A program made the position numbers and the translations under genes. From positions 62,001-126,000 of the forward strand of contig NZ_BJUB01000012.1 of the NCBI RefSeq assembly GCF_007989805.1: a stretch of DNA of 64,000 nucleotides, in the 5' to 3' direction. Below the pieces are notes generated by a model, which saw nothing but the letters and a program-made list of their open reading frames with translations, was not told where the DNA came from and did no database searches. The DNA comes from Cellulomonas xylanilytica. Its GTDB lineage: Bacteria > Actinomycetota > Actinomycetes > Actinomycetales > Cellulomonadaceae. Of this stretch, positions 1 to 64,000 are shown in pieces (within the stretch, counting starts at the first letter, position 1; every line of letters begins with the position of its first letter).

Positions 1-153
1 ACGACTGCCACCGGTCTGGCGTCGGCGTGGAGCGCGTTCGCCCCGCTGCTCGGCGACGACCGCCCGGCACCCGAGCCGTACGCGGTCGGGTCGTGGGGGC
101 CGGAGTCGGCGGACCGGTTGGCGGACCCGCACGGCTGGGCCCTGGGCGACTGA
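1..153 (+). CDS. zwf: Glucose-6-phosphate 1-dehydrogenase, C-terminal fragment (cut by window edge)
   Basis: The frame is open from base 1 and ends at TGA 151-153, giving the last 50 residues of a larger protein. The tail carries a YAVGSWGPESADRL block followed by a terminal tryptophan, which is the conserved C-terminal signature of glucose-6-phosphate dehydrogenase (first oxidative pentose-phosphate step, NADP+ reduction). The catalytic and cofactor domains lie outside the window, so the call rests on this tail alone. The downstream vapC gene faces it with 3 bases between the stops. Confidence 0.85.
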   Translation, partial: TTATGLASAWSAFAPLLGDDRPAPEPYAVGSWGPESADRLADPHGWALGD

Positions 154-156
154 GCG

Positions 157-567
157 TCAGCGGTCGAGCTCGACGACCTCGACCGGGCAGGTGACCCCGG
201 GCGCGCCCGCGATCCGCGCGTCAGCGGTGAGGAGGACGGCGCCCAGCCGCTCGGCGAGCGCCACGTACGCCGCGTCGTAGCACGAGAGGTTGCCGCCGAG
301 CGCCCACACCCGGTCCGCGAGCACCGCGTGCGGCCACAGGTCGATCGACAGGGCGTGCAGCCCGTCGAGCGCGAGCCGCGCCTCGGTCTCCGACAGCCGT
401 CCGGCGTTGCGGTGCCGCCGCAGCACGTTGGTCACCTCGTACGGGAGCAGGTCCGGTGCGACGACGGTGGCGCCGTCGAGCCGCGCTGCGACCTGCTCAC
501 CGGCCGGGCCCGGGTCGATCAGGAGGGCCAGCGCGGCCGACGCGTCGAGGACGACGGTCCCCGTCAC
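157..567 (-). CDS. vapC: VapC-family PIN-domain ribonuclease toxin
   Basis: This 136-aa protein has the PIN-domain layout of VapC endoribonuclease toxins. The acidic metal-binding residues are visible as D8 (VVLDASA), E44 (LPYEVTN), D98 (SCYDAAY) and D116 (LTADARI). The ATG overlaps the stop of the upstream antitoxin by 4 bases (ATGA, 564-567), the usual arrangement for translationally coupled toxin-antitoxin pairs. The RNA target cannot be read from sequence. All four acidic positions are present, so the toxin looks intact. Confidence 0.92.
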   Translation of the reverse strand: MTGTVVLDASAALALLIDPGPAGEQVAARLDGATVVAPDLLPYEVTNVLRRHRNAGRLSETEARLALDGLHALSIDLWPHAVLADRVWALGGNLSCYDAAYVALAERLGAVLLTADARIAGAPGVTCPVEVVELDR

Positions 568-794
568 CGCCGGTCGGCCCCGAGACCGTCGACGAGGTCG
601 TCGTACGAGAGCCGCGGGTAGGCCCGGGCCCGGGACCGGACCTGCGCGAGCGCGTCGCCGGCGCTCGGCCGGGCCGTGAGGTCGACCAGGTGAGCACGAA
701 GAAACTCCTGCATGGACATGCCGGCACGCGCGGCACGAGCCGCAAGCTCGTCACGCACCTCGTCAGGCACGTCCCGCACCGTGATGACCGTCAT
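564..794 (-). CDS. vapB: VapB/FitA-type ribbon-helix-helix antitoxin
   Basis: A 76-aa protein starting with a short beta strand (MTVITVRDVPDEV) followed by two helices (residues about 8-35), the ribbon-helix-helix DNA-binding fold of FitA-like VapB antitoxins. The C-terminal half (about 45-76) would wrap the toxin. It is the first gene of the pair and overlaps vapC by 4 bases. The start ATG at 794 lies 6 bases after TAGAAT, indicating a leaderless transcript. An ATGCATGCAT palindrome overlaps the start and is a candidate autoregulatory operator. Confidence 0.9.
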   Translation of the reverse strand: MTVITVRDVPDEVRDELAARAARAGMSMQEFLRAHLVDLTARPSAGDALAQVRSRARAYPRLSYDDLVDGLGADRR

Positions 795-806
795 GCATGC
801 ATTCTA
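793..806 (-). promoter_or_regulatory. Leaderless promoter and palindrome of the vapBC operon
   Basis: On the minus strand TAGAAT (806-801) is followed by 6 bases and the vapB ATG. The self-complementary ATGCATGCAT (793-802) overlaps the -10 box and start codon, so a bound VapBC complex would block transcription. Binding is inferred. Confidence 0.6.
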
Positions 807-834
807 GCTGCACCGCATGCACGACGGCATCACG

Positions 835-1656
835 TCACATCGTCGGAGCGGCCGTGACCTGGTCGGCGGGCGGGGCCTCGATGGTCACCGGGCCACCCCA
901 GTTGCTGAACGACATCTCGATGTGCGAGCCGAGCATGTCCAGCGTGAGCTTGCGGGGCAGCTGGTCGGTGCCGATCCAGTACCGGTACGTGATCTGCGCG
1001 GGGATCTCGACCCCCGACTCGGCGGCGGACGCGAACTGCTCCGCAGCCTGGCCCGCCAGCTTGCTGGTGTCGACGACCACGTCGTAGGGCTGGGTGGTGA
1101 CGCCGTCGAGCTGCTCCTCGGCCCCGGACTTCTCGACGGACACGAGGGCCGGGACGAGTGCGGCGAGGCTGTCGGCGGCGCTCGACTGCGCCGTCGACTG
1201 CGCCATCGCGGCCGCGATCGGGTTGCTGGTGTCCGCCGCGTCGATCTGCCAGAACAGACCGCCGGTGAGCTCGCCCATGTTCACGTACATCTGGCCGCCG
1301 ACGAGACGGATCTCGACCGGGGTCGGCATGTCCGGGCTGCTCGTGGTCATCGTCAGCTCGGAGCCGGCCTCGGTCACCCGCGCCTGGCCCTGGGCGGTCA
1401 TCGAGGCGCCGCCGACCTCGGTCACCATCGACGTGTCGTAGGTCTGCGCGGCCAGCATCGCGGCGGTGAGCTCGTCCATCGTCTCGGTGGTCAGCTCGAA
1501 GCCGGTGGACTCGACGACCGCCTCCTGCGTGGCCGAGGCGCTGGCGGACGGCGACGGCGACGTCGGCGCCTCGGGCGCGGCACCACCGCAGGCGGTCAGC
1601 GACCAGGCGAGGACGGCGGCGGCGGGGACCGCGAGCAGACGACGAGACACGCGCAC
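835..1656 (-). CDS. LppX/LprG-like lipoprotein
   Basis: GTG start at 1656, preceded by GGAGGAG with a 7-base spacer. The 273-aa precursor has a signal peptide (residues 1-22) with lipobox LTAC, so C23 would be diacylated. A Ser/Pro/Ala linker (about 30-45) follows, then a globular domain resembling the LppX_LprAFG family, whose members bind or carry lipids at the cell envelope. Similarity is judged from the overall pattern (GGxMYVNM and a YRYWIGxDxLPRKL strand pair), not an alignment. It is divergent from the next gene across a 265-bp region containing a long palindrome. Confidence 0.75.
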   Translation of the reverse strand: MRVSRRLLAVPAAAVLAWSLTACGGAAPEAPTSPSPSASASATQEAVVESTGFELTTETMDELTAAMLAAQTYDTSMVTEVGGASMTAQGQARVTEAGSELTMTTSSPDMPTPVEIRLVGGQMYVNMGELTGGLFWQIDAADTSNPIAAAMAQSTAQSSAADSLAALVPALVSVEKSGAEEQLDGVTTQPYDVVVDTSKLAGQAAEQFASAAESGVEIPAQITYRYWIGTDQLPRKLTLDMLGSHIEMSFSNWGGPVTIEAPPADQVTAAPTM

Positions 1657-1921
1657 GATGGGGCTCCTCCGGGGTGGCCGCTCGAGCAGGAGAGTCGGGT
1701 CTGTGGCGGCTGGCACGCGACCGGGAGACAGGCTGCCACACGAAAGCGGACAAATCCTCCGTCGGAGGGCCGATCCACGCCCATGACCACACCGGACCCG
1801 ACCGAACAAGCCATGAGTGTCGTCCAGAGCACTGATGACGGCACTCACGGCTTGTTCGGTGCGGGGATCGTCGTGGGCCGGTCGACGTGCGCTCGGCGGC
1901 GGGCGCCGCGAGCATCGACAC
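1657..1921. promoter_or_regulatory. Divergent intergenic region
   Basis: This 265-bp stretch separates the divergent lipoprotein gene and the 144-aa hypothetical gene, so promoters for both must lie here. Apart from the 60-bp palindrome at 1801-1860 and the GGAGGAG ribosome site of the lipoprotein gene, no gene or RNA signature was seen. Confidence 0.6.
1801..1860. repeat. 60-bp near-perfect inverted repeat
   Basis: Two 24-base arms (1801-1824 and 1837-1860) are reverse complements at 22 positions and flank a 12-base loop. The outer half-site is ACCGAACAAGCC. One of the two mismatches becomes a G.U pair in RNA read from the plus strand and the other in RNA read from the minus strand. It sits between divergent genes, not at a gene end, so a terminator role is unlikely. 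A protein-binding site, attenuator or small mobile palindrome are all possible. Confidence 0.85.
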
Positions 1922-2356
1922 ATGAACGACGAGCGTGACGACGCCCACCGCCCACCAGCCGGCACCTCCGAGCAGACGGTCGACGCCGTCGGTGCGCTGA
2001 CCGCCGCGTTCGAGGTGGTGGAGCACGCCCGCGGGATGCTCTACGCGTTCCACCGGCTCACGGGCCGCGCGGACAACGAGCTGGCGGAGGCGCTGGACCA
2101 GCTGGCGGACGCCGGGCACCAGGAGCTGGCCGACGAGCTCCGCGCCGAGCTCGTCGGCCGCAACGTGCTGCCGGGCCGGTGGACGTTCCAGGTGGTCGAG
2201 GCGTACGACGAGGAGTACTACCGGGTGTTCGAGGCGGCCGAGAAGCGCGTCCGAGACGAGCTCATGGCAGGTCGTCGGCACGTGTACGAGGCGCGCCTCA
2301 AGGAGGAGAACCGTACGCACGGCCGCCCGGGCCACGAGCCGACCCCGGAGGCGTGA
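1922..2356 (+). CDS. Conserved hypothetical protein (144 aa, helical)
   Basis: Function not recognised. The protein is acidic and predicted largely helical, with no signal peptide or membrane segment. The core (residues about 20-125) has a leucine/alanine-rich helix around VVEHARGMLYAFHRLTG, an ELADELRAELVG stretch and an aromatic EAYDEEYYRVFEAAEKRV segment, ending in a charged tail. The ATG at 1922 was chosen because upstream codons run into the palindromic intergenic region. A GAGCAT box 6 bases upstream may make it leaderless. It faces the S33 peptidase gene with a hairpin between. Confidence 0.75.
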   Translation: MNDERDDAHRPPAGTSEQTVDAVGALTAAFEVVEHARGMLYAFHRLTGRADNELAEALDQLADAGHQELADELRAELVGRNVLPGRWTFQVVEAYDEEYYRVFEAAEKRVRDELMAGRRHVYEARLKEENRTHGRPGHEPTPEA

Positions 2357-2382
2357 GGCCCGACCGCGAGGTCGGCACTCCG

Positions 2383-2418
2383 CGACGAGGGCGGCAGTCT
2401 GAACTGCCGCGCTCGTCG
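2383..2418. terminator. Bidirectional hairpin between convergent genes
   Basis: A 15-bp stem (2383-2397 with 2404-2418, one mismatch) and a TCTGAA loop lie between the convergent hypothetical and peptidase genes. The right arm core AACTGCCGCGCTCG is repeated directly at 2421-2434. There is no T-run, as is common in high-GC actinomycetes. Confidence 0.65.
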
Positions 2419-2439
2419 GAAACTGCCGCGCTCGGGGAG

Positions 2440-3717
2440 TCAGCGGCCGGTCACGCGGGCCTTGCCGGCCGCCAGGTCGAACAGCCTCGGCAGGATCGCG
2501 TCGCCGGCCACGCGGAGGCCGTCGTGCAGGTGCTCGTTGGTGATCCAGACGTCCAGGTTGCCGACGGGGGTCGCCAGGGCGAGGTCCAGGTCGACGTACG
2601 GGTCGTCGTAGTACTGGACGGCCGCGACGGGCACCTCGTTGGCCGCCAGGACGTCGAGGTCGTAGAGCGCGGGCCACTCGGTCCGGGCGGCGAGCTGCTC
2701 GGCGGCGGCGCGGAACGGGCGCAGAGCGGCGTGCTGCTCGTACATCCACGGGAAGATCGTCTCGCCGGTGAGCTGCAGCGGACGGGCGTCGGGGGCGTAC
2801 GACGTCCACCGGTCGCGCTCGGACTGCGCGGCCCAGCCGGGCTCGCGGGCGCCCTGGTGGTAGATGACCTCCTGGAGCACGGCGTACAGCGGGTTGCTGT
2901 CGAACCCGGTCTCGCGGACGACGGCCCCGAGGAACGCGTCGGACAACGCCCCGGCCGGAGTGAGCGCCGTGTCGAGCAGCCAGTGCACCTCGTCGATCCC
3001 CGTGCTCATCCCGAGGCCGTGCCCCAGCTGCTGGAGCCGCTCGACGGTGAACGGCTCGCCCGTCGGCAGGGTGACCGACCCGTCCGCGAGCAGGTCGGCG
3101 ATGCGTCCCAGCAGAGGGATGTCGGTCGGGTGCAGGCGTGCGAGCTCCCGGTTGCGTGCCGCCTGCCGCTGGAACGTGGCCGCGTAGACGGCCTCGGCGT
3201 CCACGGTCGCGGGCGGCAGCCCACCGGTGACGTAGCAACGGGTCAGCGCCGACGGGTGCCGGGACAGGTAGGTCAGCGTGAGGAACCCGCCGTAGGACTG
3301 CCCGAGGGTGGCCCACGGCCGGCCGCCGTAGACGGTCGCGCGCAGGTGCTCGGCGTCCGCGACGATCGCGTCCCCGCGGAAGCACGCCAGGTACCCGGCG
3401 GGGTCGTCGACGGCGCTGATCACCCGGCCGTCCACCGGCGACGAGCGTCCGGTCCCGCGCTGGTCGAGGAGGATCACGCGGTACCTCTGCAGCGCGGCGG
3501 CGACCCACCCGCCGCCCAGCGGGCGGGGTCCCTGGCCGCCGGGTCCGCCCTGCAGGAACAGGAGCAGCGGCAGGTCGTCCGACGCCTTCTCCGGGTCCAC
3601 CAGCTCGCGGGCGAACACCTCGATCGAGGCGAACCGCTCGGGAGCCGACCAGTCGACCGGCACCTCGATCCGGTGCTCGCGGACGGTGAACCCGGTCATC
3701 GCATACTCGCGCGTCAC
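2440..3717 (-). CDS. Alpha/beta-hydrolase, proline iminopeptidase-like (peptidase family S33)
   Basis: The 425-aa protein has the oxyanion-hole HGGPG-type block as LQGGPGGQGPRP, then LDQRGTGRS, and the nucleophile elbow GQSYGGF typical of S33 prolyl aminopeptidases, which remove N-terminal proline from peptides. The long insert after the elbow forms a cap domain. No signal peptide is seen, so it is likely cytosolic. GTG 3717 was preferred because TAGGCT sits exactly 7 bases upstream (leaderless). ATG 3699 is an alternative with no clear ribosome site. Its -10 box overlaps that of the divergent MFS gene. Confidence 0.85.
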   Translation of the reverse strand: MTREYAMTGFTVREHRIEVPVDWSAPERFASIEVFARELVDPEKASDDLPLLLFLQGGPGGQGPRPLGGGWVAAALQRYRVILLDQRGTGRSSPVDGRVISAVDDPAGYLACFRGDAIVADAEHLRATVYGGRPWATLGQSYGGFLTLTYLSRHPSALTRCYVTGGLPPATVDAEAVYAATFQRQAARNRELARLHPTDIPLLGRIADLLADGSVTLPTGEPFTVERLQQLGHGLGMSTGIDEVHWLLDTALTPAGALSDAFLGAVVRETGFDSNPLYAVLQEVIYHQGAREPGWAAQSERDRWTSYAPDARPLQLTGETIFPWMYEQHAALRPFRAAAEQLAARTEWPALYDLDVLAANEVPVAAVQYYDDPYVDLDLALATPVGNLDVWITNEHLHDGLRVAGDAILPRLFDLAAGKARVTGR

Positions 3718-3734
3718 GTCGGCAAGCCTAAAGT
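3718..3734. promoter_or_regulatory. Overlapping divergent -10 boxes (S33 peptidase / MFS exporter)
   Basis: On the minus strand TAGGCT (3730-3725) lies 7 bases before GTG 3717. On the plus strand TAAAGT (3729-3734) lies upstream of the MFS ribosome site. The two boxes share bases 3729-3730, so polymerase could occupy only one at a time. Confidence 0.55.
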
Positions 3735-3766
3735 CGACGGCGAAGCGCCACCCGAGGAGGTTCATC

Positions 3767-5209
3767 CTGAGCTCGACCCGCACCGACACCAGCGGTGTCG
3801 GCTTCCGCTCCGAACGCGGCCCGATCCTCGTCGCGATCATGGTCACCACCGGCCTGGTCGCCATCGACGCGACGATCCTGGCCACGGCGGTGCCGACGAT
3901 CGTCGCGGACCTCGGCGGCTTCACCAGCTTCCCGTGGCTGTTCTCCGTCTACCTGCTGACGCAGGCCGTGAGCGTCCCCATCTACTCCAAGCTCGCCGAC
4001 ACGGTCGGTCGCAAGCCGGTGATCCTGCTCGGCATCGGCCTGTTCCTGCTCGGGTCGATCCTGTGCGGGTTCGCGTGGAGCATGCCCGCGCTGATCGCGT
4101 TCCGCGCCGTGCAGGGTCTCGGAGCGGGCGCCGTGCAGCCGATGGCGATCACGATCGCGGGCGACATCTACACGGTCGCGGAGCGCGCCAAGGCGCAGGG
4201 CTACATCGCGAGCGTCTGGGGCATCTCGTCCGTCGTCGGGCCCACGCTCGGCGGGGTGTTCTCGGAGTTCCTCTCCTGGAACTGGATCTTCTTCGTCAAC
4301 ATCCCGCTGTGCCTCGCGGCCGCCTGGCTGCTGGTCCGGCACCTGCACGAGACGGTCGAGCGGACCCGGCACCGCATCGACTGGGCCGGCGGGCTGCTGC
4401 TGACCACGGGCATGAGCCTGCTGATCCTCGCGCTGCTCGAGGGCGGCAACGCGTGGGAGTGGCTGTCCGTGCCCAGCGTCGGCGCGTTCGTCGTCAGCGC
4501 CGTCCTGCTGGTCGCGTTCGTCCGCGTGGAGCAGCGGGCCGACGAGCCCGTGCTGCCGCTGTGGGTGTTCTCCCGGAGGCTGCTGCTGGCCGCGTCGCTC
4601 GTGTCGGTCGGCGTCGGCGTCATCCTCATCGGTCTGACGTCCTACGTGCCCACGTTCCTCGAGGCGCTGCTCGGCGTCTCGCCCCTCACCTCCGGCCTCA
4701 CGCTGGCCGCCCTGACCATCGGCTGGCCCATCTCCGCGTCGCAGTCGGGCCGGCTCTACCTGCGGTTCGGGTTCCGCACCACCGCGCTCCTCGGCTGCGC
4801 GGTCGTGGTGCTCGGCTGCGTCGGGCTGGTGCTGGCGTCGATGCAGCCCTCGGTGGTGGCGGTCGGGCTGGCCTGCTTCGTGATCGGTGCCGGGCTCGGG
4901 CTGGTCGCGTCCCCGACCCTCATCGCCGCGCAGTCGAGCGTCGGCTGGAGCGAGCGCGGCGTGGTCACCGGCGCCAACCTGTTCTCGCGGTCGATGGGCA
5001 GCGCGGTCGGCGTCGCGGCGCTCGGTGCGCTGGTCAACGGCCTCATGCACGGGGACACGCCGACCGAGGACCCCGCCCAGTTCGGGGACGCCGTCACGGT
5101 GGCGTTCGTCGCGGTCGCGCTCGTCGCGCTCGTGACCGTGGCGGCTGCGGCCGCCATGCCGCGGGACACCGGCTCACCGGGCACACCCGACGCCGACCCC
5201 GCAGACTGA
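3767..5209 (+). CDS. DHA2-family MFS drug exporter (14 TM), probable CTG start
   Basis: About 480 aa with the drug:H+ antiporter-2 pattern: a first helix with [14 protein letters not shown] (motif D1), motif A as [12 protein letters not shown], motif C-like [10 protein letters not shown] in helix 5, and 14 predicted membrane spans, as in EmrB/QacA-type exporters. A perfect GAGGAGG (3754-3760) is followed by 6 bases and an in-frame CTG at 3767. No ATG or GTG suits that site, so CTG is the best start; upstream in-frame ATG 3686 lies inside the divergent gene and promoter. Substrate unknown. Confidence 0.85.
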
Positions 5210-5236
5210 GACGTCATCACGAGGGAGGACGCCACC

Positions 5237-5422
5237 ATGGGCATCGAGGATCTGGTCAACCAGGCGAAGGCCGCCGTCAGCGGCCACGAGGACCAGGCCA
5301 AGTCGGCGATCGAGAAGGCAGCCGAGGCGGTCAAGTCGCGGACCAGCGACAGCCAGGACGCCCAGATCGACAGCGTCGTCGAGAAGGCCACGACCTACCT
5401 GGACGAGCAGAAGAAGAAGTAG
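5237..5422 (+). CDS. MT0933/Rv0909-like antitoxin-family protein
   Basis: A 61-aa, strongly charged helical protein ([20 protein letters not shown] start, EQKKK end) matching the MT0933-like antitoxin family, where Rv0909 is the type member. GGGAGG precedes the ATG. In Mycobacterium the partner toxin gene is adjacent, but here the neighbours are an MFS exporter and a deazaflavin reductase, so the antitoxin function is doubtful. It may instead be a stress-type amphipathic protein, as many family members are orphans. Confidence 0.75.
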
Positions 5423-5432
5423 CAGGGCCGCC

Positions 5433-5867
5433 ATGCCACTGACCGGGGAGTACGAGCCGAGCACGTCGGCGTGGGCGCGCAAGCAGGCCGAGACCTACGA
5501 GCGGACCGACGGCACGAAGGCCAACACGCTCCAGGGCAAGCCCGTCATCGTCCTGACGTCGGTGGGCGCCACCAGCGGCAAGCTGCGCAAGACGGCCCTC
5601 ATGCGGGTCGAGCACGACGGCCGGTACGCCGTCGTCGCGTCGAAGGGCGGGACACCGGAGAACCCCGCCTGGTACCGCAACCTCGTCGAGCACCCGCACG
5701 TCGAGCTGCAGGACGGCGCGGCGAAGAAGGACTACGTCGCGCGCGAGACCAGCGGTGCGGAGCGCGACGAGTGGTGGGCGCGCGCCAACGAGGTCTGGCC
5801 GGCGTACGAGGACTACCAGCGCAAGACCGACCGGCTGATCCCGGTGTTCGTCCTCGAACCGCTCTAG
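5433..5867 (+). CDS. Deazaflavin (F420)-dependent nitroreductase / quinone reductase family protein
   Basis: This 144-aa protein has the DDN-family layout: an N-terminal helix ([14 protein letters not shown]), a [16 protein letters not shown] strand-turn containing the conserved TxGxxSGKxRxxPL-like F420-binding motif, [16 protein letters not shown], and [13 protein letters not shown]. The family (PF04075) reduces quinones or nitro compounds with F420H2. It follows the 61-aa antitoxin-like gene by 10 bases, probably in one transcript. Its TAG stop shares the CTAG at 5864-5867 with the convergent permease gene. Confidence 0.88.
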
Positions 5868-7366
5868 AGCTTGGCGCCGGTCCTCGCGTCGTGGTGCGGG
5901 TTCGCCGCGACCGAGTGCCGGTACGAGTAGACGAAGTAGATGACCACCCCGGCCGCGAGCCACGCCAGGAACCGCAGCCAGGTCAGGGTGGTGAGGTTCG
6001 CCATCAGCCACAGGCACGCGACGCCCGCGATGATCGGCAGCGCGGGCGACCAGGGCACCCGGAACCCGCGCTTCAGGTCGGGGCGCGTGCGCCGCAGGAT
6101 CGGGATGCCGAAGCTGACCAGCACGAACGCCGACAGCGTCCCGATGTTGATCATCTCCTCGAGCAGCTCGACCTCGGACAGCCCGGCGATCAGCGCGACG
6201 ACGATGCCGACACCGATCTGCAGCCGGACCGGGGTGCCGTACTTCGGGGAGGTGCGGGACGCCCCCCGCGGCAGAAGCCCGTCACGGCTCATGGCGAACA
6301 CGATGCGCGTCAGGCCCAGCAGCAGCACCATGAGCACCGACGTGAGGCCCACCAGGATTCCCACGGAGATCACGCGGCCCGCCCAGTCGGCGCCGACGAG
6401 CACGAACGCCGTGGTCAGCGAAGGCGTCTCGGCCTCCGCGAGCTCCGTGTAGGACACCATCCCCGTGACCACGATCGTCACCAGCACGTACAGCACCGTC
6501 ACGATCGCCAGGCCGCCGAGGATGCCTCGCGGGACCGTGCGCTGCGGCTCCTTGGTCTCCTCGGCGGTCGTCGCGACCACGTCGAACCCGATGAACGCGA
6601 AGAACACGAGCGCCGCGCCGGAGAGCACGCCGATGACGCCGTACGCGGTCGGTTCCAGGCCGAACAGGAACGCGAACACCGGCTGCTCCAGCGACGTCCG
6701 CTCGGGGGCCGGCTGCGACGGCGGCACGAACGGCGAGAAGTTCGCGGTGTTCACGTAGAAGAAGCCGACCACGATCACGAAGAGCGTGATGGCGACCTTG
6801 ATGATGGTGAACACGCTGTTCACGCGCGTGCTCAGCTTGGTGCCCAGCGCCAGCAGCGTGGTGAAGACGCCGACGATGACGACCGGCCCCCACTCGACGT
6901 CCACGCCGCCGAGGGTCAGCGTCGTCGGGATGTCGATGCCGAACAGCCCGAACGCGTCCGACAGGTACACGCCCCAGAACTTCGCGATCACCGCCGACCC
7001 CAGCAGCATCTCCAGGATCAGGTCCCAGCCGATGATCCAGGCGACGAACTCCCCCATCGACGCGTAGGAGAACGTGTACGCCGACCCGGCGACCGGCAGC
7101 GTCGAGGCGAACTCGGCGTAGCACATGATGGCCAGCCCGCACACGACGGACGCGATGAGGAACGAGACGATGACGGCCGGCCCCGCGTAGTTCGCCGCCG
7201 CCGTCGCACCCACGGAGAAGATGCCCGCACCGACGGCCACCGCCACGCCGAGGACGATGAGGTCCCACGTGGTCAGGGTCCGCCGCAGGGCCCGTTCCGG
7301 GTCGAGCGACTCCTCGAGCGAGTCCTCGACGGACTTGCGCCGGAAGATGCTGGTGTTCACGGACAT
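5864..7366 (-). CDS. APC-superfamily amino-acid permease (YfnA/CAT-like)
   Basis: A 500-aa membrane protein with about 12-14 hydrophobic segments. The first span carries the APC glycine motif [18 protein letters not shown], and helix 6 has [18 protein letters not shown], the hallmark of cationic amino-acid transporters of the YfnA group. ATG 7366 follows a GGGGGTGGGAC ribosome region. It imports amino acids by proton coupling or exchange; the substrate cannot be assigned. Its stop codon overlaps that of the convergent reductase inside CTAG. Confidence 0.88.
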
Positions 7367-7422
7367 GTCCCACCCCCGCGACCGAGCATGCCGGTATCGG
7401 GGTGGTTCGTCACCTGCTGGGC

Positions 7423-8160
7423 TCAGCCGAGCAGCAGGTACCAGCCCCCGACGCCGATGATCCCGCCCAGCACGGGGGCCGCGACGGGCACCCACGCGTA
7501 GTCCCACTGCGACGACCCCTTGTGCCGGAGCGGCAGCACCGCATGCACGATCCGCGGCCCCAGGTCACGCGCCGGGTTGAGGGCCGGACCGGTCGGACCG
7601 CCCAGCCCGGCAACGAGCCCCCACACCAGGAACCCGAGCGCGAGGTGCGCGACGGCGGGCTCGTTCTCGGTCAGCGGCGAGTTGATGATCGCCAGCGCGC
7701 ACGAGAAGAGCACCACCGAGCCGAGCAGCTCGATGAGGAAGCCGTTGAGGCGCGAGCGTGCGGCGTTGATCGTCGCGAACGTCGCCAGGATGTCCTCGGG
7801 ATCCGTCGTCTGGTCGTAGTACGGCTTGTGCGTGACGACGATCGCGACCTGGCCGGCGATCGCACCGAGCAGCTGGGCCACGATGTACGGCGCCACCTCC
7901 GACCACGGGAACAGCCCCCAGGTGGCCAGCCCCAGCGTGAACGCCGGGTTGATCAGGTTGCCGCTGATCCCGCCGAACATGATCGCCGGGATCATCACGC
8001 CGAAGCCGTAGCCCATCGCGATCAGCGACCACCCGCCGCGGTACCCCTTGGACCCCTTGAGGTGCACGTTCGCGACCGTGCCGTTGCCGAGGATGATGAG
8101 GATCGCCGTGCCGATGAACTCGCACGCCAACCGCACGGCGAGGCTGTACGACGGATCCAT
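7423..8160 (-). CDS. MIP-family aquaglyceroporin (glycerol facilitator-like)
   Basis: The 245-aa channel protein has six predicted spans and both NPA half-helix motifs: NLINPAFTLG (about residues 70-79) and PALNPARDLGPR (about 195-206). The aspartate directly after the second NPAR is the mark of glyceroporins rather than water-only aquaporins, so passage of glycerol or another polyol is likely. GGGGGCGC precedes the ATG. No glycerol kinase or dehydrogenase is adjacent. Confidence 0.9.
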   Translation of the reverse strand: MDPSYSLAVRLACEFIGTAILIILGNGTVANVHLKGSKGYRGGWSLIAMGYGFGVMIPAIMFGGISGNLINPAFTLGLATWGLFPWSEVAPYIVAQLLGAIAGQVAIVVTHKPYYDQTTDPEDILATFATINAARSRLNGFLIELLGSVVLFSCALAIINSPLTENEPAVAHLALGFLVWGLVAGLGGPTGPALNPARDLGPRIVHAVLPLRHKGSSQWDYAWVPVAAPVLGGIIGVGGWYLLLG

Positions 8161-8186
8161 GCGCCCCCGCTTCGTCGGTCCTGCCG

Positions 8187-8648
8187 TCAGCGTCGCACAG
8201 CCGCCGTCCGTCGCACGAGCATCGCGCCGAGGACGCCCGCCGCGTAGGCGACCAGGTCGACCGGGACGAACGTGGTGCCGAGGGCGTAGCGGGCGACCGG
8301 GACGGCATCGACGACTGCGCCGGGGACCCCCGTGAGCTGCGCGAGCTCGACCAGGAGGCACAGCCCGAACGCGACCGCGGCGACGGCGGCCGCCCGCGCG
8401 CGAGGGGCGACGACGACCAGCAGGGCGTAGACCAGCACCGCGTAGAGCGCGTCCCCGGCCGGGTCCGCGAGCGGGTGCTGCAGCCGGGACACGGCAACGC
8501 CGACGACGACGACGCCGACCGCGATCGCCGCGGCCGCCACCCGCGCGTCCCGGGACGTCCGCCCGTCGCGCCGCTCGGTCTCACGACGAGGTGGCACCTG
8601 GTGGGACGAGCTCGTCACCGGCAGCTCGGGGGCGTCGTCGCGGGGCAC
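8187..8648 (-). CDS. DUF2809 small membrane protein
   Basis: A 153-aa protein with a charged 35-residue N-terminus and four predicted membrane helices. The sequence AGDALYAVLVYALLVV, then LLVELAQLTGVPG, and C-terminal TFVPVDLVAYAAGVLG match the DUF2809 family, related in topology to VanZ-like proteins. No biochemical role is known. GTG 8648 is preceded at 7 bases by TACGGT, a leaderless promoter. It stands between the aquaporin gene and the MerR gene. Confidence 0.8.
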   Translation of the reverse strand: MPRDDAPELPVTSSSHQVPPRRETERRDGRTSRDARVAAAAIAVGVVVVGVAVSRLQHPLADPAGDALYAVLVYALLVVVAPRARAAAVAAVAFGLCLLVELAQLTGVPGAVVDAVPVARYALGTTFVPVDLVAYAAGVLGAMLVRRTAAVRR

Positions 8649-8661
8649 GCGGTCGACCGTA
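8649..8661 (-). promoter_or_regulatory. Leaderless promoter of the DUF2809 gene
   Basis: TACGGT (8661-8656 on the minus strand) followed by 7 bases and GTG 8648. No Shine-Dalgarno sequence fits between them. Confidence 0.55.
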
Positions 8662-8684
8662 CGGGGCTGCCTGCGGAGGTCGTG

Positions 8685-9092
8685 TCAGGTGAGCGTGCAG
8701 GTGCTGCGCTCGTAGAGGCCGATCTTGTACTCGATGGCCTCGAGGTGCGTGGCGACCTCGGCGAGCTGCTGCCGGACGCGGTCGCGGTGCGCGACGAGGA
8801 GCTGGAGCCGCTCGGCCTCGTTGCCGTCACCGGCACGGACCAGCTCGGCGTACTGGCGGACCTCCCGGATCGGCATGCCCGTCGAGCGCAGCCGGGTGAC
8901 CATCCGGATCCAGCCGACGTCGTCCTGGGAGTAGCGGCGGTGGCCCGACGAGGCCCGGTCGACCGCGTCGAGCAGCAGCCCGTCGCGCTCGTAGTAGCGC
9001 AGGGTGTGCGTGGTCAGGCCGGTGGCCTCGGCCGCCTCGGCGATGCTCAAGCTGGTGACGACGGGTCCGGCGACTACCTCGGCGACGCTCAT
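8685..9092 (-). CDS. MerR-family transcriptional regulator (AdhR/NmlR-like)
   Basis: A 135-aa regulator with the N-terminal MerR winged helix (SIAEAAEATGLTTHTLRYYE, residues about 11-30), the wing SSGHRRYSQDDV, and a C-terminal dimerisation coiled coil (about 85-130). There are no clustered metal-binding cysteines; the only cysteine, CTLT, is at the very C-terminus, so it is closer to aldehyde/stress-responsive AdhR/NmlR than to metal sensors. A perfect 18-bp dyad lies in its own promoter, indicating autoregulation. The divergent HNH gene could also be controlled. Confidence 0.88.
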   Translation of the reverse strand: MSVAEVVAGPVVTSLSIAEAAEATGLTTHTLRYYERDGLLLDAVDRASSGHRRYSQDDVGWIRMVTRLRSTGMPIREVRQYAELVRAGDGNEAERLQLLVAHRDRVRQQLAEVATHLEAIEYKIGLYERSTCTLT

Positions 9093-9130
9093 GGCGTCGA
9101 TGGTGCGCCTTCGAGTGCACTCGAAGTCAA
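9093..9130 (-). promoter_or_regulatory. MerR-type operator/promoter with 19-bp spacer
   Basis: On the minus strand TTGACT (9130-9125) and CACCAT (9105-9100) are separated by 19 bases, the over-long spacing typical of MerR-controlled promoters. The spacer region overlaps a perfect 18-bp palindrome at 9109-9126 with half-site CTTCGAGTG. The -10 box lies 7 bases before the MerR ATG. Confidence 0.75.
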
Positions 9131-9207
9131 GCGTCGTCGAGCCGCCCACAGTCCCGGCCATGCACAGCACCAGCAGTCCGAGAGGGCGCCCGCGGCGAGA
9201 GTGAGGC

Positions 9208-9909
9208 GTGCGCGACGACGACAGCCGGCTCCGGCGGCCCGGTCCGTGGGTGGCGGTGCTCGCCCTCTGCGTCGCCGTCGGGGCCGGGGCGCCGGCGTGG
9301 TCCCAGGCGCGCGACTCCGCGCGGTACGCGGTGACCGCCGAGGACCTGGCGGCCGGGCGGGAGGCACTCGGGTCGCTGGCGGTCCGCGGACGGGCACCGA
9401 GCACCGGGTACGAGCGCGAACGGTTCGGGCAGGCGTGGGCGGACGTCGACCGGAACGGCTGCGACACCCGCAACGACATCCTGCGACGCGACCTGGTGGC
9501 GACGGTCGTGGAGGACTGCGTGGTGCTCAGCGGCACGCTCGACGACCCCTACACGGGTGTCCCGATCGCGTTCGTCCGCGGCCCGGGTTCCGCAGACGTA
9601 CAGGTCGACCACGTCGTCGCGCTGTCGGACGCCTGGCAGAAGGGGGCGCAGTCGTGGACGGCGCAGCAGCGCGAGGCGTTCGCCAACGACCCCGCCAACC
9701 TGCTCGCGGTGGACGGGCCGGCCAACCAGGAGAAGGGCGCGGGCGACGCCGCCACGTGGCTGCCGCCGCTGCGCGGGTACCGCTGCGTCTACGCGCTGCG
9801 ACAGGTCCGCGTGAAGGCGGCGTACGGCCTGTGGGTCACCGCGGCCGAACACGACGCGCTGAACCGGGAGCTGAACGGGTGCGTCGTCGCTACGGTGAGG
9901 CCACCATGA
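9208..9909 (+). CDS. Secreted HNH endonuclease, DUF1524 (GmrSD C-terminal) type
   Basis: The 233-aa product has a hydrophobic signal segment (about residues 13-30) after a basic N-terminus, then a DUF1524 nuclease domain. Visible elements are DRNGCDTRNDILRRDL (81-96), the catalytic VDHVVALSDAWQKGAQ (D134-H135), and NLLAVDGPANQEKGAGD with N173 and K176, the HNH core. It is probably exported and nicks or degrades extracellular DNA. GTG 9208 has a poor ribosome site. The stop overlaps the next ATG (ATGA). A paralogue on the opposite strand lies at 13207-13971. Confidence 0.85.
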   Translation: MRDDDSRLRRPGPWVAVLALCVAVGAGAPAWSQARDSARYAVTAEDLAAGREALGSLAVRGRAPSTGYERERFGQAWADVDRNGCDTRNDILRRDLVATVVEDCVVLSGTLDDPYTGVPIAFVRGPGSADVQVDHVVALSDAWQKGAQSWTAQQREAFANDPANLLAVDGPANQEKGAGDAATWLPPLRGYRCVYALRQVRVKAAYGLWVTAAEHDALNRELNGCVVATVRPP

Positions 9910-11141
9910 CGCTGCGCTTCCCGCCCCTGCTGCTCGGCCCCACCACCAAGGGCTTCTGGTCTCCCACCCCGGTGACGCGGTCGGAGTTCGTCGCCGCAGG
10001 CCACACGCTCACGGACGGGTCCCTGACCTGGCCGGTGCTGACGCTGGACGCCGACGCCGTGGTGCACAACATCGGGCAGCTGGCGTCGTTCACCGCCGAC
10101 CGTGGCCTCGCGTTCGCGCCGCACGGCAAGACGACGATGTCGCCGGAGCTGTTCTCCGCGCAGCTCGACGCCGGCGCGTGGGGCATCACCGTGGCGACGG
10201 GCAACCAGCTGCTGAGCGCGCACTCGTTCGGCGTCCACCGCGTGCTCGTCGCCAACGAGGTCCTCGACCCGACGGTGCTGCGCTGGATCGCGGCGACCCT
10301 CGCGGCCGAGCCGTCGGCCGACATCCTGTTCCACGTCGACTCCGTGGCAGCCGTCGACGTCGCGGCGGCGGCGCTCGCCGGCGAAGGGCGGCTGCGCGTG
10401 CTGCTCGAGGTCGGCCACGAGGCCGGGCGGTCCGGGGTGCGCAGCGGCGACCAGGCGCTCGCCGTCGCCCAGCACGTGGCACGGACGCCGGGCGTCGACC
10501 TGGTCGGCGTCAGCGCGTACGAGGGGGCGCTCGTCGACGCCGACGCCGCTCGCGCGTTCCTCGCGGAGGTGCGTGCCGTCGCGGAGATGCTCGTCGGCGC
10601 CGGGCTGCTGCAGGACCACGTCATCCTCTCCGCCGGGGGGTCGGCCTACTTCGACGTGGTCGCCGACGTGCTGGGCGGCGCGGACGTCGGCGGGGTGCCC
10701 AGCACGACGATCCTGCGGTCCGGCGCCTACCTGACGCACGACCACGGCACCTACGCGGGCTCGACGCCGTTCACGCGGATCGCCGGCCACCTCTACCCGG
10801 CGCTGCGGGTCTGGGCCCAGGTGGTCTCGACCCCGGAGGACGGGCTGGCGATCGTGGGGGCCGGCAAGCGGGACGTGCCGTACGACTCCGGTCTGCCCGT
10901 CGTGCTCCGGCGGCACCGCGCCGGCCAGGCACCCGTGGCCGTCGTCGGATGGGACGTCACGCGCACCAACGACCAGCACGCGTATCTCGAGTGCGGCGAC
11001 CCCCTCGGCACGGCGCTGGCCGTCGGTGACCTCCTCGAGCTCGGCATCTCCCACCCGTGCACGGCGTTCGACAAGTGGCGGGCCATCCCGGTGATCGACG
11101 CCGAGCAGCGCGTGGTGGACGTCGTCACCACGTGGTTCTGA
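9906..11141 (+). CDS. D-serine dehydratase / D-threonine aldolase-like PLP enzyme (fold type III)
   Basis: This 411-aa protein has the alanine-racemase-like barrel of the DSD/D-threonine-aldolase family. The PLP lysine is K75 in APHGKTTMSP, and the HPCTAFDKW motif (H383, C385) is the His-x-Cys zinc site of eukaryote-type D-serine dehydratases. It would cleave or deaminate beta-hydroxy D-amino acids. The ATG overlaps the nuclease stop by 4 bases. A RidA gene lies just downstream on the other strand, fitting the disposal of reactive enamine/imine products. Substrate (D-Ser, D-Thr or similar) is not resolvable. Confidence 0.85.
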   Translation: MTLRFPPLLLGPTTKGFWSPTPVTRSEFVAAGHTLTDGSLTWPVLTLDADAVVHNIGQLASFTADRGLAFAPHGKTTMSPELFSAQLDAGAWGITVATGNQLLSAHSFGVHRVLVANEVLDPTVLRWIAATLAAEPSADILFHVDSVAAVDVAAAALAGEGRLRVLLEVGHEAGRSGVRSGDQALAVAQHVARTPGVDLVGVSAYEGALVDADAARAFLAEVRAVAEMLVGAGLLQDHVILSAGGSAYFDVVADVLGGADVGGVPSTTILRSGAYLTHDHGTYAGSTPFTRIAGHLYPALRVWAQVVSTPEDGLAIVGAGKRDVPYDSGLPVVLRRHRAGQAPVAVVGWDVTRTNDQHAYLECGDPLGTALAVGDLLELGISHPCTAFDKWRAIPVIDAEQRVVDVVTTWF

Positions 11142-11147
11142 CGCGCG

Positions 11148-11537
11148 TCAGTCGTCGTCCGAGGTGAGCCGCCCGGCCACCACGTCGATCTCCACCTTGA
11201 TCCCGGCCAGCTGGGACCCGACGGTCGTCCGCGCCGGCTTGGGGTACGGGAAGAACTCCCCGTAGGCCGCGTCGAACTCGGCGAAGTCCGCCAGGTCGGC
11301 CAGGTGCACCGTCGTCTTGACCACGTCACCCAGGTCGAGCCCCGCCTCCGCGAGCGTCGCCTCGACGTTGCGCAGCACCCGCCGTGTCTGGTCCGCGACC
11401 GACTCGGGGATCTCGCCGGTGACCGGGTCCTGCGGTCCGAAGCCGGCCGTCCACACCAGGTTCCCCAGCCGGATCCCCTGGGAGTAGTTGCCCGCCGGCT
11501 GCGGCGCGTCGGGGGTGCTGATCTTCTCGCGGGTCAT
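11148..11537 (-). CDS. ridA: RidA-family enamine/imine deaminase
   Basis: A 129-aa protein with the RidA (YjgF/YER057c) pattern: GNYSQGIRLGNLVWTAGFGP near the N-terminus, VLRNVEATLAEAGLDLGDVVKTTVHL, and the substrate-binding arginine in PKPARTTVG. The family hydrolyses reactive 2-aminoacrylate-type intermediates released by PLP dehydratases, which fits the neighbouring D-amino-acid enzyme. AGAGG precedes the ATG. The genes are convergent, with 6 bases between the stops, so they are not in one operon. Confidence 0.9.
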   Translation of the reverse strand: MTREKISTPDAPQPAGNYSQGIRLGNLVWTAGFGPQDPVTGEIPESVADQTRRVLRNVEATLAEAGLDLGDVVKTTVHLADLADFAEFDAAYGEFFPYPKPARTTVGSQLAGIKVEIDVVAGRLTSDDD

Positions 11538-11713
11538 GGGCCGGCCTCTTTCGGTGGTGAGCGGAACCGGGACCAGTCTTCCTCAGCGCACCGCGCGACC
11601 GGGGAGGGCGCCGGTGAGCCGCCCGTCGAGCAGTGCCGAGACACCGTCGACGAGACCGTGTGCACGCCGGTGGCCAGCCGTCGGGGGTGGTCGTCGGTGG
11701 CGTGGTATCCCGG

Positions 11714-12439
11714 TCAGACCTGCAGGCCGATCAGCCAGACCGCGCCCAGCGCCAGCGCGGCCAGGCAGACGAGCAGCAGGACGGCCACCCAGAGGGCGCC
11801 CGGCGTGTGGGTCAGCCGGCCCAGGAGCCCGGCGTCGGAGGCGTCGGGGACGCCCCGGCGCCTGCCACGGCGGCGCTCCGACTGCATCTCCAGGACGGCG
11901 CGCGGCGCACCGAGCAGCAGGAACCAGGTCATCGCGTAGGCCGCGACGCTCTGCACGGTGGCCGAGCCCCACACCGTCACCGCGACCAGCAGCGCGCCCG
12001 TCACCAGCACCGCCCACAGGCCGTACCAGTTGCGGATCTGCACCAGCACGAGAACCAGCACGACGAGCAGGATCCACAGCAGCGCGACGGCGTACCCGCG
12101 GGACAGCAACCACGCCGCGCCGACACCCAGCAGAGCCGGCCCGGTGTAGCCCGCCGCGACCGTCGCCACCATGCCCGGACCGCGCGGCTTGCCCACCGAC
12201 ACGGTCAGTCCCGATGTGTCGGAGTGCACGCGGATGCCGGACAGCCGACGGCCGACGAGCACCGCGACGGCCGCGTGCGCCGCCTCGTGCACGATCGTCA
12301 GCCCGTGCCGGGCGACGTGCCACGCGGCCGGGACCAGCAGGACCAGCAGCACCCCCGCGGCGGTCAGCAGGACGGCGGTGCTCGACGGCACCGGTTGGGG
12401 CGTGGTGATGTCCTGCCAGGCGTCGCCGATCCAGTCCAC
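11714..12439 (-). CDS. M50B-like membrane metallopeptidase
   Basis: The 241-aa protein has six or so membrane helices and a zinc motif HEAAH (H51, E52, H55) at the end of the first cytoplasmic segment, as in the peptidase M50B-like family of small actinobacterial proteins. Site-2-type proteases of this group cut substrates within the membrane. The third ligand was not identified with certainty. GTG 12439 follows an AAGGA ribosome site. It is downstream of and codirectional with the DUF2993 gene. Confidence 0.8.
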   Translation of the reverse strand: MDWIGDAWQDITTPQPVPSSTAVLLTAAGVLLVLLVPAAWHVARHGLTIVHEAAHAAVAVLVGRRLSGIRVHSDTSGLTVSVGKPRGPGMVATVAAGYTGPALLGVGAAWLLSRGYAVALLWILLVVLVLVLVQIRNWYGLWAVLVTGALLVAVTVWGSATVQSVAAYAMTWFLLLGAPRAVLEMQSERRRGRRRGVPDASDAGLLGRLTHTPGALWVAVLLLVCLAALALGAVWLIGLQV

Positions 12440-12494
12440 GGGCGGGGGTCCTTCGTCCGTCGTCGTCCCCCCGGGCGGGAGGGCAGGACGGACC

Positions 12495-13196
12495 CTACCC
12501 AGCCGGCAGGGCCTCGGTGGGCAGGACGACGTCGGTCCCGTCGGCGGTGATGCGCACCCCGTCCGCCACGACGGTCGCGTCGGACAGGACCATCCCCTCG
12601 GGGAGGCCCTCCACAGGGATCTCGATGTCGGTCAGCCGGTCGCCGATCGCGTTCGGCAGGTCGTCGACCGACACCGTCAGCCCGGCGATCTGCACGTTGT
12701 CGACCGACACGAGGAGCGTCCCTTCCTCGACGCGGGGAACCAGGTTGGCCGCGAGCCGCAGCCCCAGCACCTCGCCCGACGCCGTGAGCGCTCCCCCGTC
12801 GACCGCGACCGCGATCTCGAGGTCGGAGCGGTCCGCGACGATCTGCTCGATCGACGCGGTCGGCAGCGTCGCGGCGACCGTCGCGGTGCCCACGGTGTAC
12901 GGCTCGGACGTGCTCACGTCGGTCGCGTCGAGGGTCACGTCCGTGGCGTCGATGCCCTCGAGCGTGACCCCGTCCATCTGGCCCGTGACGTCGTCGATCG
13001 AGCCGGCCAGCAGCTGGTTGAGGAACGGGAAGCCCCCGAGCTCGACGGTCGGCGTCCCGACGACGTCGAGGTTCTCCTGGATCGCGGTCACCACGCGCTG
13101 CTCCGCCGTCGACTCCGCCACCCGGTCCGCGACGAACGCGCCCCCGACGAGCACCACGACCGTGACCACCCCGACGACCACTCCGCGTCCGCTCAC
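12495..13196 (-). CDS. LmeA-like phospholipid-binding protein (DUF2993)
   Basis: A 233-aa protein with an N-terminal membrane anchor or uncleaved signal (about residues 4-24) and an extracytoplasmic DUF2993 domain: ELGGFPFLNQLLAGSIDDV, a tandem of beta strands, and a VSVDDLPNAIGDRL segment. Family member LmeA binds phosphatidylinositol and supports lipoglycan synthesis in mycobacteria. GTG 13196 was chosen over TTG 13205 because TAGGTT stands 7 bases upstream. That box includes the stop codon of the preceding HNH gene. Confidence 0.8.
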   Translation of the reverse strand: MSGRGVVVGVVTVVVLVGGAFVADRVAESTAEQRVVTAIQENLDVVGTPTVELGGFPFLNQLLAGSIDDVTGQMDGVTLEGIDATDVTLDATDVSTSEPYTVGTATVAATLPTASIEQIVADRSDLEIAVAVDGGALTASGEVLGLRLAANLVPRVEEGTLLVSVDNVQIAGLTVSVDDLPNAIGDRLTDIEIPVEGLPEGMVLSDATVVADGVRITADGTDVVLPTEALPAG

Positions 13197-13209
13197 GGGA
13201 CACAACCTA
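13197..13209 (-). promoter_or_regulatory. Leaderless promoter overlapping the upstream stop codon
   Basis: TAGGTT (13209-13204) is followed by 7 bases and GTG 13196. Its TAG is also the stop codon of the HNH lipoprotein gene, so the two transcription units abut without a spacer. Confidence 0.6.
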
Positions 13210-13971
13210 GGGGGCGGCGACCGGCAGCAGCGACCCCTCGGGCAGCGGCTCCGCGGGGCACGTCGACAGGACGCGGACCATGGCGTCCTTCTCCGCCTGG
13301 GTCACCCAGAGCCCGTACGCGTGCTTCACACCGACCTGCCGCGCGACGTACGCGCACCGGAACGCGCCGTTCGGCGGGAGCCACGTCGCCGTGTCGCCGT
13401 CGCCCTTCTGCTGGTTCAGCGGACCGTCGGCTGCCAGCAGGTTCAGCGGGTCGTTGGCGAACGACTCCCGGGTCGGGGTGTCCCACTGCTGGGCACCCTT
13501 CTGCCAGCTGTCCGACAGCGCGACGACGTGGTCGATCTGCACGTCCGACGACGTGCCCTGGCCGCGGATGAACGCGATGGGCTCCCCGGAGTACGGGTCG
13601 TGCAGGGTGCCCGCCGCCACCACGCAGCCGTTCGTGCCGTCCTTGAGCACCTGGTCGGTCAGGTCCCGCCGCAGGATGTCGTTGCGGGTGTCGCAGCCGT
13701 TGCGGTCGACGTCCTTCCACGCGTGGCCGTACAGGTCGCGGTCGTAGCCGGTCTTCGGCGCGCGGCCCTTCACCGGGAGCAGCACCGCCGTCGCCAGCGC
13801 GCTGTCCGGGACGACGTCGACGGGCAGGGCATCGACGCGCGGGGCCTCGACCGTCGGGGCGTCGACCGTGGCGACCGGGGCGCTCCCCAGCAGCACCTGC
13901 TCGTCGCAGCCCGCGAGCAGGACGCACAGTCCCACCACGAGGGCCACGAACAGGTGCGGGGAGGTTCTCAC
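13207..13971 (-). CDS. HNH endonuclease lipoprotein, DUF1524 type (paralogue of 9208-9909)
   Basis: The 254-aa precursor has a signal peptide ending in lipobox LLAGC (C22), a linker of V/A/P repeats (about residues 30-55), and the same nuclease core as the gene at 9208: DRNGCDTRNDILRRDL, VQIDHVVALSDSWQKGAQ, and NLLAADGPLNQQKGDGDTATW. It would sit on the outer face of the membrane, possibly processing incoming or environmental DNA. GTG 13971 has GATACT 6 bases upstream. It lies inverted relative to its paralogue. Confidence 0.87.
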   Translation of the reverse strand: MRTSPHLFVALVVGLCVLLAGCDEQVLLGSAPVATVDAPTVEAPRVDALPVDVVPDSALATAVLLPVKGRAPKTGYDRDLYGHAWKDVDRNGCDTRNDILRRDLTDQVLKDGTNGCVVAAGTLHDPYSGEPIAFIRGQGTSSDVQIDHVVALSDSWQKGAQQWDTPTRESFANDPLNLLAADGPLNQQKGDGDTATWLPPNGAFRCAYVARQVGVKHAYGLWVTQAEKDAMVRVLSTCPAEPLPEGSLLPVAAP

Positions 13972-13983
13972 TGCCGAAGTATC
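13972..13983 (-). promoter_or_regulatory. Probable leaderless promoter of the HNH lipoprotein gene
   Basis: GATACT (13983-13978) followed by 6 bases and GTG 13971. The box is weaker than others of this type in the window. Confidence 0.4.
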
Positions 13984-14072
13984 GGCGTCCGCGCACTCGG
14001 ACCTGACCCCTGTCCGTCCCAGAGAGTGGACGGCCCGGGAAGATGCTTGCGCCCCACAACCTTGGCACTGTC

Positions 14073-15392
14073 ATGGCCCGTACCCCCGCGACGCGCGTGA
14101 GCGTCGGCTTCGTCCTGCTGCTCTCGGCACTCACCGCCCTCGGGCCCTTCACCTTTGACACCTACCTCGCCGCCTTCCCGGAGATCGCCGACGACCTGAA
14201 CACGACCGCCGCCGCGGTCCAGCTGACCATCGCGGCGTCCCTGGCCGGGCTGGCCCTCGGGCAGCTGCTCATCGGGTCCGTCTCCGACGCCTACGGCCGC
14301 CGCCGGCCGCTGCTCGGCTCCCTCGTCGTGTACGTGCTGACGTCCGTGGGCCTGGTCCTCGTGCAGAACATCACCGCGTTCACCGCGCTGCGGTTCGTGC
14401 AGGGCTTCACCGCCGCCGCCGGGATGGTGCTGTCGCTGGCCGTGGTGCGGGACAAGTTCGAGGGTCTCGCCGTCTCCAAGGTGATGGCCCGGCTGATGCT
14501 CGTCGTCGGGGTCGCCCCCATCCTGGCGCCGACGATCGGCGCGCAGCTGCTGCTCGTCGGCTCCTGGCGCCTGATCTTCGTGTTCCTCGCCGCCACCGGC
14601 GCCGTGCTGTTCGTCGTCGCGTCGTTCGCGCTGCGCGAGTCGCTCCCGGTGGGGCTGCGGCGCACCGGTGGGACGGGTGCCGCGCTGCGCACCTACCGTG
14701 ACCTGCTGGTCGACCTGCCGTTCCTCGGCCTCGCGCTCATGTCCGCGTTCTACCTGTCGGCCATGTTCACCTACGTGGCGTCCTCGACGTTCGTGTTCCA
14801 GGACGGGTACGGCCTGACGCCCCAGCAGTTCGGCTGGGTGTTCGCCGCCGGCGCGGTCGCGATCACCGCGGGCTCGCAGATCAACGGTGCTCTGGTCGGT
14901 CGCTTCCGCCCCGAGCAGATCCTCTCCGGAGCGGTCGGGGTCGGCGTGGTCCTCGGCCTCTCCCTGTTCGCGACGACTCTCCTGGGTGCCCCGTTCTGGC
15001 CCGTGACCGTGCTGCTGGTGCTCACCCTGGGCACCGCCGGCTTCGTCCTGCCGTCCGCCCCGGCCATCGCGCTGGCGTCCAACCCGCACCGCGCCGGGTC
15101 CGCCGCCGCCCTGCTCGGCGCGCTCCAGTTCGGGCTCGGGGCGGTCATCGCGCCGCTCACCAGCATCAACGGCACCCCGAGCGCGGTCAGCATGGGCGCC
15201 GTGATGGCCGGGGTGATCGTCGTCGCCGCCGTGCTGCTCGTCTTCGTCCGCCGCTCCTGGGCGCGTACCGCGCTCGAGGAGGCCGACGCGGTGGTCGCGG
15301 CGGCGGAGCCCGACGCGGTCGCGGATGCCGCCGCGCCGCGTGCCGCTGTCGTCGAGGCTGAGGACGTCGTCGGCGAACCCGCCCGGGCCTGA
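14073..15392 (+). CDS. Bcr/CflA-family MFS drug exporter (12 TM)
   Basis: About 439 aa with 12 predicted spans. LGPFTFDTYLAAFPEIADDL in helix 1, motif A as GSVSDAYGRRRPLL and RFVQGFTAAAGMVLSLAVVRD in helix 4 are characteristic of the Bcr/CflA (DHA1) drug-resistance group. A C-terminal hydrophilic tail rich in A/V/D (about 405-439) is unusual but not a recognised domain. ATG 14073 gives the normal short N-terminus. ATG 14043 is an alternative; neither has a good ribosome site. Confidence 0.85.
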   Translation: MARTPATRVSVGFVLLLSALTALGPFTFDTYLAAFPEIADDLNTTAAAVQLTIAASLAGLALGQLLIGSVSDAYGRRRPLLGSLVVYVLTSVGLVLVQNITAFTALRFVQGFTAAAGMVLSLAVVRDKFEGLAVSKVMARLMLVVGVAPILAPTIGAQLLLVGSWRLIFVFLAATGAVLFVVASFALRESLPVGLRRTGGTGAALRTYRDLLVDLPFLGLALMSAFYLSAMFTYVASSTFVFQDGYGLTPQQFGWVFAAGAVAITAGSQINGALVGRFRPEQILSGAVGVGVVLGLSLFATTLLGAPFWPVTVLLVLTLGTAGFVLPSAPAIALASNPHRAGSAAALLGALQFGLGAVIAPLTSINGTPSAVSMGAVMAGVIVVAAVLLVFVRRSWARTALEEADAVVAAAEPDAVADAAAPRAAVVEAEDVVGEPARA

Positions 15393-15460
15393 CGGCGGGT
15401 CGTCACCGGATCGATATCGCAGGACCCCGAAACTCTGTGGCGCACGTCACATCGGCGACC

Positions 15461-15466
15461 TAATCT
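15461..15466 (+). promoter_or_regulatory. -10 promoter element
   Basis: TAATCT lies about 30 bases upstream of the ATG at 15497 in the only A/T-richer patch of this gap. No convincing -35 box was found. Confidence 0.45.
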
Positions 15467-15496
15467 GAGCAGTACGCGCTCGATGAAGGACGCACG

Positions 15497-15913
15497 ATGA
15501 GCTGGATGATGCTGGCCGCTGTGATGTTCGTCCCGGCGCTCGTCTTCGGTGCCATCTGGCAGCTGTTCCCGTCGCCCGACGAGCCGCCGCGATGGCGCAC
15601 GTTCCTGGCCAACCGGCTGGAGCACCTGGCTGACCGGATCCGTCCCCACCGGCCCCCCGAGTACGACCCGTTCACCACCCTGCGTGTGCAGGAGCGGCTC
15701 AGCGTCGTCGCGGACCACGTCCGGGCGCTCGAGCTGGACCCGCGCACCTTCGCCCGCGCCGAGCGGATCATCGCGTCGCAGCTCGCCTACGACCAGCTGC
15801 TGGTCGAGGCGTGCCACCTCGCGGGCGTGGAGGTGCAGCCGGCCGCGAAGGGCGACCCGGCCGAACGGTTCCGCGAGGAAGTCGAGCTCGCCGCCCGCGG
15901 CTGGGCCTGGTGA
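15497..15913 (+). CDS. Membrane-anchored hypothetical protein (138 aa)
   Basis: Function not recognised. One N-terminal membrane helix (about residues 4-23) is followed by a charged cytoplasmic or helical region with an LANRLEHLADRIRPHRPPEYDP stretch (trimmed here) and LTVQERLSVVADHVR-like and ASQLAYDQLLVEACHLAGVE helices. GAAGGACGCACG precedes the ATG. The C-terminal half resembles a helical bundle with no visible catalytic residue. It ends 13 bases from the convergent sbcC stop. Confidence 0.7.
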   Translation: MSWMMLAAVMFVPALVFGAIWQLFPSPDEPPRWRTFLANRLEHLADRIRPHRPPEYDPFTTLRVQERLSVVADHVRALELDPRTFARAERIIASQLAYDQLLVEACHLAGVEVQPAAKGDPAERFREEVELAARGWAW

Positions 15914-15925
15914 GGGTCAGCCCGG

Positions 15926-18900
15926 TCAGCCCGCCCGGACGGTGAGCGTGCTGGGGCCGGCCGCCGTCGGGCGGATCTCGATGCGGTCCGCGATGGACTG
16001 CTTGAGCACCTCCACGTGCGAGACGACGCCGACCACGCGACCACCCGCCCGGAGCCGCCCGAGCTCGGCCAGCACGGCATCGAGCGTGTGCGGGTCGAGC
16101 GACCCGAACCCCTCGTCGACGAACAGCGTGCCGAGGTCGATCCCGCCGGCCTCCGCCGTCACGACGTCGGCCATGCCGAGCGCCAGGCACAGGGACACGT
16201 AGAAGGTCTCGCCGCCGGAGAGCGTGCGCGGGTCCCGCGCCTGCTCGGTGCGATGGTCGATGACGCGCATCGCCAGCCCGGTGTTCCGCGCCCGGACGTC
16301 CTCCTTCTCGTCGCTGCGGACCAGCTCGAACCGGCCGTCCGACATGACCAGCAGGCGCTCGTTCGCCGCGGCGACGACGTCCTCGAAGCGGCGCATCAGC
16401 ACGAAGGTGGCCAGGGACAGGTTCCGCGCGTTGTCGCCCCCGCCACCGCCCGTCAGGTCGGCGAGCCGGCTGACCGGACCGGCGGTCCCCAGCGCGTCGG
16501 CGAGGGCGGTCGCCGACGCGACCACTGCGTCCCCCGCGACGGCGGCGGCGGCGGAGCGCTCCTCCGCGACCCGGGCCTCGCCCGCGGTCCGCTCCGCCTC
16601 CAGCCGCGCGGCTGCCTCCGCGGTCGCGGCCGCGTCGACGTCCACCACGAGGTCGTCGGCGAGGGCCGCGATCTCCGGCTCGGCCAGCCCTGCGGTCACC
16701 CGGTCGAGCCGGGTGGCGTAGCCCGTCACGACGCGGTCGAGGTCCGCCAGCGCGCCCGCGTCGAGCGCCGCCGCGCGCGCGTCGTCGGCCGAGTCGAACC
16801 CGTGCGCGTCGAGGCCCTCGGCCAGCTCGACCTGCCGACGGCCGGCCTCGTCCTGGGCGGCGTCCTGCTCCACCAGCGCGTCGAGCACGGTGGCCGACGC
16901 CGCGACGCGTTCGAGCAGCTCCGCGTGCCGTGCGACGACCGTCGGGTGCTCCCCGCGGCCGACGACGACCTCCGCCTCGGCGGCGTCGAGGTCCAGGAGC
17001 GTCACCTCCAGCGTCGCCCGCTCCCCCGCGAGCCGGGCGACGGCGGCGGACCGCTCGGTCTCCCGGGCGCGCGTCTGCGCGTCGAAGTCGTCGAGCGCGG
17101 GGACCAGCCGGGCGACGTCCGTCTCTGCCGCACGCGACCGCGCGAGCGCCGCACGTGCCTCGTCGCACCGCTGCGTGGCGTCCTGCACCGTCCCGCTGCC
17201 GACGCGGCCGCGGAGCGCGCCGACGCGCTCCTCCAGGACGCTGCACCGCTCGGCCGCGGCACGCAGCGAGCTCTCGGCGGCCGCCCGGGCCGTCTCCGCC
17301 TGCTCGACCTGCTCGGCGGACACGTGGTCGGCACCGAGGACCGCCTTGGCAGGGTGCTCGGCGGACCCGCACACCGGGCAGGCGTCACCGGGGTCGAGCC
17401 GGGCGGCCAGCTCCCCGGCCAGGCCCGCGATCCGCGCCGCACGCAGGTCCCGCTCCGCGTCGAGCGCGACGGCTGCGGCAGCACCGGCCGCGGTCCGGGC
17501 GGCCAGCGCCTCGGCGAGGGACCGCTCCGCGGCGGCCAGGTCGGTGTGCGCAGCGACGGTCTCGATCGCCGCAGCCAGGTCGGAGGCGCGCTCACCGGCG
17601 GAGGCCGCCCGTGCCCGTGCCTCCTCCAGCTCCGTCAGCAGGGCAGCCCGCCCGGCCGGCCGGGTGGCGAACCACGCGTCGTCCGCCGCGAGGGCCGCGA
17701 CCAGGTCGTCGACGGTGTCCCGTGTCCGGCGCACCGCACGGCGACGCGACGTCAGCCCCGCCTCGACCTCGACCAGCCGGGCGAGCGCACCGGCCGCCTC
17801 GGCCGACGAACGCCCCGCGGCCTGCACGTGCGTCCGCAGGTCGGTGCCACGCGGGGGCGTCGCGATGTCGTCGGGTGCCCCGTCCAGCGCGGCGGTCACG
17901 GTCTTGCGGGCGGCGTCCAGAGCCGTGGCGGCCCGCTCGGCTCCCGCCAGCAGCGGCCGGACCGCCTGGGCCGCCCGTGCGGCGGCGAGCTGCAGGACGG
18001 CCTCGGCGTTCAGGTCCGCGGCCGCGTCCAGCGCCGCACGCTCCGTCCGCAACGTCGTCCGACGACGGAGCAGCGCGTCCGTGGCGGTCGACCGGTCCAG
18101 CTCCGCGCGCGCAGCGCCGCGCACCGCATCGGCCGCGACCGCTGCCGCACGTGCACCGGCGGCCCACGCGTCGAGCTCGTCGGTCCGTCCGGCCACCACC
18201 GACCGCACCGCAGCCACGAGCCCGTCACCGCGCAGGACGGCGTCGTCGATCGCCTGCCGGACGTCCGCCGCCTCGTCGTCGGCGAGCCGCGCCGCCCCGA
18301 CCAGCTGCGACGCCCCGGACGACAGCGCCACCCGGGCCGCGGCGCTCGCCCGGTCGCTCTCCCGACGCATCTCCGCCAGCCGGGACGCCAGCCGCTCGTA
18401 CACCTCGGTGCCGAAGATCTTCTGCAGCAGCACCCGCCGGTCCTCGGGCTTGGCACGCAGGAAGTGCGCGAACTCGCCCTGCGGCAGCACGATCGTCTGG
18501 ACGAACTGGGTGCGGTCCAGGCCGACGGCCTTCTGGATCTCGGCGCCGACCTCGTCCAGCCGGTTGCCCAGCGGCACGCCGACCGCGTCGAGGGTCGCCG
18601 GGTCGAGGTCCGTCCCGGCGGGCAGGCGCCACGCCTTCACCGACGCGTTCGCCGTGGTGGTGCCGCTCCCGCGCCGCTTCGCCCGCTGGTACGCGGGGGT
18701 GCGCCGCACGCGGTAGATGCCGGCAGGCACCTCGAACACCAGGTCGACCACGCTCTCGACGTCGTCCGCCGCGTACGCCGAGCGCAGCCTGTCCTCCGAC
18801 GCCTCGCTGGACGCGACCTTGCCGTACAGCGCGAACACGATCGCGTCGATCAGCGTCGACTTGCCCGAGCCGGTCGGCCCCTCCAGCAGGAACAGCCCGG

Positions 18901-18982
18901 CCTGGCCGAGCGCGTCGAAGTCGACGGTGTGCCGGCCGGCGAACGGCCCGATGGCCTGGAGCGTGAGGGTGCGCAGGTGCAT
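15926..18982 (-). CDS. sbcC: Exonuclease SbcCD, ATPase subunit SbcC
   Basis: A 1018-aa SMC-like ATPase, subunit of the SbcCD (Mre11-Rad50-like) nuclease that opens hairpins and processes double-strand ends. Walker A is GPTGSGKST (residues 35-43), the zinc hook CPVC lies at about 535-538 between two long coiled-coil arms, the signature is LSGGETFYVSLCLALG, and Walker B is LFVDEGFGSLD (about 953-963). The length is normal. The ATG overlaps the sbcD stop (TGATG). Confidence 0.95.
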   Translation of the reverse strand: MHLRTLTLQAIGPFAGRHTVDFDALGQAGLFLLEGPTGSGKSTLIDAIVFALYGKVASSEASEDRLRSAYAADDVESVVDLVFEVPAGIYRVRRTPAYQRAKRRGSGTTTANASVKAWRLPAGTDLDPATLDAVGVPLGNRLDEVGAEIQKAVGLDRTQFVQTIVLPQGEFAHFLRAKPEDRRVLLQKIFGTEVYERLASRLAEMRRESDRASAAARVALSSGASQLVGAARLADDEAADVRQAIDDAVLRGDGLVAAVRSVVAGRTDELDAWAAGARAAAVAADAVRGAARAELDRSTATDALLRRRTTLRTERAALDAAADLNAEAVLQLAAARAAQAVRPLLAGAERAATALDAARKTVTAALDGAPDDIATPPRGTDLRTHVQAAGRSSAEAAGALARLVEVEAGLTSRRRAVRRTRDTVDDLVAALAADDAWFATRPAGRAALLTELEEARARAASAGERASDLAAAIETVAAHTDLAAAERSLAEALAARTAAGAAAAVALDAERDLRAARIAGLAGELAARLDPGDACPVCGSAEHPAKAVLGADHVSAEQVEQAETARAAAESSLRAAAERCSVLEERVGALRGRVGSGTVQDATQRCDEARAALARSRAAETDVARLVPALDDFDAQTRARETERSAAVARLAGERATLEVTLLDLDAAEAEVVVGRGEHPTVVARHAELLERVAASATVLDALVEQDAAQDEAGRRQVELAEGLDAHGFDSADDARAAALDAGALADLDRVVTGYATRLDRVTAGLAEPEIAALADDLVVDVDAAATAEAAARLEAERTAGEARVAEERSAAAAVAGDAVVASATALADALGTAGPVSRLADLTGGGGGDNARNLSLATFVLMRRFEDVVAAANERLLVMSDGRFELVRSDEKEDVRARNTGLAMRVIDHRTEQARDPRTLSGGETFYVSLCLALGMADVVTAEAGGIDLGTLFVDEGFGSLDPHTLDAVLAELGRLRAGGRVVGVVSHVEVLKQSIADRIEIRPTAAGPSTLTVRAG

Positions 18983-20145
18983 CAGGCGCTCCGCTCCCAC
19001 CCGGCGACGTCCTCGTACGCACGGCGCAACACGTCCGCCTCGGCGGGCGTCGGGCCGTGGCCGGTGACGTGCGCGAGGAAGTCGGCGGTCACGTCGAGCG
19101 GGTCGTGCGCCGCCGTGACGACCGCCGTGCGCGAGGAGCCCGCCGACGGCGCCGCGCGGTGGTGCACCACGAGCGCGTGCGGGAAGCGCTGCTTGACCCG
19201 GCGGTACAGGTCCTCCGGGCGGTGCGGGTCCGTGACGGTCACCCGCGTCCACGCATCGGTGTGCGGTGCCCCCGCCGCGCCGAGCAGCTCCTCGAGGGTG
19301 CCCGTGACGTCGGCGAGCCGGCGCGGCACCGGCGCGGTGACCAGCGAGGTCCGCACCTGACCGCCCGACAGGTCCACCAGGACCGTGGACTTGGCGTGGT
19401 GCTGCTCCGAGAACGAGTACGCGAGCGGCGACCCGCTGTAGCGCAGGACGGTGCCGTCGACGCCTGACACCGTCTGCGGTCCGTGCAGGTGGCCCAGCGC
19501 CACGTAGTCCGCGCCCGCGAACACACCGGCGGGGACCTGGTCCACGCCGCCGACGCGGATGTCGCGCTCGGAGTCCGTCGGGGCGCCGCCGATGACGAAC
19601 GCGTGAGCCGCCACCACCGCCCGCGGGCAGGCAGCACCGCGGCGCGCCGCGAGGTCGTCCCGGACCCGTCGCATCGCCGCCGCGGCCACCGCCTGGTGCG
19701 AGCGGGCCAGCAGCTCGGGACCGTCGGCCAGCTCGACCCGCGCGAAGTCCGGGTCCAGGTACGGGATGCCGTACACCAGCACGTCGCCCGCGTCGTCGGG
19801 GAGCACCACCGGCTCCGCGAGGCCCGCGACGCGCGTGCGCAGCCGGACCCGGTCCCGCATCAGGGCCGACCCGAAGCCCAGCCGCGTCGCCGAGTCGTGG
19901 TTGCCCGACGTCACGACCACCGTGGTGTGCTCGGCCAGGCGGGCGAGCGTCTCCGACAGGAGCGTCACGGCCTCGACGGGCGGGATCGCACGGTCGTACA
20001 CGTCCCCCGCGACCACCACGGCGTCGACCTGCTCGGCGCGCACGACGTCGACCAGGTGGTCCAGGTACGCCGCCTGGTGGTCGATCAGGTCGACCCCGTG
20101 CAGCGACCGGCCCAGGTGCCAGTCCGACGTGTGCAACAACCGCAT
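18982..20145 (-). CDS. sbcD: Exonuclease SbcCD, nuclease subunit SbcD
   Basis: The 387-aa metallophosphoesterase has all Mre11-type motifs in order: TSDWHLGR (D8, H10), VAGDVYDR, TSGNHDSATR, and ALGHLHGPQ. The C-terminal capping region (about 290-387) is shorter on conserved residues, as is usual. It is the first gene of sbcDC. ATG 20145 has TACGTT exactly 6 bases upstream, so the operon message is probably leaderless. Confidence 0.95.
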   Translation of the reverse strand: MRLLHTSDWHLGRSLHGVDLIDHQAAYLDHLVDVVRAEQVDAVVVAGDVYDRAIPPVEAVTLLSETLARLAEHTTVVVTSGNHDSATRLGFGSALMRDRVRLRTRVAGLAEPVVLPDDAGDVLVYGIPYLDPDFARVELADGPELLARSHQAVAAAAMRRVRDDLAARRGAACPRAVVAAHAFVIGGAPTDSERDIRVGGVDQVPAGVFAGADYVALGHLHGPQTVSGVDGTVLRYSGSPLAYSFSEQHHAKSTVLVDLSGGQVRTSLVTAPVPRRLADVTGTLEELLGAAGAPHTDAWTRVTVTDPHRPEDLYRRVKQRFPHALVVHHRAAPSAGSSRTAVVTAAHDPLDVTADFLAHVTGHGPTPAEADVLRRAYEDVAGWERSA

Positions 20146-20157
20146 GCCGCGAACGTA
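20146..20157 (-). promoter_or_regulatory. Leaderless promoter of sbcDC
   Basis: TACGTT (20157-20152) followed by 6 bases and ATG 20145 on the minus strand. Confidence 0.55.
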
Positions 20158-20201
20158 AACCAGCCCACCGACAGACCGGCCGACCAGGGCCGGGTGTGGC
20201 G

Positions 20202-20540
20202 TCAGACGGACGTCACAGGCTCCGCGGGGAGCTCACCGCTGAGCCCGACCATGTCCAGCACGTCGCGCAGCACGCGGTGCGGGTCCAGGAGCGTGACGGG
20301 GATGCCCGCCTCGGACGCCGCGAGGTGCAGCTGCAGCACGAAGGCGATGCCCGACGAGTCGATGAAGGTCGCGTCGGTCGAGTCGATCACCACCGGCAGC
20401 CCGCTGACCAGGGCCAGTCCCATGCAGGCGCTCGCCTCGTCGCGCAGCGCGGCGTCGATCTCCCCGACGAGGACGATGACGGTCCGCGCGTCCTGGGCAT
20501 CGACCCTGATGGTCCCGGCGGCAGCCGCGTGATCGATCAC
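20202..20540 (-). CDS. STAS-domain anti-sigma factor antagonist
   Basis: A 112-aa single STAS domain of the SpoIIAA/RsbV type. VIVLVGEIDAALRDE forms the first strands, and FIDSSGIAFVLQL carries the serine (S62 or S63) that a partner kinase/anti-sigma factor would phosphorylate. Such proteins release sigma factors when unphosphorylated. No RsbW-like kinase or cognate sigma factor is adjacent, so the partner is elsewhere. GTG 20540 follows GAGGAG with a 7-base spacer. Confidence 0.88.
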   Translation of the reverse strand: MIDHAAAAGTIRVDAQDARTVIVLVGEIDAALRDEASACMGLALVSGLPVVIDSTDATFIDSSGIAFVLQLHLAASEAGIPVTLLDPHRVLRDVLDMVGLSGELPAEPVTSV

Positions 20541-20675
20541 GAAAACTCTCCTCAGTGCTGACCCCCGTCGCCGGACCTGCTTCCCGGCGGGTAGACGCTA
20601 CCCGTCCTGCTGGAAGGCGCCATCCGAACTGTGAGAACGGACGTGGACGCCGGGCGGTTCCCCGCAGGCGCGGGC

Positions 20676-20687
20676 TAGCCTCGTGCG
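20676..20687 (+). promoter_or_regulatory. Leaderless promoter of the PPOX reductase gene
   Basis: TAGCCT (20676-20681) followed by 6 bases and ATG 20688, with no ribosome-binding sequence. Confidence 0.6.
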
Positions 20688-21080
20688 ATGGCCCATCACG
20701 AGCTCCCCGCCAGCCACGCCGACCTGCTGGAGCGCCCCACCTTCGCGCACCTGGCCACGGTCGCCCCGGACGGCTCCCCGCACAGCAGCGTCATGTGGTT
20801 CGAGTGGGACGGCGAGGTGCTGCGGTTCACGCACACGTCGACCCGCCAGAAGTTCAAGAACCTCCAGCACGAGCCTCGCGTCGCCATCTCGATCCACGAC
20901 CCCGAGAACCCGTACCGGTCGCTCGAGGTCCGCGGCACCGTCGTGGAGACGGTTCCCGACGACGAGGTCGCCAGCTTCTACAAGTCGCTGCAGGCGCGGT
21001 ACGGCGAGGACTACGGGATCACCGACGCCGCGAAGCGCGTGATCCTCACGGTCCGCCCGGACACCTTCGTCACCAAGTAG
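20688..21080 (+). CDS. PPOX-class F420-dependent oxidoreductase
   Basis: A 130-aa split-barrel flavin/deazaflavin-binding protein. LERPTFAHLATVAPDGSPHSS and VMWFEWDGEVLRFTHTSTRQK followed by NLQHEPRVAISIHDPENPYR are diagnostic of the PPOX-class F420-dependent enzymes of actinobacteria. The substrate is not predictable; relatives reduce biliverdin, quinones or xenobiotics. It converges with the YbaK gene with one base between stops. The ORF starts 6 bases after a TAGCCT box. Confidence 0.88.
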   Translation: MAHHELPASHADLLERPTFAHLATVAPDGSPHSSVMWFEWDGEVLRFTHTSTRQKFKNLQHEPRVAISIHDPENPYRSLEVRGTVVETVPDDEVASFYKSLQARYGEDYGITDAAKRVILTVRPDTFVTK

Positions 21081-21081
21081 C

Positions 21082-21576
21082 TCACTCGCTCTCGGGCTCG
21101 GTCACGTCCGAGACCGTTGCGTCCAGCGCGCGCACCAGCTGGGCTCCGTCGACGGTCGCGGCGACGCCGTGCGCCCCGCCGCCGATGGACACGGTCCGCT
21201 CCCGGACGCGCGAGTCGGCGACGACCGGCCACGCCACGAGCGAGCCGAACGGCGTGATCGTCCCGCGCTCGTAGCCCGTGACGTCCTTCGCGGTGGCCGC
21301 GTCGGGCATCGAGAGGCGCGACACCCCGAGCAGCGCGCGCAGCTTGGGCCACGAGATGGTCCGTCCGCCGGGCACCAGCACGAAGAGGAAGTCGTCGTCG
21401 CCGCGGCGCACCACGATCGTCTTGACGACGCCGGCGGGGTCGATGCCGCGCGCCTGCGCCGCCTCCGCCAACGAGCCGACGCGTCCGTGCCGGGTGACCT
21501 GGAACTCGATGCCCGACGACTCCAGGCCCGCGAGCGCCCGGCGCTCCCCGTCGGTCGGTGCGGCTGCGTCACTCAT
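21082..21576 (-). CDS. YbaK/EbsC-family aminoacyl-tRNA deacylase-like protein
   Basis: The 164-aa protein has the YbaK/ProX editing fold: SSGIEFQVTRHGRVGSLAEA, then GVVKTIVVRRGDDDFLFVLVPGG with the conserved catalytic-site lysine in VVKT, and a GYERGTITPFG loop. Family members hydrolyse mischarged tRNAs such as Cys-tRNA(Pro). ATG 21576 is preceded at 6 bases by TACAGT (leaderless). Which tRNA is edited cannot be told. Confidence 0.88.
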   Translation of the reverse strand: MSDAAAPTDGERRALAGLESSGIEFQVTRHGRVGSLAEAAQARGIDPAGVVKTIVVRRGDDDFLFVLVPGGRTISWPKLRALLGVSRLSMPDAATAKDVTGYERGTITPFGSLVAWPVVADSRVRERTVSIGGGAHGVAATVDGAQLVRALDATVSDVTEPESE

Positions 21577-21588
21577 CCGGTCACTGTA
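21577..21588 (-). promoter_or_regulatory. Leaderless promoter of the YbaK-like gene
   Basis: TACAGT (21588-21583) followed by 6 bases and ATG 21576. Confidence 0.6.
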
Positions 21589-21729
21589 GGACCGGCTCGT
21601 CGCCACCCGCCTCCTGCGGGAGGGCCGTGGAACACCGTTGCGACCCTGGGCGGGCCGACCACCCCAACGGTTCCGACGTGGTGTTCGTTCTCTCTGTGAC
21701 AGCTCGTCCGCACGGCAAGGGGGTGACGC

Positions 21730-22284
21730 ATGGCCGCCTGGGAGCAGGTGCTCGAGGAGGTGCTGCGCGACCGGCGCTCGGCGCTGGTCGGCTACGCGGC
21801 CCTGTTCACCCTCGACCGGGGTGATGCGGAGGACCTCGCGCACGACGCGATCATCCGCACCTTCGCGAAGCGGCGCGCACTGACGGACGTGTTCTCCGCC
21901 GAGGGCTATGTGCGTGCCGTCATCCGCACGATGTACATCGACTCCACACGGCGCTCGGTCTCCTGGCGCGCCAAGGTGCACCTGCTTGCGGAGACCGGGC
22001 ACGCCCCGTCGCCCGAGCGCGCCACGGAGGCCGTCCTGGACGTCCGCGCGGCGCTCGCCGGCCTGGCGCCGCGTGAGCGGGCCGTCGCGGTGCTGCGGTT
22101 CTTCGACGACCTCACCGTCCCGGAGATCGCGCACGAGCTCGACCTGAGCACGGGCGCCGTGAAGAGGTACCTGTCCGACGCCACCGCGAAGCTCCGCAGC
22201 GTGCTCGGGCCGGACGCCCTGCCCGACGAGACCTCCGTCGTCCGCCCTGTCACCCCTGTCCGGACCGGAAGGAGCGAGCCATGA
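21730..22284 (+). CDS. ECF-type RNA polymerase sigma factor (SigE-like)
   Basis: A 184-aa sigma-70 family protein with region 2 (residues about 15-80, including DAEDLAHDAIIRTFAKR and a short YVRAVIRTMYIDSTRR region 2.4) and region 4 (about 108-160, LAPRERAVAVLRFFDDLTVPEIAHELDLSTGAVKRYL; only part shown in the motif sense). AAGGGGG precedes the ATG. The stop overlaps the next start by 4 bases, and the coupled membrane protein is a likely regulator. No target promoter motif was recognised. Confidence 0.88.
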   Translation: MAAWEQVLEEVLRDRRSALVGYAALFTLDRGDAEDLAHDAIIRTFAKRRALTDVFSAEGYVRAVIRTMYIDSTRRSVSWRAKVHLLAETGHAPSPERATEAVLDVRAALAGLAPRERAVAVLRFFDDLTVPEIAHELDLSTGAVKRYLSDATAKLRSVLGPDALPDETSVVRPVTPVRTGRSEP

Positions 22285-22946
22285 CCGCCCCGCTGCGCGA
22301 CCTCCTCGGAGAGCTCGCCGACCACGAGGCCCGCATCTCCGCTTCCTCGGCACCCGACGCCGGAACAGAGGCTCTGCACATGCGTACCCGGATCCGTCGT
22401 CTCCGCGCTCGTCGCCTCGCTGCCGTCTCAGTGGGAGCCGCGGCCGTCGTCGCGGTCGGCATCGTCACCGCCAACGCCGTCACGGCACCGCCCGCCCTCC
22501 TGCCGGTGGCGCCGGAGCCGAGCGCGTCGGTGACGTCGAGCCCCTCCCCGTCGCTGCCGCCGTCGCCGTCGCCGTCGCCGTCCACCGTCAGCCCGTCACC
22601 GACGGCGACGCCTCCGGTCGTCGTCGAGACACCGCCTGCCGCCCTGCCCCAGGCGGCGGACGTCACGCACGGCAACGAGGTGTGGGGCACGTACGTGGCG
22701 GTCGTCGACTCGTTCGAGTCCCCGACCGCGCTCGCCGCCAAGGAACGCATCACCGAGCTCGGGTACCAGTCCTCGGGCGGCGACATCGGGTGCGACCAGG
22801 GTGCGGCTGAGACGCTCGGGCTCCCGCAGGACGTCATGGTCGTGGCGTCGTACTTCGCGACGGAGCAGGACGCGGCCCTGTTCGCGCAGATGTACGGGCC
22901 GGACGCGCTGGGCATCGCGAAGGTGACGCTCTACTGCCTCGACTGA
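22281..22946 (+). CDS. Single-pass membrane protein coupled to the ECF sigma factor
   Basis: A 221-aa protein with a cytoplasmic N-terminus (residues 1-45, a possible sigma-binding region), one membrane helix (about 47-68), a long Pro/Ser linker with PSPSPSPS runs (about 75-115), and an extracytoplasmic domain (about 125-221) with two cysteines (GGDIGCDQG and LYCLD) that could form a disulfide. The outer domain has an SPOR-like strand-helix pattern, but this is not certain. The 4-base overlap with the sigma gene suggests an anti-sigma role. No zinc-type HxxxCxxC motif is seen. Confidence 0.75.
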   Translation: MTAPLRDLLGELADHEARISASSAPDAGTEALHMRTRIRRLRARRLAAVSVGAAAVVAVGIVTANAVTAPPALLPVAPEPSASVTSSPSPSLPPSPSPSPSTVSPSPTATPPVVVETPPAALPQAADVTHGNEVWGTYVAVVDSFESPTALAAKERITELGYQSSGGDIGCDQGAAETLGLPQDVMVVASYFATEQDAALFAQMYGPDALGIAKVTLYCLD

Positions 22947-23032
22947 CGACGAGGCGGCACGCCTGAGCACGCGCCGCGGTGCCGCACCTGCGTCCTTCCG
23001 ACATGCTGGGTCGGACCGACGAGAGGACGTGC

Positions 23033-23743
23033 ATGCTGACCAGCCTGATCCTGGGCGTCGTCCTGATGAACGTCCTGGCGCTGGCGCTCGTCGTCGCCCG
23101 CAGCCGGGTGTACCGCACACCGCTGTACCGGCCCATGCTGCTGAACCTCGCGCTGTCGGTCGCGCCCCTGCTGGTCCTGGTGGGCGGGCTCGCGTTGACG
23201 GTCACGGCCGGGCTCGTCGTGCCCCGACCCGTGGTCGTGGCGCTGCTGGTGCTCGTGGGGCTCGTCTGGCTGCTCCTGCTGCCGAACGCGGGGTACCTGA
23301 TCACCGAGCTCAACCTCAGCCACCGTCGCGACGGGGACGGCGTGCCGATGTGGTTCGACGTCGTTCTCGTGATCTCGCTCGCGATGTCGGGGGTGCTGAA
23401 CACGGTGCTCAACGTGTTCGCCGCACAGCTCGTGTGGGTGCTCCAGGTGCACGGTGACGAGGCGGCGCCGCTGCAGAGCCTGGACGCGCGCCTGATCGTC
23501 GTCGCCATCCTGGTGCTGGTCTCGTTCGGGATGTACCTCGGCCGCTCGGTGCGGCTGAACAGCTGGGACGTCCGGCACCCCCGCTCGCTCGTCACGAAGG
23601 TGGTGGACCACCTCCGCGGGCCCGGTGCGGTGGGCACCCTGCTCGGCTTCACGTTCCTGCACGCCCTGTTCCTCGGGATCATCTACCTCGTGGTCGTCGG
23701 TCCGGTGGTCGCGGGGCTGATCGCCCTGGAGCAGGCGCGATGA
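23033..23743 (+). CDS. DUF1361 membrane protein
   Basis: The 236-aa protein has about six membrane helices and the DUF1361 signature LLLPNAGYLITELNLSHR in the loop after helix 3, with FGMYLGRSVRLNSWD further on. Function unknown. ATG 23033 follows GAGAGGACGTGC. The last codon overlaps a 16-codon ORF (ATGA at 23740), which itself overlaps the propeller-protein gene, so the chain is probably cotranscribed. Confidence 0.82.
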   Translation: MLTSLILGVVLMNVLALALVVARSRVYRTPLYRPMLLNLALSVAPLLVLVGGLALTVTAGLVVPRPVVVALLVLVGLVWLLLLPNAGYLITELNLSHRRDGDGVPMWFDVVLVISLAMSGVLNTVLNVFAAQLVWVLQVHGDEAAPLQSLDARLIVVAILVLVSFGMYLGRSVRLNSWDVRHPRSLVTKVVDHLRGPGAVGTLLGFTFLHALFLGIIYLVVVGPVVAGLIALEQAR

Positions 23744-23790
23744 CCGACGACGTCCTGAGGCTCGCGCGCATGGCGGGGCGGAGCCGATGA
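23740..23790 (+). CDS. Bridging mini-ORF (16 aa)
   Basis: ATG 23740 overlaps the DUF1361 stop and TGA 23788-23790 overlaps the ATG of the next gene, each by an ATGA tetranucleotide. The product would be MTDDVLRLARMAGRSR. It may serve only to carry terminating ribosomes to the next start. A chance frame cannot be excluded. Confidence 0.35.
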   Translation: MTDDVLRLARMAGRSR

Positions 23791-24812
23791 CGACGAGCGT
23801 CCGCCTGCTCTGGGACATGGTCGACGGGCCGATGCCGCGCGGCCTGCTGGGCGTCGGCAGCGGCGACCTGACGAGCACGGACACCGAGCACGTGCTGTAC
23901 CTGGGCGGCTTCTCGACGACGTTCCGCAACCGGTTCTACCGCGCGACGGCGCCGCGCGGTGCGGACCTGGCGTCGGCCGGGTGGACGGTCGACGTCGACG
24001 CGCGCGGACGCGCCCGGCCGCTGGTCGCCGATCCACCTCGCGGGGCGTGGGACCGCGGCGGCATGCACACGCCGAGCTACCTGCCTGCCGGCGACGGCAC
24101 CCCGGCCCGGATCTACTACGCGGGCCGGCGTGGTCGCCGCCACGTCGGCGCCGGAAGCTCGTACGCGATCGGGGTCCTGGAGCACAGCGGTGGCACGTGG
24201 CGCCGGCGCAGCCGGCCCGTCCTCACCGGCAGCGGGTACCGCAGCAGCGTGCTGGAACCTCTCGTCGTCCGTGCCGGCGAGAGGCATCACCTCTGGTACC
24301 TCGCCACGCCGCACGAGGTCGCCCCCGGGGAGCAGCCGGACTACCAGCTCATGTCGACGTCGAGCGAGGACGGCCTGACCGGGTGGACCGCGCCCGAGGT
24401 CTTCTGCACGGCCGCGGAGGGGTTCTTCGACAACGCGGTGATCCGCACCGGGGCCGGGTGGCTCATGGTCCTCGCGCGCGGCACCAACCTGCACGGGACG
24501 ACGCCCTACCCGGAGCAGGGCCTCTGGGTCATGACGGCGTCCGAGCCGAGCGTGCACCGCGCGGACTGGGGGGCGCCGAGGCGACTCCTGGACACGGGTG
24601 CGCCGGGCACACCCCGCTGGATGGGCCGCGGCGTCTGCGACCCCACCCTCGGGTTCTCCGACGACGGGCGTCTCACGGTCGTGCTGACCGGGACGGCCGA
24701 CGCACCTCCCTGGCCGAGGCTGCTGGTGTCGCGCCTCCTTTATCGCCGACGGCTTCCCCCGCCGGCCCCCTTCTACCTGGCCACCGGCTCCGTCACGCTG
24801 GACCTGCCGTGA
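23787..24812 (+). CDS. Five-bladed beta-propeller protein, GH43/GH32/GH62-like
   Basis: A 341-aa protein without a signal peptide whose pattern resembles the glycoside hydrolase five-bladed propeller superfamily: LYLGGFSTTFRNRFYRATAP, RIYYAGRRGRRHVGAGSSYA, RSSVLEPLVVRAGERHHLWY, FFDNAVIRTGAGWLMVLARG and GRGVCDPTLGFSDDG as successive blades. The catalytic acid set was not identified with certainty and hydrolase activity is not claimed. Being cytosolic, it might act on an activated sugar or intracellular glycan. It overlaps its kinase-like neighbour (GTGA). Confidence 0.65.
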   Translation: MTTSVRLLWDMVDGPMPRGLLGVGSGDLTSTDTEHVLYLGGFSTTFRNRFYRATAPRGADLASAGWTVDVDARGRARPLVADPPRGAWDRGGMHTPSYLPAGDGTPARIYYAGRRGRRHVGAGSSYAIGVLEHSGGTWRRRSRPVLTGSGYRSSVLEPLVVRAGERHHLWYLATPHEVAPGEQPDYQLMSTSSEDGLTGWTAPEVFCTAAEGFFDNAVIRTGAGWLMVLARGTNLHGTTPYPEQGLWVMTASEPSVHRADWGAPRRLLDTGAPGTPRWMGRGVCDPTLGFSDDGRLTVVLTGTADAPPWPRLLVSRLLYRRRLPPPAPFYLATGSVTLDLP

Positions 24813-25888
24813 CGGCCGTCGACGCCACCTGCGTGCTCGCATCCGCTGCGCTCGGGGTGCGCGTGTCGGACCCGCAGACGCTCGGCGGCTCCGACCGATC
24901 CCTGGTCCTGCGCTGCGCCACCCCGACGGGCGCTGTGGTGGTCAAGAAGTACCCCGACGGCTCGTCGAGTGCGTTCGCGCGGGAGGTCGCCGGGCTGACC
25001 GCACTCCAGCGCACACCCGACCTCCTCGCTGTCGACCGTGCGCACGGGCTGATCGTCATGAGCGACCTGGGCACCGGCCCGACGCTGGCGGACCTGCTGC
25101 TCGGTGACGACCGTGCGGCCGCCTGGTCGGGCGCGCTGGCGTGGGTCGAGGGCCTGGCGGACACGCTCGGTCGGTCGCCGGCCGCGATCCCGGCGTTCGA
25201 GGACGCGCTCGGTGACCTGTCTGCGGACGAGCCGTCGGCCGCGGCCCGGACCGGTGCACGCATGCTCCTCGACGACGTCCTCGGCCTGCCCGCCGACCCC
25301 GGGCTCGACGCGGAGCTCGACCTGATCGGGACGCTCGACCACCGCGACCCGGCCTCGGACGTCGTCTCCCCCACCGACACGTGCCCGGACAACGCGGTCC
25401 GCACGGCGGGCGGCTGGCGCTTCCTCGACCTGGAGGGCGCGACGGTGCACCACGCGGCGTACGACGCGGCCTACGCGGCGATGCCGTTCTCCACGTGCTG
25501 GTGCGTCTTCGACCCGCCCCCGGGGTTCACCGACGAGCTCCTCGACCGCTTCACGACGACGCTCGGCACCCACCTTCCCGACCTCGTGCGCGAGCCGGGC
25601 TGGGCGCGGTCGGTCGACGTCGCGTCGGCGTCGTGGATCCTGGCGATGACCGGCTGGCTCCTCCTCGGCGCCGACGAGGACCGGCAGCGGACCGGTCCGG
25701 TCGGTGTCTCGTCGCCGACCTACCGGCAGCTGCTCACCACGCGGTGGCGGTGGGGAGCGGTCCGGCTGCGGTCGACGCTGCCCGTCGTCGCCGGCCTGCT
25801 GGGCAGCGCCGCGGCGTGGGCCGACGACGAGTGGGGGACGTCGGCCGCACCCGTCGGGCCGTACCGCGCGTTCGCCCAGGACGAATGA
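24809..25888 (+). CDS. Aminoglycoside-phosphotransferase-like kinase domain protein
   Basis: The 359-aa protein reads like an APH/choline-kinase fold. It has a glycine-rich turn LGGSDRSLVL, the ATP-binding lysine in VVVKKYP (K46/K47), hinge MSDLGTG, and a catalytic loop SPTDTCPDN (D190, N195) followed by FLDLEGA (D207). The usual HGD of the Brenner motif is replaced by PTD, so activity needs proof. GTG 24809 overlaps the propeller-gene stop. A small-molecule kinase acting with the propeller protein is inferred only from coupling. Confidence 0.65.
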   Translation: MTAVDATCVLASAALGVRVSDPQTLGGSDRSLVLRCATPTGAVVVKKYPDGSSSAFAREVAGLTALQRTPDLLAVDRAHGLIVMSDLGTGPTLADLLLGDDRAAAWSGALAWVEGLADTLGRSPAAIPAFEDALGDLSADEPSAAARTGARMLLDDVLGLPADPGLDAELDLIGTLDHRDPASDVVSPTDTCPDNAVRTAGGWRFLDLEGATVHHAAYDAAYAAMPFSTCWCVFDPPPGFTDELLDRFTTTLGTHLPDLVREPGWARSVDVASASWILAMTGWLLLGADEDRQRTGPVGVSSPTYRQLLTTRWRWGAVRLRSTLPVVAGLLGSAAAWADDEWGTSAAPVGPYRAFAQDE

Positions 25889-25932
25889 ACGAGCGGTCCG
25901 CGGCCCGCACCTGGGAGACTGGGACGTCGTGA
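25885..25932 (+). CDS. Second bridging mini-ORF (15 aa)
   Basis: ATG 25885 overlaps the kinase-like gene stop (ATGA) and TGA 25930-25932 overlaps the GTG of hrpA (GTGA). The product would be MNERSAARTWETGTS. The arrangement is the same as at 23740-23790, suggesting a coupling role. Its composition is not distinctive. Confidence 0.35.
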   Translation: MNERSAARTWETGTS

Positions 25933-28900
25933 CCACGCCGCCCCCCTCCCCCGTCGACCCGCCCGGGTCCGGTGCGGGGCGACCCCCGAGACGGCGGGGA
26001 CCCCGCCGCCGCAAGCCGGCGCCGGAGCACGCACAGCAGCGCTCCGAGCGCACCCCGGACCAGCAGGGCCGACGTCCCTCGGGGCAGCGTCCGGCGAGCC
26101 GCGGGAGGTCGGGTCGCGACGACCCCGCGCGCGCTGCCGCCCGCCGGGAGCGGGCCACGGAGATCCGCCGAGCCGTCGACCTCCCGCCGATCGTCTATCC
26201 CGAGCAGCTCCCGGTCAGCGCCCGTCGCGCCGAGATCAGCGACGCGCTGCGCGACCACCAGGTCGTCGTCGTCGCCGGTGAGACCGGGTCCGGCAAGACG
26301 ACGCAGATCCCGAAGATCGCGCTGGAGCTGGGGCGGGGCCGCGCCGGGCAGATCGGCCACACGCAGCCGCGTCGGATCGCCGCCCGCAGCGTGGCCGAGC
26401 GGATCAACGAGGAGCTGGTCGGTGACGCGCCCCTCGGCGGGATCGTCGGGTACCAGGTGCGGTTCACCGACGAGTCGAGCGAGTCGACCCTGGTCAAGGT
26501 CATGACCGACGGCATCCTGCTGGCGCAGATCCAGCGGGACCCGATGCTGTGGGCCTACGACACGCTGATCATCGACGAGGCGCACGAGCGGTCGCTCAAC
26601 ATCGACTTCATCCTCGGCTACCTGACGCGGCTGCTCCCCCAGCGGCCGGACCTCAAGGTGGTGATCACGTCCGCGACGATCGACTCCGCTCGCTTCGCGC
26701 GGCACTTCGCGTCCGCGGACGGGGAGCCCGCGCCGGTCGTGGAGGTCAGCGGGCGCACGTACCCGGTCGAGATCCGCTACCGACCGCTGTCGCCGGACGT
26801 GGAGGAGGGCGCACCGCCGACGAAGAAGCGCGCGTCGGAGGACCGCGACCCGATGACGGCGATCTGCGAGGCCGTCGACGAGCTCAGTGCCGAGGGACCG
26901 GGCGACATCCTCGTGTTCCTGTCGGGCGAGCGGGAGATCCGCGACGCCGAGGACGCCCTGCGCTCGTCGCTCGGCGTCCGCGTCAGCGACCCGCGCAGCC
27001 CGAACGCCGTCGAGCTGCTCCCCCTCTACAGCCGCTTGTCCGCCGCCGAGCAGCACCGCGTCTTCGAGCGCCACCAGAACCGGCGCGTGGTCCTGTCCAC
27101 CAACGTCGCCGAGACGTCGTTGACCGTGCCGGGCATCCGGTACGTCATCGACCCCGGCACGGCCCGCATCTCGCGGTACTCGAAGGCGACGAAGGTCCAG
27201 CGGCTGCCCATCGAGCCCATCTCGCAGGCGTCCGCCAACCAGCGCTCGGGCCGGTGCGGGCGCGTCGCCGACGGCATCGCGATCCGGCTGTACTCGCAGG
27301 ACGACTTCGACGCGCGGCCTCTGTACACCGAGCCGGAGATCCTTCGTACATCGCTCGCCTCGGTCATCCTGCAGATGATCGCGGTGGGTGTCGCGACGAC
27401 CCCCGAGGACATCGGCGACTTCCCGTTCGTCGACCCGCCGGACACCCGCGCGGTCCGCGACGGCGTCCAGCTGCTGACCGAGCTCGGCGCGCTCGGCGAC
27501 GGCCGCCTGACCGACACCGGCCGCGCGCTGGCGCAGCTGCCGATGGACCCGCGGCTGGCGCGGATGATCGTCGAGGGAGGCCGCCGGTCGGTCGCGCGCG
27601 AGGTCATGATCATCGCCGCGGCCCTGTCCATCCAGGACCCGCGCGAGCGCCCGGTGGAGGAGCGCGAGAAGGCCGACCTCTCGCACTCCCGGTTCACGGA
27701 TCCCACCTCTGACCTGCTCACCTACCTCAACCTCTGGCACTACCTGCGCGATCAGCAGCGGGACCTGTCGGGGTCGGCCTTCCGCCGCATGTGCCGGTCC
27801 GAGCACCTCAACTACCTGCGCATCCGCGAGTGGCAGGACGTGGTCACGCAGCTGCGGGAGCTGGCGAAGCCGCTGGGCATCGTCGTCAACTCCCCGCGGT
27901 CCGCGCAGGAGGGCGACGGGCTCCAGCTCGAGTGGGACGGCGACCGGATCCACGTCGCGATCCTGGCCGGGCTGCTCTCCCAGATCGGGATGCAGGAGGC
28001 GACGGAGGTCGCGTCGCAGAGCAAGGGCCGTGCGCAGGGCCGGCCCGACCGCCGGGGCCGCAACGAGTACCTCGGTGCTCGGGGAGCGCGGTTCGCGATC
28101 TTCCCCGGGTCCGGCCTCGCCCGGAAGCCTCCCGCGTGGGTCATGGCCGCCGAGCTGGTCGAGACCTCGCGCCTGTGGGGCAGAGACGTGGCCCGCATCC
28201 AGCCCGAGTGGGCGGAGGAGGTGGGCGCCCACCTGGTCAAGCGGACCTACTCCGAGCCGGCCTGGTCCACCAAGCAGGGTGCCGCGACGGCCTTCGAGAA
28301 GGTGCTGCTCTACGGCGTCCCCATCGTCACGCAGCGCCGGGTGCTCTACGCCAAGGTCGACCCGGAGCACGCCCGCGAGCTGTTCGTGCGGCACGCGCTG
28401 GTGCAGGGCGAGTGGTCCACCCACCACGCGTTCTTCCACGAGAACCGTCGCCTGCTGGCCGAGGCGGAGGGCCTGGAGGCGCGCGCCCGCCGGCGCGACC
28501 TCGTCGTCGACGACGACACGCTGTTCGCCTTCTACGACGAGCGGGTCCCGGACGACATCGTCTCCAGCCGGCACTTCGACCAGTGGTGGAAGTCGGCGCG
28601 TCGCGAGAACCCCGACCTGCTGACGTTCACGCGCGAGCTGCTGGTCGGCGAGGCGGGGGCCATCGACGAGTCGGCGTTCCCGTCGCGCTGGCCGCAGGGC
28701 GACCTCCGCCTGCCACTCACGTACCAGTTCGAGCCGGGTACAGAAGCAGACGGCGTGACTGTACACATCCCGCTCTCGACGCTCGCGCGCCTCACGCCGG
28801 ACGGCTTCGGCTGGATGGTTCCCGGCCTGCGCGAGGAGCTGGTGACCGCCACCATCCGCTCCCTGCCCAAACCCGTGCGCGTGCAGCTGGTCCCCGCGCC

Positions 28901-30176
28901 CGACGTCGCCCGCGCCGTGGACGCGTGGATGACCGAGCACACCGCCGACTGGGAGGACACCGTCCGCGCCGGCGACGCGGCGCCGTCGTTCCGCGAGGTG
29001 TTCCGTCGCGCGGTGCGCGAGCTGCGCGACGTCGACGTGCCCGACGACGCGTTCGACGACGACCGGCTGCCGCCGCACCTGCGGATGACGTTCCGGGTGG
29101 TCGGCGACCGCGGGGGAGTGGTGGACGAGGGCAAGGACCTGCTGGTCCTGCAGCGCCGCCTCGCAGCACAGACCCAGCAGGCCGTCGACGACGCGGTCCG
29201 GACCGCGGTGCGGGCGGCGATGGAGGAGGCCCGCAAGGCGACCCCGGTGGTACCAGCGCCCACGGTCGATGCGGCCCCTCAGGCCCCTGCGCCCCCGGCA
29301 CCCGCCGCCGTCGACGTGGAGCGCACCGGCCTGACCACCTGGCCGGCGGACCTGCCGGAGCTGCCGGAGGTGGTCGAGGTCGGCAGGGTCCGCGCGTACC
29401 CGTCGCTGGTCGAGGAGAAGCAGACCGTCGCCGTCCGTGCGCTGGCCGACGAGTCCACCGTGGCCGAGGCGTCCCGGCGCGGGCTGCGCCGCCTCCTCCT
29501 GCTCGACGTCGGCCTGGCGACGGGCCGCGTCACGTCCCGGTGGACGGGGACCCAGGCGCTCACGCTCGCCGCCAGCCCGTATCCGAGCACGGAGGCGCTG
29601 GTCAGGGACGTGCAGCTCGCTGCCATCGAGTCCCTGATCGCGTCACCTCCCACCAGCATCCGGACGCTCGACGCCTACACCGCCCTCCGCGCAGCAGTGC
29701 GCGACCGTCTCGAGGACACCGTGTTCGCGGTGGTCACCGACCTCGTCGCGGTGCTGACCGCCTGGCGTGAGCTCGACGCGGAGGTCCGCGACCGGTCCAG
29801 CCTGGCGCTGCTGGCCACCGCCCAGGACGTCCGCGCGCAGGCGGCCCGACTGGTCCACGACGGGTTCGTCGGCGAGACCGGCGCCGACCGCCTCCCGCAC
29901 CTGGCCCGCTACCTCAGGGCCGCCCGGCACCGGTTGGTCAAGGCTGCCGACAACCCGCAGCGCGACGCCGACCTGGCGTGGCAGGTGCAGGACGTCGAGA
30001 CGCTCTACGACGAGGTCGCCGCCGCGCAGCCGCACGACCCCGAGGTCGCCGCCGTCCGGTGGATGCTCGAGGAGCTGCGCGTCAGCCTGTTCGCCCAGCA
30101 GCTGGGGACCCCCGTGCCGGTGTCGACCACGCGCATCAGGAAGGCCCTCACCCGGACCTCACCCGGTCGGATCTAG
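25929..30176 (+). CDS. hrpA: ATP-dependent RNA helicase HrpA
   Basis: A 1415-aa DEAH-box helicase. A basic, disordered N-terminus (1-75) precedes Walker A GETGSGKT (117-124), DEAH 216-219 in IIDEAHERS, SATID, and the motif VI block QRSGRCGR. The helicase-associated and OB-fold regions and the long C-terminal DUF3418 domain follow, the layout of HrpA rather than HrpB. HrpA acts on structured RNA and stalled ribosomes in E. coli. The C-terminal region carries an A/P-rich insert near 1110-1125. GTG 25929 overlaps the 15-aa mini-ORF. Confidence 0.93.
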   Translation: MTTPPPSPVDPPGSGAGRPPRRRGPRRRKPAPEHAQQRSERTPDQQGRRPSGQRPASRGRSGRDDPARAAARRERATEIRRAVDLPPIVYPEQLPVSARRAEISDALRDHQVVVVAGETGSGKTTQIPKIALELGRGRAGQIGHTQPRRIAARSVAERINEELVGDAPLGGIVGYQVRFTDESSESTLVKVMTDGILLAQIQRDPMLWAYDTLIIDEAHERSLNIDFILGYLTRLLPQRPDLKVVITSATIDSARFARHFASADGEPAPVVEVSGRTYPVEIRYRPLSPDVEEGAPPTKKRASEDRDPMTAICEAVDELSAEGPGDILVFLSGEREIRDAEDALRSSLGVRVSDPRSPNAVELLPLYSRLSAAEQHRVFERHQNRRVVLSTNVAETSLTVPGIRYVIDPGTARISRYSKATKVQRLPIEPISQASANQRSGRCGRVADGIAIRLYSQDDFDARPLYTEPEILRTSLASVILQMIAVGVATTPEDIGDFPFVDPPDTRAVRDGVQLLTELGALGDGRLTDTGRALAQLPMDPRLARMIVEGGRRSVAREVMIIAAALSIQDPRERPVEEREKADLSHSRFTDPTSDLLTYLNLWHYLRDQQRDLSGSAFRRMCRSEHLNYLRIREWQDVVTQLRELAKPLGIVVNSPRSAQEGDGLQLEWDGDRIHVAILAGLLSQIGMQEATEVASQSKGRAQGRPDRRGRNEYLGARGARFAIFPGSGLARKPPAWVMAAELVETSRLWGRDVARIQPEWAEEVGAHLVKRTYSEPAWSTKQGAATAFEKVLLYGVPIVTQRRVLYAKVDPEHARELFVRHALVQGEWSTHHAFFHENRRLLAEAEGLEARARRRDLVVDDDTLFAFYDERVPDDIVSSRHFDQWWKSARRENPDLLTFTRELLVGEAGAIDESAFPSRWPQGDLRLPLTYQFEPGTEADGVTVHIPLSTLARLTPDGFGWMVPGLREELVTATIRSLPKPVRVQLVPAPDVARAVDAWMTEHTADWEDTVRAGDAAPSFREVFRRAVRELRDVDVPDDAFDDDRLPPHLRMTFRVVGDRGGVVDEGKDLLVLQRRLAAQTQQAVDDAVRTAVRAAMEEARKATPVVPAPTVDAAPQAPAPPAPAAVDVERTGLTTWPADLPELPEVVEVGRVRAYPSLVEEKQTVAVRALADESTVAEASRRGLRRLLLLDVGLATGRVTSRWTGTQALTLAASPYPSTEALVRDVQLAAIESLIASPPTSIRTLDAYTALRAAVRDRLEDTVFAVVTDLVAVLTAWRELDAEVRDRSSLALLATAQDVRAQAARLVHDGFVGETGADRLPHLARYLRAARHRLVKAADNPQRDADLAWQVQDVETLYDEVAAAQPHDPEVAAVRWMLEELRVSLFAQQLGTPVPVSTTRIRKALTRTSPGRI

Positions 30177-30180
30177 CACA

Positions 30181-30203
30181 ACTGTCGTCCCATATGTGAC
30201 AGT
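30181..30203. promoter_or_regulatory. Inverted repeat before the AAA/DUF4157 module
   Basis: ACTGTC (30181-30186) and GACAGT (30198-30203) form perfect 6-bp arms around an 11-base centre containing CATATG. It lies about 60 bases before the ATPase ATG and just after hrpA, so it may be an operator for the module or part of a terminator. No match to a named regulator. Confidence 0.4.
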
Positions 30204-30262
30204 CGTCAGGACGGCCGCCGACGGGGCACGGCGACGGTCGACGCATCGACAGGGGGCAGGAC

Positions 30263-32197
30263 ATGCGCGAGCGTCTCGCCGCGCTGGTGAAGCAGGTCTG
30301 TGTCGCGGGTGACCGCCGGCAGGGCCTCGACCCCGACCTCCGGACGCGTCTGGACAATGTCCTGGCCGTGCTCCGCGACGAGCACGCCGAGCCGGGCACC
30401 ACGCACGACGACCCCCTCGCGGGTCTCGCGGACGTGTTCGGCCTCGACGAGCAGGACGCCGAGCTGCTGACGATCGCCGCGGCACCGGACCTCGACGCCA
30501 ACCTCGCGCTGGCGTTCGGCCTGCTGCGCGGAGGTCCGTCGCCCGCCCGGGCCACCGTCGGCCTCGCGCTCGAGCTGGCGTCCCTGCCGACGCTCTCCGG
30601 CGCCGGGCCCACGTACCTGGGTCCCGCCGCCCTGACGCGTCGGCACGGCCTGCTCGACGTCGCGCCCGCGCCCGCGCTGTGGCTGGGCCGCGAGCTGTGG
30701 GTACCCGACCGGGTGCTGGCCCACCTCGTCGGCGTCGACGAGATCGACCCGCTCCTGCGGCCGGCGCTCGTCCTGCCCGTGCCCGTGGACCGGCTCGACG
30801 TGGACGGGATCCTCGCGGCGGCGGTCACGGCGGGCGAGCCGCTGGTCTGGATCCGCTCGCCGCTCGGGTCCGGCGGCCTGTCGCTCGCCGCGGCGGCGCT
30901 GTCGGCGGCCGGGATCGGCTGCCTGGCCCTCGACCTCGCCCGCGTCGCACCCGGCGCCGACCTCCGGCACGTCCTCGCGGTGACCGCCCGGGAGGCGGCG
31001 CTGCAGGGTGCCGGGCTCGTGCTCGTGCACGCGGAGCGGCTCGCGGAGGACGACCCCGCCACCCTGTTCGCGGCGCTGGCCGAGGCCGTCGTGCCGGTCC
31101 TGGCCGTGGGTGACCGGCCCTGGCAGCCGCCCTGGCTCGCCTACCACCCGCTCGTGCTCGAGGCGCCCGCGGTGACCACCGAGGACCGCGCGCTCGTCTG
31201 GGACCGCGAGCTCGGAGCCGGGATCGCGGACCACCGCCTGGCCACCTTCCGGCTCGCGCCCGAGGTCATCGCCGACGCCGCCCGGTACGCCACCACCCTC
31301 GCCGACGTCACGGCGACGGAGATCACGGCCGACTCCGCCCGAGCCGCCGCCCGGCGCGTGGGCGGCTCGATCACGTCCGGTCCGGCGCTGGTGCCGACGC
31401 GTCCCCCGACCTTCGCCGACCTCGTCCTGCCCGACCACGTGGCCCGTCCGCTGCACCGGTTCGTGTCCTGGGCGGCACACCGCGACGAGGTCCTCGCGGA
31501 CGGCCGCCTGGTCGACGTCGGGGGCAAGGGGACCGGCATCGCCGCACTGTTCAGCGGCAGCCCCGGCACCGGCAAGACGCTCGCCGCGCACGTCGTCGCC
31601 GCCGAGCTGGGCCTCGACCTGTTCCGGGTCGACCTGGCGTCGATCGTCGACAAGTACATCGGCGAGACCGAGAAGAACCTCGAACGGGTCTTCCACGAGG
31701 CGGAGAGCCTGAACGTCCTGCTCTTCTTCGACGAGGCCGACGCCCTGTTCGGCAAGCGCTCCGACGTCAAGGACGCGCACGACCGGTACGCCAACCAGGA
31801 GGTCGCGTACCTGCTGCAGCGGATGGAGAGCTTCGACGGGGTCACCGTCCTGGCCACCAACCTGCGCGGCAACCTGGACCCCGCGTTCAGCCGGCGGATG
31901 AGCTTCATCGTGCACTTCCCCGACCCGGACGTGCCCACGCGGCAGCGCCTCTGGGAGCGGCACCTCTCGCGCGTCACCACCGACCCGGCCGACCCCGTGC
32001 AGGTGGCGCACCTGGCGCAGGAGGTCGAGCTCGCGGGCGGCGACATCCGCAACATCGTGCTCGCCGCCGCGTACGACGCCGTCGCGGCCGGGGAGTCGGT
32101 CGGCATGCGGCACGTCCTGGCGGCGACCGTCGCCGAGCACCACAAGCTCGGTCGCCGCGTCCCCGAGAACGCGTTCTCACCCGACCGCGCCCGATGA
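30263..32197 (+). CDS. eCIS-type AAA+ ATPase (Afp15/CIS15-like)
   Basis: A 644-aa protein. The N-terminal 400 residues contain a degenerate, leucine/alanine-rich ATPase-like domain. The C-terminal AAA+ module has Walker A GSPGTGKT (432-439), Walker B LLFFDE (486-491), sensor-1 N533 in LATNLRG and arginine fingers R544/R545. The block DEADALFGKRSDVKDAHDRY with NQEVAYLLQRMESFDG is typical of AAA proteins encoded beside DUF4157 proteins in extracellular contractile injection loci. A strong AGGGGG site precedes the ATG. It probably remodels or loads the next gene's product. No contractile genes are nearby. Confidence 0.82.
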   Translation: MRERLAALVKQVCVAGDRRQGLDPDLRTRLDNVLAVLRDEHAEPGTTHDDPLAGLADVFGLDEQDAELLTIAAAPDLDANLALAFGLLRGGPSPARATVGLALELASLPTLSGAGPTYLGPAALTRRHGLLDVAPAPALWLGRELWVPDRVLAHLVGVDEIDPLLRPALVLPVPVDRLDVDGILAAAVTAGEPLVWIRSPLGSGGLSLAAAALSAAGIGCLALDLARVAPGADLRHVLAVTAREAALQGAGLVLVHAERLAEDDPATLFAALAEAVVPVLAVGDRPWQPPWLAYHPLVLEAPAVTTEDRALVWDRELGAGIADHRLATFRLAPEVIADAARYATTLADVTATEITADSARAAARRVGGSITSGPALVPTRPPTFADLVLPDHVARPLHRFVSWAAHRDEVLADGRLVDVGGKGTGIAALFSGSPGTGKTLAAHVVAAELGLDLFRVDLASIVDKYIGETEKNLERVFHEAESLNVLLFFDEADALFGKRSDVKDAHDRYANQEVAYLLQRMESFDGVTVLATNLRGNLDPAFSRRMSFIVHFPDPDVPTRQRLWERHLSRVTTDPADPVQVAHLAQEVELAGGDIRNIVLAAAYDAVAAGESVGMRHVLAATVAEHHKLGRRVPENAFSPDRAR

Positions 32198-32237
32198 CTG
32201 CCCAGTGACTGCACGGTGACACGGAAGGAGGCCAGCC

Positions 32238-34418
32238 ATGCCTGCGGAACATGACCGGACGACGCTCGAGAGGGCCCGCGAGCGGGTGGCCGTGCAGGGC
32301 GCGCCCGCCGTGCGCACCGTGGCCGTCGCACCGGTGGCCGTCCACGGCCTCGCGACGGGCGTCCAGCGCCGGTCCACCGGCGACGACCCGCTGGGCGGCA
32401 CCACCGTCGCGCCCGAGATCGGCACCGCCCTGCGCCGCCGCCAGGGCGGTGGCCGGCCCCTGGAGGCCGAGCACGCCGACCGCATGGGCGCCGCGATGGG
32501 GGTCGACTTCAGCGGGGTGCGGATCCACGACGACAGCGAGGCCGACACGATCGCGCGCTCCGTGCAGGCCACCGCGTTCACCGCGGGGTCGGACGTCTAC
32601 TTCACGCGCGGCACCTACACGCCGGGGACCTCCGGCGGCGACCACCTGCTGGCGCACGAGCTGGCCCACGTCGCCCAGGGCGGCGCCCCCACCGCCTCCG
32701 CGCAGGGACCCGTCATCGGCAGCGCGAACGACCCCGCCGAGGCCGCCGCCGACTCCCTGGCCGACAGCGCCGTGCGCCGGCTGCAGCGGCAGACCGCGCG
32801 CGTGTCCGCCGCGAGCGCGCCCGCTGCCGCCGAGGCACCCGGAGAGGCGCTCGCCCCGCTGCGCCGGCAGGCCGAGCAGGCCGGCACCGTGCGCCGGTGG
32901 AACCCGTTCAAGGCGCTGTTCGGCGGCAAGAAGAAGAAGCTCTCGACCACGACGCCCGTCCCGTCGCCCGTCACGACCCCGGTCGTGCCGCAGGTCGCGG
33001 TGCCGCAGGTCGCGGTCCCGCAGGTCGCGGTCCCGCAGGTGGTGGTCCCGCCCACCAAGCCGGCGAAGCCACCGCGGAGCCCCAAGCCGCTGCCGAAGGT
33101 CCCCGTCCCGCAGGTCGCCGACGCGTCCAGCACGACCACGCCGGTCACGACGCCCGAGCCCGTGTCGCCGACGTCGGCGGTCGCGGACCCGGTCGTCGCC
33201 ACGGTCGCGGACCCGGTCGTCGCTACGGTCGCGGACCCGGTCGTCGCCACGGTCGCGGACCCGGTCGTGGAGACCGTCGCCGACCCCGTCGCAACAGCCG
33301 TCGTCGACCCCGCCGCGACAACCGTCGTCGACCCCGTGGCCGACCCCGTCGCAACGACCGTCGCCGACCCCTCGGTGGTCCCGACGGACGCCACGGCGTC
33401 CACGGCCCTGGTCGCACCCACGGCGACCGTGCCCGTCGTGGCCACCCCCGAGGTCGTCACGCCGCCGGCGCAGAAGCCGGCGAAGGAACGCTTCGAGGCG
33501 GCCTGCGACCCCCAGACGGCACCGGCGGACAAGGGCGTCGCGAGGACCCGGATGGACGCCCTGCGCGTGATCATCAACGGGTTCAGCGGTGCGGAGAAGA
33601 AGGCGATCTCGACCGACCCGGACGCCATGGCCAAGGGTCGCGCGCACCTGGGCGACCTGTACTACATGTCGCTGCTGGCCGCGGTCGACACGAACGTCAT
33701 GAAGACGGACGACGTCGACGCGACGAAGAAGACGAAGCACCACCTGACGGGCGCCGAGGCGGACGAGTTCATCAAGACGAACATCGAGGACTACCCGCAC
33801 CTCAAGCCGTTCATCGAGGCGGCGGTGGGCGCGGGGAAGAAGGGCGAGGGCTACGTCGCCAGCATCTCGCCCGAGGACTGGGCGATCGTGTACGGGGTGG
33901 AGTTCCCGCACGACTCGCAGGAGGAGCAGGAAGACACCAACGCCTACGCGTCGACCAAGAACGCGGACGGCCCGGCGATCCTGCACGCCGATCGCGGGAC
34001 CCCCAGCACGGCGATCCACGAGAGCATGCACCGGTACGCACCGGACGACGTGCTGGACACGTTCGGCTTCGACCTCAACGAGGGGATCACCGAGTACTTC
34101 ACGCGCATCCTGACCAACCAGAAGGCGCAGCCCGCCAAGGACGGCGGCCCCGAGCGGACCAACTACCCCGGCCAGGTGGCGTTCGTCCGCGAGATGGTCC
34201 GGATCCTCGGCGCCACCAAGGTCGAGCAGGAGACCGTGCTGGCGCAGATCTACTTCGAGGGCAAGCTCGCCCTGTTCAAGACGAAGTTCAAGGAAGCGCA
34301 CGCGGCCAAGACCAGCACGCTCACCGAGGCCGAGCTGGACGACGCCTGGTCGTCGTTCAAGGGCTTCGTCGAGAATGGCGACTGGTCGGACGCCAGGACG
34401 AAGCTGCCCGCCCCGTGA
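32238..34418 (+). CDS. DUF4157 (eCIS core) protein with C-terminal gluzincin-like protease domain
   Basis: The 726-aa protein has four parts. Residues about 70-148 are a DUF4157 domain: GVRIHDDSEAD, TAFTAGSDVYF and AHELAHVAQGG with zinc motif H140-E-L-A-H144. A polybasic patch (KKKK, 231-234) follows. The linker has tandem PQVAV repeats (about 251-270) and VADPVVAT repeats (about 315-350). The C-terminal domain (about 412-726) carries a second zinc motif HESMH (594-598) and NEGITEY (614-620), where E615 would be the third ligand, as in gluzincins. GGAAGGAGG precedes the ATG. There is no signal peptide, fitting non-classical cargo. Function is inferred. Confidence 0.82.
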   Translation: MPAEHDRTTLERARERVAVQGAPAVRTVAVAPVAVHGLATGVQRRSTGDDPLGGTTVAPEIGTALRRRQGGGRPLEAEHADRMGAAMGVDFSGVRIHDDSEADTIARSVQATAFTAGSDVYFTRGTYTPGTSGGDHLLAHELAHVAQGGAPTASAQGPVIGSANDPAEAAADSLADSAVRRLQRQTARVSAASAPAAAEAPGEALAPLRRQAEQAGTVRRWNPFKALFGGKKKKLSTTTPVPSPVTTPVVPQVAVPQVAVPQVAVPQVVVPPTKPAKPPRSPKPLPKVPVPQVADASSTTTPVTTPEPVSPTSAVADPVVATVADPVVATVADPVVATVADPVVETVADPVATAVVDPAATTVVDPVADPVATTVADPSVVPTDATASTALVAPTATVPVVATPEVVTPPAQKPAKERFEAACDPQTAPADKGVARTRMDALRVIINGFSGAEKKAISTDPDAMAKGRAHLGDLYYMSLLAAVDTNVMKTDDVDATKKTKHHLTGAEADEFIKTNIEDYPHLKPFIEAAVGAGKKGEGYVASISPEDWAIVYGVEFPHDSQEEQEDTNAYASTKNADGPAILHADRGTPSTAIHESMHRYAPDDVLDTFGFDLNEGITEYFTRILTNQKAQPAKDGGPERTNYPGQVAFVREMVRILGATKVEQETVLAQIYFEGKLALFKTKFKEAHAAKTSTLTEAELDDAWSSFKGFVENGDWSDARTKLPAP
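32989..33048 (+). repeat. 15-bp tandem repeat, about four copies
   Basis: Four consecutive units of CCGCAGGTCGCGGTC-like sequence encode PQVAV repeats in the linker of the DUF4157 protein. The last unit is diverged to give PQVVV. Confidence 0.8.
33179..33290 (+). repeat. 24-bp tandem repeat, about four copies
   Basis: Units of GTCGCGGACCCGGTCGTCGC-type sequence repeat every 24 bases and encode VADPVVAT. Decayed copies (VADPVATA, VVDPAATT) continue to about 33377, suggesting repeat expansion followed by divergence. Confidence 0.8.
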
Positions 34419-34440
34419 CGCCGACCACCGAGGAGACCCC

Positions 34441-34794
34441 ATGACCGGCATCGCCGAGAAGCGCCGTCGCATCCTGACGCTCCTGCGACTGACCGACGAC
34501 CACGCCGTCCGGGACACGGACGCGGTGCCGACGGCGGAGGACGTCGGGGCGGCCGACGCCCTGGGTCTCGACTGGCCCGACGGGCAGGCGCACGTCTCGG
34601 TGTACCTGTTCCCCGGCTACGACGAGGCCGCTGCGGCGCAGGAGCGGCTGCAGGGCTACGGCGCGCAGACGGACCTGTTCGTCGAGACGGCGGTCAACGG
34701 CGGTCTGCTGCTGTGGGCCGTGGCGCCCCGCGACGACGAGGCGGACCGGGCACGGATCGACGGCCTCGCCGGCACGTTCTCGGGCCGGGAGTGA
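34441..34794 (+). CDS. Small hypothetical protein (117 aa) of the AAA/DUF4157 module
   Basis: Function not recognised. The protein is acidic and soluble, with a helical N-terminus (IAEKRRRILTLLRLTDDH), a GLDWPDGQAHVSVYLFPGYDEAAAAQ segment (shown in part) and an alternating strand pattern near LLLWAVAPRDDE. GAGGAG lies 6 bases before ATG 34441, and the gene begins 22 bases after the DUF4157 protein, so it is almost certainly cotranscribed. Position and acidity would fit an immunity or chaperone protein, but that is only inference. Confidence 0.72.
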   Translation: MTGIAEKRRRILTLLRLTDDHAVRDTDAVPTAEDVGAADALGLDWPDGQAHVSVYLFPGYDEAAAAQERLQGYGAQTDLFVETAVNGGLLLWAVAPRDDEADRARIDGLAGTFSGRE

Positions 34795-34821
34795 CACCGG
34801 CCGCCTCGCGTGCACGGCAGC

Positions 34822-34847
34822 CCGCGCCGCCCGAATGGACGGCGCGG
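34822..34847. terminator. Hairpin between the DUF4157 module and the ABC exporter
   Basis: CCGCGCCG (34822-34829) pairs with CGGCGCGG (34840-34847) around a 10-base loop, between convergent genes. No T-run follows. Confidence 0.55.
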
Positions 34848-34859
34848 CCCCGTGGACGG

Positions 34860-35642
34860 TCAGCGGGTGCGCCGGAACAGCCCCGCGGCGACCAGCCGTG
34901 CCACCACGAAGATCCCGAGGCACCAGGTGACGGCCGCGACCCACGAGTCGCCCGCCGGGACACCCAGCAGCAGACCTCGGAGCGTGTCCGTCACCGGGGT
35001 GATGGGGTTGTAGGTGGCGAGCGTCTCCAGCACGGAGGGCATGGACTCCGGCGGCACGAACGCGCTGGACACGTAGGGCAGGAACAGGATGGCGAAGGTG
35101 AAGCCGCTCGCTGCCTCGGGCCCGGACGCGACGATCCCGATGGCCACGGCCACCCAGGTCAGCGCCAGGACGAACAGCGCGATCAGCCCGATGGCGCCGA
35201 GCCACTGCACCGGTGAGGCAGCCGCGTCGAACCCGATGAGGATCGCGACGGCGAACACCAGCACGGTGGAGACCGCGTTGCGGGCCATGCTTGCCACGAC
35301 GTGCCCGGTGAGGACCCCGGTCGGGCGGATGGGCAGGGACCTGAACCGGTCGATGATGCCGCCGGTCATGTCGCTGGCCACGTCGACGGCGGTCGTGGCG
35401 GACCCGTAGCCGGCGGTCAGCAGGACGATCCCCGGGACCACCCAGTTCACGTAGTCGCCCCCGGTCTGGATGGCGCCGCCGAAGACGTAGACGAAGAGCA
35501 GGAGCAGCACGACCGGCAGGATCACCGCCATGAGGACGGTGTCCAGCTGCCGCAGCGAGCGGCGCAGGCACCGGTCGATCAGGGCGGTGGTGTCGTGGGC
35601 GGTCCAGCCGAGGGCCGGGGGTGCAGCGGTCAGCGTGGTCAT
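34860..35642 (-). CDS. ABC-2 type transporter permease (drug exporter)
   Basis: A 260-aa permease with six predicted helices and the ABC-2 signature around SGFTFAILFLPYVSSAFVPP, followed by NPITPVTDTLRGLLLG, as in DrrB-type daunorubicin-resistance permeases. The ATG overlaps the stop of the ATPase gene (TGATG), so the two subunits are translated together. Substrate unknown, but DrrAB-like systems export hydrophobic drugs. Confidence 0.9.
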   Translation of the reverse strand: MTTLTAAPPALGWTAHDTTALIDRCLRRSLRQLDTVLMAVILPVVLLLLFVYVFGGAIQTGGDYVNWVVPGIVLLTAGYGSATTAVDVASDMTGGIIDRFRSLPIRPTGVLTGHVVASMARNAVSTVLVFAVAILIGFDAAASPVQWLGAIGLIALFVLALTWVAVAIGIVASGPEAASGFTFAILFLPYVSSAFVPPESMPSVLETLATYNPITPVTDTLRGLLLGVPAGDSWVAAVTWCLGIFVVARLVAAGLFRRTR

Positions 35643-36547
35643 CAGGACTCCCGGGCGGTGACGAGTTCGGGGGCGGGCTCGGTCGGCCGGCCCGTGAGGG
35701 TGAGGAAGACGTCGTCGAGCGTGGGGGAGCGGACCTCCCAGGTGTCGACGTCGACGCCCCGGCGCTCGACGTCCGCGAGGATCCGCCGGACGTCCGGCAC
35801 CGAGCCGTCGGTGGTGATGCGCTCGTCGGTGCCGTCCTTGAGGCGCAGCTCGACGTGGGCGGAGCCGACCGCTCCCTTGAGCTCGCGGGCCGTGCCATCC
35901 GCGATGACCCGTCCGTGGTCGATCACCGCGATGCGGTCGGCCAGCTGGTCGGCCTCCTCGAGGTACTGCGTGGTGAGCAGCACGGTGGTCCCGGCCGCGA
36001 CGACCGACCGGATCACGTCCCACAGGTCGTTGCGGCTGCGGGGGTCGAGCCCCGTCGTCGGCTCGTCGAGGAACACCACCTGCGGCCGGGACAGCAACCC
36101 CACGGCGAGGTCGAGCCGGCGCCGCATGCCACCGGAGTAGGTCTTCACCACGCGCCGGCCCGCGTCGGTGAGGTCGAAGAGCTCGAGCAGCTCGGCGCTG
36201 CGCGAGCGGACCTCGGCACGCCCCAGGTGCGCCAGGCGCGCCATGAGGTGCAGGTTCTCGACACCCGTGAGCAGGTCGTCGACGGCCGCGAACTGGCCGG
36301 TGAGGCTGATCGCGGCGCGCACCTCGGCGGGCTGCCGGACGACGTCCTTGCCGGCGACGTGCGCGGTGCCACCGTCCGGACGCAGGAGCGTCGAGAGGAT
36401 GCGCACGGTCGTGGTCTTGCCGGCGCCGTTGGGACCGAGCAGTGCGAGCACCTCGCCGGAGCCGACCTCCAGGTCGACGCCGTCGAGCACGGTCAGGTCG
36501 CCGTAGGACTTGCGCAGCCCCCGGGCGACCACGACGGGTGCAGTCAT
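35642..36547 (-). CDS. ABC transporter ATP-binding protein (DrrA-like)
   Basis: The 301-aa ATPase has Walker A GPNGAGKTT (about residues 38-46), signature YSGGMRRRLDLAVGL, Walker B VVFLDEPTTGLD and switch TQYLEEADQLADR, the pattern of the daunorubicin-resistance DrrA subfamily. A C-terminal domain of about 80 residues follows (SPTLDDVFLTLTG). ATG 36547 is preceded by AAGGAG. The gene is divergent from the TetR gene across two operator-like sites, so it is probably repressed by it. Confidence 0.92.
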   Translation of the reverse strand: MTAPVVVARGLRKSYGDLTVLDGVDLEVGSGEVLALLGPNGAGKTTTVRILSTLLRPDGGTAHVAGKDVVRQPAEVRAAISLTGQFAAVDDLLTGVENLHLMARLAHLGRAEVRSRSAELLELFDLTDAGRRVVKTYSGGMRRRLDLAVGLLSRPQVVFLDEPTTGLDPRSRNDLWDVIRSVVAAGTTVLLTTQYLEEADQLADRIAVIDHGRVIADGTARELKGAVGSAHVELRLKDGTDERITTDGSVPDVRRILADVERRGVDVDTWEVRSPTLDDVFLTLTGRPTEPAPELVTARES

Positions 36548-36561
36548 CAGGATCTCCTTCT

Positions 36562-36598
36562 GTGTATGGCGTAAACTGTGTGTGTACTTCATACACAC
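36562..36598. promoter_or_regulatory. Two tandem TetR-type operator sites
   Basis: Two 15-base sites share the pattern GTGTA-N5-TAMAC: 36562-36576 (right half TAAAC) and 36582-36596 (right half TACAC, perfect arms). Their centres are 20 bases apart, about two helical turns. The second extends to a 7-bp-arm palindrome at 36580-36598. They sit between the ABC exporter and TetR genes; TATAGG at 36600-36605 may be the TetR -10 box. Confidence 0.65.
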
Positions 36599-36626
36599 TT
36601 ATAGGATCACGGGTCAAGGAGGTGCC

Positions 36627-37886
36627 GTGGACGACGACGAGGCACGAGCAGCCGCACGGGAGGCCGAGGAGGCCCGCCGCGAGGCCGAGCTCCTGCGACG
36701 GGACCGGGAGAAGGCCGAGCGCGCCGAGGCCAAGGAGGCGGAGCGTCTCCGCCGCGACCTCGAGAAGGCCGACCGGGAGGCGCAGAAGGAGATCGAGCGC
36801 CGTGAGCGCGACCGGCTGAGGGCCGAGCAGGACGCGGTCAAGGAGGCCGAGCGCCGCGAGCGCGACCGGCTCAAGGCCGAGCAGGACGCGGTCAAGCAGG
36901 CCGAGCAGCGCCAGCGCGACCGGCTCCGCGCCGAGCAGGACGCCGTCAAGCAGGCCGAGCAGCGGCGCAGGGACGAGGAACGCGCCGCTCAGCAGGCCGT
37001 CCGCGACGCCGCCCGCCAGCTCCGCGAGGCCGAGAAGGCGCAGCGCGCGGCGGCACTCGCGCAGCAGCAGGCCGCCCGTGAGGCCGAGAAGGCTCGTCGG
37101 CACGCCATCCGCGTGGCGGGCTCGGACAGCGTCCCCGCGGACCTGCCACCGGGCATCGCGGTGCTGTGGCGCACGCCCAGCCCCGGCCGCCCCGGACCTC
37201 GGCCCGGTCTCACGCTGGAGCAGATCGCCGACGCCGGCATCGCGCTCGCGGACGCCGAGGGGATCGACGGCGTCTCGATGGCCCGGCTCGCCGAGTCGCT
37301 CGGCTTCACGACGATGTCCCTGTACCGCTACGTCTCGTCCAAGGACGAGGTGCTGAGCCTCATGTCGGACCGCGCGGCCGGCCGGCCTCCCGTCGTCGGA
37401 CCCGAGGTCGGCGGCTGGCGCGAGCGGCTCGAGCTCGTGCTCGCGGTCCAGCAGCCGATCCTGTCCGCGCACCCCTGGCTGGCGCGCGCGTCCGAGGTGC
37501 TGCACGCCGTGGGGCCGGGTCGGCTCGCGTGGATGGAGGCCATGCTCTCCGCGCTCGACGGCACCCCGCTGTCCGAGCACCAGAAGGTGGGCGCGATCGG
37601 GCTGCTCGCCTCGCACACGCTGGACCGGCTGCGGGTCGAGGAGGAGCTGAGCGGCGCCGGCCGGACCGCGGCCGTCGGCACCACCGCGGCGGGTGCGCCC
37701 GCACCCGACCTGGGTGCGCTCATCGCGATGCTCGCGTCGGAGGAGGAGCACCCGGCCCTGCGGCGGGCCGCCGCGGAGGGGGCGTTCTCGTTCCCCGACG
37801 ACGCCGGTTCCGACGAGGGGGAGCTCGACTTCGGGACGGTGCTCATCCTCGACGGGATCGAGCGGCTCATCGCGCTCGCCTCCTGA
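36627..37886 (+). CDS. TetR-family regulator with long N-terminal coiled coil
   Basis: A 419-aa protein, about twice the usual TetR length. Residues about 5-160 form a highly charged coiled coil with four 18-residue repeats at 57-128 (first unit ERRERDRLRAEQDAVKEA). The TetR helix-turn-helix lies at about 195-240 (GVSMARLAESLGFTTMSLYRYV), followed by a ligand-binding region resembling TetR_C (class A tetracycline repressor type). GGAGG precedes GTG 36627. It is divergent from the DrrAB-like exporter and likely its repressor. The role of the coiled coil is unknown. Confidence 0.87.
   Translation: MDDDEARAAAREAEEARREAELLRRDREKAERAEAKEAERLRRDLEKADREAQKEIERRERDRLRAEQDAVKEAERRERDRLKAEQDAVKQAEQRQRDRLRAEQDAVKQAEQRRRDEERAAQQAVRDAARQLREAEKAQRAAALAQQQAAREAEKARRHAIRVAGSDSVPADLPPGIAVLWRTPSPGRPGPRPGLTLEQIADAGIALADAEGIDGVSMARLAESLGFTTMSLYRYVSSKDEVLSLMSDRAAGRPPVVGPEVGGWRERLELVLAVQQPILSAHPWLARASEVLHAVGPGRLAWMEAMLSALDGTPLSEHQKVGAIGLLASHTLDRLRVEEELSGAGRTAAVGTTAAGAPAPDLGALIAMLASEEEHPALRRAAAEGAFSFPDDAGSDEGELDFGTVLILDGIERLIALAS
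36795..37010 (+). repeat. 54-bp tandem repeat (four copies) in the TetR coiled coil
   Basis: Four consecutive 54-base units encode the 18-aa repeats at residues 57-74, 75-92, 93-110 and 111-128. Units 1-3 are nearly identical; unit 4 is diverged. Confidence 0.75.
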
Positions 37887-37943
37887 GCCGCCCACAGCCC
37901 ACGCGTGTCCACACCCGCCGATCCCCGTGTCGGCACCCCGCGG

Positions 37944-37955
37944 CAGACTCGGCGC
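37944..37955 (+). promoter_or_regulatory. Leaderless promoter of tag
   Basis: CAGACT (37944-37949) followed by 6 bases and ATG 37956. The NUDIX gene at 44670 has the identical box and spacing. Confidence 0.5.
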
Positions 37956-38570
37956 ATGACCTCGCCCGACGTCCCCCGCCCCGGCCGCTGCTTCGGCGAC
38001 GGCAACCCCGTCTACGAGCAGTACCACGACGAGGAGTGGGGCCGCCCCGTGCACGGGGAGCACGCGCTGTTCGAGCGGTTCGCGCTCGAGGCGTTCCAGT
38101 CCGGGCTCGCCTGGATCACCATCCTGCGCAAGCGGCCCGCGTTCCGGGCGGCGTTCGCGGACTTCGACCCCGAGGTCGTGGCCGCGTTCGGCGACGACGA
38201 CGTCGCCCGGCTGCTCGATGACGCGGGCATCGTGCGGAACCGCGCCAAGATCGAGGCGACGATCGCCAACGGCCGCGCGCTGCGAGACCTGCACGCGTCG
38301 GGCCGCACGCTCGACCAGGTGCTCTGGTCGCACGCTCCTGCCCGGTCGGAGCACGTACGCCCGGTCTCCTGGGCGGACGTGCCCGCGCAGACGCCGGAGA
38401 GCCGCGCACTGGCCAAGGAGCTCAAGCTGCTGGGCTTCCGGTTCGTCGGACCCGTCACCGCGTACGCCGCGATGCAGGCCTGCGGCGTCGTCGACGACCA
38501 CCTGGCGACGTGCCCGGTGGTGACCGGGGGAGTCGCGGACGGATCGGTCGGCGTTACTCCCGCCGGGTGA
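37956..38570 (+). CDS. tag: DNA-3-methyladenine glycosylase I
   Basis: A 204-aa base-excision glycosylase. RCFGDGNPVYEQYHDEEWG near the N-terminus carries the Cys and His zinc ligands, FERFALEAFQSGLAWITILRKR holds the catalytic-pocket glutamate, and DDHLATC supplies the C-terminal His/Cys zinc pair. It removes 3-methyladenine from alkylated DNA. ATG 37956 was chosen over upstream codons because a CAGACT box sits 6 bases before it. Confidence 0.94.
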   Translation: MTSPDVPRPGRCFGDGNPVYEQYHDEEWGRPVHGEHALFERFALEAFQSGLAWITILRKRPAFRAAFADFDPEVVAAFGDDDVARLLDDAGIVRNRAKIEATIANGRALRDLHASGRTLDQVLWSHAPARSEHVRPVSWADVPAQTPESRALAKELKLLGFRFVGPVTAYAAMQACGVVDDHLATCPVVTGGVADGSVGVTPAG

Positions 38571-38610
38571 TGCTCACGCCGGGGTCTCGGCAGCGTGCGG
38601 TGTGCGGGAC

Positions 38611-38623
38611 TACAGTGCCCGGC
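38611..38623 (+). promoter_or_regulatory. Leaderless promoter of the 71-aa gene
   Basis: TACAGT (38611-38616) followed by 7 bases and ATG 38624. Confidence 0.55.
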
Positions 38624-38839
38624 ATGACGGACACGCCCGACCCCGACGTTCGGCGTGATGCCGCGCGCGTGGCGGCCGAGGCTCTGGCGGACAACGTCGC
38701 CCCCGATGCCGAGATCCTCGAGGCGGTGCAGCACGGTCTGCTGTCCGTCCCGGCCGGCTCACCGAACTCCTGGTTCGACGTCCCGTCGCAGCGCAGCCGC
38801 ATGCACACGAGCACGCTCTCGCCCCGACGCCCGCACTGA
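38624..38839 (+). CDS. Small hypothetical protein (71 aa)
   Basis: Function not recognised. An N-terminal helix (DPDVRRDAARVAAEALADNV) is followed by ILEAVQHGLLSVPAGSPNSW and a basic tail ending RRPH. There is no signal peptide or metal motif. The TACAGT box at exact leaderless spacing supports expression. Between its stop and the metF promoter at 38963 nothing further was seen. Confidence 0.6.
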   Translation: MTDTPDPDVRRDAARVAAEALADNVAPDAEILEAVQHGLLSVPAGSPNSWFDVPSQRSRMHTSTLSPRRPH

Positions 38840-38962
38840 CCCCGCGGACGCGCCCGCCGTCGCGGGCCACGTCGCTCCGCGCTGCCCGCCGTCGAGCCAT
38901 CTGACGGCAGGGTGACCGAGCCGTCACACCGCGGACGCTCACATCTCATCTGTCGAGCATCG

Positions 38963-38992
38963 TTGCCCAGCATGTGATCTGCGGTCTAGCAT
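38963..38992 (+). promoter_or_regulatory. metF: Promoter of the metF-metE leader
   Basis: TTGCCC (38963-38968) and TAGCAT (38987-38992) with an 18-base spacer lie just before the S-box aptamer. The transcript would start at about 38999. Confidence 0.5.
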
Positions 38993-39000
38993 CACGCCTA

Positions 39001-39090
39001 CCATCCAGAGCGGCCGAGAGACCTGGCTCGACGACGCCGCAGCAACCCCCCTCCTCGCGAGGGTGTGGGTGCTTCCGCCAGGGACGATGG
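39001..39090 (+). ncRNA. SAM riboswitch (S-box family, SAM-I/IV type)
   Basis: The stretch contains the S-box core in order: CAGAGCGGCCGAGAGACC, CTGGC, the pseudoknot loop segment and GCCGCAGCAACC, then a G+C-rich P3-like stem and GGTGCTTCC. P1 forms between CCATC (39001-39005) and GATGG (39086-39090). It precedes methionine genes, so SAM binding should switch them off. P1 closes one base before GTG 39092, suggesting control at translation initiation. Subclass (SAM-I or SAM-IV) was not settled. Confidence 0.9.
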
Positions 39091-39112
39091 AGTGAGCAAT
39101 GTCCCGCAGGCC

Positions 39113-40198
39113 ATGTGTCCCCGCACCGCACCGGTGCCCGACCACCCGACCGGTCGCGCCGTGAGCGCCGCCGCCGTGGAGCCGCGCACCCCCGGCCTGC
39201 ACGTGTCGCCCAGCCGTCGCGCGGTTGCCGCCAACGACCGGCCGACCATCTCCTTCGAGCTGTTCCCGCCCCGCAACCCCGACGCGGCCCCTCGTCTCTG
39301 GAACACCATCCAGCAGCTCGAGACGGTCAAGCCGGACTTCGTCTCGGTGACGTACGGCGCCTCGGGCAAGACCCGGGTGACCACCCGCGCGCTGGTCCGC
39401 CGGCTGCTGCGCGAGACCTCCCTCAACCCGATCGCCCACCTCACCTGCGTGGGGACGTCACGCGAGGAGATCACCACCATCGTCGGGGAGTTCCTCGACG
39501 AGGGCCTGCGGTCGTTCCTCGCCCTGCGCGGCGACCCGCCCACGGACCAGAGCGACTGGGCGGCCCACCCGGACGGTCTCCAGACCGCGAGCGAGCTGGT
39601 CGAGCTGCTGCGGGACATCGAGGCGAAGCGGTGCGCGGACAGCCCCTCGCAGGCGGTCCGGGCCCGGGTGCGTCCGCTGTCGGTCGCGGTCGCCGCCTTC
39701 CCCCGCGGCAACCACGCGACGGGCGGCACCCGCGCGCAGGACGTCGCCTCGCTGCTGGCCAAGCAGGAGGCCGGGGCCGACTTCGCGATCACCCAGGTGT
39801 TCTTCGACGCCGACGACTATCTCGGTATCGTGGCGGAGGCCCGGGAGGCCGGCGTCACCATCCCGATCATCCCGGGCATCATCCCGACCACCGACCCCGC
39901 CCGGCTCCTGCGCGTGCAGGAGCTGACCGGCGTCCCCGTACCGCACGACCTGCTCGACCTGCTCGGTTCCGCCGACGACGAGCTCGACCGTCATCACCGG
40001 GGCATCCGGGCGAGCGTCGACCTGGTCAACGGCGTCCTGGACGGCGGCGCCCCCGGAGTCCACCTGTACACGTTCAACCAGCACCATGCCGCACTTGACC
40101 TGCTCGAGGGTGCACACCTCGACGGCGGAGCTCGGACAGCTCCCGACCTGGCCAGCTGGCCGCAGGACACGGCTCCCGCCCGATCCACGAGGGACTGA
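39113..40198 (+). CDS. metF: Methylenetetrahydrofolate reductase
   Basis: A 361-aa MTHFR producing 5-methyl-THF for methionine synthase. The start of the fold is PTISFELFPPRNPDAAPRLW, with FVSVTYGASGKTR, HLTCVGTSREE, LALRGDPP and ITQVFFDADDYL as FAD/NADH-binding segments. ATG 39113 is preferred; GTG 39092 is possible and would begin directly after the riboswitch. Residues before RPTISFE (about 40) are not conserved in the family. metE follows after 7 bases. It is controlled by the SAM riboswitch. Confidence 0.92.
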   Translation: MCPRTAPVPDHPTGRAVSAAAVEPRTPGLHVSPSRRAVAANDRPTISFELFPPRNPDAAPRLWNTIQQLETVKPDFVSVTYGASGKTRVTTRALVRRLLRETSLNPIAHLTCVGTSREEITTIVGEFLDEGLRSFLALRGDPPTDQSDWAAHPDGLQTASELVELLRDIEAKRCADSPSQAVRARVRPLSVAVAAFPRGNHATGGTRAQDVASLLAKQEAGADFAITQVFFDADDYLGIVAEAREAGVTIPIIPGIIPTTDPARLLRVQELTGVPVPHDLLDLLGSADDELDRHHRGIRASVDLVNGVLDGGAPGVHLYTFNQHHAALDLLEGAHLDGGARTAPDLASWPQDTAPARSTRD

Positions 40199-40205
40199 GA
40201 ATCAC

Positions 40206-42539
40206 ATGACCGACAGCAGCCCGAAGTTTCCTGCCAGCTCCGTGCTCGGCTACCCCCGCATCGGCCCGCGCCGTGAGCTGAAGAAGGCCCTCGAGGCGTT
40301 CTGGGCCGGTCGCACGTCGGTCGACGAGGTCGAGGCGACCGCCGCCGACCTGCGCAAGCGCACCCGCACCCGCCTGGCCGAGCTCGGCCTGGCCACCGAC
40401 GTGCCGGCCATCCCCAGCGCGTTCTCGTTCTACGACCACGTGCTCGACGCCACCGCCGTGGTCGGTGCCGTGCCGGCCCGGTTCGCGGACGTCGTCGGCA
40501 CCGACGGTGCGCTCGACCTCGCCGGGTACTCCACCGTGGCCCGCGGCCGCGGCGACGACCTGCCGCTCGAGATGACCAAGTGGTTCGACACCAACTACCA
40601 CTACCTCGTGCCGGAGATCGGCCCGGAGACCACCTTCCGCTACGCCAGCGACCGTCCCGTGCGGGAGTTCACGGAAGCCCTCGCCGACGGCGTCCTGACG
40701 CGTCCCGTGATCGTCGGTCCCGTCACGTACCTCGCCCTGGCCAAGGCGACCGAGGACGCGCCGGAGGGCTTCGCGCCCATCGACCGCCTGGCCGACCTGC
40801 TGCCGGTGTACGCGGAGCTGCTCACCGACCTCGCCGCCGCGGGTGCCACCTGGGTGCAGCTGGAGGAGCCCGCGCTCGTCTCCGACTCGGTCGCCGTGCC
40901 GGCCGAGCAGCTGCTGGCCTCCGTGATCGAGGCGTACCGCGCGCTCGCCACCGAGCTGTCCCGCCCGACGCGTCCCGCGATCCTCGTCGCGGCGCCCTAC
41001 GGCGACCTCGGCGCCGCCTTCCCGGTGCTCGCCGCCACCGACGTCGAGGCCATCGGCATCGACCTGGTCCGCGGCCACGCCCCGGCCGAGGCGGTCCCGG
41101 GCCTGGAGTCGAAGACGCTGGTCGCCGGTGTCATCGACGGCCACAACATCTGGCGCGCGGACCTGGACGCCAAGCTGGCGATCCTGGAGCAGCTCGAGGG
41201 CCTGGGCGCCGCGGCGGTCACCGTCGGCACGTCGACGTCCCTGTTCCACGTCCCGCACACGCTCACGGACGAGCCGAACCTCGACGCCACGCTCAAGACG
41301 TGGCTCGCCTTCGCCGACGAGAAGGTCGTCGAGGTCGTCACGCTGGCCGAGGGTCTGACCGAGGGCCGCGAGGCCATCCACGAGCAGCTGCTGGCCGCGG
41401 CGGACGCGGTGAGCTCCCGCCGCACGGCGCCCGGCGTCGTCAACCCGCAGGTCCGCGACCGCGTCGCCGCGCTCGACGAGAGCGCCTTCAACCGCGGCCC
41501 GTTCGACGAGCGCAAGACCGCGCAGGCGGCCCGGCTCAACCTGCCGCCGCTGCCGACGACGTCCATCGGCTCGTTCCCGCAGACCACCGAGATCCGCACC
41601 GCCCGCGCGGCGTTCGGCAAGGGTGAGCTGACGGAGGCGCAGTACGACGAGGAGATGAAGGCGGAGATCCGCCGCGTCGTCGACCTGCAGGAGAAGATCG
41701 GCTTCGACGTGCTGGTGCACGGCGAGCCCGAGCGCAACGACATGGTCCAGTACTTCGCGGAGAACCTCGACGGGTTCGCCGTGACGCAGAACGGCTGGGT
41801 CCAGTCCTACGGCTCGCGCTGCACGCGTCCCTCGATCCTGTGGGGCGACGTCTCGCGGCCGAAGCCGATCACGGTCGAGTGGTCCTCGTACACCCAGTCG
41901 CTGACCGAGAAGCCCGTCAAGGGCATGCTCACCGGCCCGGTGACCATCCTCGCGTGGTCGTTCGTCCGCGACGACCAGCCGCTCGGCGACACCGCCAACC
42001 AGGTCGGCCTCGCCCTCCGCGACGAGATCGCCGACCTCGAGGCTGCCGGCATCGCCGTCATCCAGGTGGACGAGCCCGCCCTGCGTGAGCTGCTCCCGCT
42101 GCGCGTCGAGGACCACGCGGCCTACCTCGACTGGTCGGTCCGGTCGTTCCGCCTGTCGACCGCCGGTGTGCGCCCCGACACGCAGATCCACACGCACCTG
42201 TGCTACTCGGAGTTCGGCGAGATCATCGGCGCGATCGACGGTCTGGACGCCGACGTGACCTCCATCGAGGCGGCTCGCTCCAAGATGGAGATCCTCGGGG
42301 ACATCTCGGCGGCCGGCTACCCGCGCGGCATCGGCCCGGGCGTCTACGACATCCACTCGCCGCGCGTCCCCAGCGAGGGCGAGGTCGAGGAGCTCCTCAC
42401 CGAGGCGGTCAAGGCCATCGCCGTCGACCAGCTCTGGGTCAACCCCGACTGCGGTCTGAAGACCCGCCGCTACGAGGAGGTCGCCCCGTCGCTGGAGCAC
42501 ATCCTGGAGGCGACGCGGAAGGTGCGCGCCACCCTCTGA
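40206..42539 (+). CDS. metE: Cobalamin-independent methionine synthase
   Basis: The 777-aa enzyme transfers methyl from 5-methyl-THF-glutamates to homocysteine. The N-terminal barrel begins SSVLGYPRIGPRRELKKALE. The C-terminal barrel has GSFPQTTEIR, HGEPERNDMVQYF, and zinc ligands in HTHLCYSEF and NPDCGLKTR. Length is normal. It is the second gene of the SAM-riboswitch operon with metF, which makes its cosubstrate. A 13-bp hairpin follows the stop. Confidence 0.96.
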   Translation: MTDSSPKFPASSVLGYPRIGPRRELKKALEAFWAGRTSVDEVEATAADLRKRTRTRLAELGLATDVPAIPSAFSFYDHVLDATAVVGAVPARFADVVGTDGALDLAGYSTVARGRGDDLPLEMTKWFDTNYHYLVPEIGPETTFRYASDRPVREFTEALADGVLTRPVIVGPVTYLALAKATEDAPEGFAPIDRLADLLPVYAELLTDLAAAGATWVQLEEPALVSDSVAVPAEQLLASVIEAYRALATELSRPTRPAILVAAPYGDLGAAFPVLAATDVEAIGIDLVRGHAPAEAVPGLESKTLVAGVIDGHNIWRADLDAKLAILEQLEGLGAAAVTVGTSTSLFHVPHTLTDEPNLDATLKTWLAFADEKVVEVVTLAEGLTEGREAIHEQLLAAADAVSSRRTAPGVVNPQVRDRVAALDESAFNRGPFDERKTAQAARLNLPPLPTTSIGSFPQTTEIRTARAAFGKGELTEAQYDEEMKAEIRRVVDLQEKIGFDVLVHGEPERNDMVQYFAENLDGFAVTQNGWVQSYGSRCTRPSILWGDVSRPKPITVEWSSYTQSLTEKPVKGMLTGPVTILAWSFVRDDQPLGDTANQVGLALRDEIADLEAAGIAVIQVDEPALRELLPLRVEDHAAYLDWSVRSFRLSTAGVRPDTQIHTHLCYSEFGEIIGAIDGLDADVTSIEAARSKMEILGDISAAGYPRGIGPGVYDIHSPRVPSEGEVEELLTEAVKAIAVDQLWVNPDCGLKTRRYEEVAPSLEHILEATRKVRATL

Positions 42540-42546
42540 TCCACCC

Positions 42547-42582
42547 GACAGCCCCGGACGCCGACAGGTGTCCGGGGCTGTC
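42547..42582 (+). terminator. Terminator hairpin after metE
   Basis: Perfect 13-bp arms (GACAGCCCCGGAC at 42547-42559 and its complement at 42570-42582) with a 10-base loop, 8 bases after the metE stop. No T-run follows. Confidence 0.75.
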
Positions 42583-42739
42583 GCGCGCCCGGGAGAACGC
42601 ACGTCCGCGGCGGCGGGTCGTCCGGTTCGACGCCGATGACAGGGCGCTGCCGGTTCCCGGCGGACCGCCGCCCGCCCCGCGCGGATCGCGGGCCACGGTG
42701 GTGATCGCCGACCCAGGTGTCCGTGGGCCTCGTCCGCCC

Positions 42740-42752
42740 TAGGGTCGGTCGG
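42740..42752 (+). promoter_or_regulatory. Leaderless promoter of the MalY/PatB-like gene
   Basis: TAGGGT (42740-42745) followed by 7 bases and GTG 42753. Confidence 0.6.
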
Positions 42753-43919
42753 GTGACGATCTTCGACACCGTCCCCCTCGACGCGCTCCGGCGACGGACC
42801 AGCGAGAAGTGGCGGCACTACCCGCCGGACGTGCTGCCGCTGTTCGTCGCCGAGATGGACGTCCCGCAGCTGGAGCCGGTGGTCCGTGCGGTCACCGACG
42901 CGATGCTGCTCGGCGACACGGGGTACCCGTCGGGCTCCGGCTACGCCGAGGCGATGGCAGCCTTCGCCGCCGACCGGTGGGGCTGGGCGGTGGACCCGAC
43001 GACCACCCGCCTCGTGCCGGACGTGATGCTCGGCGTCGTCGAGGTCCTGCGGCTGCTGACCGACCCCGGTGATGCGGTCGTGATCAACCCACCCGTCTAC
43101 CCGCCGTTCGCCGCATTCGTGGACCACGCCGACCGCCGCCTGGTGAACGCGCCGCTCGCCGCCGACGGACGGCTCGACCTGGAGGTGCTCGAGCGCGCGT
43201 TCGGCGAGGCCACCGCCGACGGTCGCCGCGCCGCCTACCTGCTGTGCCACCCCCACAACCCGACCGGCACGCTGCACACGCCGGCCGAGCTGCGGGCGGT
43301 CGGCGAGCTGGCCACCCGGCACGGCGTGCGGGTGGTCGCCGACGAGATCCACGCGCCGCTGGTGCTCGCCGCCGGCGCCCGGTTCGTGCCGACGACGACC
43401 GTGATCCCCGGCGCGATCGCGCTGCACTCCGCGTCGAAGGCGTTCAACCTGGCGGGGCTGCGCGCCGCGGTCGCGGTGCCCGGTCCGGAGGCGGTGGACG
43501 ACCTGGCCCGCATGCCCGCGGTCGTCGCGGACGGCGTCACGCACCTCGGGGCGATCGCCCAGCGGACCGCCTACCGCGAGGGCGGCGCGTGGCTCGACGA
43601 GGTGCTCGACGGGCTCCGGCACAACCAGCGGCTCGTCGCGGACCTGCTCGCCGAGCACCTGCCCGCCGCCGTCTGGTCACCGCCGAAGGCGACGTACTTC
43701 GCGTGGATCGACCTGCGGGCGCTCCCCCCGGTCCGGGCAGGGGCCGACCCCTCCCGGCTCGCCCTGCAACGGGGCCGGGTCGCTCTGAACCCCGGACCGA
43801 CGTTCGGCATCGAGGGGACCGGCTTCGTGCGGCTCAACCTGGCCGCCTCGACGGCGGTCCTGACCGATGCCGTGGGACGCCTCGCGCGCAGCCTGGAGGA
43901 CGTCGCAACCGATTCGTGA
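42753..43919 (+). CDS. MalY/PatB-type cystathionine beta-lyase (PLP aminotransferase fold)
   Basis: A 388-aa fold-type I PLP enzyme. EKWRHYPPDVLPLFVAEMD at the N-terminus, INPPVYPPF, LCHPHNPTG, and the PLP lysine in HSASKAFNLAGLR match the MalY/PatB subgroup, which cleaves C-S bonds in cystathionine or cysteine conjugates. Its position after metE fits sulfur-amino-acid metabolism, but it has its own leaderless promoter and the riboswitch does not cover it. Confidence 0.88.
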   Translation: MTIFDTVPLDALRRRTSEKWRHYPPDVLPLFVAEMDVPQLEPVVRAVTDAMLLGDTGYPSGSGYAEAMAAFAADRWGWAVDPTTTRLVPDVMLGVVEVLRLLTDPGDAVVINPPVYPPFAAFVDHADRRLVNAPLAADGRLDLEVLERAFGEATADGRRAAYLLCHPHNPTGTLHTPAELRAVGELATRHGVRVVADEIHAPLVLAAGARFVPTTTVIPGAIALHSASKAFNLAGLRAAVAVPGPEAVDDLARMPAVVADGVTHLGAIAQRTAYREGGAWLDEVLDGLRHNQRLVADLLAEHLPAAVWSPPKATYFAWIDLRALPPVRAGADPSRLALQRGRVALNPGPTFGIEGTGFVRLNLAASTAVLTDAVGRLARSLEDVATDS

Positions 43920-44029
43920 CCAAGACCTGCAGCCCGCGGGCTCATGTCGACCCCCGGCACGTGCCGATCTGTCCGTACGGAGCCCACGAAAAGGCCCACG
44001 CCTGTACAACGAAGTCATGGGAGATCGAC

Positions 44030-44173
44030 GTGGTGAAGTGCGATGAGTGCAGCTCGGCGGTGAAGGTCTGCGAGCGTTGCGACGGGGTCGGCCGCAAGCG
44101 CTGGTCCGGGGAGTGCAGCTACTGCCGCGGGACCGGGCAGATGTGCATGAAGAACGCCAACCACCGCTGGTGA
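44030..44173 (+). CDS. 47-aa zinc-ribbon protein with two CxxCxGxG motifs
   Basis: GGGAG (44019-44023) stands 6 bases before GTG 44030. The product has CDEC (4-7), CERCDGVG (14-21), CSYCRGTG (29-36) and C39 with a terminal His. Two CxxCxGxG motifs are the DnaJ central-domain repeat, normally present as four, so this is a minimal stand-alone version likely binding one zinc. A longer in-frame start at GTG 43916 exists but overlaps the upstream gene. Function unknown. Confidence 0.68.
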   Translation: MVKCDECSSAVKVCERCDGVGRKRWSGECSYCRGTGQMCMKNANHRW

Positions 44174-44179
44174 CACGAC

Positions 44180-44211
44180 CGAGCCCCTGCACCGGAGGGG
44201 GCAGGGGCTCG
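44180..44211. terminator. Bidirectional terminator hairpin
   Basis: CGAGCCCCTGC (44180-44190) pairs perfectly with GCAGGGGCTCG (44201-44211) around a 10-base loop, between the convergent CxxCxGxG and NUDIX genes. Confidence 0.75.
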
Positions 44212-44244
44212 ACAGAGCGGATGAACTCGGCTCGACAGAGCAGC

Positions 44245-44670
44245 TCAGCTGAGACGGACCGACAGGCTCGCGAGCTTGTCGACGATGCGCACGTCGGCGT
44301 CCAGCCACGGGACGTCGTGCCACTGGTGCGGGGGGAGCCACCGCAGCTCGTCGTGCTCGACGAGCGGCTCCGGGGTGCCCTCGACGACCTCCGCCAGCCA
44401 GATGCGCATCACGTAGTCGTCGGAGAGGCGCCACACACCGTCGTCCGGTCCCACGAGCTCGTCACCGAGGCCCACGCGCACACCGAGCTCCTCACGGATC
44501 TCGCGGTGCAGGGCATCCTCGGGGGACTCGTCGCCGTCGACCTTGCCGCCGGGGAACTCCCACCGGCCGGCGAGACGCGCCGGGACCGCCCGGCGTGCGG
44601 CCAGCAGCTCGCGCGGGTCGTCCAGGTCGTCGACGATGGCCGCAGCCACGACCAGTACGGGTGTGCTCAT
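44245..44670 (-). CDS. NUDIX hydrolase, MutT-like 8-oxo-dGTP diphosphatase
   Basis: The 141-aa protein has a complete Nudix box GGKVDGDESPEDALHREI with REELGV following (G, E, REUxEExGU residues all present), and ends in the DELRWLPPHQW segment typical of MutT/CTP-pyrophosphohydrolase proteins. It would remove oxidised nucleotides. ATG 44670 has CAGACT 6 bases upstream, marking a leaderless start. Confidence 0.88.
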   Translation of the reverse strand: MSTPVLVVAAAIVDDLDDPRELLAARRAVPARLAGRWEFPGGKVDGDESPEDALHREIREELGVRVGLGDELVGPDDGVWRLSDDYVMRIWLAEVVEGTPEPLVEHDELRWLPPHQWHDVPWLDADVRIVDKLASLSVRLS

Positions 44671-44682
44671 GCGGTGAGTCTG
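44671..44682 (-). promoter_or_regulatory. Leaderless promoter of the NUDIX gene
   Basis: CAGACT (44682-44677) followed by 6 bases and ATG 44670. Confidence 0.5.
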
Positions 44683-44749
44683 CCAGGCCCGCGTGCCACG
44701 GACCTGGGGTGCGGGGGGCGGCCCACCTTCTGGAGCCCGGCGACCCTGC

Positions 44750-44983
44750 TCAGCGGATGCCGTGCTCGATGGCCCAGGCGACTGCCTCGGCCCGCGTGGA
44801 GGCACCGATCTTGCGGTAGACGCTGCGGACCTGCGACTTCACGGTGTTCCTGGTCACGAAGAGCCGCGTCGCGATCTCCTCGAGGGTGACGTCCTCGGCG
44901 AGCTCGGCCAGCACGACCCGCTCGCGGCGCGTGAGTGCGTCGTTCGAGAGCCCGACGGTCCTGCTCGTCTCCAACATGCTCAT
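44750..44983 (-). CDS. Stand-alone LuxR-type HTH protein (77 aa)
   Basis: The protein is little more than a GerE/LuxR DNA-binding domain: LTRRERVVLAELAEDVTLEE, IATRLFVTRNTVKSQVRSVY, RKIGASTRAEAVAWAIEHGI. There is no receiver or ligand domain and no kinase next to it, so it may respond to another partner or act constitutively. GGAGG with a 6-base spacer precedes the ATG. A 286-bp upstream region, A/T-richer than average, likely holds its promoter. Confidence 0.88.
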   Translation of the reverse strand: MSMLETSRTVGLSNDALTRRERVVLAELAEDVTLEEIATRLFVTRNTVKSQVRSVYRKIGASTRAEAVAWAIEHGIR

Positions 44984-45269
44984 GATGTTCCTCCGGTGTG
45001 CTGCGTGATCCGGGGGGTCCGGGTCACGCTCTGGGCTGCGTACCGGATGAGAGAGGGCTGGTGGTGAGCCATGACGCCACTTCCAGCAATCTCCTCATGG
45101 GCGGGTTCCCCCCCGCCGTGCGCCCGATCGCGCTTGCCACCCACAATGAATGCCGAGTTCTCCAGCTGATACGCCGAACGTGTGATCAGGACCGAGTTTT
45201 CACCCGGACGGCTGACCAGGACGTGTGGCGAGACTCACACATCTGCAACGAGCCCAGAGGCGTCGAGGT
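44984..45269. promoter_or_regulatory. 286-bp intergenic region upstream of the LuxR gene
   Basis: The region between gcvH and the LuxR-type gene is less G+C-rich than its surroundings, particularly 45080-45200. It includes a homopolymer C run near 45110 and a weak dyad GTGTG/CACAC (45223-45240). No ORF, RNA family or clear -35/-10 pair was identified. Confidence 0.4.
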
Positions 45270-45641
45270 TCAACCGGCGTTCTGCGCGGTGTACTCGTCA
45301 GCCGTGAGCAGCGGACCTGTGGACGTCACATCGACCTTGAGCAGCCAACCCTGGCCGTACGGGTCGGAGTTGACCACCGACGGGTCGTCGACGGCAGCCT
45401 GGTTGATCTCGACGACCGTGCCGGACACGGGGCTGTACAGCTCCGACACCGACTTGGTCGACTCGATCTCGCCGACGACCGCGCCGGCGTTGATCTCCTC
45501 GCCGACGGCGGGGAGCTCGAGGTAGACGATGTCGCCGAGCGCGTCAGCCGCGATCCCGGTGATGCCGACGGTCGCAGGGGCGCCGTCATCCAGCCATTCG
45601 TGCTCGACCGTGTAGTGCAGGTGGGTGGGCAGCTCCGTCAT
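45270..45641 (-). CDS. gcvH: Glycine cleavage system H protein
   Basis: A 123-aa lipoyl carrier. [20 protein letters not shown] opens the fold and the lipoylated lysine is K63 in [18 protein letters not shown]. It carries the aminomethyl group between P, T and L proteins. It is the last gene of gcvPTH, 36 bases after gcvT. L protein (lipoamide dehydrogenase) is not in the window. Confidence 0.96.
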
Positions 45642-45677
45642 GAGTGAGGCTCCTGTCGACTTCTTCTAGGGCTTGGT

Positions 45678-46832
45678 CTACCGGTGTCGGCGGTAGAAGG
45701 GAAGAGCAACCACCCGGACGGGTTCGTGGCGTCCGCGCACGTCAACGGCCAGCTCGGTGCCGGGAGCGCTGACTTCCGGGGTCACGTAGGCCATCGCGAC
45801 GGGGTGTCCGAGGCTGGGGGACGGCGCTCCGGACGTGACCGTGCCGATCGACGGGGCGTCCTCGGCGGCGGACATCAGCACCGGGTAGCCGTGCCGCGCG
45901 GCCCGTCGGCCGAGTCCCTCGAGGCCCACCAGGACACGCGCCGGCTCCGACTGGGACCGGCCCTCCAGAGCACGGCGGCCGACGAACGGGAGGGGGTTAC
46001 CCTCGTCGTCGACCTTGTCCAGCTTCACGACGCGGCCCAGTCCGGCGTCGTGCGGCGTCGTCGTGCGGTCGAGCTCGTTGCCGTACAGCGGCATCCCGGC
46101 CTCCAGGCGCAGGCTGTCACGGGCCGAGAGGCCCGCGGGCACCAGCCCGAACGGCTGGCCGGCCGCCAGGAACGCCCGCCACAGCGCGGGGGCGAGGGCG
46201 GCGTCGAGGAAGAACTCGAAGCCGTCCTCACCGGTGTAGCCGGTCCGGGCGACGAAGACGGGCTCGCCCTGGAACGTCATCGGGATGGCCGCGTAGTACT
46301 TCAGAGTCTCGGCGTCGTGCCCGGCCTCGGCCAGGCCCTCGGTGGCGCGCAGGATCTCCAGGGCACGCGGGCCCTGCACGGCGATGAGCGCCGTCTGCGG
46401 TGAGCGGTCCTCGACGGTCACGTCGAACCCCGATGTCCGCTCGGCGAGCTCCGCCAGCACGGTGTCGTGGTTGGAGGCGTTGGCGACGACGAGGAACGTG
46501 TCCTCGGTGTCGCGGTACACGATGAGGTCGTCGATCACGCCGCCGTCCTCGGCGCAGATCATCGTGTAGCGCGCGCCGAGCAGGCGCAGGCCGGAGAGGT
46601 TGCCGACGAGGGCGTAGTCCAGGAAACGGCCGGCATCCGGGCCGGTCACCCCGATCTCGCCCATGTGCGACAGGTCGAACAGGCCCGCGGCCGTCCGGAC
46701 CGCGGTGTGCTCGGCGATGTCGGAGGTGTAGCGCAGGGGCATCTGCCAGCCGGCGAAGCTGGTCAGGGCGGCGCCCAGGGCCACGTGCTCGTCGTGCAGA
46801 GGGCTCAACGTGTCCACGGTCTCCACTCTCAT
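45678..46832 (-). CDS. gcvT: Glycine cleavage system T protein (aminomethyltransferase)
   Basis: The 384-aa enzyme transfers the one-carbon unit to [23 protein letters not shown] and [16 protein letters not shown] start the folate-binding domain; the [14 protein letters not shown] block and [20 protein letters not shown] are conserved T-protein motifs. The ATG overlaps the gcvP stop by 4 bases. It depends on the glycine riboswitch upstream of gcvP. Confidence 0.95.
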
Positions 46833-49816
46833 TCGGCGTACGACTCGATGGGCGGGCACGAGCAGACCAGGTTGCGGTCGCCGTGCGCACCGTCGATCCG
46901 GCGGACCGGCGGCCAGTACTTGCCCTCGCGCAGCGCGGCCACCGGGAAGGCGGCGAGCTCGCGCGGGTAGGCCTGCTCCCAGGTGTCGGTGCTGACCGAC
47001 GCCGCGGTGTGCGGGGCGTGGCGCAGCGGGGAGTCCGCGACGGCCCAGCGACCGGCCTCGACGGCGTCGATCTCGCCGCGGATGGCCACCAGCGCGTCGA
47101 CGAACCGGTCCAGCTCGGCCAGGTCCTCGCTCTCGGTGGGCTCCACCATGAGCGTGCCGGCCACCGGGAACGACAGGGTCGGCGCGTGGAAGCCGTAGTC
47201 CATGAGGCGCTTGGCCACGTCCTCGGCGGTCACCCCGGTCGCCTTGGTGATGTCCCGCAGGTCGAGGATGCACTCGTGCGCGACCAGGCCGTTCGGGCCC
47301 GTGTACAGCACCGGGAAGTGGCCGGACAGGCGTGTGGCCAGGTAGTTCGCTGCGAGGACCGCGGTCTCCGTGGCGGTCTTCAGCCCGTCCGGACCCATGA
47401 GCGCGACGTAGGCCCAGGAGATCGGCAGGATGCCCGCCGAGCCCCAGGGAGCGGCACTGACCGGGGCCACGGTGTTCTCGGCCGCCGAACCCGGCGTCGG
47501 GTCGCCCGGCAGGAACGGCGCCAGGTGCGCCGCGACCGCGACCGGTCCGACGCCCGGACCGCCACCGCCGTGCGGGATGCAGAACGTCTTGTGCAGGTTC
47601 AGGTGGCTGACGTCGCCGCCCAGCTCGCCCGGCCGGGCCAGCCCGACGAGCGCGTTGAGGTTGGCGCCGTCGATGTAGACCTGGCCACCGGCCTCGTGCA
47701 CGAGCTCGCAGACCGTGCGCACGCCCTCCTCGTAGACACCGTGCGTCGACGGGTACGTGATCATGATCGCCGCGACCTCGGGGCCGTGCTTCTCCAGCTT
47801 GGCGCGCAGGTCGTCCAGGTCGATCGAGCCGTCGGTGGCCGTCGCGACCACCACCACCCGCATGCCCGCGAGCGCCGCGGAGGCCGCGTTGGTGCCGTGC
47901 GCCGAGGCGGGGATCAGGCAGACGTCGCGCTGCGAGTCGCCGCGGGACGCGTGGTAGCCGTGGATGGCGAGCAGCCCGGCCAGCTCGCCCTGCGAGCCCG
48001 CGTTCGGCTGCACCGACACCGCGGCGTAGCCGGTGATCTCGGCCAGCCAGTCCTGCAGCTCCGTGACCATCTCCGCGTAGCCGAGGGTCTGGTCGGTGGG
48101 GGCGTAGGGGTGGATGGTGGCGAACTCCGGCCAGGAGATGGGCTCCATCTCCGCCGTCGCGTTGAGCTTCATGGTGCACGAGCCCAGCGGGATCATCGTG
48201 CGGTCGAGGGCCAGGTCCTTGTCGGACAGCCGTCGCAGGTAGCGCAGCATCGCGGTCTCGGACCGGTGCAGGTGGAAGACCGGGTGCTGCAGGTACGCGC
48301 TGGTGCGGCGCAGCCCAGCGGGCAGGGCGTCGGACCCGTCGGTCCCGAGGAAGCCGAACGCGAACGTGCCGTCCTCGGCCTCCAGCGTGGTCGTGCCGGC
48401 GGCGGCGAACGCGAGCACGACCCGGAGCAGGTGGTCGTCGGTGGTGCGCTCGTCGGCGGCGATCTGCACGTGGTCGTCGTCGGGCGCCCACAGGTTCACA
48501 CCGGCCTCGGCGGCCTGCGCGACGACCGCACGGGCCTTGCCGGGGACGACGGTGCGCACGGTGTCGAAGAACGTGTCGTGCTCGACCGTCACGCCCACGC
48601 CCGTCAGGAGCTCGGCCAGGCCGGCCGCGCGGGCGTGCACCCGCTCGCCGATCGCCCGCAGCCCGTCGGGCCCGTGGTAGACCGCGTACATCGACGCGAC
48701 GATGGCCAGCAGCGCCTGCGCGGTGCAGATGTTGCTCGTCGCCTTCTCGCGCCGGATGTGCTGCTCGCGCGTCTGCAGGGCGAGGCGGTAGGCGCGGGCG
48801 CCGTCGGCGTCGATGGAGACACCGACCAGCCGGCCCGGCAGCATCCGCTCGAGGCCCGTGCGCACGGCCATGAACGCGGCGTGCGGTCCGCCGCCGAACA
48901 ACGGGACACCGAAGCGCTGCGCCGAGCCGACCGACACGTCGGCTCCGAGCTCGCCCGGGGACGTCAGCAGCGTCAGCGCCAGCAGGTCCGCGGCGACCGT
49001 GACCAGCCCGCCGCGTTCCTTGGTCTGCGCGACCACGTCTCGCAGGTCACGGACGCGTCCCGAGGCGCCGACCTGCTGGAGGACGACCCCGATGAGGTCC
49101 CCCTCGATCTCGGGCAGCCCGTGGGTCAGGTCCGCGACGACGACCGGCAGACCGATCGCCTCGGCGCGGCCCAGGGTGACCGCCAGCGACTGGCCGAACA
49201 GGTCGGCGTCGAGCACCACGGTGCCGGCCTTGCCGCGAGCGACGCGCCACATGAGGGCGACCGCCTCGGCGACCGCCGTGGCCTCGTCGAGCAGCGACGC
49301 GTTCGCCACGTCCAGACCGGTGAGGTCGGTGACCATCGTCTGGAAGTTCAGCAGCGCCTCCAGCCGGCCCTGCGCGATCTCCGGCTGGTACGGCGTGTAC
49401 GCGGTGTACCAGGCGGGCGACTCGAGCACGTTGCGACGGATGACCGCCGGGGTGATCGTGTCCGAGTACCCCTGGCCGATCATCTGCGTCATCACACGGT
49501 TGCGGCCCGCGATGGTCCGCAGCGCCGCCAGGACCTCCTCCTCGGAGCGTGCCGCCGGCAGGTCCAGGGGGCGGTCCGTGCGGATGCTCGCGGGCACCGC
49601 GGCGTCGACCAGCGCGTCGAGGTCCGCGTAGCCGACGACCGACAGCATGTGCGCGGTCTCGCCGCCGCGCGGGCCGATGTGGCGGTCCGCGAAGACCTCC
49701 GCCGCCGGCGTGTGCTCGACGCTGGTGAACGGCACGGCGTCGGACGCGAGGTCCAGGTGGATGGCGGGGGCGCCGCTCACGACGGCATCGTGCAACTGGC
49801 TCAGATCGGTGGTCAC
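46829..49816 (-). CDS. gcvP: Glycine cleavage system P protein (PLP glycine decarboxylase)
   Basis: A 995-aa single-chain P protein. [20 protein letters not shown] begins the N-terminal half, [20 protein letters not shown] and [15 protein letters not shown] follow, and the C-terminal half has the PLP lysine in [19 protein letters not shown] 49816 follows GGAG with a 6-base spacer, giving a 50-residue N-terminal lead. It is the first gene of gcvPTH and lies directly behind a tandem glycine riboswitch. Confidence 0.96.
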
Positions 49817-49865
49817 GGGCTGCTCCGCTGGGTCGTCCGGACGTGCCGGGACGGTGGGTGGGCTC

Positions 49866-50095
49866 CCCGCTCTGTCATTACGCGGATGGGTACGCGCGAC
49901 CTGAGAGTTTTGCCGGTCCGCCTGTCGGGGCGCGCCGGCTTGCACCGTCGGTGGGACCTCGTCCCCGAGAGGAGTCGATCCGCTTTCCAGAGTTGCCTCG
50001 CCGTGGCGGTACAGGGGCCTGAGAGATTCCCGGGGAGGGTTGCTCCTTCGGCGTCCCGGACGTCGTGCGGGAGCTCTCCCGCCGCGGTTCGAGCA
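49866..50095 (-). ncRNA. Tandem glycine riboswitch of gcvPTH
   Basis: Read on the minus strand, the 5' aptamer has GGGAGAG (50080-50074), CCGAAGGAGCAACC and AATCTCTCAGGCCCC. A linker leads to a second aptamer with ACGGTGCAAGCC, AAAACTCTCAGGTCGCG and GACAGAG near 49870. This is the usual two-aptamer glycine sensor that turns on glycine cleavage when glycine is abundant. The 387 bases between gcvP and moaB contain nothing else recognisable apart from promoters. Confidence 0.92.
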
Positions 50096-50191
50096 GCGTG
50101 TGAAGTTGTGGGGCCAGCGTACCCGGCGCTGTCCAGCGTGCGAGGCGCGTCCACGGGGCAGGCCGCCCGGTCGTCGTGCGCCGGCCGTGCG

Positions 50192-50203
50192 TACATTGGC
50201 CGG
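50192..50203 (+). promoter_or_regulatory. Leaderless promoter of the moaB-moaE-moaA operon
   Basis: TACATT (50192-50197) followed by 6 bases and GTG 50204. Confidence 0.6.
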
Positions 50204-50695
50204 GTGCAGACGACCCCACGCCCCGCGACGGTGATCGTGGTGTCGGACCGGTCCGCTGCGGGTGTCCGGCCCGACACCTCCGGTCCTGCTGCCGCGGCCC
50301 GCCTGCTCGGCGCAGGGTTCCGCCCGGTGCACGTGACCGTCGTGCCCGACGGAGCCGAGTCGGTCGCGGGTGCGCTCCGCACCGCGCTGGCCGGCGGGGC
50401 GCGGCTCGTCCTCACGTCGGGCGGCACCGGCGTCGGACCGCGCGACCGCACCCCCGAGGGCACCCGCGCCGTCATCGACCGCGAGCTGCCGGGCATCGCC
50501 GAGCTGTTGCGCCGGGACGGGGCATGGACCGTCCCCACCGCCGTCCTCTCCCGCGGCGTCGCCGGCGTGACCGACGGCGGGTCGCTCGTCGTCAACCTGC
50601 CGGGGTCGCCCAACGGCGTCGTCGAAGGGCTCGACGCGCTCCTCCCGCTCGTCGACCACGTGCTCGACCAGCTGGCCGGGGGCGATCACCGATGA
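50204..50695 (+). CDS. moaB: MoaB/Mog-family molybdopterin adenylyltransferase-like protein
   Basis: A 163-aa MoCF-biosynthesis domain. [40 protein letters not shown] and [14 protein letters not shown] are the molybdopterin-binding motifs. It would adenylate molybdopterin before metal insertion by MoeA. Distinction between mog and moaB is not safe from sequence. It starts a three-gene operon and overlaps moaE by 4 bases (ATGA). Confidence 0.88.
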
Positions 50696-51105
50696 TCGCG
50701 CGCGTCGTCGACGAGCCCCTCGACCTGCAGTTTCACGTGGAACACGTCAGTGACCCACGGGCCGGGGCGGTCGCGACGTTCGTCGGGCTGGTCCGGGACC
50801 ACGACCCGTCGGTCGAGGGTCGGGTGACCGGGCTGGACTACTCGGCGCACCCCGACGCACAGGCCGTGATCGAGCGCCTGGCGTCCGCAGCTGCCGCGTC
50901 GGCCGACGTCCTGGGTCTCGCCGTCAGCCACCGCATCGGGCACCTGGCCGTCGGGGAGGCCGCGATCGTCGTCGCCGTCTCCACGGCACACCGGGCCGAG
51001 GCGTTCGACGTGTGCCGCAGGCTCGTCGAGACGGTCAAGGCCGAGCTGCCGGTGTGGAAGCGTGAGGTCCTCGAGGACGGTTCGCACGTATGGGTGGGTC
51101 TGTGA
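50692..51105 (+). CDS. moaE: Molybdopterin synthase catalytic subunit MoaE
   Basis: The 137-aa protein has [38 protein letters not shown], the [20 protein letters not shown] segment and the catalytic lysines in [14 protein letters not shown]. MoaE with thiocarboxylated MoaD converts cPMP to molybdopterin. It overlaps moaB at the start and moaA at the end (TGATG). Confidence 0.94.
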
Positions 51106-52199
51106 TGAGCGAGCAGCTGGTCGACCGGTTCGGGCGCGTGCACCGCGACCTGCGGATCTCGCTGACCGACCGGTGCTCCCTGCGCTGCACGTACTGCATG
51201 CCGGCCGAGGGCGTGCCGTGGCTCGCACGCTCGACGATGCTCAGCACCGAGGAGATCGTGCACGTCGCGCGGGTCGGCGTCTCGCTCGGCATCACCGAGA
51301 TCCGGCTCACCGGTGGCGAGCCGCTGCTGCGGGTCGACATCGTGGACGTCGTCCGTCGGCTCACCGCCCTCACCGGCCCGGCGGGCAGCCCCGAGGTGTC
51401 CCTGACGACGAACGCGCTGCGCCTTCCCGGGCTCGCGTCGGACCTCAAGGACGCCGGGCTGTCGCGCGTGAACATCAGCCTGGACACCCTCGACCGCGCC
51501 AAGTTCCTCGAGCTGACGCGTCGCGACAAGCTGGTCGAGACGCTCGCCGGGATCGCCGCCGCCGACGCCGCCGGGCTGCACCCCGTGAAGATCAACGCGG
51601 TCGCCATGCGCGGGGTCAACGACGACGAGGTGGTCGCCCTCACGCGGTTCGCGGTGGACCGGGGCTACCAGATGCGCTTCATCGAGCAGATGCCGCTCGA
51701 CGCCGGGCACACGTGGGACCGCGCCGAGATGGTGACCCAGGCGGAAATCCTGGAACGGCTGCGCTCCGCCTTCCGCCTCGAGGAGGTCCCCGGCCGCGGT
51801 GCCGCCCCCGCCGAGCTGTGGACCGTCGACGGCGGCCCGGCGACGGTCGGCGTCATCGCGTCCGTCACCGCACCGTTCTGCGGCGCCTGCGACCGGCTGC
51901 GCCTCACCGCCGACGGGCAGCTGCGCGCGTGCCTCTTCTCCCAGACGGAGACGAACGTGCGGGACCTGCTGCGCGGGTCGTCGGACGCTCCCGACGCAGC
52001 CGCCCTCGGGATCGGGCCGGGCCAGGCGCTGCGCGTCGGCGCGACGGCACCGCCCCGACCGGCCCCTGCGGCAGTCGACGTCGACACCGCCCTCGCCGAC
52101 GCGTACCGCCGGTGCCTGGCGGGCAAGAAGGCCGGCCACGACATCGACGACCCGAGCTTCCTGCAGCCGGACCGCCCGATGAGCGCGATCGGCGGCTGA
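51105..52199 (+). CDS. moaA: GTP 3',8-cyclase MoaA (radical SAM)
   Basis: A 364-aa radical-SAM enzyme for the first molybdenum-cofactor step. The SAM cluster motif is CSLRCTYC, the C-terminal cluster is CGACDRLRLTADGQLRACLF, and the protein ends with the conserved GG tail (SAIGG). The linker at about 310-325 is A/P-rich. ATG 51105 overlaps the moaE stop by one base. It faces moaD. Confidence 0.95.
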   Translation: MSEQLVDRFGRVHRDLRISLTDRCSLRCTYCMPAEGVPWLARSTMLSTEEIVHVARVGVSLGITEIRLTGGEPLLRVDIVDVVRRLTALTGPAGSPEVSLTTNALRLPGLASDLKDAGLSRVNISLDTLDRAKFLELTRRDKLVETLAGIAAADAAGLHPVKINAVAMRGVNDDEVVALTRFAVDRGYQMRFIEQMPLDAGHTWDRAEMVTQAEILERLRSAFRLEEVPGRGAAPAELWTVDGGPATVGVIASVTAPFCGACDRLRLTADGQLRACLFSQTETNVRDLLRGSSDAPDAAALGIGPGQALRVGATAPPRPAPAAVDVDTALADAYRRCLAGKKAGHDIDDPSFLQPDRPMSAIGG

Positions 52200-52257
52200 C
52201 CGCCGGCGTCTCGCATCGCCCGTCCTGCGGGAGTGCTCTGCTCTCCCCGGCGTATCG

Positions 52258-52285
52258 GCCACGTGAGCCGCCCGCGCCACGTGGC
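52258..52285. terminator. Hairpin between convergent moaA and moaD
   Basis: GCCACGTG (52258-52265) pairs with CACGTGGC (52278-52285) around a 12-base G+C-rich loop, midway in the 106-bp gap between the two operons. Confidence 0.5.
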
Positions 52286-52305
52286 GCGCGCAGTCGCGCG
52301 GCGGG

Positions 52306-52542
52306 TCAGCCGCCCGCGAACGGCGGCAGGACGTCCAGGGTCGCTCCGGCGGGGACCGGGTCGGCGCCGTCGACGCGCGTGCCGTCCGCGAGGAGGGAGC
52401 ACCGCCCGAGCACCTGCTCCAGAGCCGCACCGTGGGCGCTGACCATCGCGCTGCGGACCTGGGCGGCCGAGCCGGCGGGCAGCTGCTCGGTGTCGACCCC
52501 CGCGGCCTCGGCTGCGGCGGCGAAGTAGCGGACCGTGATCAC
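52306..52542 (-). CDS. moaD: Molybdopterin synthase sulfur carrier subunit MoaD
   Basis: A 78-aa ubiquitin-fold protein (ITVRYFAAAAEAAGVDTEQL start, PPFAGG end). The terminal GG is adenylated and thiocarboxylated by MoeZ. GTG 52542 is preferred because it overlaps the stop of the DUF6457 gene (GTGA); a start at ATG 52557 would add five residues. It is the last gene of the minus-strand cofactor operon. Confidence 0.92.
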   Translation of the reverse strand: MITVRYFAAAAEAAGVDTEQLPAGSAAQVRSAMVSAHGAALEQVLGRCSLLADGTRVDGADPVPAGATLDVLPPFAGG

Positions 52543-52799
52543 TTCTCGGCGGTCCACTCGGCTGCGCGGGCCTCGACCCAGGCGAGGACGTCCGACGGGT
52601 TGGCGCTCGCCGCGGCGAGGCCGGCCACGAACATGGTCACCGGGACGGCGGGGCGGGCCACCTGGTGCGCGACGTCGGAGGACACCTGGAGCAGCCGGTC
52701 GATGTCGACCAGCTCGCGGTCGACGCCGAGCGCGCTCGTGATCTGGTCGATCCAGTCCGGCAGGTCAGCGCCCGGGGCGCGGCGGGGGTCGTCGGTCAT
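52539..52799 (-). CDS. DUF6457 protein
   Basis: An 86-aa acidic helical protein (DLPDWIDQITSALGVDRELV, LQVSSDVAHQVARPAVPVTM). Members of this small actinobacterial family are usually encoded beside or fused to mobA, suggesting a role in guanylylation of the cofactor, though none is proven. It overlaps mobA and moaD by 4 bases on each side. Confidence 0.8.
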   Translation of the reverse strand: MTDDPRRAPGADLPDWIDQITSALGVDRELVDIDRLLQVSSDVAHQVARPAVPVTMFVAGLAAASANPSDVLAWVEARAAEWTAEK

Positions 52800-53554
52800 G
52801 GGTCGATCCTGTCACCGAGCGCCGCGTCGAGGCGCTCGACGTCGGCCCACGTGTCGGCGTCCGCCGTCGCACCGTCGGCGTCGGCGACGTCGGCCAGCCG
52901 GAGACCGTCGACGAGCCGGTGCATCGCGGCACCGTGCACCGACGGCAGCCCGTCGAGCGCCGCACGCAGGGACGCCCGCCGGTAGACCGCCACCAGGTGC
53001 TGCGCCCGGCCGTCGGACCCGACCATGCGCGCGCCGTCCACTCCGGCGCTGGGGACGGCGGCACCCGCGCCCGACGTGACGGGAGCGGTGGAGGCGGCAG
53101 CCGCGCGGGCACTCGCGTCCGAGGTGACGGGAGCGGCGGTGGCGGTAACCGCGGCGGCCGTGAGCAGGGCGGACAGGACGCGTGCTGCGCCGGGGACGTC
53201 GCACGCGAGGACGACCACGAGCTCGGGACCGTCGCCGGGCAGTGCGTCGAGGCCGGCTGCCAGACCGGCGACGGGTCCGCCGTCCGGGGGGTCCTCCAGC
53301 ACGGTCACGACCCCGGGCCGCGCGACCCGCGGCGGGCCGACGACGACGACGTGCGCCGCGTCGACCACGGCCGCGAGCGCGCGGTCCAGCAAAGGGACGC
53401 CGCCCACGAGGACGTCGGGCTTGCTGGCGCCGCCGAGCCGACGCGCGCGCCCGCCGGCGAGCACGATCGCGTCGTAGGCGAGACGGACCGCGTCACCGCC
53501 GGGACGGGTGCCGCCCCCCGCGTGACCGCTGTCCGCGCCGCCCGGGTGCGTCAC
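52796..53554 (-). CDS. mobA: Molybdenum cofactor guanylyltransferase MobA-like, with Ala-rich insertion
   Basis: A 252-aa NTP-transferase fold: AIVLAGGRARRLGGASKPDV carries the GTP-binding loop, VLEDPPDGGPVAGLAAGLDA and VVVLACDVPG (metal Asp) follow, and AVYRR precedes the C-terminus. An Ala/Thr/Ser/Val insertion (about residues 140-178), encoded by imperfect DNA repeats, interrupts the normal domain. GTG 53554 overlaps the moaC stop. The first 25 residues look disordered, so a later start is possible. Confidence 0.82.
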   Translation of the reverse strand: MTHPGGADSGHAGGGTRPGGDAVRLAYDAIVLAGGRARRLGGASKPDVLVGGVPLLDRALAAVVDAAHVVVVGPPRVARPGVVTVLEDPPDGGPVAGLAAGLDALPGDGPELVVVLACDVPGAARVLSALLTAAAVTATAAPVTSDASARAAAASTAPVTSGAGAAVPSAGVDGARMVGSDGRAQHLVAVYRRASLRAALDGLPSVHGAAMHRLVDGLRLADVADADGATADADTWADVERLDAALGDRIDP

Positions 53555-54027
53555 GCGTCGCGCCGCCAGTCGCCCGAGCGGCCGCCGCTCTTCGCCTCCA
53601 GCTGGACGTCGGCGATGCGGACGGACTTGTCGAGGCCCTTGACCATGTCGACGACCGCGAGGGCGGCGACCGAGACGGCGGTGAGGGCCTCCATCTCGAC
53701 GCCGGTGCGGTCGGCGGTGCGGACGGTGGCGGTGATGGCGACGCCGTCGTCGGTGATGTCGAGGTCCACGACGACCCCGTGCACCCCGATGACGTGCGCG
53801 AGCGGCAGGAGCTCGGGGGTGCGCTTGGCGGCGGCGATGCCGGCGATGCGGGCGACTGCGAGGACGTCACCCTTCGGCACGTCGCCGGACCGCAGGGCGG
53901 CGACCACGGAAGGTCCGCACACCACACGACCGCTGGCCGTGGCGGCGCGGACGGTCGGCTGCTTGGCGGTCACGTCGACCATGCGGGCGTGCCCGGCGGC
54001 GTCGAGGTGCGTGAACTGCTCGCTCAT
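53551..54027 (-). CDS. moaC: Cyclic pyranopterin monophosphate synthase MoaC
   Basis: The 158-aa enzyme completes cPMP formation after MoaA. MVDVTAKQPTVRAATASG, AAKRTPELLPLAHVIGVHGV, VEMEALTAVSVAALAVVDMV and GLDKSVRIADVQLEAKSGG are the family blocks. In the third block the usual GVEMEAL active-site glutamates are present; the common LPLCHP is LPLAHV here. It overlaps moeA (ATGA) and mobA. Confidence 0.94.
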   Translation of the reverse strand: MSEQFTHLDAAGHARMVDVTAKQPTVRAATASGRVVCGPSVVAALRSGDVPKGDVLAVARIAGIAAAKRTPELLPLAHVIGVHGVVVDLDITDDGVAITATVRTADRTGVEMEALTAVSVAALAVVDMVKGLDKSVRIADVQLEAKSGGRSGDWRRDA

Positions 54028-55214
54028 GGGCTCACTCTCAGGACGGTGAGGCGGTCGCCGGCGGCGACGCGGGAGGTCTCGGCGGGGATGACGGCGAGCC
54101 CCTCGGCCAGGGCGAGCCGGGCGACGAGGTGCGAGCCGGACCCGCGCGCCGTGGCCCGGGCGACGCGGTCCGGCCCCACCCAGCGCACGGGCATGAGCTG
54201 GGCGCGTCCGGGTGGGGTGGTCCAGTCGTCGTCGGCGACGGCGAGCAGGGTCGGGCGTTCGACGTCGCGCAGCCCGCGCATCCGCAGGATGGCGGGGCGC
54301 ACGAACATCTCGAACGACGCGAACGAGCTCACCGGGTTGCCCGGCAGCGTGTAGATCGGGGTGCCGCCGGGGAGCCGGCCGAGGCCCTGCGGCTTGCCGG
54401 GCTGGACCGCGACGGCGACGAACTCGACGTCGGGCTGGTCGATGAGCGCCGCCTTGACCACGTCGTAGGCGCCCACGCTGACGCCGCCGGAGGTGACGAT
54501 CGCGTCGACGTCGAGTCCGGTCAGCAGGTCCCGGAGCGTGTCCACGTCGTCGGGCACCGGGCCGATCCGCACCGCGACGCCGCCCGCCTCGCGCACCGCG
54601 GCAGCGAGCAGCCACGAGTTGGAGTCGGGGATCTGGCCGCGGCGCAGGGGCGTGCCGGGCGGGACCAGCTCGTCACCGGTGGACACGACCGCGACGCGGG
54701 GGCGGCGGTGGACCCGCACGGTCGGGTGGCCCAGCGACGCGACCGCGGCGACGGCGGCCGGTCCGAGCAGGGTGCCCGCCGCGACGACCACGTCACCGGG
54801 CACGGCGTCCTCGCCCGCGCGCCGCAGGTGCGTCCCTGCCGCGGGAGCGTCCCGGATGAGGACGGTCGTGGTCCCGGCGTCGGTCAGCTCGACCGGGACG
54901 ATGGTGTCCGCGCCCGCGGGGACCGGTGCCCCGGTCATGATCCGGGCGGCGGAGCCGGGCACCACGACGGGCTCGTCGGCGGACCCGGCCGGCAGGTCCG
55001 CGACGACCCGCAGCGTCACCGGCAGAGCGGCGACGTCGGCGTGCCGGACCGCGTACCCGTCCATCGCCGAGTTGTCCCAGCGGGGCAGCGGCTCGTCGGT
55101 GCGCAGGTCGTCGGCGAGGACCATGCCGTCGGCCTCGTCGAGCGTCACCTCGACCGCGGGCAGCGGAGCCGCCAGGGCGAGTGCTGCAGCGCGGTGGTCC
55201 TCCAGGGAGCGCAC
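54024..55214 (-). CDS. moeA: Molybdopterin molybdenumtransferase MoeA
   Basis: A 396-aa MoeA, inserting molybdate into adenylated molybdopterin. PRWDNSAMDGYAVRHADV is the conserved N-terminal motif, RIMTGAPVPAGADTIVPVE follows, then VVSTGDELVPPG, TSGGVSVGAYDVVKAAL and LPGNPVSSFASFEMFVRPAI. All four structural domains appear present. It starts 2 bases after moeZ and overlaps moaC. Confidence 0.95.
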   Translation of the reverse strand: MRSLEDHRAAALALAAPLPAVEVTLDEADGMVLADDLRTDEPLPRWDNSAMDGYAVRHADVAALPVTLRVVADLPAGSADEPVVVPGSAARIMTGAPVPAGADTIVPVELTDAGTTTVLIRDAPAAGTHLRRAGEDAVPGDVVVAAGTLLGPAAVAAVASLGHPTVRVHRRPRVAVVSTGDELVPPGTPLRRGQIPDSNSWLLAAAVREAGGVAVRIGPVPDDVDTLRDLLTGLDVDAIVTSGGVSVGAYDVVKAALIDQPDVEFVAVAVQPGKPQGLGRLPGGTPIYTLPGNPVSSFASFEMFVRPAILRMRGLRDVERPTLLAVADDDWTTPPGRAQLMPVRWVGPDRVARATARGSGSHLVARLALAEGLAVIPAETSRVAAGDRLTVLRVSP

Positions 55215-55216
55215 GG

Positions 55217-56323
55217 TCAGCGCGCGTCCAGCCAGGCCAGGATCCCGCCGTCGACGTTCGACGCGTCGAACCCGGCGCCGCGCAGGATCTTCGCGGCGGT
55301 CAGCGACCGGGCGCCCACCTGGCAGTGCACGACGATCTCCTGGTCGCGCGGGAGGTCGGCCAGCGCGGTCCCGTCGAACACGGTGCCCAGCGGCACGAGC
55401 ACCGCGCCCGGGATGGAGACCTGGGCGTGCTCGGCGGGCTCGCGCACGTCGATGAGCAGGAAGTCGTCGGTGCCGGCCTCGCGGGCGGCGAGCCGGCTGA
55501 CCAGCTCGGGGGCGGTGACGACGGGGACGTCGGACATGGGTGGAGCCTCCAAGCTCGGGGTGGGTGTCGGGCGACCGACGAGGGGGACCTCGGTCCAGCG
55601 GGCGCGCAGGGCGTCGACGACGAGCACGCGGCCGAGCAGCGGCTCGCCCGTGCCGGTGAGGAGCTTGACCACCTCGGTGGCCATGACGGAGCCGATCTGC
55701 CCGCAGAGCGCGCCGAGCACGCCCGCCTCCGCGCAGGACGGGACCTCGTCGTCCCGCGGTGGCGTCGGGAACAGGTCGCGCAGCTGCACCCCGGCCCGGC
55801 CCCAGAACACGGTGGTCTGCGCGTCAAACCGCAGCACCGAGCCCCACACCTCCGGCAGGCCCAGGCGCACGCACGCGTCGTTGACCAGATAGCGGGTGGG
55901 GAAGTTGTCGGTGCCGTCGACGACGACGTCGTAACCGCGCAGGGTCTCGTCGACGTTCTCGCTGGTCAGGCGGGTGCGGTGGGCCACGACGCGGATGTCG
56001 GGGTCGAGCGCGGCGACGGCGTCGCTCGCGCTGTCCACCTTGGCGCGGCCCACGTCGGCGGTCCCGTGGATGACCTGGCGCTGCAGGTTGCTGACGTCGA
56101 CCACGTCGTCGTCGACGATCCCGAGCGTCCCGACGCCCGCCGCGGCGAGGTACTGGATGACGGGGGCACCGAGGCCGCCCGCGCCGACGACGAGCACCCG
56201 CGCGTTGCGCAGCCGGCGCTGTCCGTCGACGCCGATCTCCGCGAGCAGCAGGTGCCGCGACCCGCGCTCGACCTGCGCGGGGGTCAGCGGCGGTCCGGGC
56301 GGGACCAGGGCGGGCAGCGGCAC
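55217..56323 (-). CDS. moeZ: MoeZ: MoeB-type adenylyltransferase fused to rhodanese
   Basis: A 368-aa fusion. The N-terminal ThiF/MoeB domain has VLVVGAGGLGAPVIQYLAAA (ATP loop), NLQRQVIHGTADVGRAKVDS and VDGTDNFPTRYLVND. The rhodanese domain (about 265-368) has its sulfur-carrying Cys in VHCQVGARS. It activates MoaD (and perhaps ThiS/CysO) and delivers sulfur. GTG 56323 was chosen over 56332 because TAGGTT lies 7 bases upstream. First gene of the minus-strand operon. Confidence 0.93.
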   Translation of the reverse strand: MPLPALVPPGPPLTPAQVERGSRHLLLAEIGVDGQRRLRNARVLVVGAGGLGAPVIQYLAAAGVGTLGIVDDDVVDVSNLQRQVIHGTADVGRAKVDSASDAVAALDPDIRVVAHRTRLTSENVDETLRGYDVVVDGTDNFPTRYLVNDACVRLGLPEVWGSVLRFDAQTTVFWGRAGVQLRDLFPTPPRDDEVPSCAEAGVLGALCGQIGSVMATEVVKLLTGTGEPLLGRVLVVDALRARWTEVPLVGRPTPTPSLEAPPMSDVPVVTAPELVSRLAAREAGTDDFLLIDVREPAEHAQVSIPGAVLVPLGTVFDGTALADLPRDQEIVVHCQVGARSLTAAKILRGAGFDASNVDGGILAWLDAR

Positions 56324-56336
56324 GCGACCCAACCTA
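56324..56336 (-). promoter_or_regulatory. Leaderless promoter of the moeZ-moeA-moaC-mobA-moaD operon
   Basis: TAGGTT (56336-56331) followed by 7 bases and GTG 56323. The same hexamer and spacing precede the DUF2993 gene at 13196. Confidence 0.6.
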
Positions 56337-56360
56337 CGTCCCGCGGGAGACCGGCATGAC

Positions 56361-57542
56361 TCAGGCAGGGCTCAGCGTCCGCTGCCACGCGACGATGCGG
56401 TCCACCGCCTCGCGGACGACGTCGACCGACGACGCGAACGACAGCCGGACCCAGTGCCGGCCGTCGACCGGGTCGAAGTCGGTGCCCGGCGTCAGCGCGA
56501 CGCCCGCCTCGTCGAGGAGTCGCGCGCACCAGGTGATCGAGTCCAGGCCGCTCGCGGAGATGTCGGCATACAGGTAGAACGCGCCGTCGGCCGGGGCGAT
56601 CCGGGTCCAGCCGAGCTCGGGCAGCCGACCCAGCAGGTGCTCGCGCGCGACGGCGTACCGCTCGACGTTCTGCCGGGCGGCCGCGTACCCGTCCGGGCTG
56701 AACGCGGCGACCCCGGCGTGCTGGGCGAGCGCGGGCGGGCACAGGGCCACGTTGCCGGCGAGCGCGTCGACCACCGGCAGCAGGTCGTCGGGCAGGACCA
56801 GCCACCCGAGCCGCCACCCGGTCATGGCCCAGTACTTGGAGAACGAGTTCACGACCACGGCGCCGCGGTCGAGGTAGTGAGCGGCGGTCGCCGTCGCCTC
56901 GGACCCGTAGGTGATGCCGTGGTAGATCTCGTCGCTGATCAGGCGGACGCCGTGGGTGCCGCACCAGTCCGCGAGCGCGGCGAGCTCGTCGGGGTCGATC
57001 ATCGTGCCGGTCGGGTTGGCGGGGCTCGCCACCACCAGCCCCTCCACCGGCGGGTCGAGCGCCTCGAGCTGCGCGACGGTCGGCTGGTAGCGGGTCTCCG
57101 GTCCGCACGGGACGACCACCACCTCGCAGCCGAGCGCGGCGAGGATGTTGGCGTAGGCGGGGTAGCCGGGGACGGCGAGCGCCACCCGGTCACCCACGTC
57201 GAAGGCCGCGAGGAACGCCAGCACGAAGCCGCCGGACGACCCGGTGGTGACGGCCACCCGACGCGGGTCGAGGGCGACGCCGTACCGGTCGCGATAGTGC
57301 TGCGCGATGGCCGACCGCAGCGCGGGGACGCCCAGGGCCTCCGTGTAGCCGAGTCCTCCGCCGCTGGTGAGCAGGTCGATCGCCGCCTGCCGCACCACCT
57401 CGGACGCCCCCGTCGACGGTTCGCCCGCGCACAGGTTGAGGACGTCCTCGCCGGCAGCGCGTCGCGCGTTCGCGGCGGCCAGGATCTCCATCACGGCGAA
57501 CGGCGGCACGTGGGCGCGGTGAGCAACCTTCATGCCTGTCAT
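56361..57542 (-). CDS. Class I/II pyridoxal-phosphate aminotransferase
   Basis: The 393-aa enzyme has LNLCAGEPSTGASEVVRQAA, LGYTEALGVPALRSAIAQHY, VVASPANPTGTMIDPDEL and the PLP lysine in VVNSFSKYWAMTGWRLGWL (K in SFSKY), a standard aspartate-aminotransferase-like set. Substrate not resolvable; it may act on aromatic or aspartate-type amino acids. ATG 57542 with TAGACG 6 bases upstream suggests a leaderless message; ATG 57533 is an alternative. Confidence 0.88.
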   Translation of the reverse strand: MTGMKVAHRAHVPPFAVMEILAAANARRAAGEDVLNLCAGEPSTGASEVVRQAAIDLLTSGGGLGYTEALGVPALRSAIAQHYRDRYGVALDPRRVAVTTGSSGGFVLAFLAAFDVGDRVALAVPGYPAYANILAALGCEVVVVPCGPETRYQPTVAQLEALDPPVEGLVVASPANPTGTMIDPDELAALADWCGTHGVRLISDEIYHGITYGSEATATAAHYLDRGAVVVNSFSKYWAMTGWRLGWLVLPDDLLPVVDALAGNVALCPPALAQHAGVAAFSPDGYAAARQNVERYAVAREHLLGRLPELGWTRIAPADGAFYLYADISASGLDSITWCARLLDEAGVALTPGTDFDPVDGRHWVRLSFASSVDVVREAVDRIVAWQRTLSPA

Positions 57543-57564
57543 TGAACACGTCTAGCCTCGGACC
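57543..57564. promoter_or_regulatory. Overlapping leaderless promoters (aminotransferase / corA)
   Basis: On the plus strand TAGCCT (57553-57558) lies 6 bases before GTG 57565. On the minus strand TAGACG (57554-57549) lies 6 bases before ATG 57542. The boxes share two base pairs at a CTAG, leaving only 22 bases between the two start codons. Confidence 0.55.
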
Positions 57565-58560
57565 GTGATCGTCGACTGCGCGCTCTACTCCGACGGCCGG
57601 CGCCGCCACCGGCTCGACGACCTGCGGGTGGCGCTGCGCGAGGCCGAGAAGAACGACGGGTTCGTCTGGATCGGCCTCGTCGAGCCGACGGCCGACGAGT
57701 TCGACGCGATCGCGGAGGGCTTCGAGCTGCCGCAGCTCGCCATCGACGACGCGATCCGCGCCCACCAGCGCCCCAAGCTCGAGCGGTACGGCGGCGTGAC
57801 CTTCGCCGTGGTCAAGCCCGTGCACTACGTCGACCACGTCGAGGTGGTGGAGGTCAGCGAGCTGGCCGTCTTCCTGGGCGACCGGTTCGTGATCGTCGTC
57901 CGGCACGGGGAGACGACCATCCCCGCACAGGTGCGGGCCGCGCTCGAGGCGGACCGCGAGATGCTGCTGCACGGACCGCCCGCGGTGCTGCACGGGATCC
58001 TCGACAGGGCCGTCGACCAGTACCTCGAGGTGACGGCGTCGATCGACGAGGACCTCGACGAGATCGAGGACCAGGTGTTCGGCGACGAGCCGGGCCACGA
58101 CCACGCCGAGCGCATCTACAAGCTCAAGCGCGAGGTGCAGCAGTTCCGCCGCGCCGTGGTGCCGCTGGTGGGGCCGCTGACCCGGCTCGCCGAGGAGGAG
58201 GTGCCGTGCGTCCCCATCTACGCACGGCCGTACTTCCGTGACGTCCAGGACCACGCGCTGCGGGCCGCGGAGCTCATCGAGGCTGCCGACGCGCTGCTCA
58301 CCAACGTCCTGCAGGCCGACCTCGCGCAGGTGACGGTCGAGCAGAACCGCGTGACCGTCCAGCAGAACTCCGACATGCGCAAGATCTCGGCGTGGGCGGC
58401 CATCGCGCTCGTGCCGACGGCCATCGCCGGCCTCTACGGCATGAACTTCGACGTCATCCCCGGGGCAGGCTCACCGGCGGGCTTCTGGGTGACGCTGGCC
58501 GGGATCGCGCTGGTCTGCGTCGTCCTGCACCGGGCGTTCCGGCGCAACCGCTGGCTCTAG
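57565..58560 (+). CDS. corA: CorA-family magnesium/cobalt transporter
   Basis: A 331-aa protein with a long acidic cytoplasmic domain (1-270) and two C-terminal helices. The GMN selectivity motif is present in AGLYGMNFDVIPG, and the tail RRNRWL is basic. It would pass Mg2+ or a related divalent ion as a pentamer. The transcript is probably leaderless. Its TAG shares CTAG (58557-58560) with the convergent peroxidase gene. Confidence 0.95.
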   Translation: MIVDCALYSDGRRRHRLDDLRVALREAEKNDGFVWIGLVEPTADEFDAIAEGFELPQLAIDDAIRAHQRPKLERYGGVTFAVVKPVHYVDHVEVVEVSELAVFLGDRFVIVVRHGETTIPAQVRAALEADREMLLHGPPAVLHGILDRAVDQYLEVTASIDEDLDEIEDQVFGDEPGHDHAERIYKLKREVQQFRRAVVPLVGPLTRLAEEEVPCVPIYARPYFRDVQDHALRAAELIEAADALLTNVLQADLAQVTVEQNRVTVQQNSDMRKISAWAAIALVPTAIAGLYGMNFDVIPGAGSPAGFWVTLAGIALVCVVLHRAFRRNRWL

Positions 58561-59039
58561 GAGCGCAGCGAGCCCTCGATCAGCTCCACGATCTCGGGTG
58601 CGTCCGGCTCGGTGGTCGGGCGGAACCGGTGCACCGACCCGTCGGGCGTGACCACGAACTTCTCGAAGTTCCACGTGACCCGGCCGGCCTTGCCGGACGC
58701 GTCGGGCGTCTTGGTGAGCTCGGCGTAGAGCGGGTGCTGCGAGCGGCCGTTGACCTTCGTCTTGGCGAACATCGGGAACGTCACGCCCCACGTCGCCGAG
58801 CAGTACTCCGCGATGGCCTCCTCGGAGCCCAGCTCCTGCAGGAACTGGTTGCTGGGGAACCCGAGGACGGTGAACCCCCGGTCGCCGTACGTCCGCTGGA
58901 GCGCCTCGAGCTTCTCGTACTGCGGCGCCAGCCCGCAGCGCGAGGCCACGTTGACCACCAGCTTGACCTGGTCCGCGTACGCGCCGAACGTCGTGGGGTC
59001 GCCGTGCAGGGTGGTCAGGGGGATCTCGTCGAGGGACAT
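58557..59039 (-). CDS. Glutathione peroxidase-family (thioredoxin-dependent) peroxidase
   Basis: A 160-aa peroxidase. The catalytic tetrad is visible: Cys in NVASRCGLAPQYEKL, Gln in FPSNQF, and Trp/Asn in VTWNFEKFVV. It has cysteine rather than selenocysteine, and actinomycete members generally use thioredoxin or mycothiol systems. GAGGC lies next to the ATG. It follows the phosphatase gene on the same strand by 7 bases and may be cotranscribed. Confidence 0.92.
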   Translation of the reverse strand: MSLDEIPLTTLHGDPTTFGAYADQVKLVVNVASRCGLAPQYEKLEALQRTYGDRGFTVLGFPSNQFLQELGSEEAIAEYCSATWGVTFPMFAKTKVNGRSQHPLYAELTKTPDASGKAGRVTWNFEKFVVTPDGSVHRFRPTTEPDAPEIVELIEGSLRS

Positions 59040-59046
59040 GCCTCGG

Positions 59047-59544
59047 TCAACCGTCCCGTCCGACCTGCGCATTCCCGAGGTCGGCCCGGACATGGTCGAC
59101 GATCGCGTCCGCCGCCGCCTCGATCTGCGTCAGGCACTCCTCGAAGTCGGCCGGTCCGCCGTACCAGGGGTCGGCCATGTCCGCGCCCGCCGCTGCCGGG
59201 TCGAAGGAGCGGAACAGGACCGGCTCGGCTCCCAGCCGCCGGAGCGCCCGGGCGTGCGCGTCCGTCATCGCCAGCACGAGGTCGCGCCGGTCGTCCGCCA
59301 CGGTCTGCCGCGCCCGGTGCCCGTCGCCCGAGGGGTAGCCGGCGGCGACCAGCACCGTGCGGGCCCGTCGGTCGATCGGGTCGCCGTGCTCCTCGTCGCT
59401 GATGCCCGTGGAGTCGACCACCACCCGGTCCGCCAGCCCGGCGGCGGCGAACCGCTCGCGCAGCACCACCTCGGCCATCGGTGATCGGCAGATGTTTCCG
59501 GTGCAGACGACCATCACGGTGTAGGGCTGGGGCACGGGGCGCAT
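59047..59544 (-). CDS. Low-molecular-weight protein tyrosine phosphatase
   Basis: The 165-aa enzyme has the P-loop VCTGNICRSPMAE (C-x5-R-S) near residue 12 and the general-acid aspartate in DPWYGG. It hydrolyses phosphotyrosine, in bacteria often regulating polysaccharide export or acting on unknown targets. No tyrosine kinase is nearby. ATG 59544 gives the standard N-terminus; no strong ribosome site is seen. Confidence 0.92.
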   Translation of the reverse strand: MRPVPQPYTVMVVCTGNICRSPMAEVVLRERFAAAGLADRVVVDSTGISDEEHGDPIDRRARTVLVAAGYPSGDGHRARQTVADDRRDLVLAMTDAHARALRRLGAEPVLFRSFDPAAAGADMADPWYGGPADFEECLTQIEAAADAIVDHVRADLGNAQVGRDG

Positions 59545-59586
59545 CGTCGCACACGAGCCTCGGGCGTCGGGCTCACGCCCCGACGA

Positions 59587-59617
59587 GGAGCGCCCCGCCG
59601 CGGCGGCAGGGCGCTCC
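59587..59617 (-). terminator. Hairpin downstream of the surface protein gene
   Basis: GGAGCGCCC (59587-59595) pairs perfectly with GGGCGCTCC (59609-59617), immediately past the stop of the 939-aa gene. The loop is itself partly self-complementary. Confidence 0.6.
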
Positions 59618-59623
59618 CGTGCG

Positions 59624-62443
59624 TCAGGCGGTGCGGCGCCTCCGGACCAGCACCGCACCGGTCCCGAGCCCCAGCAGCACGAGCGCGGCGAGCACCGTCA
59701 GGCGCACCCCGTCGGCACCCGTCACCGCCAGCGACCCCGCCTGCGGGGCAGACACCACCTGCACCTCCGTCCACAGGATGCGTCCCGCTCCCTGCCCGAC
59801 AAGCACCAGACGGTGCGTCCCGACGGTCGTCGTCGTCGGGAGCGTGAGGGTCGCGGTCACCGCGCCCGTCGCGTCCGCCTGCGCCGAGCCGAGGTCGGTG
59901 CGCACCGAGAACAGGCTCGCGTCGACCCGCTCGCCCGGGGCGTATCCCGTCGCACGGACCGTGAAGGTGGCGCCCGGGCGGAGGGTTCCCGTGACGGTCA
60001 GGCCGCCGCGGTTCGCCGCGGTGAGGTCGTCGGCGTCGACCGTGAACACCGGCGTCGTCGGGACCGGAGCCGGCGTCGGGGCCGTCGTGGGGCTCGACGT
60101 CGGGGTCGCCGTCGGGCTGGGCGTCGCCGTCGGGCTGGGCGTCGCCGTCGGGCTGGGCGTCGCCGTCGGGCTGGGGCTCGGCGTCGGTCCCGTGCCGAAC
60201 ATCTCCTCCGCCGAACCGAGCCGCAGGAGGACGGTCTCGCCGGTGGCGTCCTTGAGGCCGTCGTTGTCGGTCACGGCGTAGACCTCGCCGTCGCCGCCGA
60301 CCGTCAGGCCCTCGAGCTTCTCCTGCGTCCAGCCGCGGGTGGCCCGCAGGTCCGGCAGGACGTCGTGCGCGAGCGTCTTGGTGAGGACGGAGCCCGAGGC
60401 CGGGATCTCGACGGTGTAGATCCGCTTCACGCGTGCGCTCGGCCCGTTCAGCTTGTCCCGCTCGATGACCGCGAGGGTGTCGGCGTCGACCGCCGTGATC
60501 TCCGACAGCCCCAGCCAGTCGCCCGTGACGCTCGTGCTCTCCAGCGGGTAGGTGAACCACGTCCACGCGCTCGTCGTGACGTCGTACCGACCGATCCGGG
60601 CGTTCGACCCGTCGGTGGCCAGACCGCGCTGCAGCGCGACCCACACGTGCTCCCCGTCGGCGTCGGTCAGCGTCGTGACGCCCTCGATGCCCCACTTTGT
60701 GAGCCCGGCCGCGATGTCGGCGGGCAGCGGGACCGTCTCGACGACCGCACCGGAGCCGTCCGTCCGGACCAGCCGGTTGCCGTCACCGGTGGCACCCTCG
60801 ACGCCGAGCCAGAAGCCGCCGGCCGGGCGCGAGGCCAGCCCCTCGACGTCGAGACCGACGACGACGCCGTCCTGAGTCACCGGCAGCTCGCGGTCGATCA
60901 CCGCGGGCGTCCTCGACACGTCGAGCGAGAGCAGGCGGGTCGTGGCGTAGGCCGCGTCCGTCGTCGTCCACAGCCGGTCCGCGTCGGACAGGTCCGCGGT
61001 CAGCGCGCCCAGCGCACCCCAGCCGATCGGGTCGCCCGCGGCGTCGTCCGACGAGACCACCTGCGGGAAGGCGGTCCCTCCGGCCGTGCCGAACACCGTG
61101 ACGGAGGAGCGGACGTTGACCCTCGCGTCGTCGGTCTCGCTGGAGACCAGCAGCAGGTCGCGCGACGGCACCGGCAGGATGCCCTCCGGACCGTTCGTCG
61201 TGGCCAGCACCTGCACGAAGACGGGGTGCGTCGCGTCGTCGACGTCGTACACCGCGACGAAGTTCGACCGCTCCGACCCGACGAAGGCGTACCGGGTGCC
61301 ACCCATGGTGGCGACGGCCAGCCCCTCGATCTCGACGCCCTTCTTGGCCGCCCGGTCCTCGTTGTGCAGCCCGGTGCGCACCGCGAGGCGCTCCAGCTCG
61401 TTGCCGACGTCCCAGACGACCGCGCCCGTCGTGGCGTCGAAGACCGTCCAGCCCCGCGTGCCGCCCTTCCAGTCGCCCTCGTTGGCCGTGGCCACGTGCG
61501 TGGCGTCCAGCCAGGCGATCGCGTCCGGCTCGCGCGGTGCGGCCGGGATCGAGCCGGTCTGGTCGATGACGCCGTCCTTCGCGGTGTCGATGCCGTCGAC
61601 GGAGGCCGTGCCGGCGGAGAAGACGCTGGTCACGGTCGCGCTGGCGATGTCGACCAGCGCGACGCCGTTGTTCTCCTGCAGCGTCACGGCGACCGTGGAC
61701 CCGGTGGGGTCGACGGCGACGTACTCCGGCTCCGGGTCCTGCGGGGTGTCGAGCCCGGCGAGATCGTCGGCCGTGAACGGCACCGCCCGGGTCGTCCACG
61801 TCGCCGGGTCAGCGCTGGGCAGGTCGACCAGCTGGAGGAAGCCACCCGGCAGCTGCGGCAGGTCGCCCTTCTTCCCGCCGGCCGGCTTCACCTCCTCGTC
61901 GCGCTGGTTCTCGATCGCGACGGCCGCGTGCGTCTTGTCGGGCGTCAGCGCGATCGAGTCCGGCTGACCGCCCAGGTCCAGCGTGCGGACCACGGCGTGG
62001 GTGGCCAGGTCGACCACCGCGAGCAGCCCCGACGGGCTGGTGAAGCTCTCCGACGTGTCGACGACCACCAGCACGTAGCCGCCCACCACCGCGACCGACG
62101 TCGGCTCCGCGTGCCCGCCGACGCCGAGGTCGGACTGCAGGTCGAGCGTGCCCAGCCCCTGCGGGTTCGCCGGGTCGGTGATGTCGACGAACCCGATCCG
62201 GCGTGCGAGCGCGTCGGTGTGGATGAACGTGCGCCCGTCCTCGCTGACCGCCGAGATCTCCGCGACCGTCGGCGCCGCCGGGTCCGCGCCCGCCGGCGCG
62301 TTCAGGTACACCGGGTAGGTGGCGAGCCGCTGGAACGGCGCCGCAGGTGCGCTGGCCTGCGCCGGGCCGAGAGCCACACCGGCCAGCGCCGCCGCGGCGA
62401 GGATGGCAGGCAGACGGTGTCGTCGGCGGGGCACGGGCAGCAT
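59624..62443 (-). CDS. Cell-wall-anchored phytase-esterase-like protein (LAVTG sorting signal)
   Basis: A 939-aa surface protein. It has a signal peptide (RRRHRLPAILAAAALAGVAL, cleavage near residue 31), a beta-propeller region (about 40-480) with repeated VVD/VAV strands, and an esterase-like-phytase domain (about 480-720: GLDVEGLASRPAGGFWLGVE, EKLEGLTVGGDGEVYAVTDN). A PSPTAT repeat linker (about 745-775) and an Ig-like domain (about 790-900) follow, ending in LAVTG, a membrane helix and RRRR, a class-E sortase signal. GAAGGAGAG precedes the ATG. Substrate is probably a phosphate ester, unproven. Confidence 0.82.
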   Translation of the reverse strand: MLPVPRRRHRLPAILAAAALAGVALGPAQASAPAAPFQRLATYPVYLNAPAGADPAAPTVAEISAVSEDGRTFIHTDALARRIGFVDITDPANPQGLGTLDLQSDLGVGGHAEPTSVAVVGGYVLVVVDTSESFTSPSGLLAVVDLATHAVVRTLDLGGQPDSIALTPDKTHAAVAIENQRDEEVKPAGGKKGDLPQLPGGFLQLVDLPSADPATWTTRAVPFTADDLAGLDTPQDPEPEYVAVDPTGSTVAVTLQENNGVALVDIASATVTSVFSAGTASVDGIDTAKDGVIDQTGSIPAAPREPDAIAWLDATHVATANEGDWKGGTRGWTVFDATTGAVVWDVGNELERLAVRTGLHNEDRAAKKGVEIEGLAVATMGGTRYAFVGSERSNFVAVYDVDDATHPVFVQVLATTNGPEGILPVPSRDLLLVSSETDDARVNVRSSVTVFGTAGGTAFPQVVSSDDAAGDPIGWGALGALTADLSDADRLWTTTDAAYATTRLLSLDVSRTPAVIDRELPVTQDGVVVGLDVEGLASRPAGGFWLGVEGATGDGNRLVRTDGSGAVVETVPLPADIAAGLTKWGIEGVTTLTDADGEHVWVALQRGLATDGSNARIGRYDVTTSAWTWFTYPLESTSVTGDWLGLSEITAVDADTLAVIERDKLNGPSARVKRIYTVEIPASGSVLTKTLAHDVLPDLRATRGWTQEKLEGLTVGGDGEVYAVTDNDGLKDATGETVLLRLGSAEEMFGTGPTPSPSPTATPSPTATPSPTATPSPTATPTSSPTTAPTPAPVPTTPVFTVDADDLTAANRGGLTVTGTLRPGATFTVRATGYAPGERVDASLFSVRTDLGSAQADATGAVTATLTLPTTTTVGTHRLVLVGQGAGRILWTEVQVVSAPQAGSLAVTGADGVRLTVLAALVLLGLGTGAVLVRRRRTA
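60110..60180 (-). repeat. 18-bp tandem repeat in the proline/threonine linker
   Basis: Units of GTCGGGCTGGGCGTCGCC repeat about four times (plus-strand reading), encoding PSPTAT units in the wall-spanning linker. Length may vary between strains. Confidence 0.75.
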
Positions 62444-62585
62444 CGAGCTCTCCTTCGGTCAGGGATGTCGTGCAGAGGCTGTCGGCGGCCGGTGTCGGTC
62501 AGTGAACCTGCAGGTGAACGGCGTGCGGCGGCTGGTCGACCGTCCAGGTCGGAACACCGGACGCCGGTGCCGGGTTGTGCGACTC

Positions 62586-63512
62586 ATGCGAGCAATCACC
62601 TACTCCCGCTACGGCGGCTCCGACGTCCTCGAGCTCACCGAGCAGCCCACCCCGAAGGTCGGGCCCGACAGCGTGCTGGTCCGCGTGCGCGCCGCGTCGG
62701 TCAACCCGGTCGACTGGAAGGTCCGCGCCGGGTACCTCGACGCCGTCATGGACGTGACCTTCCCGGTGGTGCCGGGCTGGGACGTCGCCGGGGTCGTCGA
62801 GCGCGTCGGGCTGGACACCCCCGAGTGGCAGGTCGGCGACGAGGTCTACGGCTACGTCCGGCGCGACTGGATGCACGGCGGGACGTTCGCCGAGCTCGTC
62901 GCGGCCCCCGTGCGCACGCTCGCCCGCAAGCCCGCCTCGCTGTCCTTCGAGGAGGCCGCGGCCGTGCCGCTCGCCGGGCTGACGGCCTACCAGGTGATCC
63001 GGCGCGCCGGGGTGACCGACGGGCAGACGGTCCTCGTGCATGCGGCCGCCGGCGGGGTCGGTGCGTTCGCCGTCCAGATTGCCCGCTCGCTCGGCGCCCG
63101 GGTCATCGGCACGGCGTCGTCGGGCAACCACGAGTACCTGAGCGGTCTCGGCGCCGAGCCGGTGGAGTACGGCGACGGGCTGGCCGAGCGTGTGCGCGCC
63201 CTCGCACCCGACGGGGTCGACGTGATCCTCGACTTCGGCAGCGACGACCTCGTCGCGACGTCCCGCGCCGTGCTGGCCGACGGCGGCACCGTCGCCTCGA
63301 TCGTCGACGCGGCCGCGCGCGACGAGCTCGGCGGCCACTACGTCTGGGTACGCCCGAGCACCGAGGACCTCGACGCCCTCACAGCGCTGATCGACGCCGG
63401 CACGGTGAAGGTCGAGGTCGCCGAGGTGTTCGCCCTCGCCGACGCGGCAGCCGCCCACGAGGCCAGCCAGACCGGCCACACCCGCGGCAAGATCGTCGTC
63501 CGCGTCGACTGA
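62586..63512 (+). CDS. Zinc-free MDR-family NADP-dependent oxidoreductase (quinone reductase-like)
   Basis: The 308-aa protein has the medium-chain dehydrogenase fold: MRAITYSRYGGSDVLELTEQ, PGWDVAGVVERVG, and the NADP loop VLVHAAAGGVGAFAVQIARS (AAxGGVG). The catalytic Cys/His zinc ligands of alcohol dehydrogenases are missing, which places it in the quinone-oxidoreductase/zeta-crystallin group. ATG 62586 gives the usual start; no ribosome site was found. Physiological substrate unknown. Confidence 0.9.
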   Translation: MRAITYSRYGGSDVLELTEQPTPKVGPDSVLVRVRAASVNPVDWKVRAGYLDAVMDVTFPVVPGWDVAGVVERVGLDTPEWQVGDEVYGYVRRDWMHGGTFAELVAAPVRTLARKPASLSFEEAAAVPLAGLTAYQVIRRAGVTDGQTVLVHAAAGGVGAFAVQIARSLGARVIGTASSGNHEYLSGLGAEPVEYGDGLAERVRALAPDGVDVILDFGSDDLVATSRAVLADGGTVASIVDAAARDELGGHYVWVRPSTEDLDALTALIDAGTVKVEVAEVFALADAAAAHEASQTGHTRGKIVVRVD

Positions 63513-63533
63513 CCCGCTCGACGAGCACATCTC

Positions 63534-63656
63534 CTGACGCGACGTCCGCACTCGCGAGGGCTCAGACCCGCCGGAGTGCGGACGTCAGCGGACCCTCGCA
63601 CGCGACGTCCGCACTCCGACGGGCTCCAGGCCTGTCGAGTGCGGACGTCGCGTCAG
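63534..63656. repeat. Four alternating copies of a 13-mer; 20-bp outer inverted repeat
   Basis: GACGTCCGCACTC occurs at 63541-63553 and 63604-63616, and its reverse complement at 63574-63586 and 63637-63649. The outermost 20 bases (63534-63553 and 63637-63656) are perfect inverted repeats. The array fills the gap between two convergent genes and can fold into two side-by-side hairpins or one large one. It may act as a bidirectional terminator or be a REP-like element. Confidence 0.85.
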
Positions 63657-63662
63657 TGGGAG

Positions 63663-64000
63663 TCAGTGGGACGTCGTGCGGCCGAAGTGGAACTTCGCCG
63701 TCGCCGGGCTGCTGGGCCAGCGGCTGGTGACCACCTTGCCGCGCGTGTAGAACCGCACCGACTCCGGGCCGTAGATGTGGCTCTCGCCGAACAGCGAGTT
63801 CTTCCAGCCACCGAACGAGTGCCAGCCGACGGGAACCGGGATCGGCACGTTGATGCCGATCATGCCGACCTTCACGGCCCGCTGGAACGTGCGGGCCGCG
63901 TCGCCGGAGGACGTGAAGATCGCCGTCCCGTTGCCGTACGGGTTGTCGTTCACCAGGGCGATCGCCTCGTCCAGGTCGGCCGCGCGGATCACGACCAGCA
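63663..64000 (-). CDS. mmsA: Methylmalonate-semialdehyde dehydrogenase (CoA-acylating), C-terminal part
   Basis: The frame runs off the right edge, leaving the last 112 residues. VIRAADLDEAIALVNDNPYG, IFTSSGDAARTFQRAVKVGM, GINVPIPVPVGWHSFGGWKN and YGPESVRFYTRGKVVTSRWP are the conserved C-terminal blocks of CoA-dependent methylmalonate-semialdehyde dehydrogenase, which acts in valine or inositol breakdown. The catalytic cysteine and NAD-binding region lie outside the window. Confidence 0.93.
   Translation of the reverse strand, partial: LVVIRAADLDEAIALVNDNPYGNGTAIFTSSGDAARTFQRAVKVGMIGINVPIPVPVGWHSFGGWKNSLFGESHIYGPESVRFYTRGKVVTSRWPSSPATAKFHFGRTTSH

What the first reader, a model, noticed from the sequence alone, without database searches (positions are those of the whole stretch)
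30263..34794. Stand-alone AAA+ / DUF4157 / small-protein module with eCIS features but no injection apparatus
An Afp15-like AAA+ ATPase, a DUF4157 (eCIS core) protein and a small acidic gene are tightly linked with strong ribosome sites and no sheath, tube, spike or baseplate gene within 30 kb upstream or 29 kb downstream. In known loci these proteins sit beside the contractile particle. Either the particle genes are elsewhere and this is a remote cargo locus, or the ATPase and DUF4157 protein form an independent delivery or toxin-maturation system.
Basis: partly seen in the sequence, partly recalled or inferred. Interest (0 to 1): 0.78.

Follow-up and report, generated by a model that had tools for sequence, protein, structure and literature searches.

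The report
Displaced loader-and-cargo cassette of injection particle
These three genes look like the loading motor, the payload and a partner protein of a bacterial contractile injection particle whose other genes lie elsewhere in the same genome; in some relatives the same trio sits inside the particle cluster, so the trio behaves like an exchangeable cartridge.

Summary
In detail: an eCIS-type AAA+ ATPase (30263-32197), an eCIS_core (DUF4157) protein (32238-34418) and a small gene (start nearer 34441 than 34375) form a tight cassette, with no particle gene found in 104 kb around it. It is not an independent system. The genome encodes two contractile particles elsewhere. The one on contig C5 has no ATPase or eCIS_core gene; in relatives such genes sit between its Pvc16 and DUF4280/PAAR genes. 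In three genomes (Actinotalea, two Cellulomonas) the same trio occupies that junction within a whole particle cluster. In the four genomes found with the window arrangement that junction is empty and the trio lies between hrpA and ABC transporter genes; three same-genus genomes have hrpA and those genes adjacent. ATPase and particle trees disagree, so the cassette was exchanged as well as displaced. 11 of 80 related ATPase loci show no particle gene in their flanks; 15 of 15 genomes checked have a sheath gene. Best reading: a remote loader-cargo-partner cassette working in trans with the C5 particle. Loading is inferred, not shown. The cargo ends in an HExxH...NExxxE domain of no known family.

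The parts
30177..30262 (+). Leader between hrpA stop and ATPase start; similar among the three occupied loci compared (window, Leaf334, Root485) and unlike the upstream sequence at four native loci, so no native promoter seems to have come along
   Evidence: By-eye comparison of 140 bases upstream in 7 loci; no sigma-70-type site found in 30050-35000
30263..32197 (+). eCIS-type AAA+ ATPase (Pvc15/Afp15-like): N-terminal half with a P-loop-like stretch lacking the Walker A lysine, active-looking C-terminal AAA module with GSPGTGKT (432-439), DEAD (490-493), N533 and arginine pair 544-545
   Evidence: PF00004; invariant motif positions in a 6-sequence alignment; 69 of 80 relatives beside particle-cluster genes; dN/dS 0.06-0.10 over six pairs
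32238..34418 (+). DUF4157/eCIS_core cargo protein, 726 aa: N-terminal leader and eCIS_core domain (HELAH 140-144), Pro/Val/Thr-rich repetitive linker, C-terminal metallopeptidase-like domain
   Evidence: PF13699 residues 74-149; alignments
32457..32684 (+). eCIS_core domain
   Evidence: PF13699 E=2.2e-27 in the own-genome search, at C12:94457-94684
33474..34415 (+). C-terminal domain of the cargo, HESMH (594-598)...NEGITE (614-619), resembling a thermolysin-type zinc-peptidase signature (recalled); no known family
   Evidence: Both motifs kept in 8 sequences down to 49% identity, I617 alone varying; window sequence without Pfam or NCBIfam match, profile without PDB sequence match
34441..34794 (+). 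117-aa partner protein of this cargo type, predicted small alpha/beta fold (pLDDT 89)
   Evidence: Found in 7 of 7 loci that carry this cargo tail and in 0 of the other 73 loci scanned, with a profile built from two sequences; model
25929..30176 (+). hrpA-type DEAH helicase (left border of the insertion; its last codons differ from the empty-site version)
   Evidence: PF11898, PF00271; empty site in G039
34860..36547 (-). ABC transporter permease and ATPase genes (right border of the insertion)
   Evidence: PF01061, PF00005; adjacent to hrpA in G039, G005 and G008

Best explanation
This is the loader-cargo-partner cassette of an actinobacterial contractile injection system (eCIS), encoded away from the particle. 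The particle most likely served is the C5 cluster of the same genome, which has sheath, tubes, spike, baseplate, Pvc16, DUF4280/PAAR and large fibre-like genes but no ATPase and no eCIS_core protein. Inferred mechanism: the ATPase, as a hexamer like Pvc15, binds the N-terminal leader/eCIS_core part of the 726-aa protein, unfolds it with its C-terminal AAA module and threads it into the tube lumen of the assembling C5 particle; on contraction the cargo is delivered and its C-terminal zinc-peptidase-like domain acts in the target; the 117-aa protein is a dedicated partner of this cargo (chaperone or immunity protein). Inferred history: in the ancestor of four sequenced genomes the native cassette at the Pvc16|DUF4280 junction was lost and a cassette of the Actinotalea-type lineage came to lie between hrpA and ABC transporter genes. 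Shown: anatomy, empty and occupied sites at both places, incongruent trees, purifying selection. Inferred: loading in trans, enzymatic activity, role of the small protein, order of events.
For: C5 particle by Pfam with no ATPase or eCIS_core hit on C5 and Pvc16 directly followed by the DUF4280 and 157-aa genes (L210). Same empty junction in G018, Root485 and Leaf334; the cassette at the hrpA site in the same four. Native placing of the trio in G061, G062, G063 (ATPase 75, 72, 72%) and in a contig of a fourth genome (L083, 76%). G003, G010 and G016 have an ATPase-eCIS_core-small cassette of another type at that junction. hrpA and ABC genes directly adjacent in G039 (hrpA 90%, ABC genes 87 and 92%), G005 and G008; the cassette is absent from 18 of 19 same-genus hrpA regions read, the one with it being Leaf334 again. 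Trees: window ATPase with G060-G063, 100/100; C5 particle with G010, 100/100; the swapped groupings rejected, p-AU 0.000475 and 1.1e-5. ATPase dN/dS 0.06-0.10, C5 sheath 0.08 in the one pair taken. Literature: particles lacking pvc15 are intact but lack payload (PMC11495950, section 3.5 read); a DUF4157 effector co-elutes with spike-complex proteins in Streptomyces davawensis (PMC11126660, passages).
Against: No experiment. The other particle (C1) has its own ATPase (47% to the window's over 280 aa) that could in principle load both. C5 and the window contig are separate here, so the distance is unknown in this genome (466 kb in G018). The same cargo tail and small protein also occur with an ATPase of another clade (L089), so ATPase and cargo are not strictly tied. 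eCIS_core matches occur without a sheath match in 2 of the 9 eCIS_core-positive genomes (G007, 70.2 bits on a contig of a 280-contig draft; G025, marginal), and a sheath without the ATPase in G013 and G014. Tree caveats: one search warns of long branches; the test groups were named after seeing identities. The cargo-domain model is only moderate (pLDDT 70.9) and matched no solved fold. No mobile-element trace or flanking repeat explains the move.
Confidence: 0.8

Rival explanations
1. The cassette serves the C1 particle, or both particles, as an additional loader-cargo set rather than replacing the lost C5 cassette.
For: The C1 particle shares the genome; further eCIS_core proteins lie far from any sheath gene (C1:183k, C9:170k), one of them 57% identical over 973 aa to the C1 cargo, so remote cargo seems to exist for C1 too.
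Against: C1 has its own ATPase and cargo; the trio is native to C5-type clusters in G061-G063; the four occupied genomes each have a C5-type cluster with an empty junction.
Confidence: 0.13
2. Independent delivery or toxin-maturation device with no particle.
For: Locally isolated; eCIS_core matches without a sheath match in two relatives, one of them marginal.
Against: None of the 7 genomes with the ATPase among 29 lacks a sheath; 15 of 15 further genomes have one; the same trio inside particle clusters.
Confidence: 0.02
3. Decaying remnant of a lost eCIS.
For: The cargo evolves faster than the ATPase (dN/dS 0.24-0.39).
Against: Open frames in the four genomes compared, ATPase dN/dS 0.06-0.10, like the sheath of C5.
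Confidence: 0.03
4. Anti-phage defence pair like IetAS: AAA ATPase plus protease.
For: The C-terminal AAA module resembles IetA (PADLOC E=7.3e-36; NCBIfam 115.8 bits).
Against: Far under the NCBIfam cut-off of 510; similarity confined to residues 385-626; the partner has an eCIS_core domain and no PADLOC match; 69 of 80 relatives lie by particle-cluster genes.
Confidence: 0.02

Closest known systems
Pvc15/Afp15 ATPases of eCIS and their payloads (Photorhabdus virulence cassette)
   Same: AAA+ protein with an active-looking C-terminal AAA module and an N-terminal half without a proper P-loop; gene beside Pvc16 in relatives; neighbouring cargo
   Different: Here the ATPase, cargo and a partner gene lie apart from the particle, and the cassette has a history different from the particle's
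DUF4157 (eCIS_core) effectors / eCIS-associated toxins (EATs)
   Same: N-terminal eCIS_core with HExxH, long linker, C-terminal domain
   Different: C-terminal HExxH...NExxxE domain without a Pfam family; followed by its own 117-aa partner; remote from the particle (88% of EATs in one training set lie within ten genes of the operon, PMC11297309, passages)
Orphan T6SS islands (hcp/vgrG/PAAR away from a full cluster)
   Same: Parts of a contractile system encoded apart from the machine
   Different: Here the satellite carries the loading ATPase and cargo, not tube or spike parts (comparison from the start of the abstract of PMC13098142 in the search listings; paper not opened)

Membership tests
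eCIS ATPase (Pvc15/Afp15 type) | AAA module with Walker A, Walker B, sensor and arginine fingers in the C-terminal half | tested here: met
   Invariant GTGKT, DEAD, N533, R544-R545; PF00004
eCIS ATPase (Pvc15/Afp15 type) | Encoded beside Pvc16 and particle genes in relatives | tested here: met
   69 of 80 loci with at least one particle-cluster gene in the held flank
eCIS ATPase (Pvc15/Afp15 type) | Encoded within the particle cluster in this genome | tested here: not met
   No particle gene found in C12:42001-146000
eCIS ATPase (Pvc15/Afp15 type) | Direct sequence comparison with Pvc15 or Afp15 | not tested
   The Photorhabdus and Serratia proteins were not fetched; likeness of plan is taken from PMC11495950
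eCIS ATPase (Pvc15/Afp15 type) | Loads cargo into the particle | not testable with these tools
   Needs co-purification from a mutant
DUF4157/eCIS_core effector | eCIS_core domain above curated cut-off | tested here: met
   93.3 bits against 22
DUF4157/eCIS_core effector | C-terminal effector domain with catalytic signature | tested here: inconclusive
   HExxH...NExxxE kept in 8 homologues, but no family or fold match
eCIS particle (C5) as partner | Sheath, tube, spike, gp25, baseplate J, Pvc16 present | tested here: met
   PF04984/PF17482, PF06841, PF04717, PF04965, PF04865, PF14065
IetA anti-phage ATPase | NCBIfam NF042959 cut-off 510 bits | tested here: not met
   115.8 bits

The most novel reading that the evidence does not exclude
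Contractile injection particles of Actinobacteria are loaded by interchangeable cartridges (ATPase + eCIS_core cargo + cargo-specific small protein) that are exchanged between particle lineages as a unit and may sit anywhere in the chromosome, so one particle can be served by one or several unlinked cartridges. Besides the Cellulomonas case, Nocardioides sp. 1609 has two ATPase loci on scaffolds other than that of its particle, in whose cluster Pvc16 lies next to the 157-aa and DUF4280 genes without an ATPase, and Nocardioides sp. Iso805N has an ATPase-DUF4157 locus on another scaffold than its sheath.
Probability: 0.5. Interest if true: 0.72.

Novelty: new variant of a known kind. Interest (0 to 1): 0.56.

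Why it matters
The eCIS effector surveys whose passages I saw look mainly inside or near the particle operon. A loader-cargo cassette far from the particle means that cargo repertoires may be under-counted and that ATPase and cargo can be exchanged without the particle. It also gives a natural test of whether an ATPase from one particle lineage loads a particle of another, which would say what loading specificity rests on. Split loci with an empty native junction make this directly testable by a single gene deletion in a soil actinobacterium.

Tried and rejected
Independent system: rejected by sheath co-occurrence and native clusters. Simple displacement of the C5 cluster's own cassette: rejected in favour of exchange, because outside its own clade the particle is nearest G010 in eight of nine components and level with G060 and G061 in the ninth while the ATPase is nearest G060-G063. 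Mobile element or tRNA site: no tRNA in the window; no shared word of 9 or more bases between about 120 bases at each border; the plasmid search gave 80 records at 60-80% identity, none covering 80% of the query and at most 16% in the ten rows listed; the phage search gave none. Defence system: IetA similarity below cut-off. Misassembly: same arrangement in four genomes. Fold of the cargo domain: best E 0.51. Fold of the small protein: best E 0.018, TM 0.38, none under 0.001. A viral-contig scan gave one relative, L040, not followed. The pdb_via library was not available.

The 15 genomes hold 16 of those 80 loci, chosen by me; through shared genomes they cover 10 of the 11 loci without particle genes (not L094). 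L095 and L104 are near-copies in two metagenome bins. Genes were called with my own simple caller, and the particle profiles were built from these same clusters. Cellulomonas cellasea ET82 and Nakamurella silvestris also have ATPase loci without particle genes in the flank, but their native junction lies beyond a contig end or was not seen. In Iso805N no Pvc16 or DUF4280 was found in the cluster either.

Full report
What is there. The window (G000:C12:62001-126000 of a 4.44 Mb, 23-contig genome) is high-GC DNA, by its nearest relatives a Cellulomonas. Between an hrpA-type helicase (25929-30176, PF11898) and an opposite-strand ABC transporter pair (34860-36547) lie three co-directional genes: an AAA+ ATPase (30263-32197), a DUF4157/eCIS_core protein (32238-34418) and a small gene whose likely start is 34441. 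The eCIS_core match is far over its cut-off (93.3 against 22 bits). Six-frame profile searches of 104 kb of contig C12 show no particle structural gene.

The particle is elsewhere. The same genome has two sheath genes, on C1 and C5, and four tube-type matches. The C5 cluster has sheath, two tubes, CIS_tube/LysM, spike, gp25, baseplate J, Tail_P2_I and Pvc16 by Pfam, large CarboxypepD_reg-repeat proteins that I call fibres, and a LuxR-type AAA regulator. It has no eCIS_core gene (five hits genome-wide, none on C5) and no match to the window ATPase (five hits, none on C5). The C1 cluster has its own ATPase and eCIS_core cargo.

The native place of the cassette. In G003, G010 and G016 the C5-type cluster runs ...fibres-Pvc16 | ATPase-eCIS_core-small gene | then a DUF4280/PAAR gene and a 157-aa-type gene, the pair turned round in G010 (DUF4280 and a Septum_form domain by Pfam on the G018 copies). 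In G000 the Pvc16 gene is followed directly by the DUF4280 and 157-aa genes, and likewise in G018, Root485 and Leaf334. In these four the cassette sits at the hrpA/ABC site instead. In G018 both are on one contig, 466 kb apart. In three of the 18, G039 (hrpA 90%, ABC genes 87 and 92% identical), G005 and G008, hrpA and the ABC genes are directly adjacent; L220 and L222 have one unrelated gene between, and most of the rest lack the ABC pair there. At the border the last codons of hrpA differ from those of the empty site.

The same cassette in place. A scan of species genomes with an alignment of six ATPases kept the best 80 loci. After Leaf334 and Root485 (95%), the nearest are a metagenome bin (76%), Actinotalea sp. 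M2MS4P-6 (75%) and Cellulomonas sp. 73-145 and SG140 (72%). All four carry the same trio, ATPase, eCIS_core protein with the same tail and 117-aa protein, between Pvc16 and the 129-aa DUF4280-type gene, and for three of them the whole cluster from regulator and sheath to DUF4280 was read on one contig.

Displaced and exchanged. Across nine particle components, outside its own clade, G010 is nearest to the C5 particle in eight and level with G060 and G061 in one. The tree of eight concatenated components puts C5 with G010 (100/100), and the ATPase tree puts the window ATPase with G060-G063 (100/100). Holding the window clade with G010 and L101 in the ATPase tree is rejected (p-AU 0.000475); holding C5 with G060-G063 in the particle tree is rejected (p-AU 1.1e-5). 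Caveats: the test groups were named after seeing identities, the ATPase tree has long branches, and Leaf334's C5-type particle is not in the particle tree. So the cassette did not simply move out of this cluster; its lineage differs from that of the particle it shares the genome with. Whether exchange came before or after the move cannot be told.

Still in use. The three genes are open in the four genomes compared. ATPase dN/dS is 0.06-0.10 over six pairs, against 0.08 for the C5 sheath (one pair); cargo 0.24-0.39 and small protein 0.19-0.41 over six pairs each (simple counting method).

How general. Of the 80 loci, 69 have at least one particle-cluster gene in the held flank and 11 none (L081, L082, L088, L090, L093-L097, L103, L104); L094 is a 5-kb contig. 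Among nine of these loci compared, flanking genes shared between loci are ABC-ATPase-like ones, the near-copy pair L095/L104 and two single pairwise matches (L090-L097, L097-L104), so they lie at different places. In 15 of 15 genomes checked a sheath gene is present. Nocardioides sp. 1609 has a cluster with Pvc16 next to the 157-aa and DUF4280 genes and no ATPase in the 80 kb read, and two ATPase loci on other scaffolds (L096, L103). Nocardioides sp. Iso805N has its ATPase locus on another scaffold than its sheath, and no ATPase in the 60 kb read there. In 29 genomes searched alike (own genome included), the ATPase at E 1e-30 occurs in 7 and a sheath in 9; all 7 are among the 9. By my arithmetic that is about 2 in 100,000 by chance if genomes were independent, which they are not. 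Against a strict link: G013 and G014 have a sheath but no such ATPase, and of 9 genomes with an eCIS_core match two, G007 (70.2 bits, fragmentary draft) and G025 (marginal), have no sheath match.

The cargo. The 726-aa protein has an eCIS_core domain with HELAH, a Pro/Val/Thr-rich linker that differs in length between G000 and G018, and a C-terminal domain in which HESMH and NEGITE are kept in the eight sequences aligned, I617 alone varying. That arrangement recalls thermolysin-type zinc peptidases (recalled, not from a call). The window sequence had no Pfam or NCBIfam match and the profile no PDB sequence match; one homologue, L089, gave three weak Pfam hits below cut-off, one of them to a peptidase family (E 0.18). 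The model is moderate (pLDDT 70.9) with the two motifs on neighbouring helices and has no fold match. The 117-aa protein is confidently predicted (pLDDT 89), without significant match. It was found in the 7 loci with this cargo tail and in none of the other 73, while other cargoes are followed by a different small gene, one with a weak YbjN-like match (E 0.029). Hence a cargo-specific partner. The pair also occurs with an ATPase of another clade in L089.

Mechanism. Work on Pvc15 reports an N domain and two AAA modules of which the second is the sole active ATPase, and particles without Pvc15 that are intact but lack payload (PMC11495950: abstract, sections 3.2 and 3.5 read). The same paper notes earlier work in which Walker mutations did not abolish unfolding (section 3.2). 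The window ATPase has a similar plan: the N-terminal half has a P-loop-like SPLGSGGLS without the lysine, the C-terminal half has all motifs. A C5 particle without its own ATPase would then be empty unless supplied in trans, and the window cassette is the natural supplier. That step is inference.

In print. DUF4157 is an eCIS core domain and marks effectors (PMC8213781, passages); 88% of the eCIS-associated toxins in one training set lie within ten genes of the operon (PMC11297309, passages). The searches listed no paper that, by title and start of abstract, is about ATPase-effector cassettes encoded apart from the particle; one search showed 15 of 61 papers and 10 of 21. I opened PMC8213781, PMC11297309, PMC11495950, PMC11126660, PMC13277306 and PMC12923769, each only in part, and most subscription papers and preprints are not held.

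Noticed in passing
G000:C1:363196-381195 (L012, L013, L078): Second eCIS of another lineage with its own ATPase and a 1269-aa eCIS_core cargo whose tail has HAE and PCxxC motifs recalling deaminases (recalled; Pfam gave only eCIS_core).
   Followed up: partly
G000:C1:182736-186806 (L016) and C9:170507-172336 (L017): Two more eCIS_core proteins with no ATPase or sheath match beside them; the first is 57% identical over 973 aa to the C1 cargo but has a different tail, as if an effector end had been swapped.
   Followed up: partly
G000:C4:186021-191993 (L018): 1990-aa protein with a marginal partial eCIS_core match (25.4 bits, 22.2) around a HELTH motif; neighbours not examined.
   Followed up: no
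G016:C10:183379-198542 (L076): A distinct cluster with two sheath matches, an eCIS-type ATPase and a 1900-aa protein with an eCIS_core match.
   Followed up: no
L089 3627-8457: Pseudonocardiales metagenome contig with Pvc16, an ATPase of another clade and the same cargo tail plus a 123-aa small-protein homologue: the cargo-partner pair can occur with a different ATPase.
   Followed up: partly
L095 and L104: Near-identical loci (ATPase 92%) in two metagenome bins called Actinomycetes and Proteobacteria, which suggests mis-binning.
   Followed up: no
hrpA downstream site in same-genus genomes (L214-L229): The interval downstream of hrpA holds different genes in many same-genus genomes, so it may be a general insertion-prone site.
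   Followed up: no
G007:C60:201-422 (L055): eCIS_core match (70.2 bits) in a same-genus draft without a sheath match; contig fragment, not looked into.
   Followed up: no
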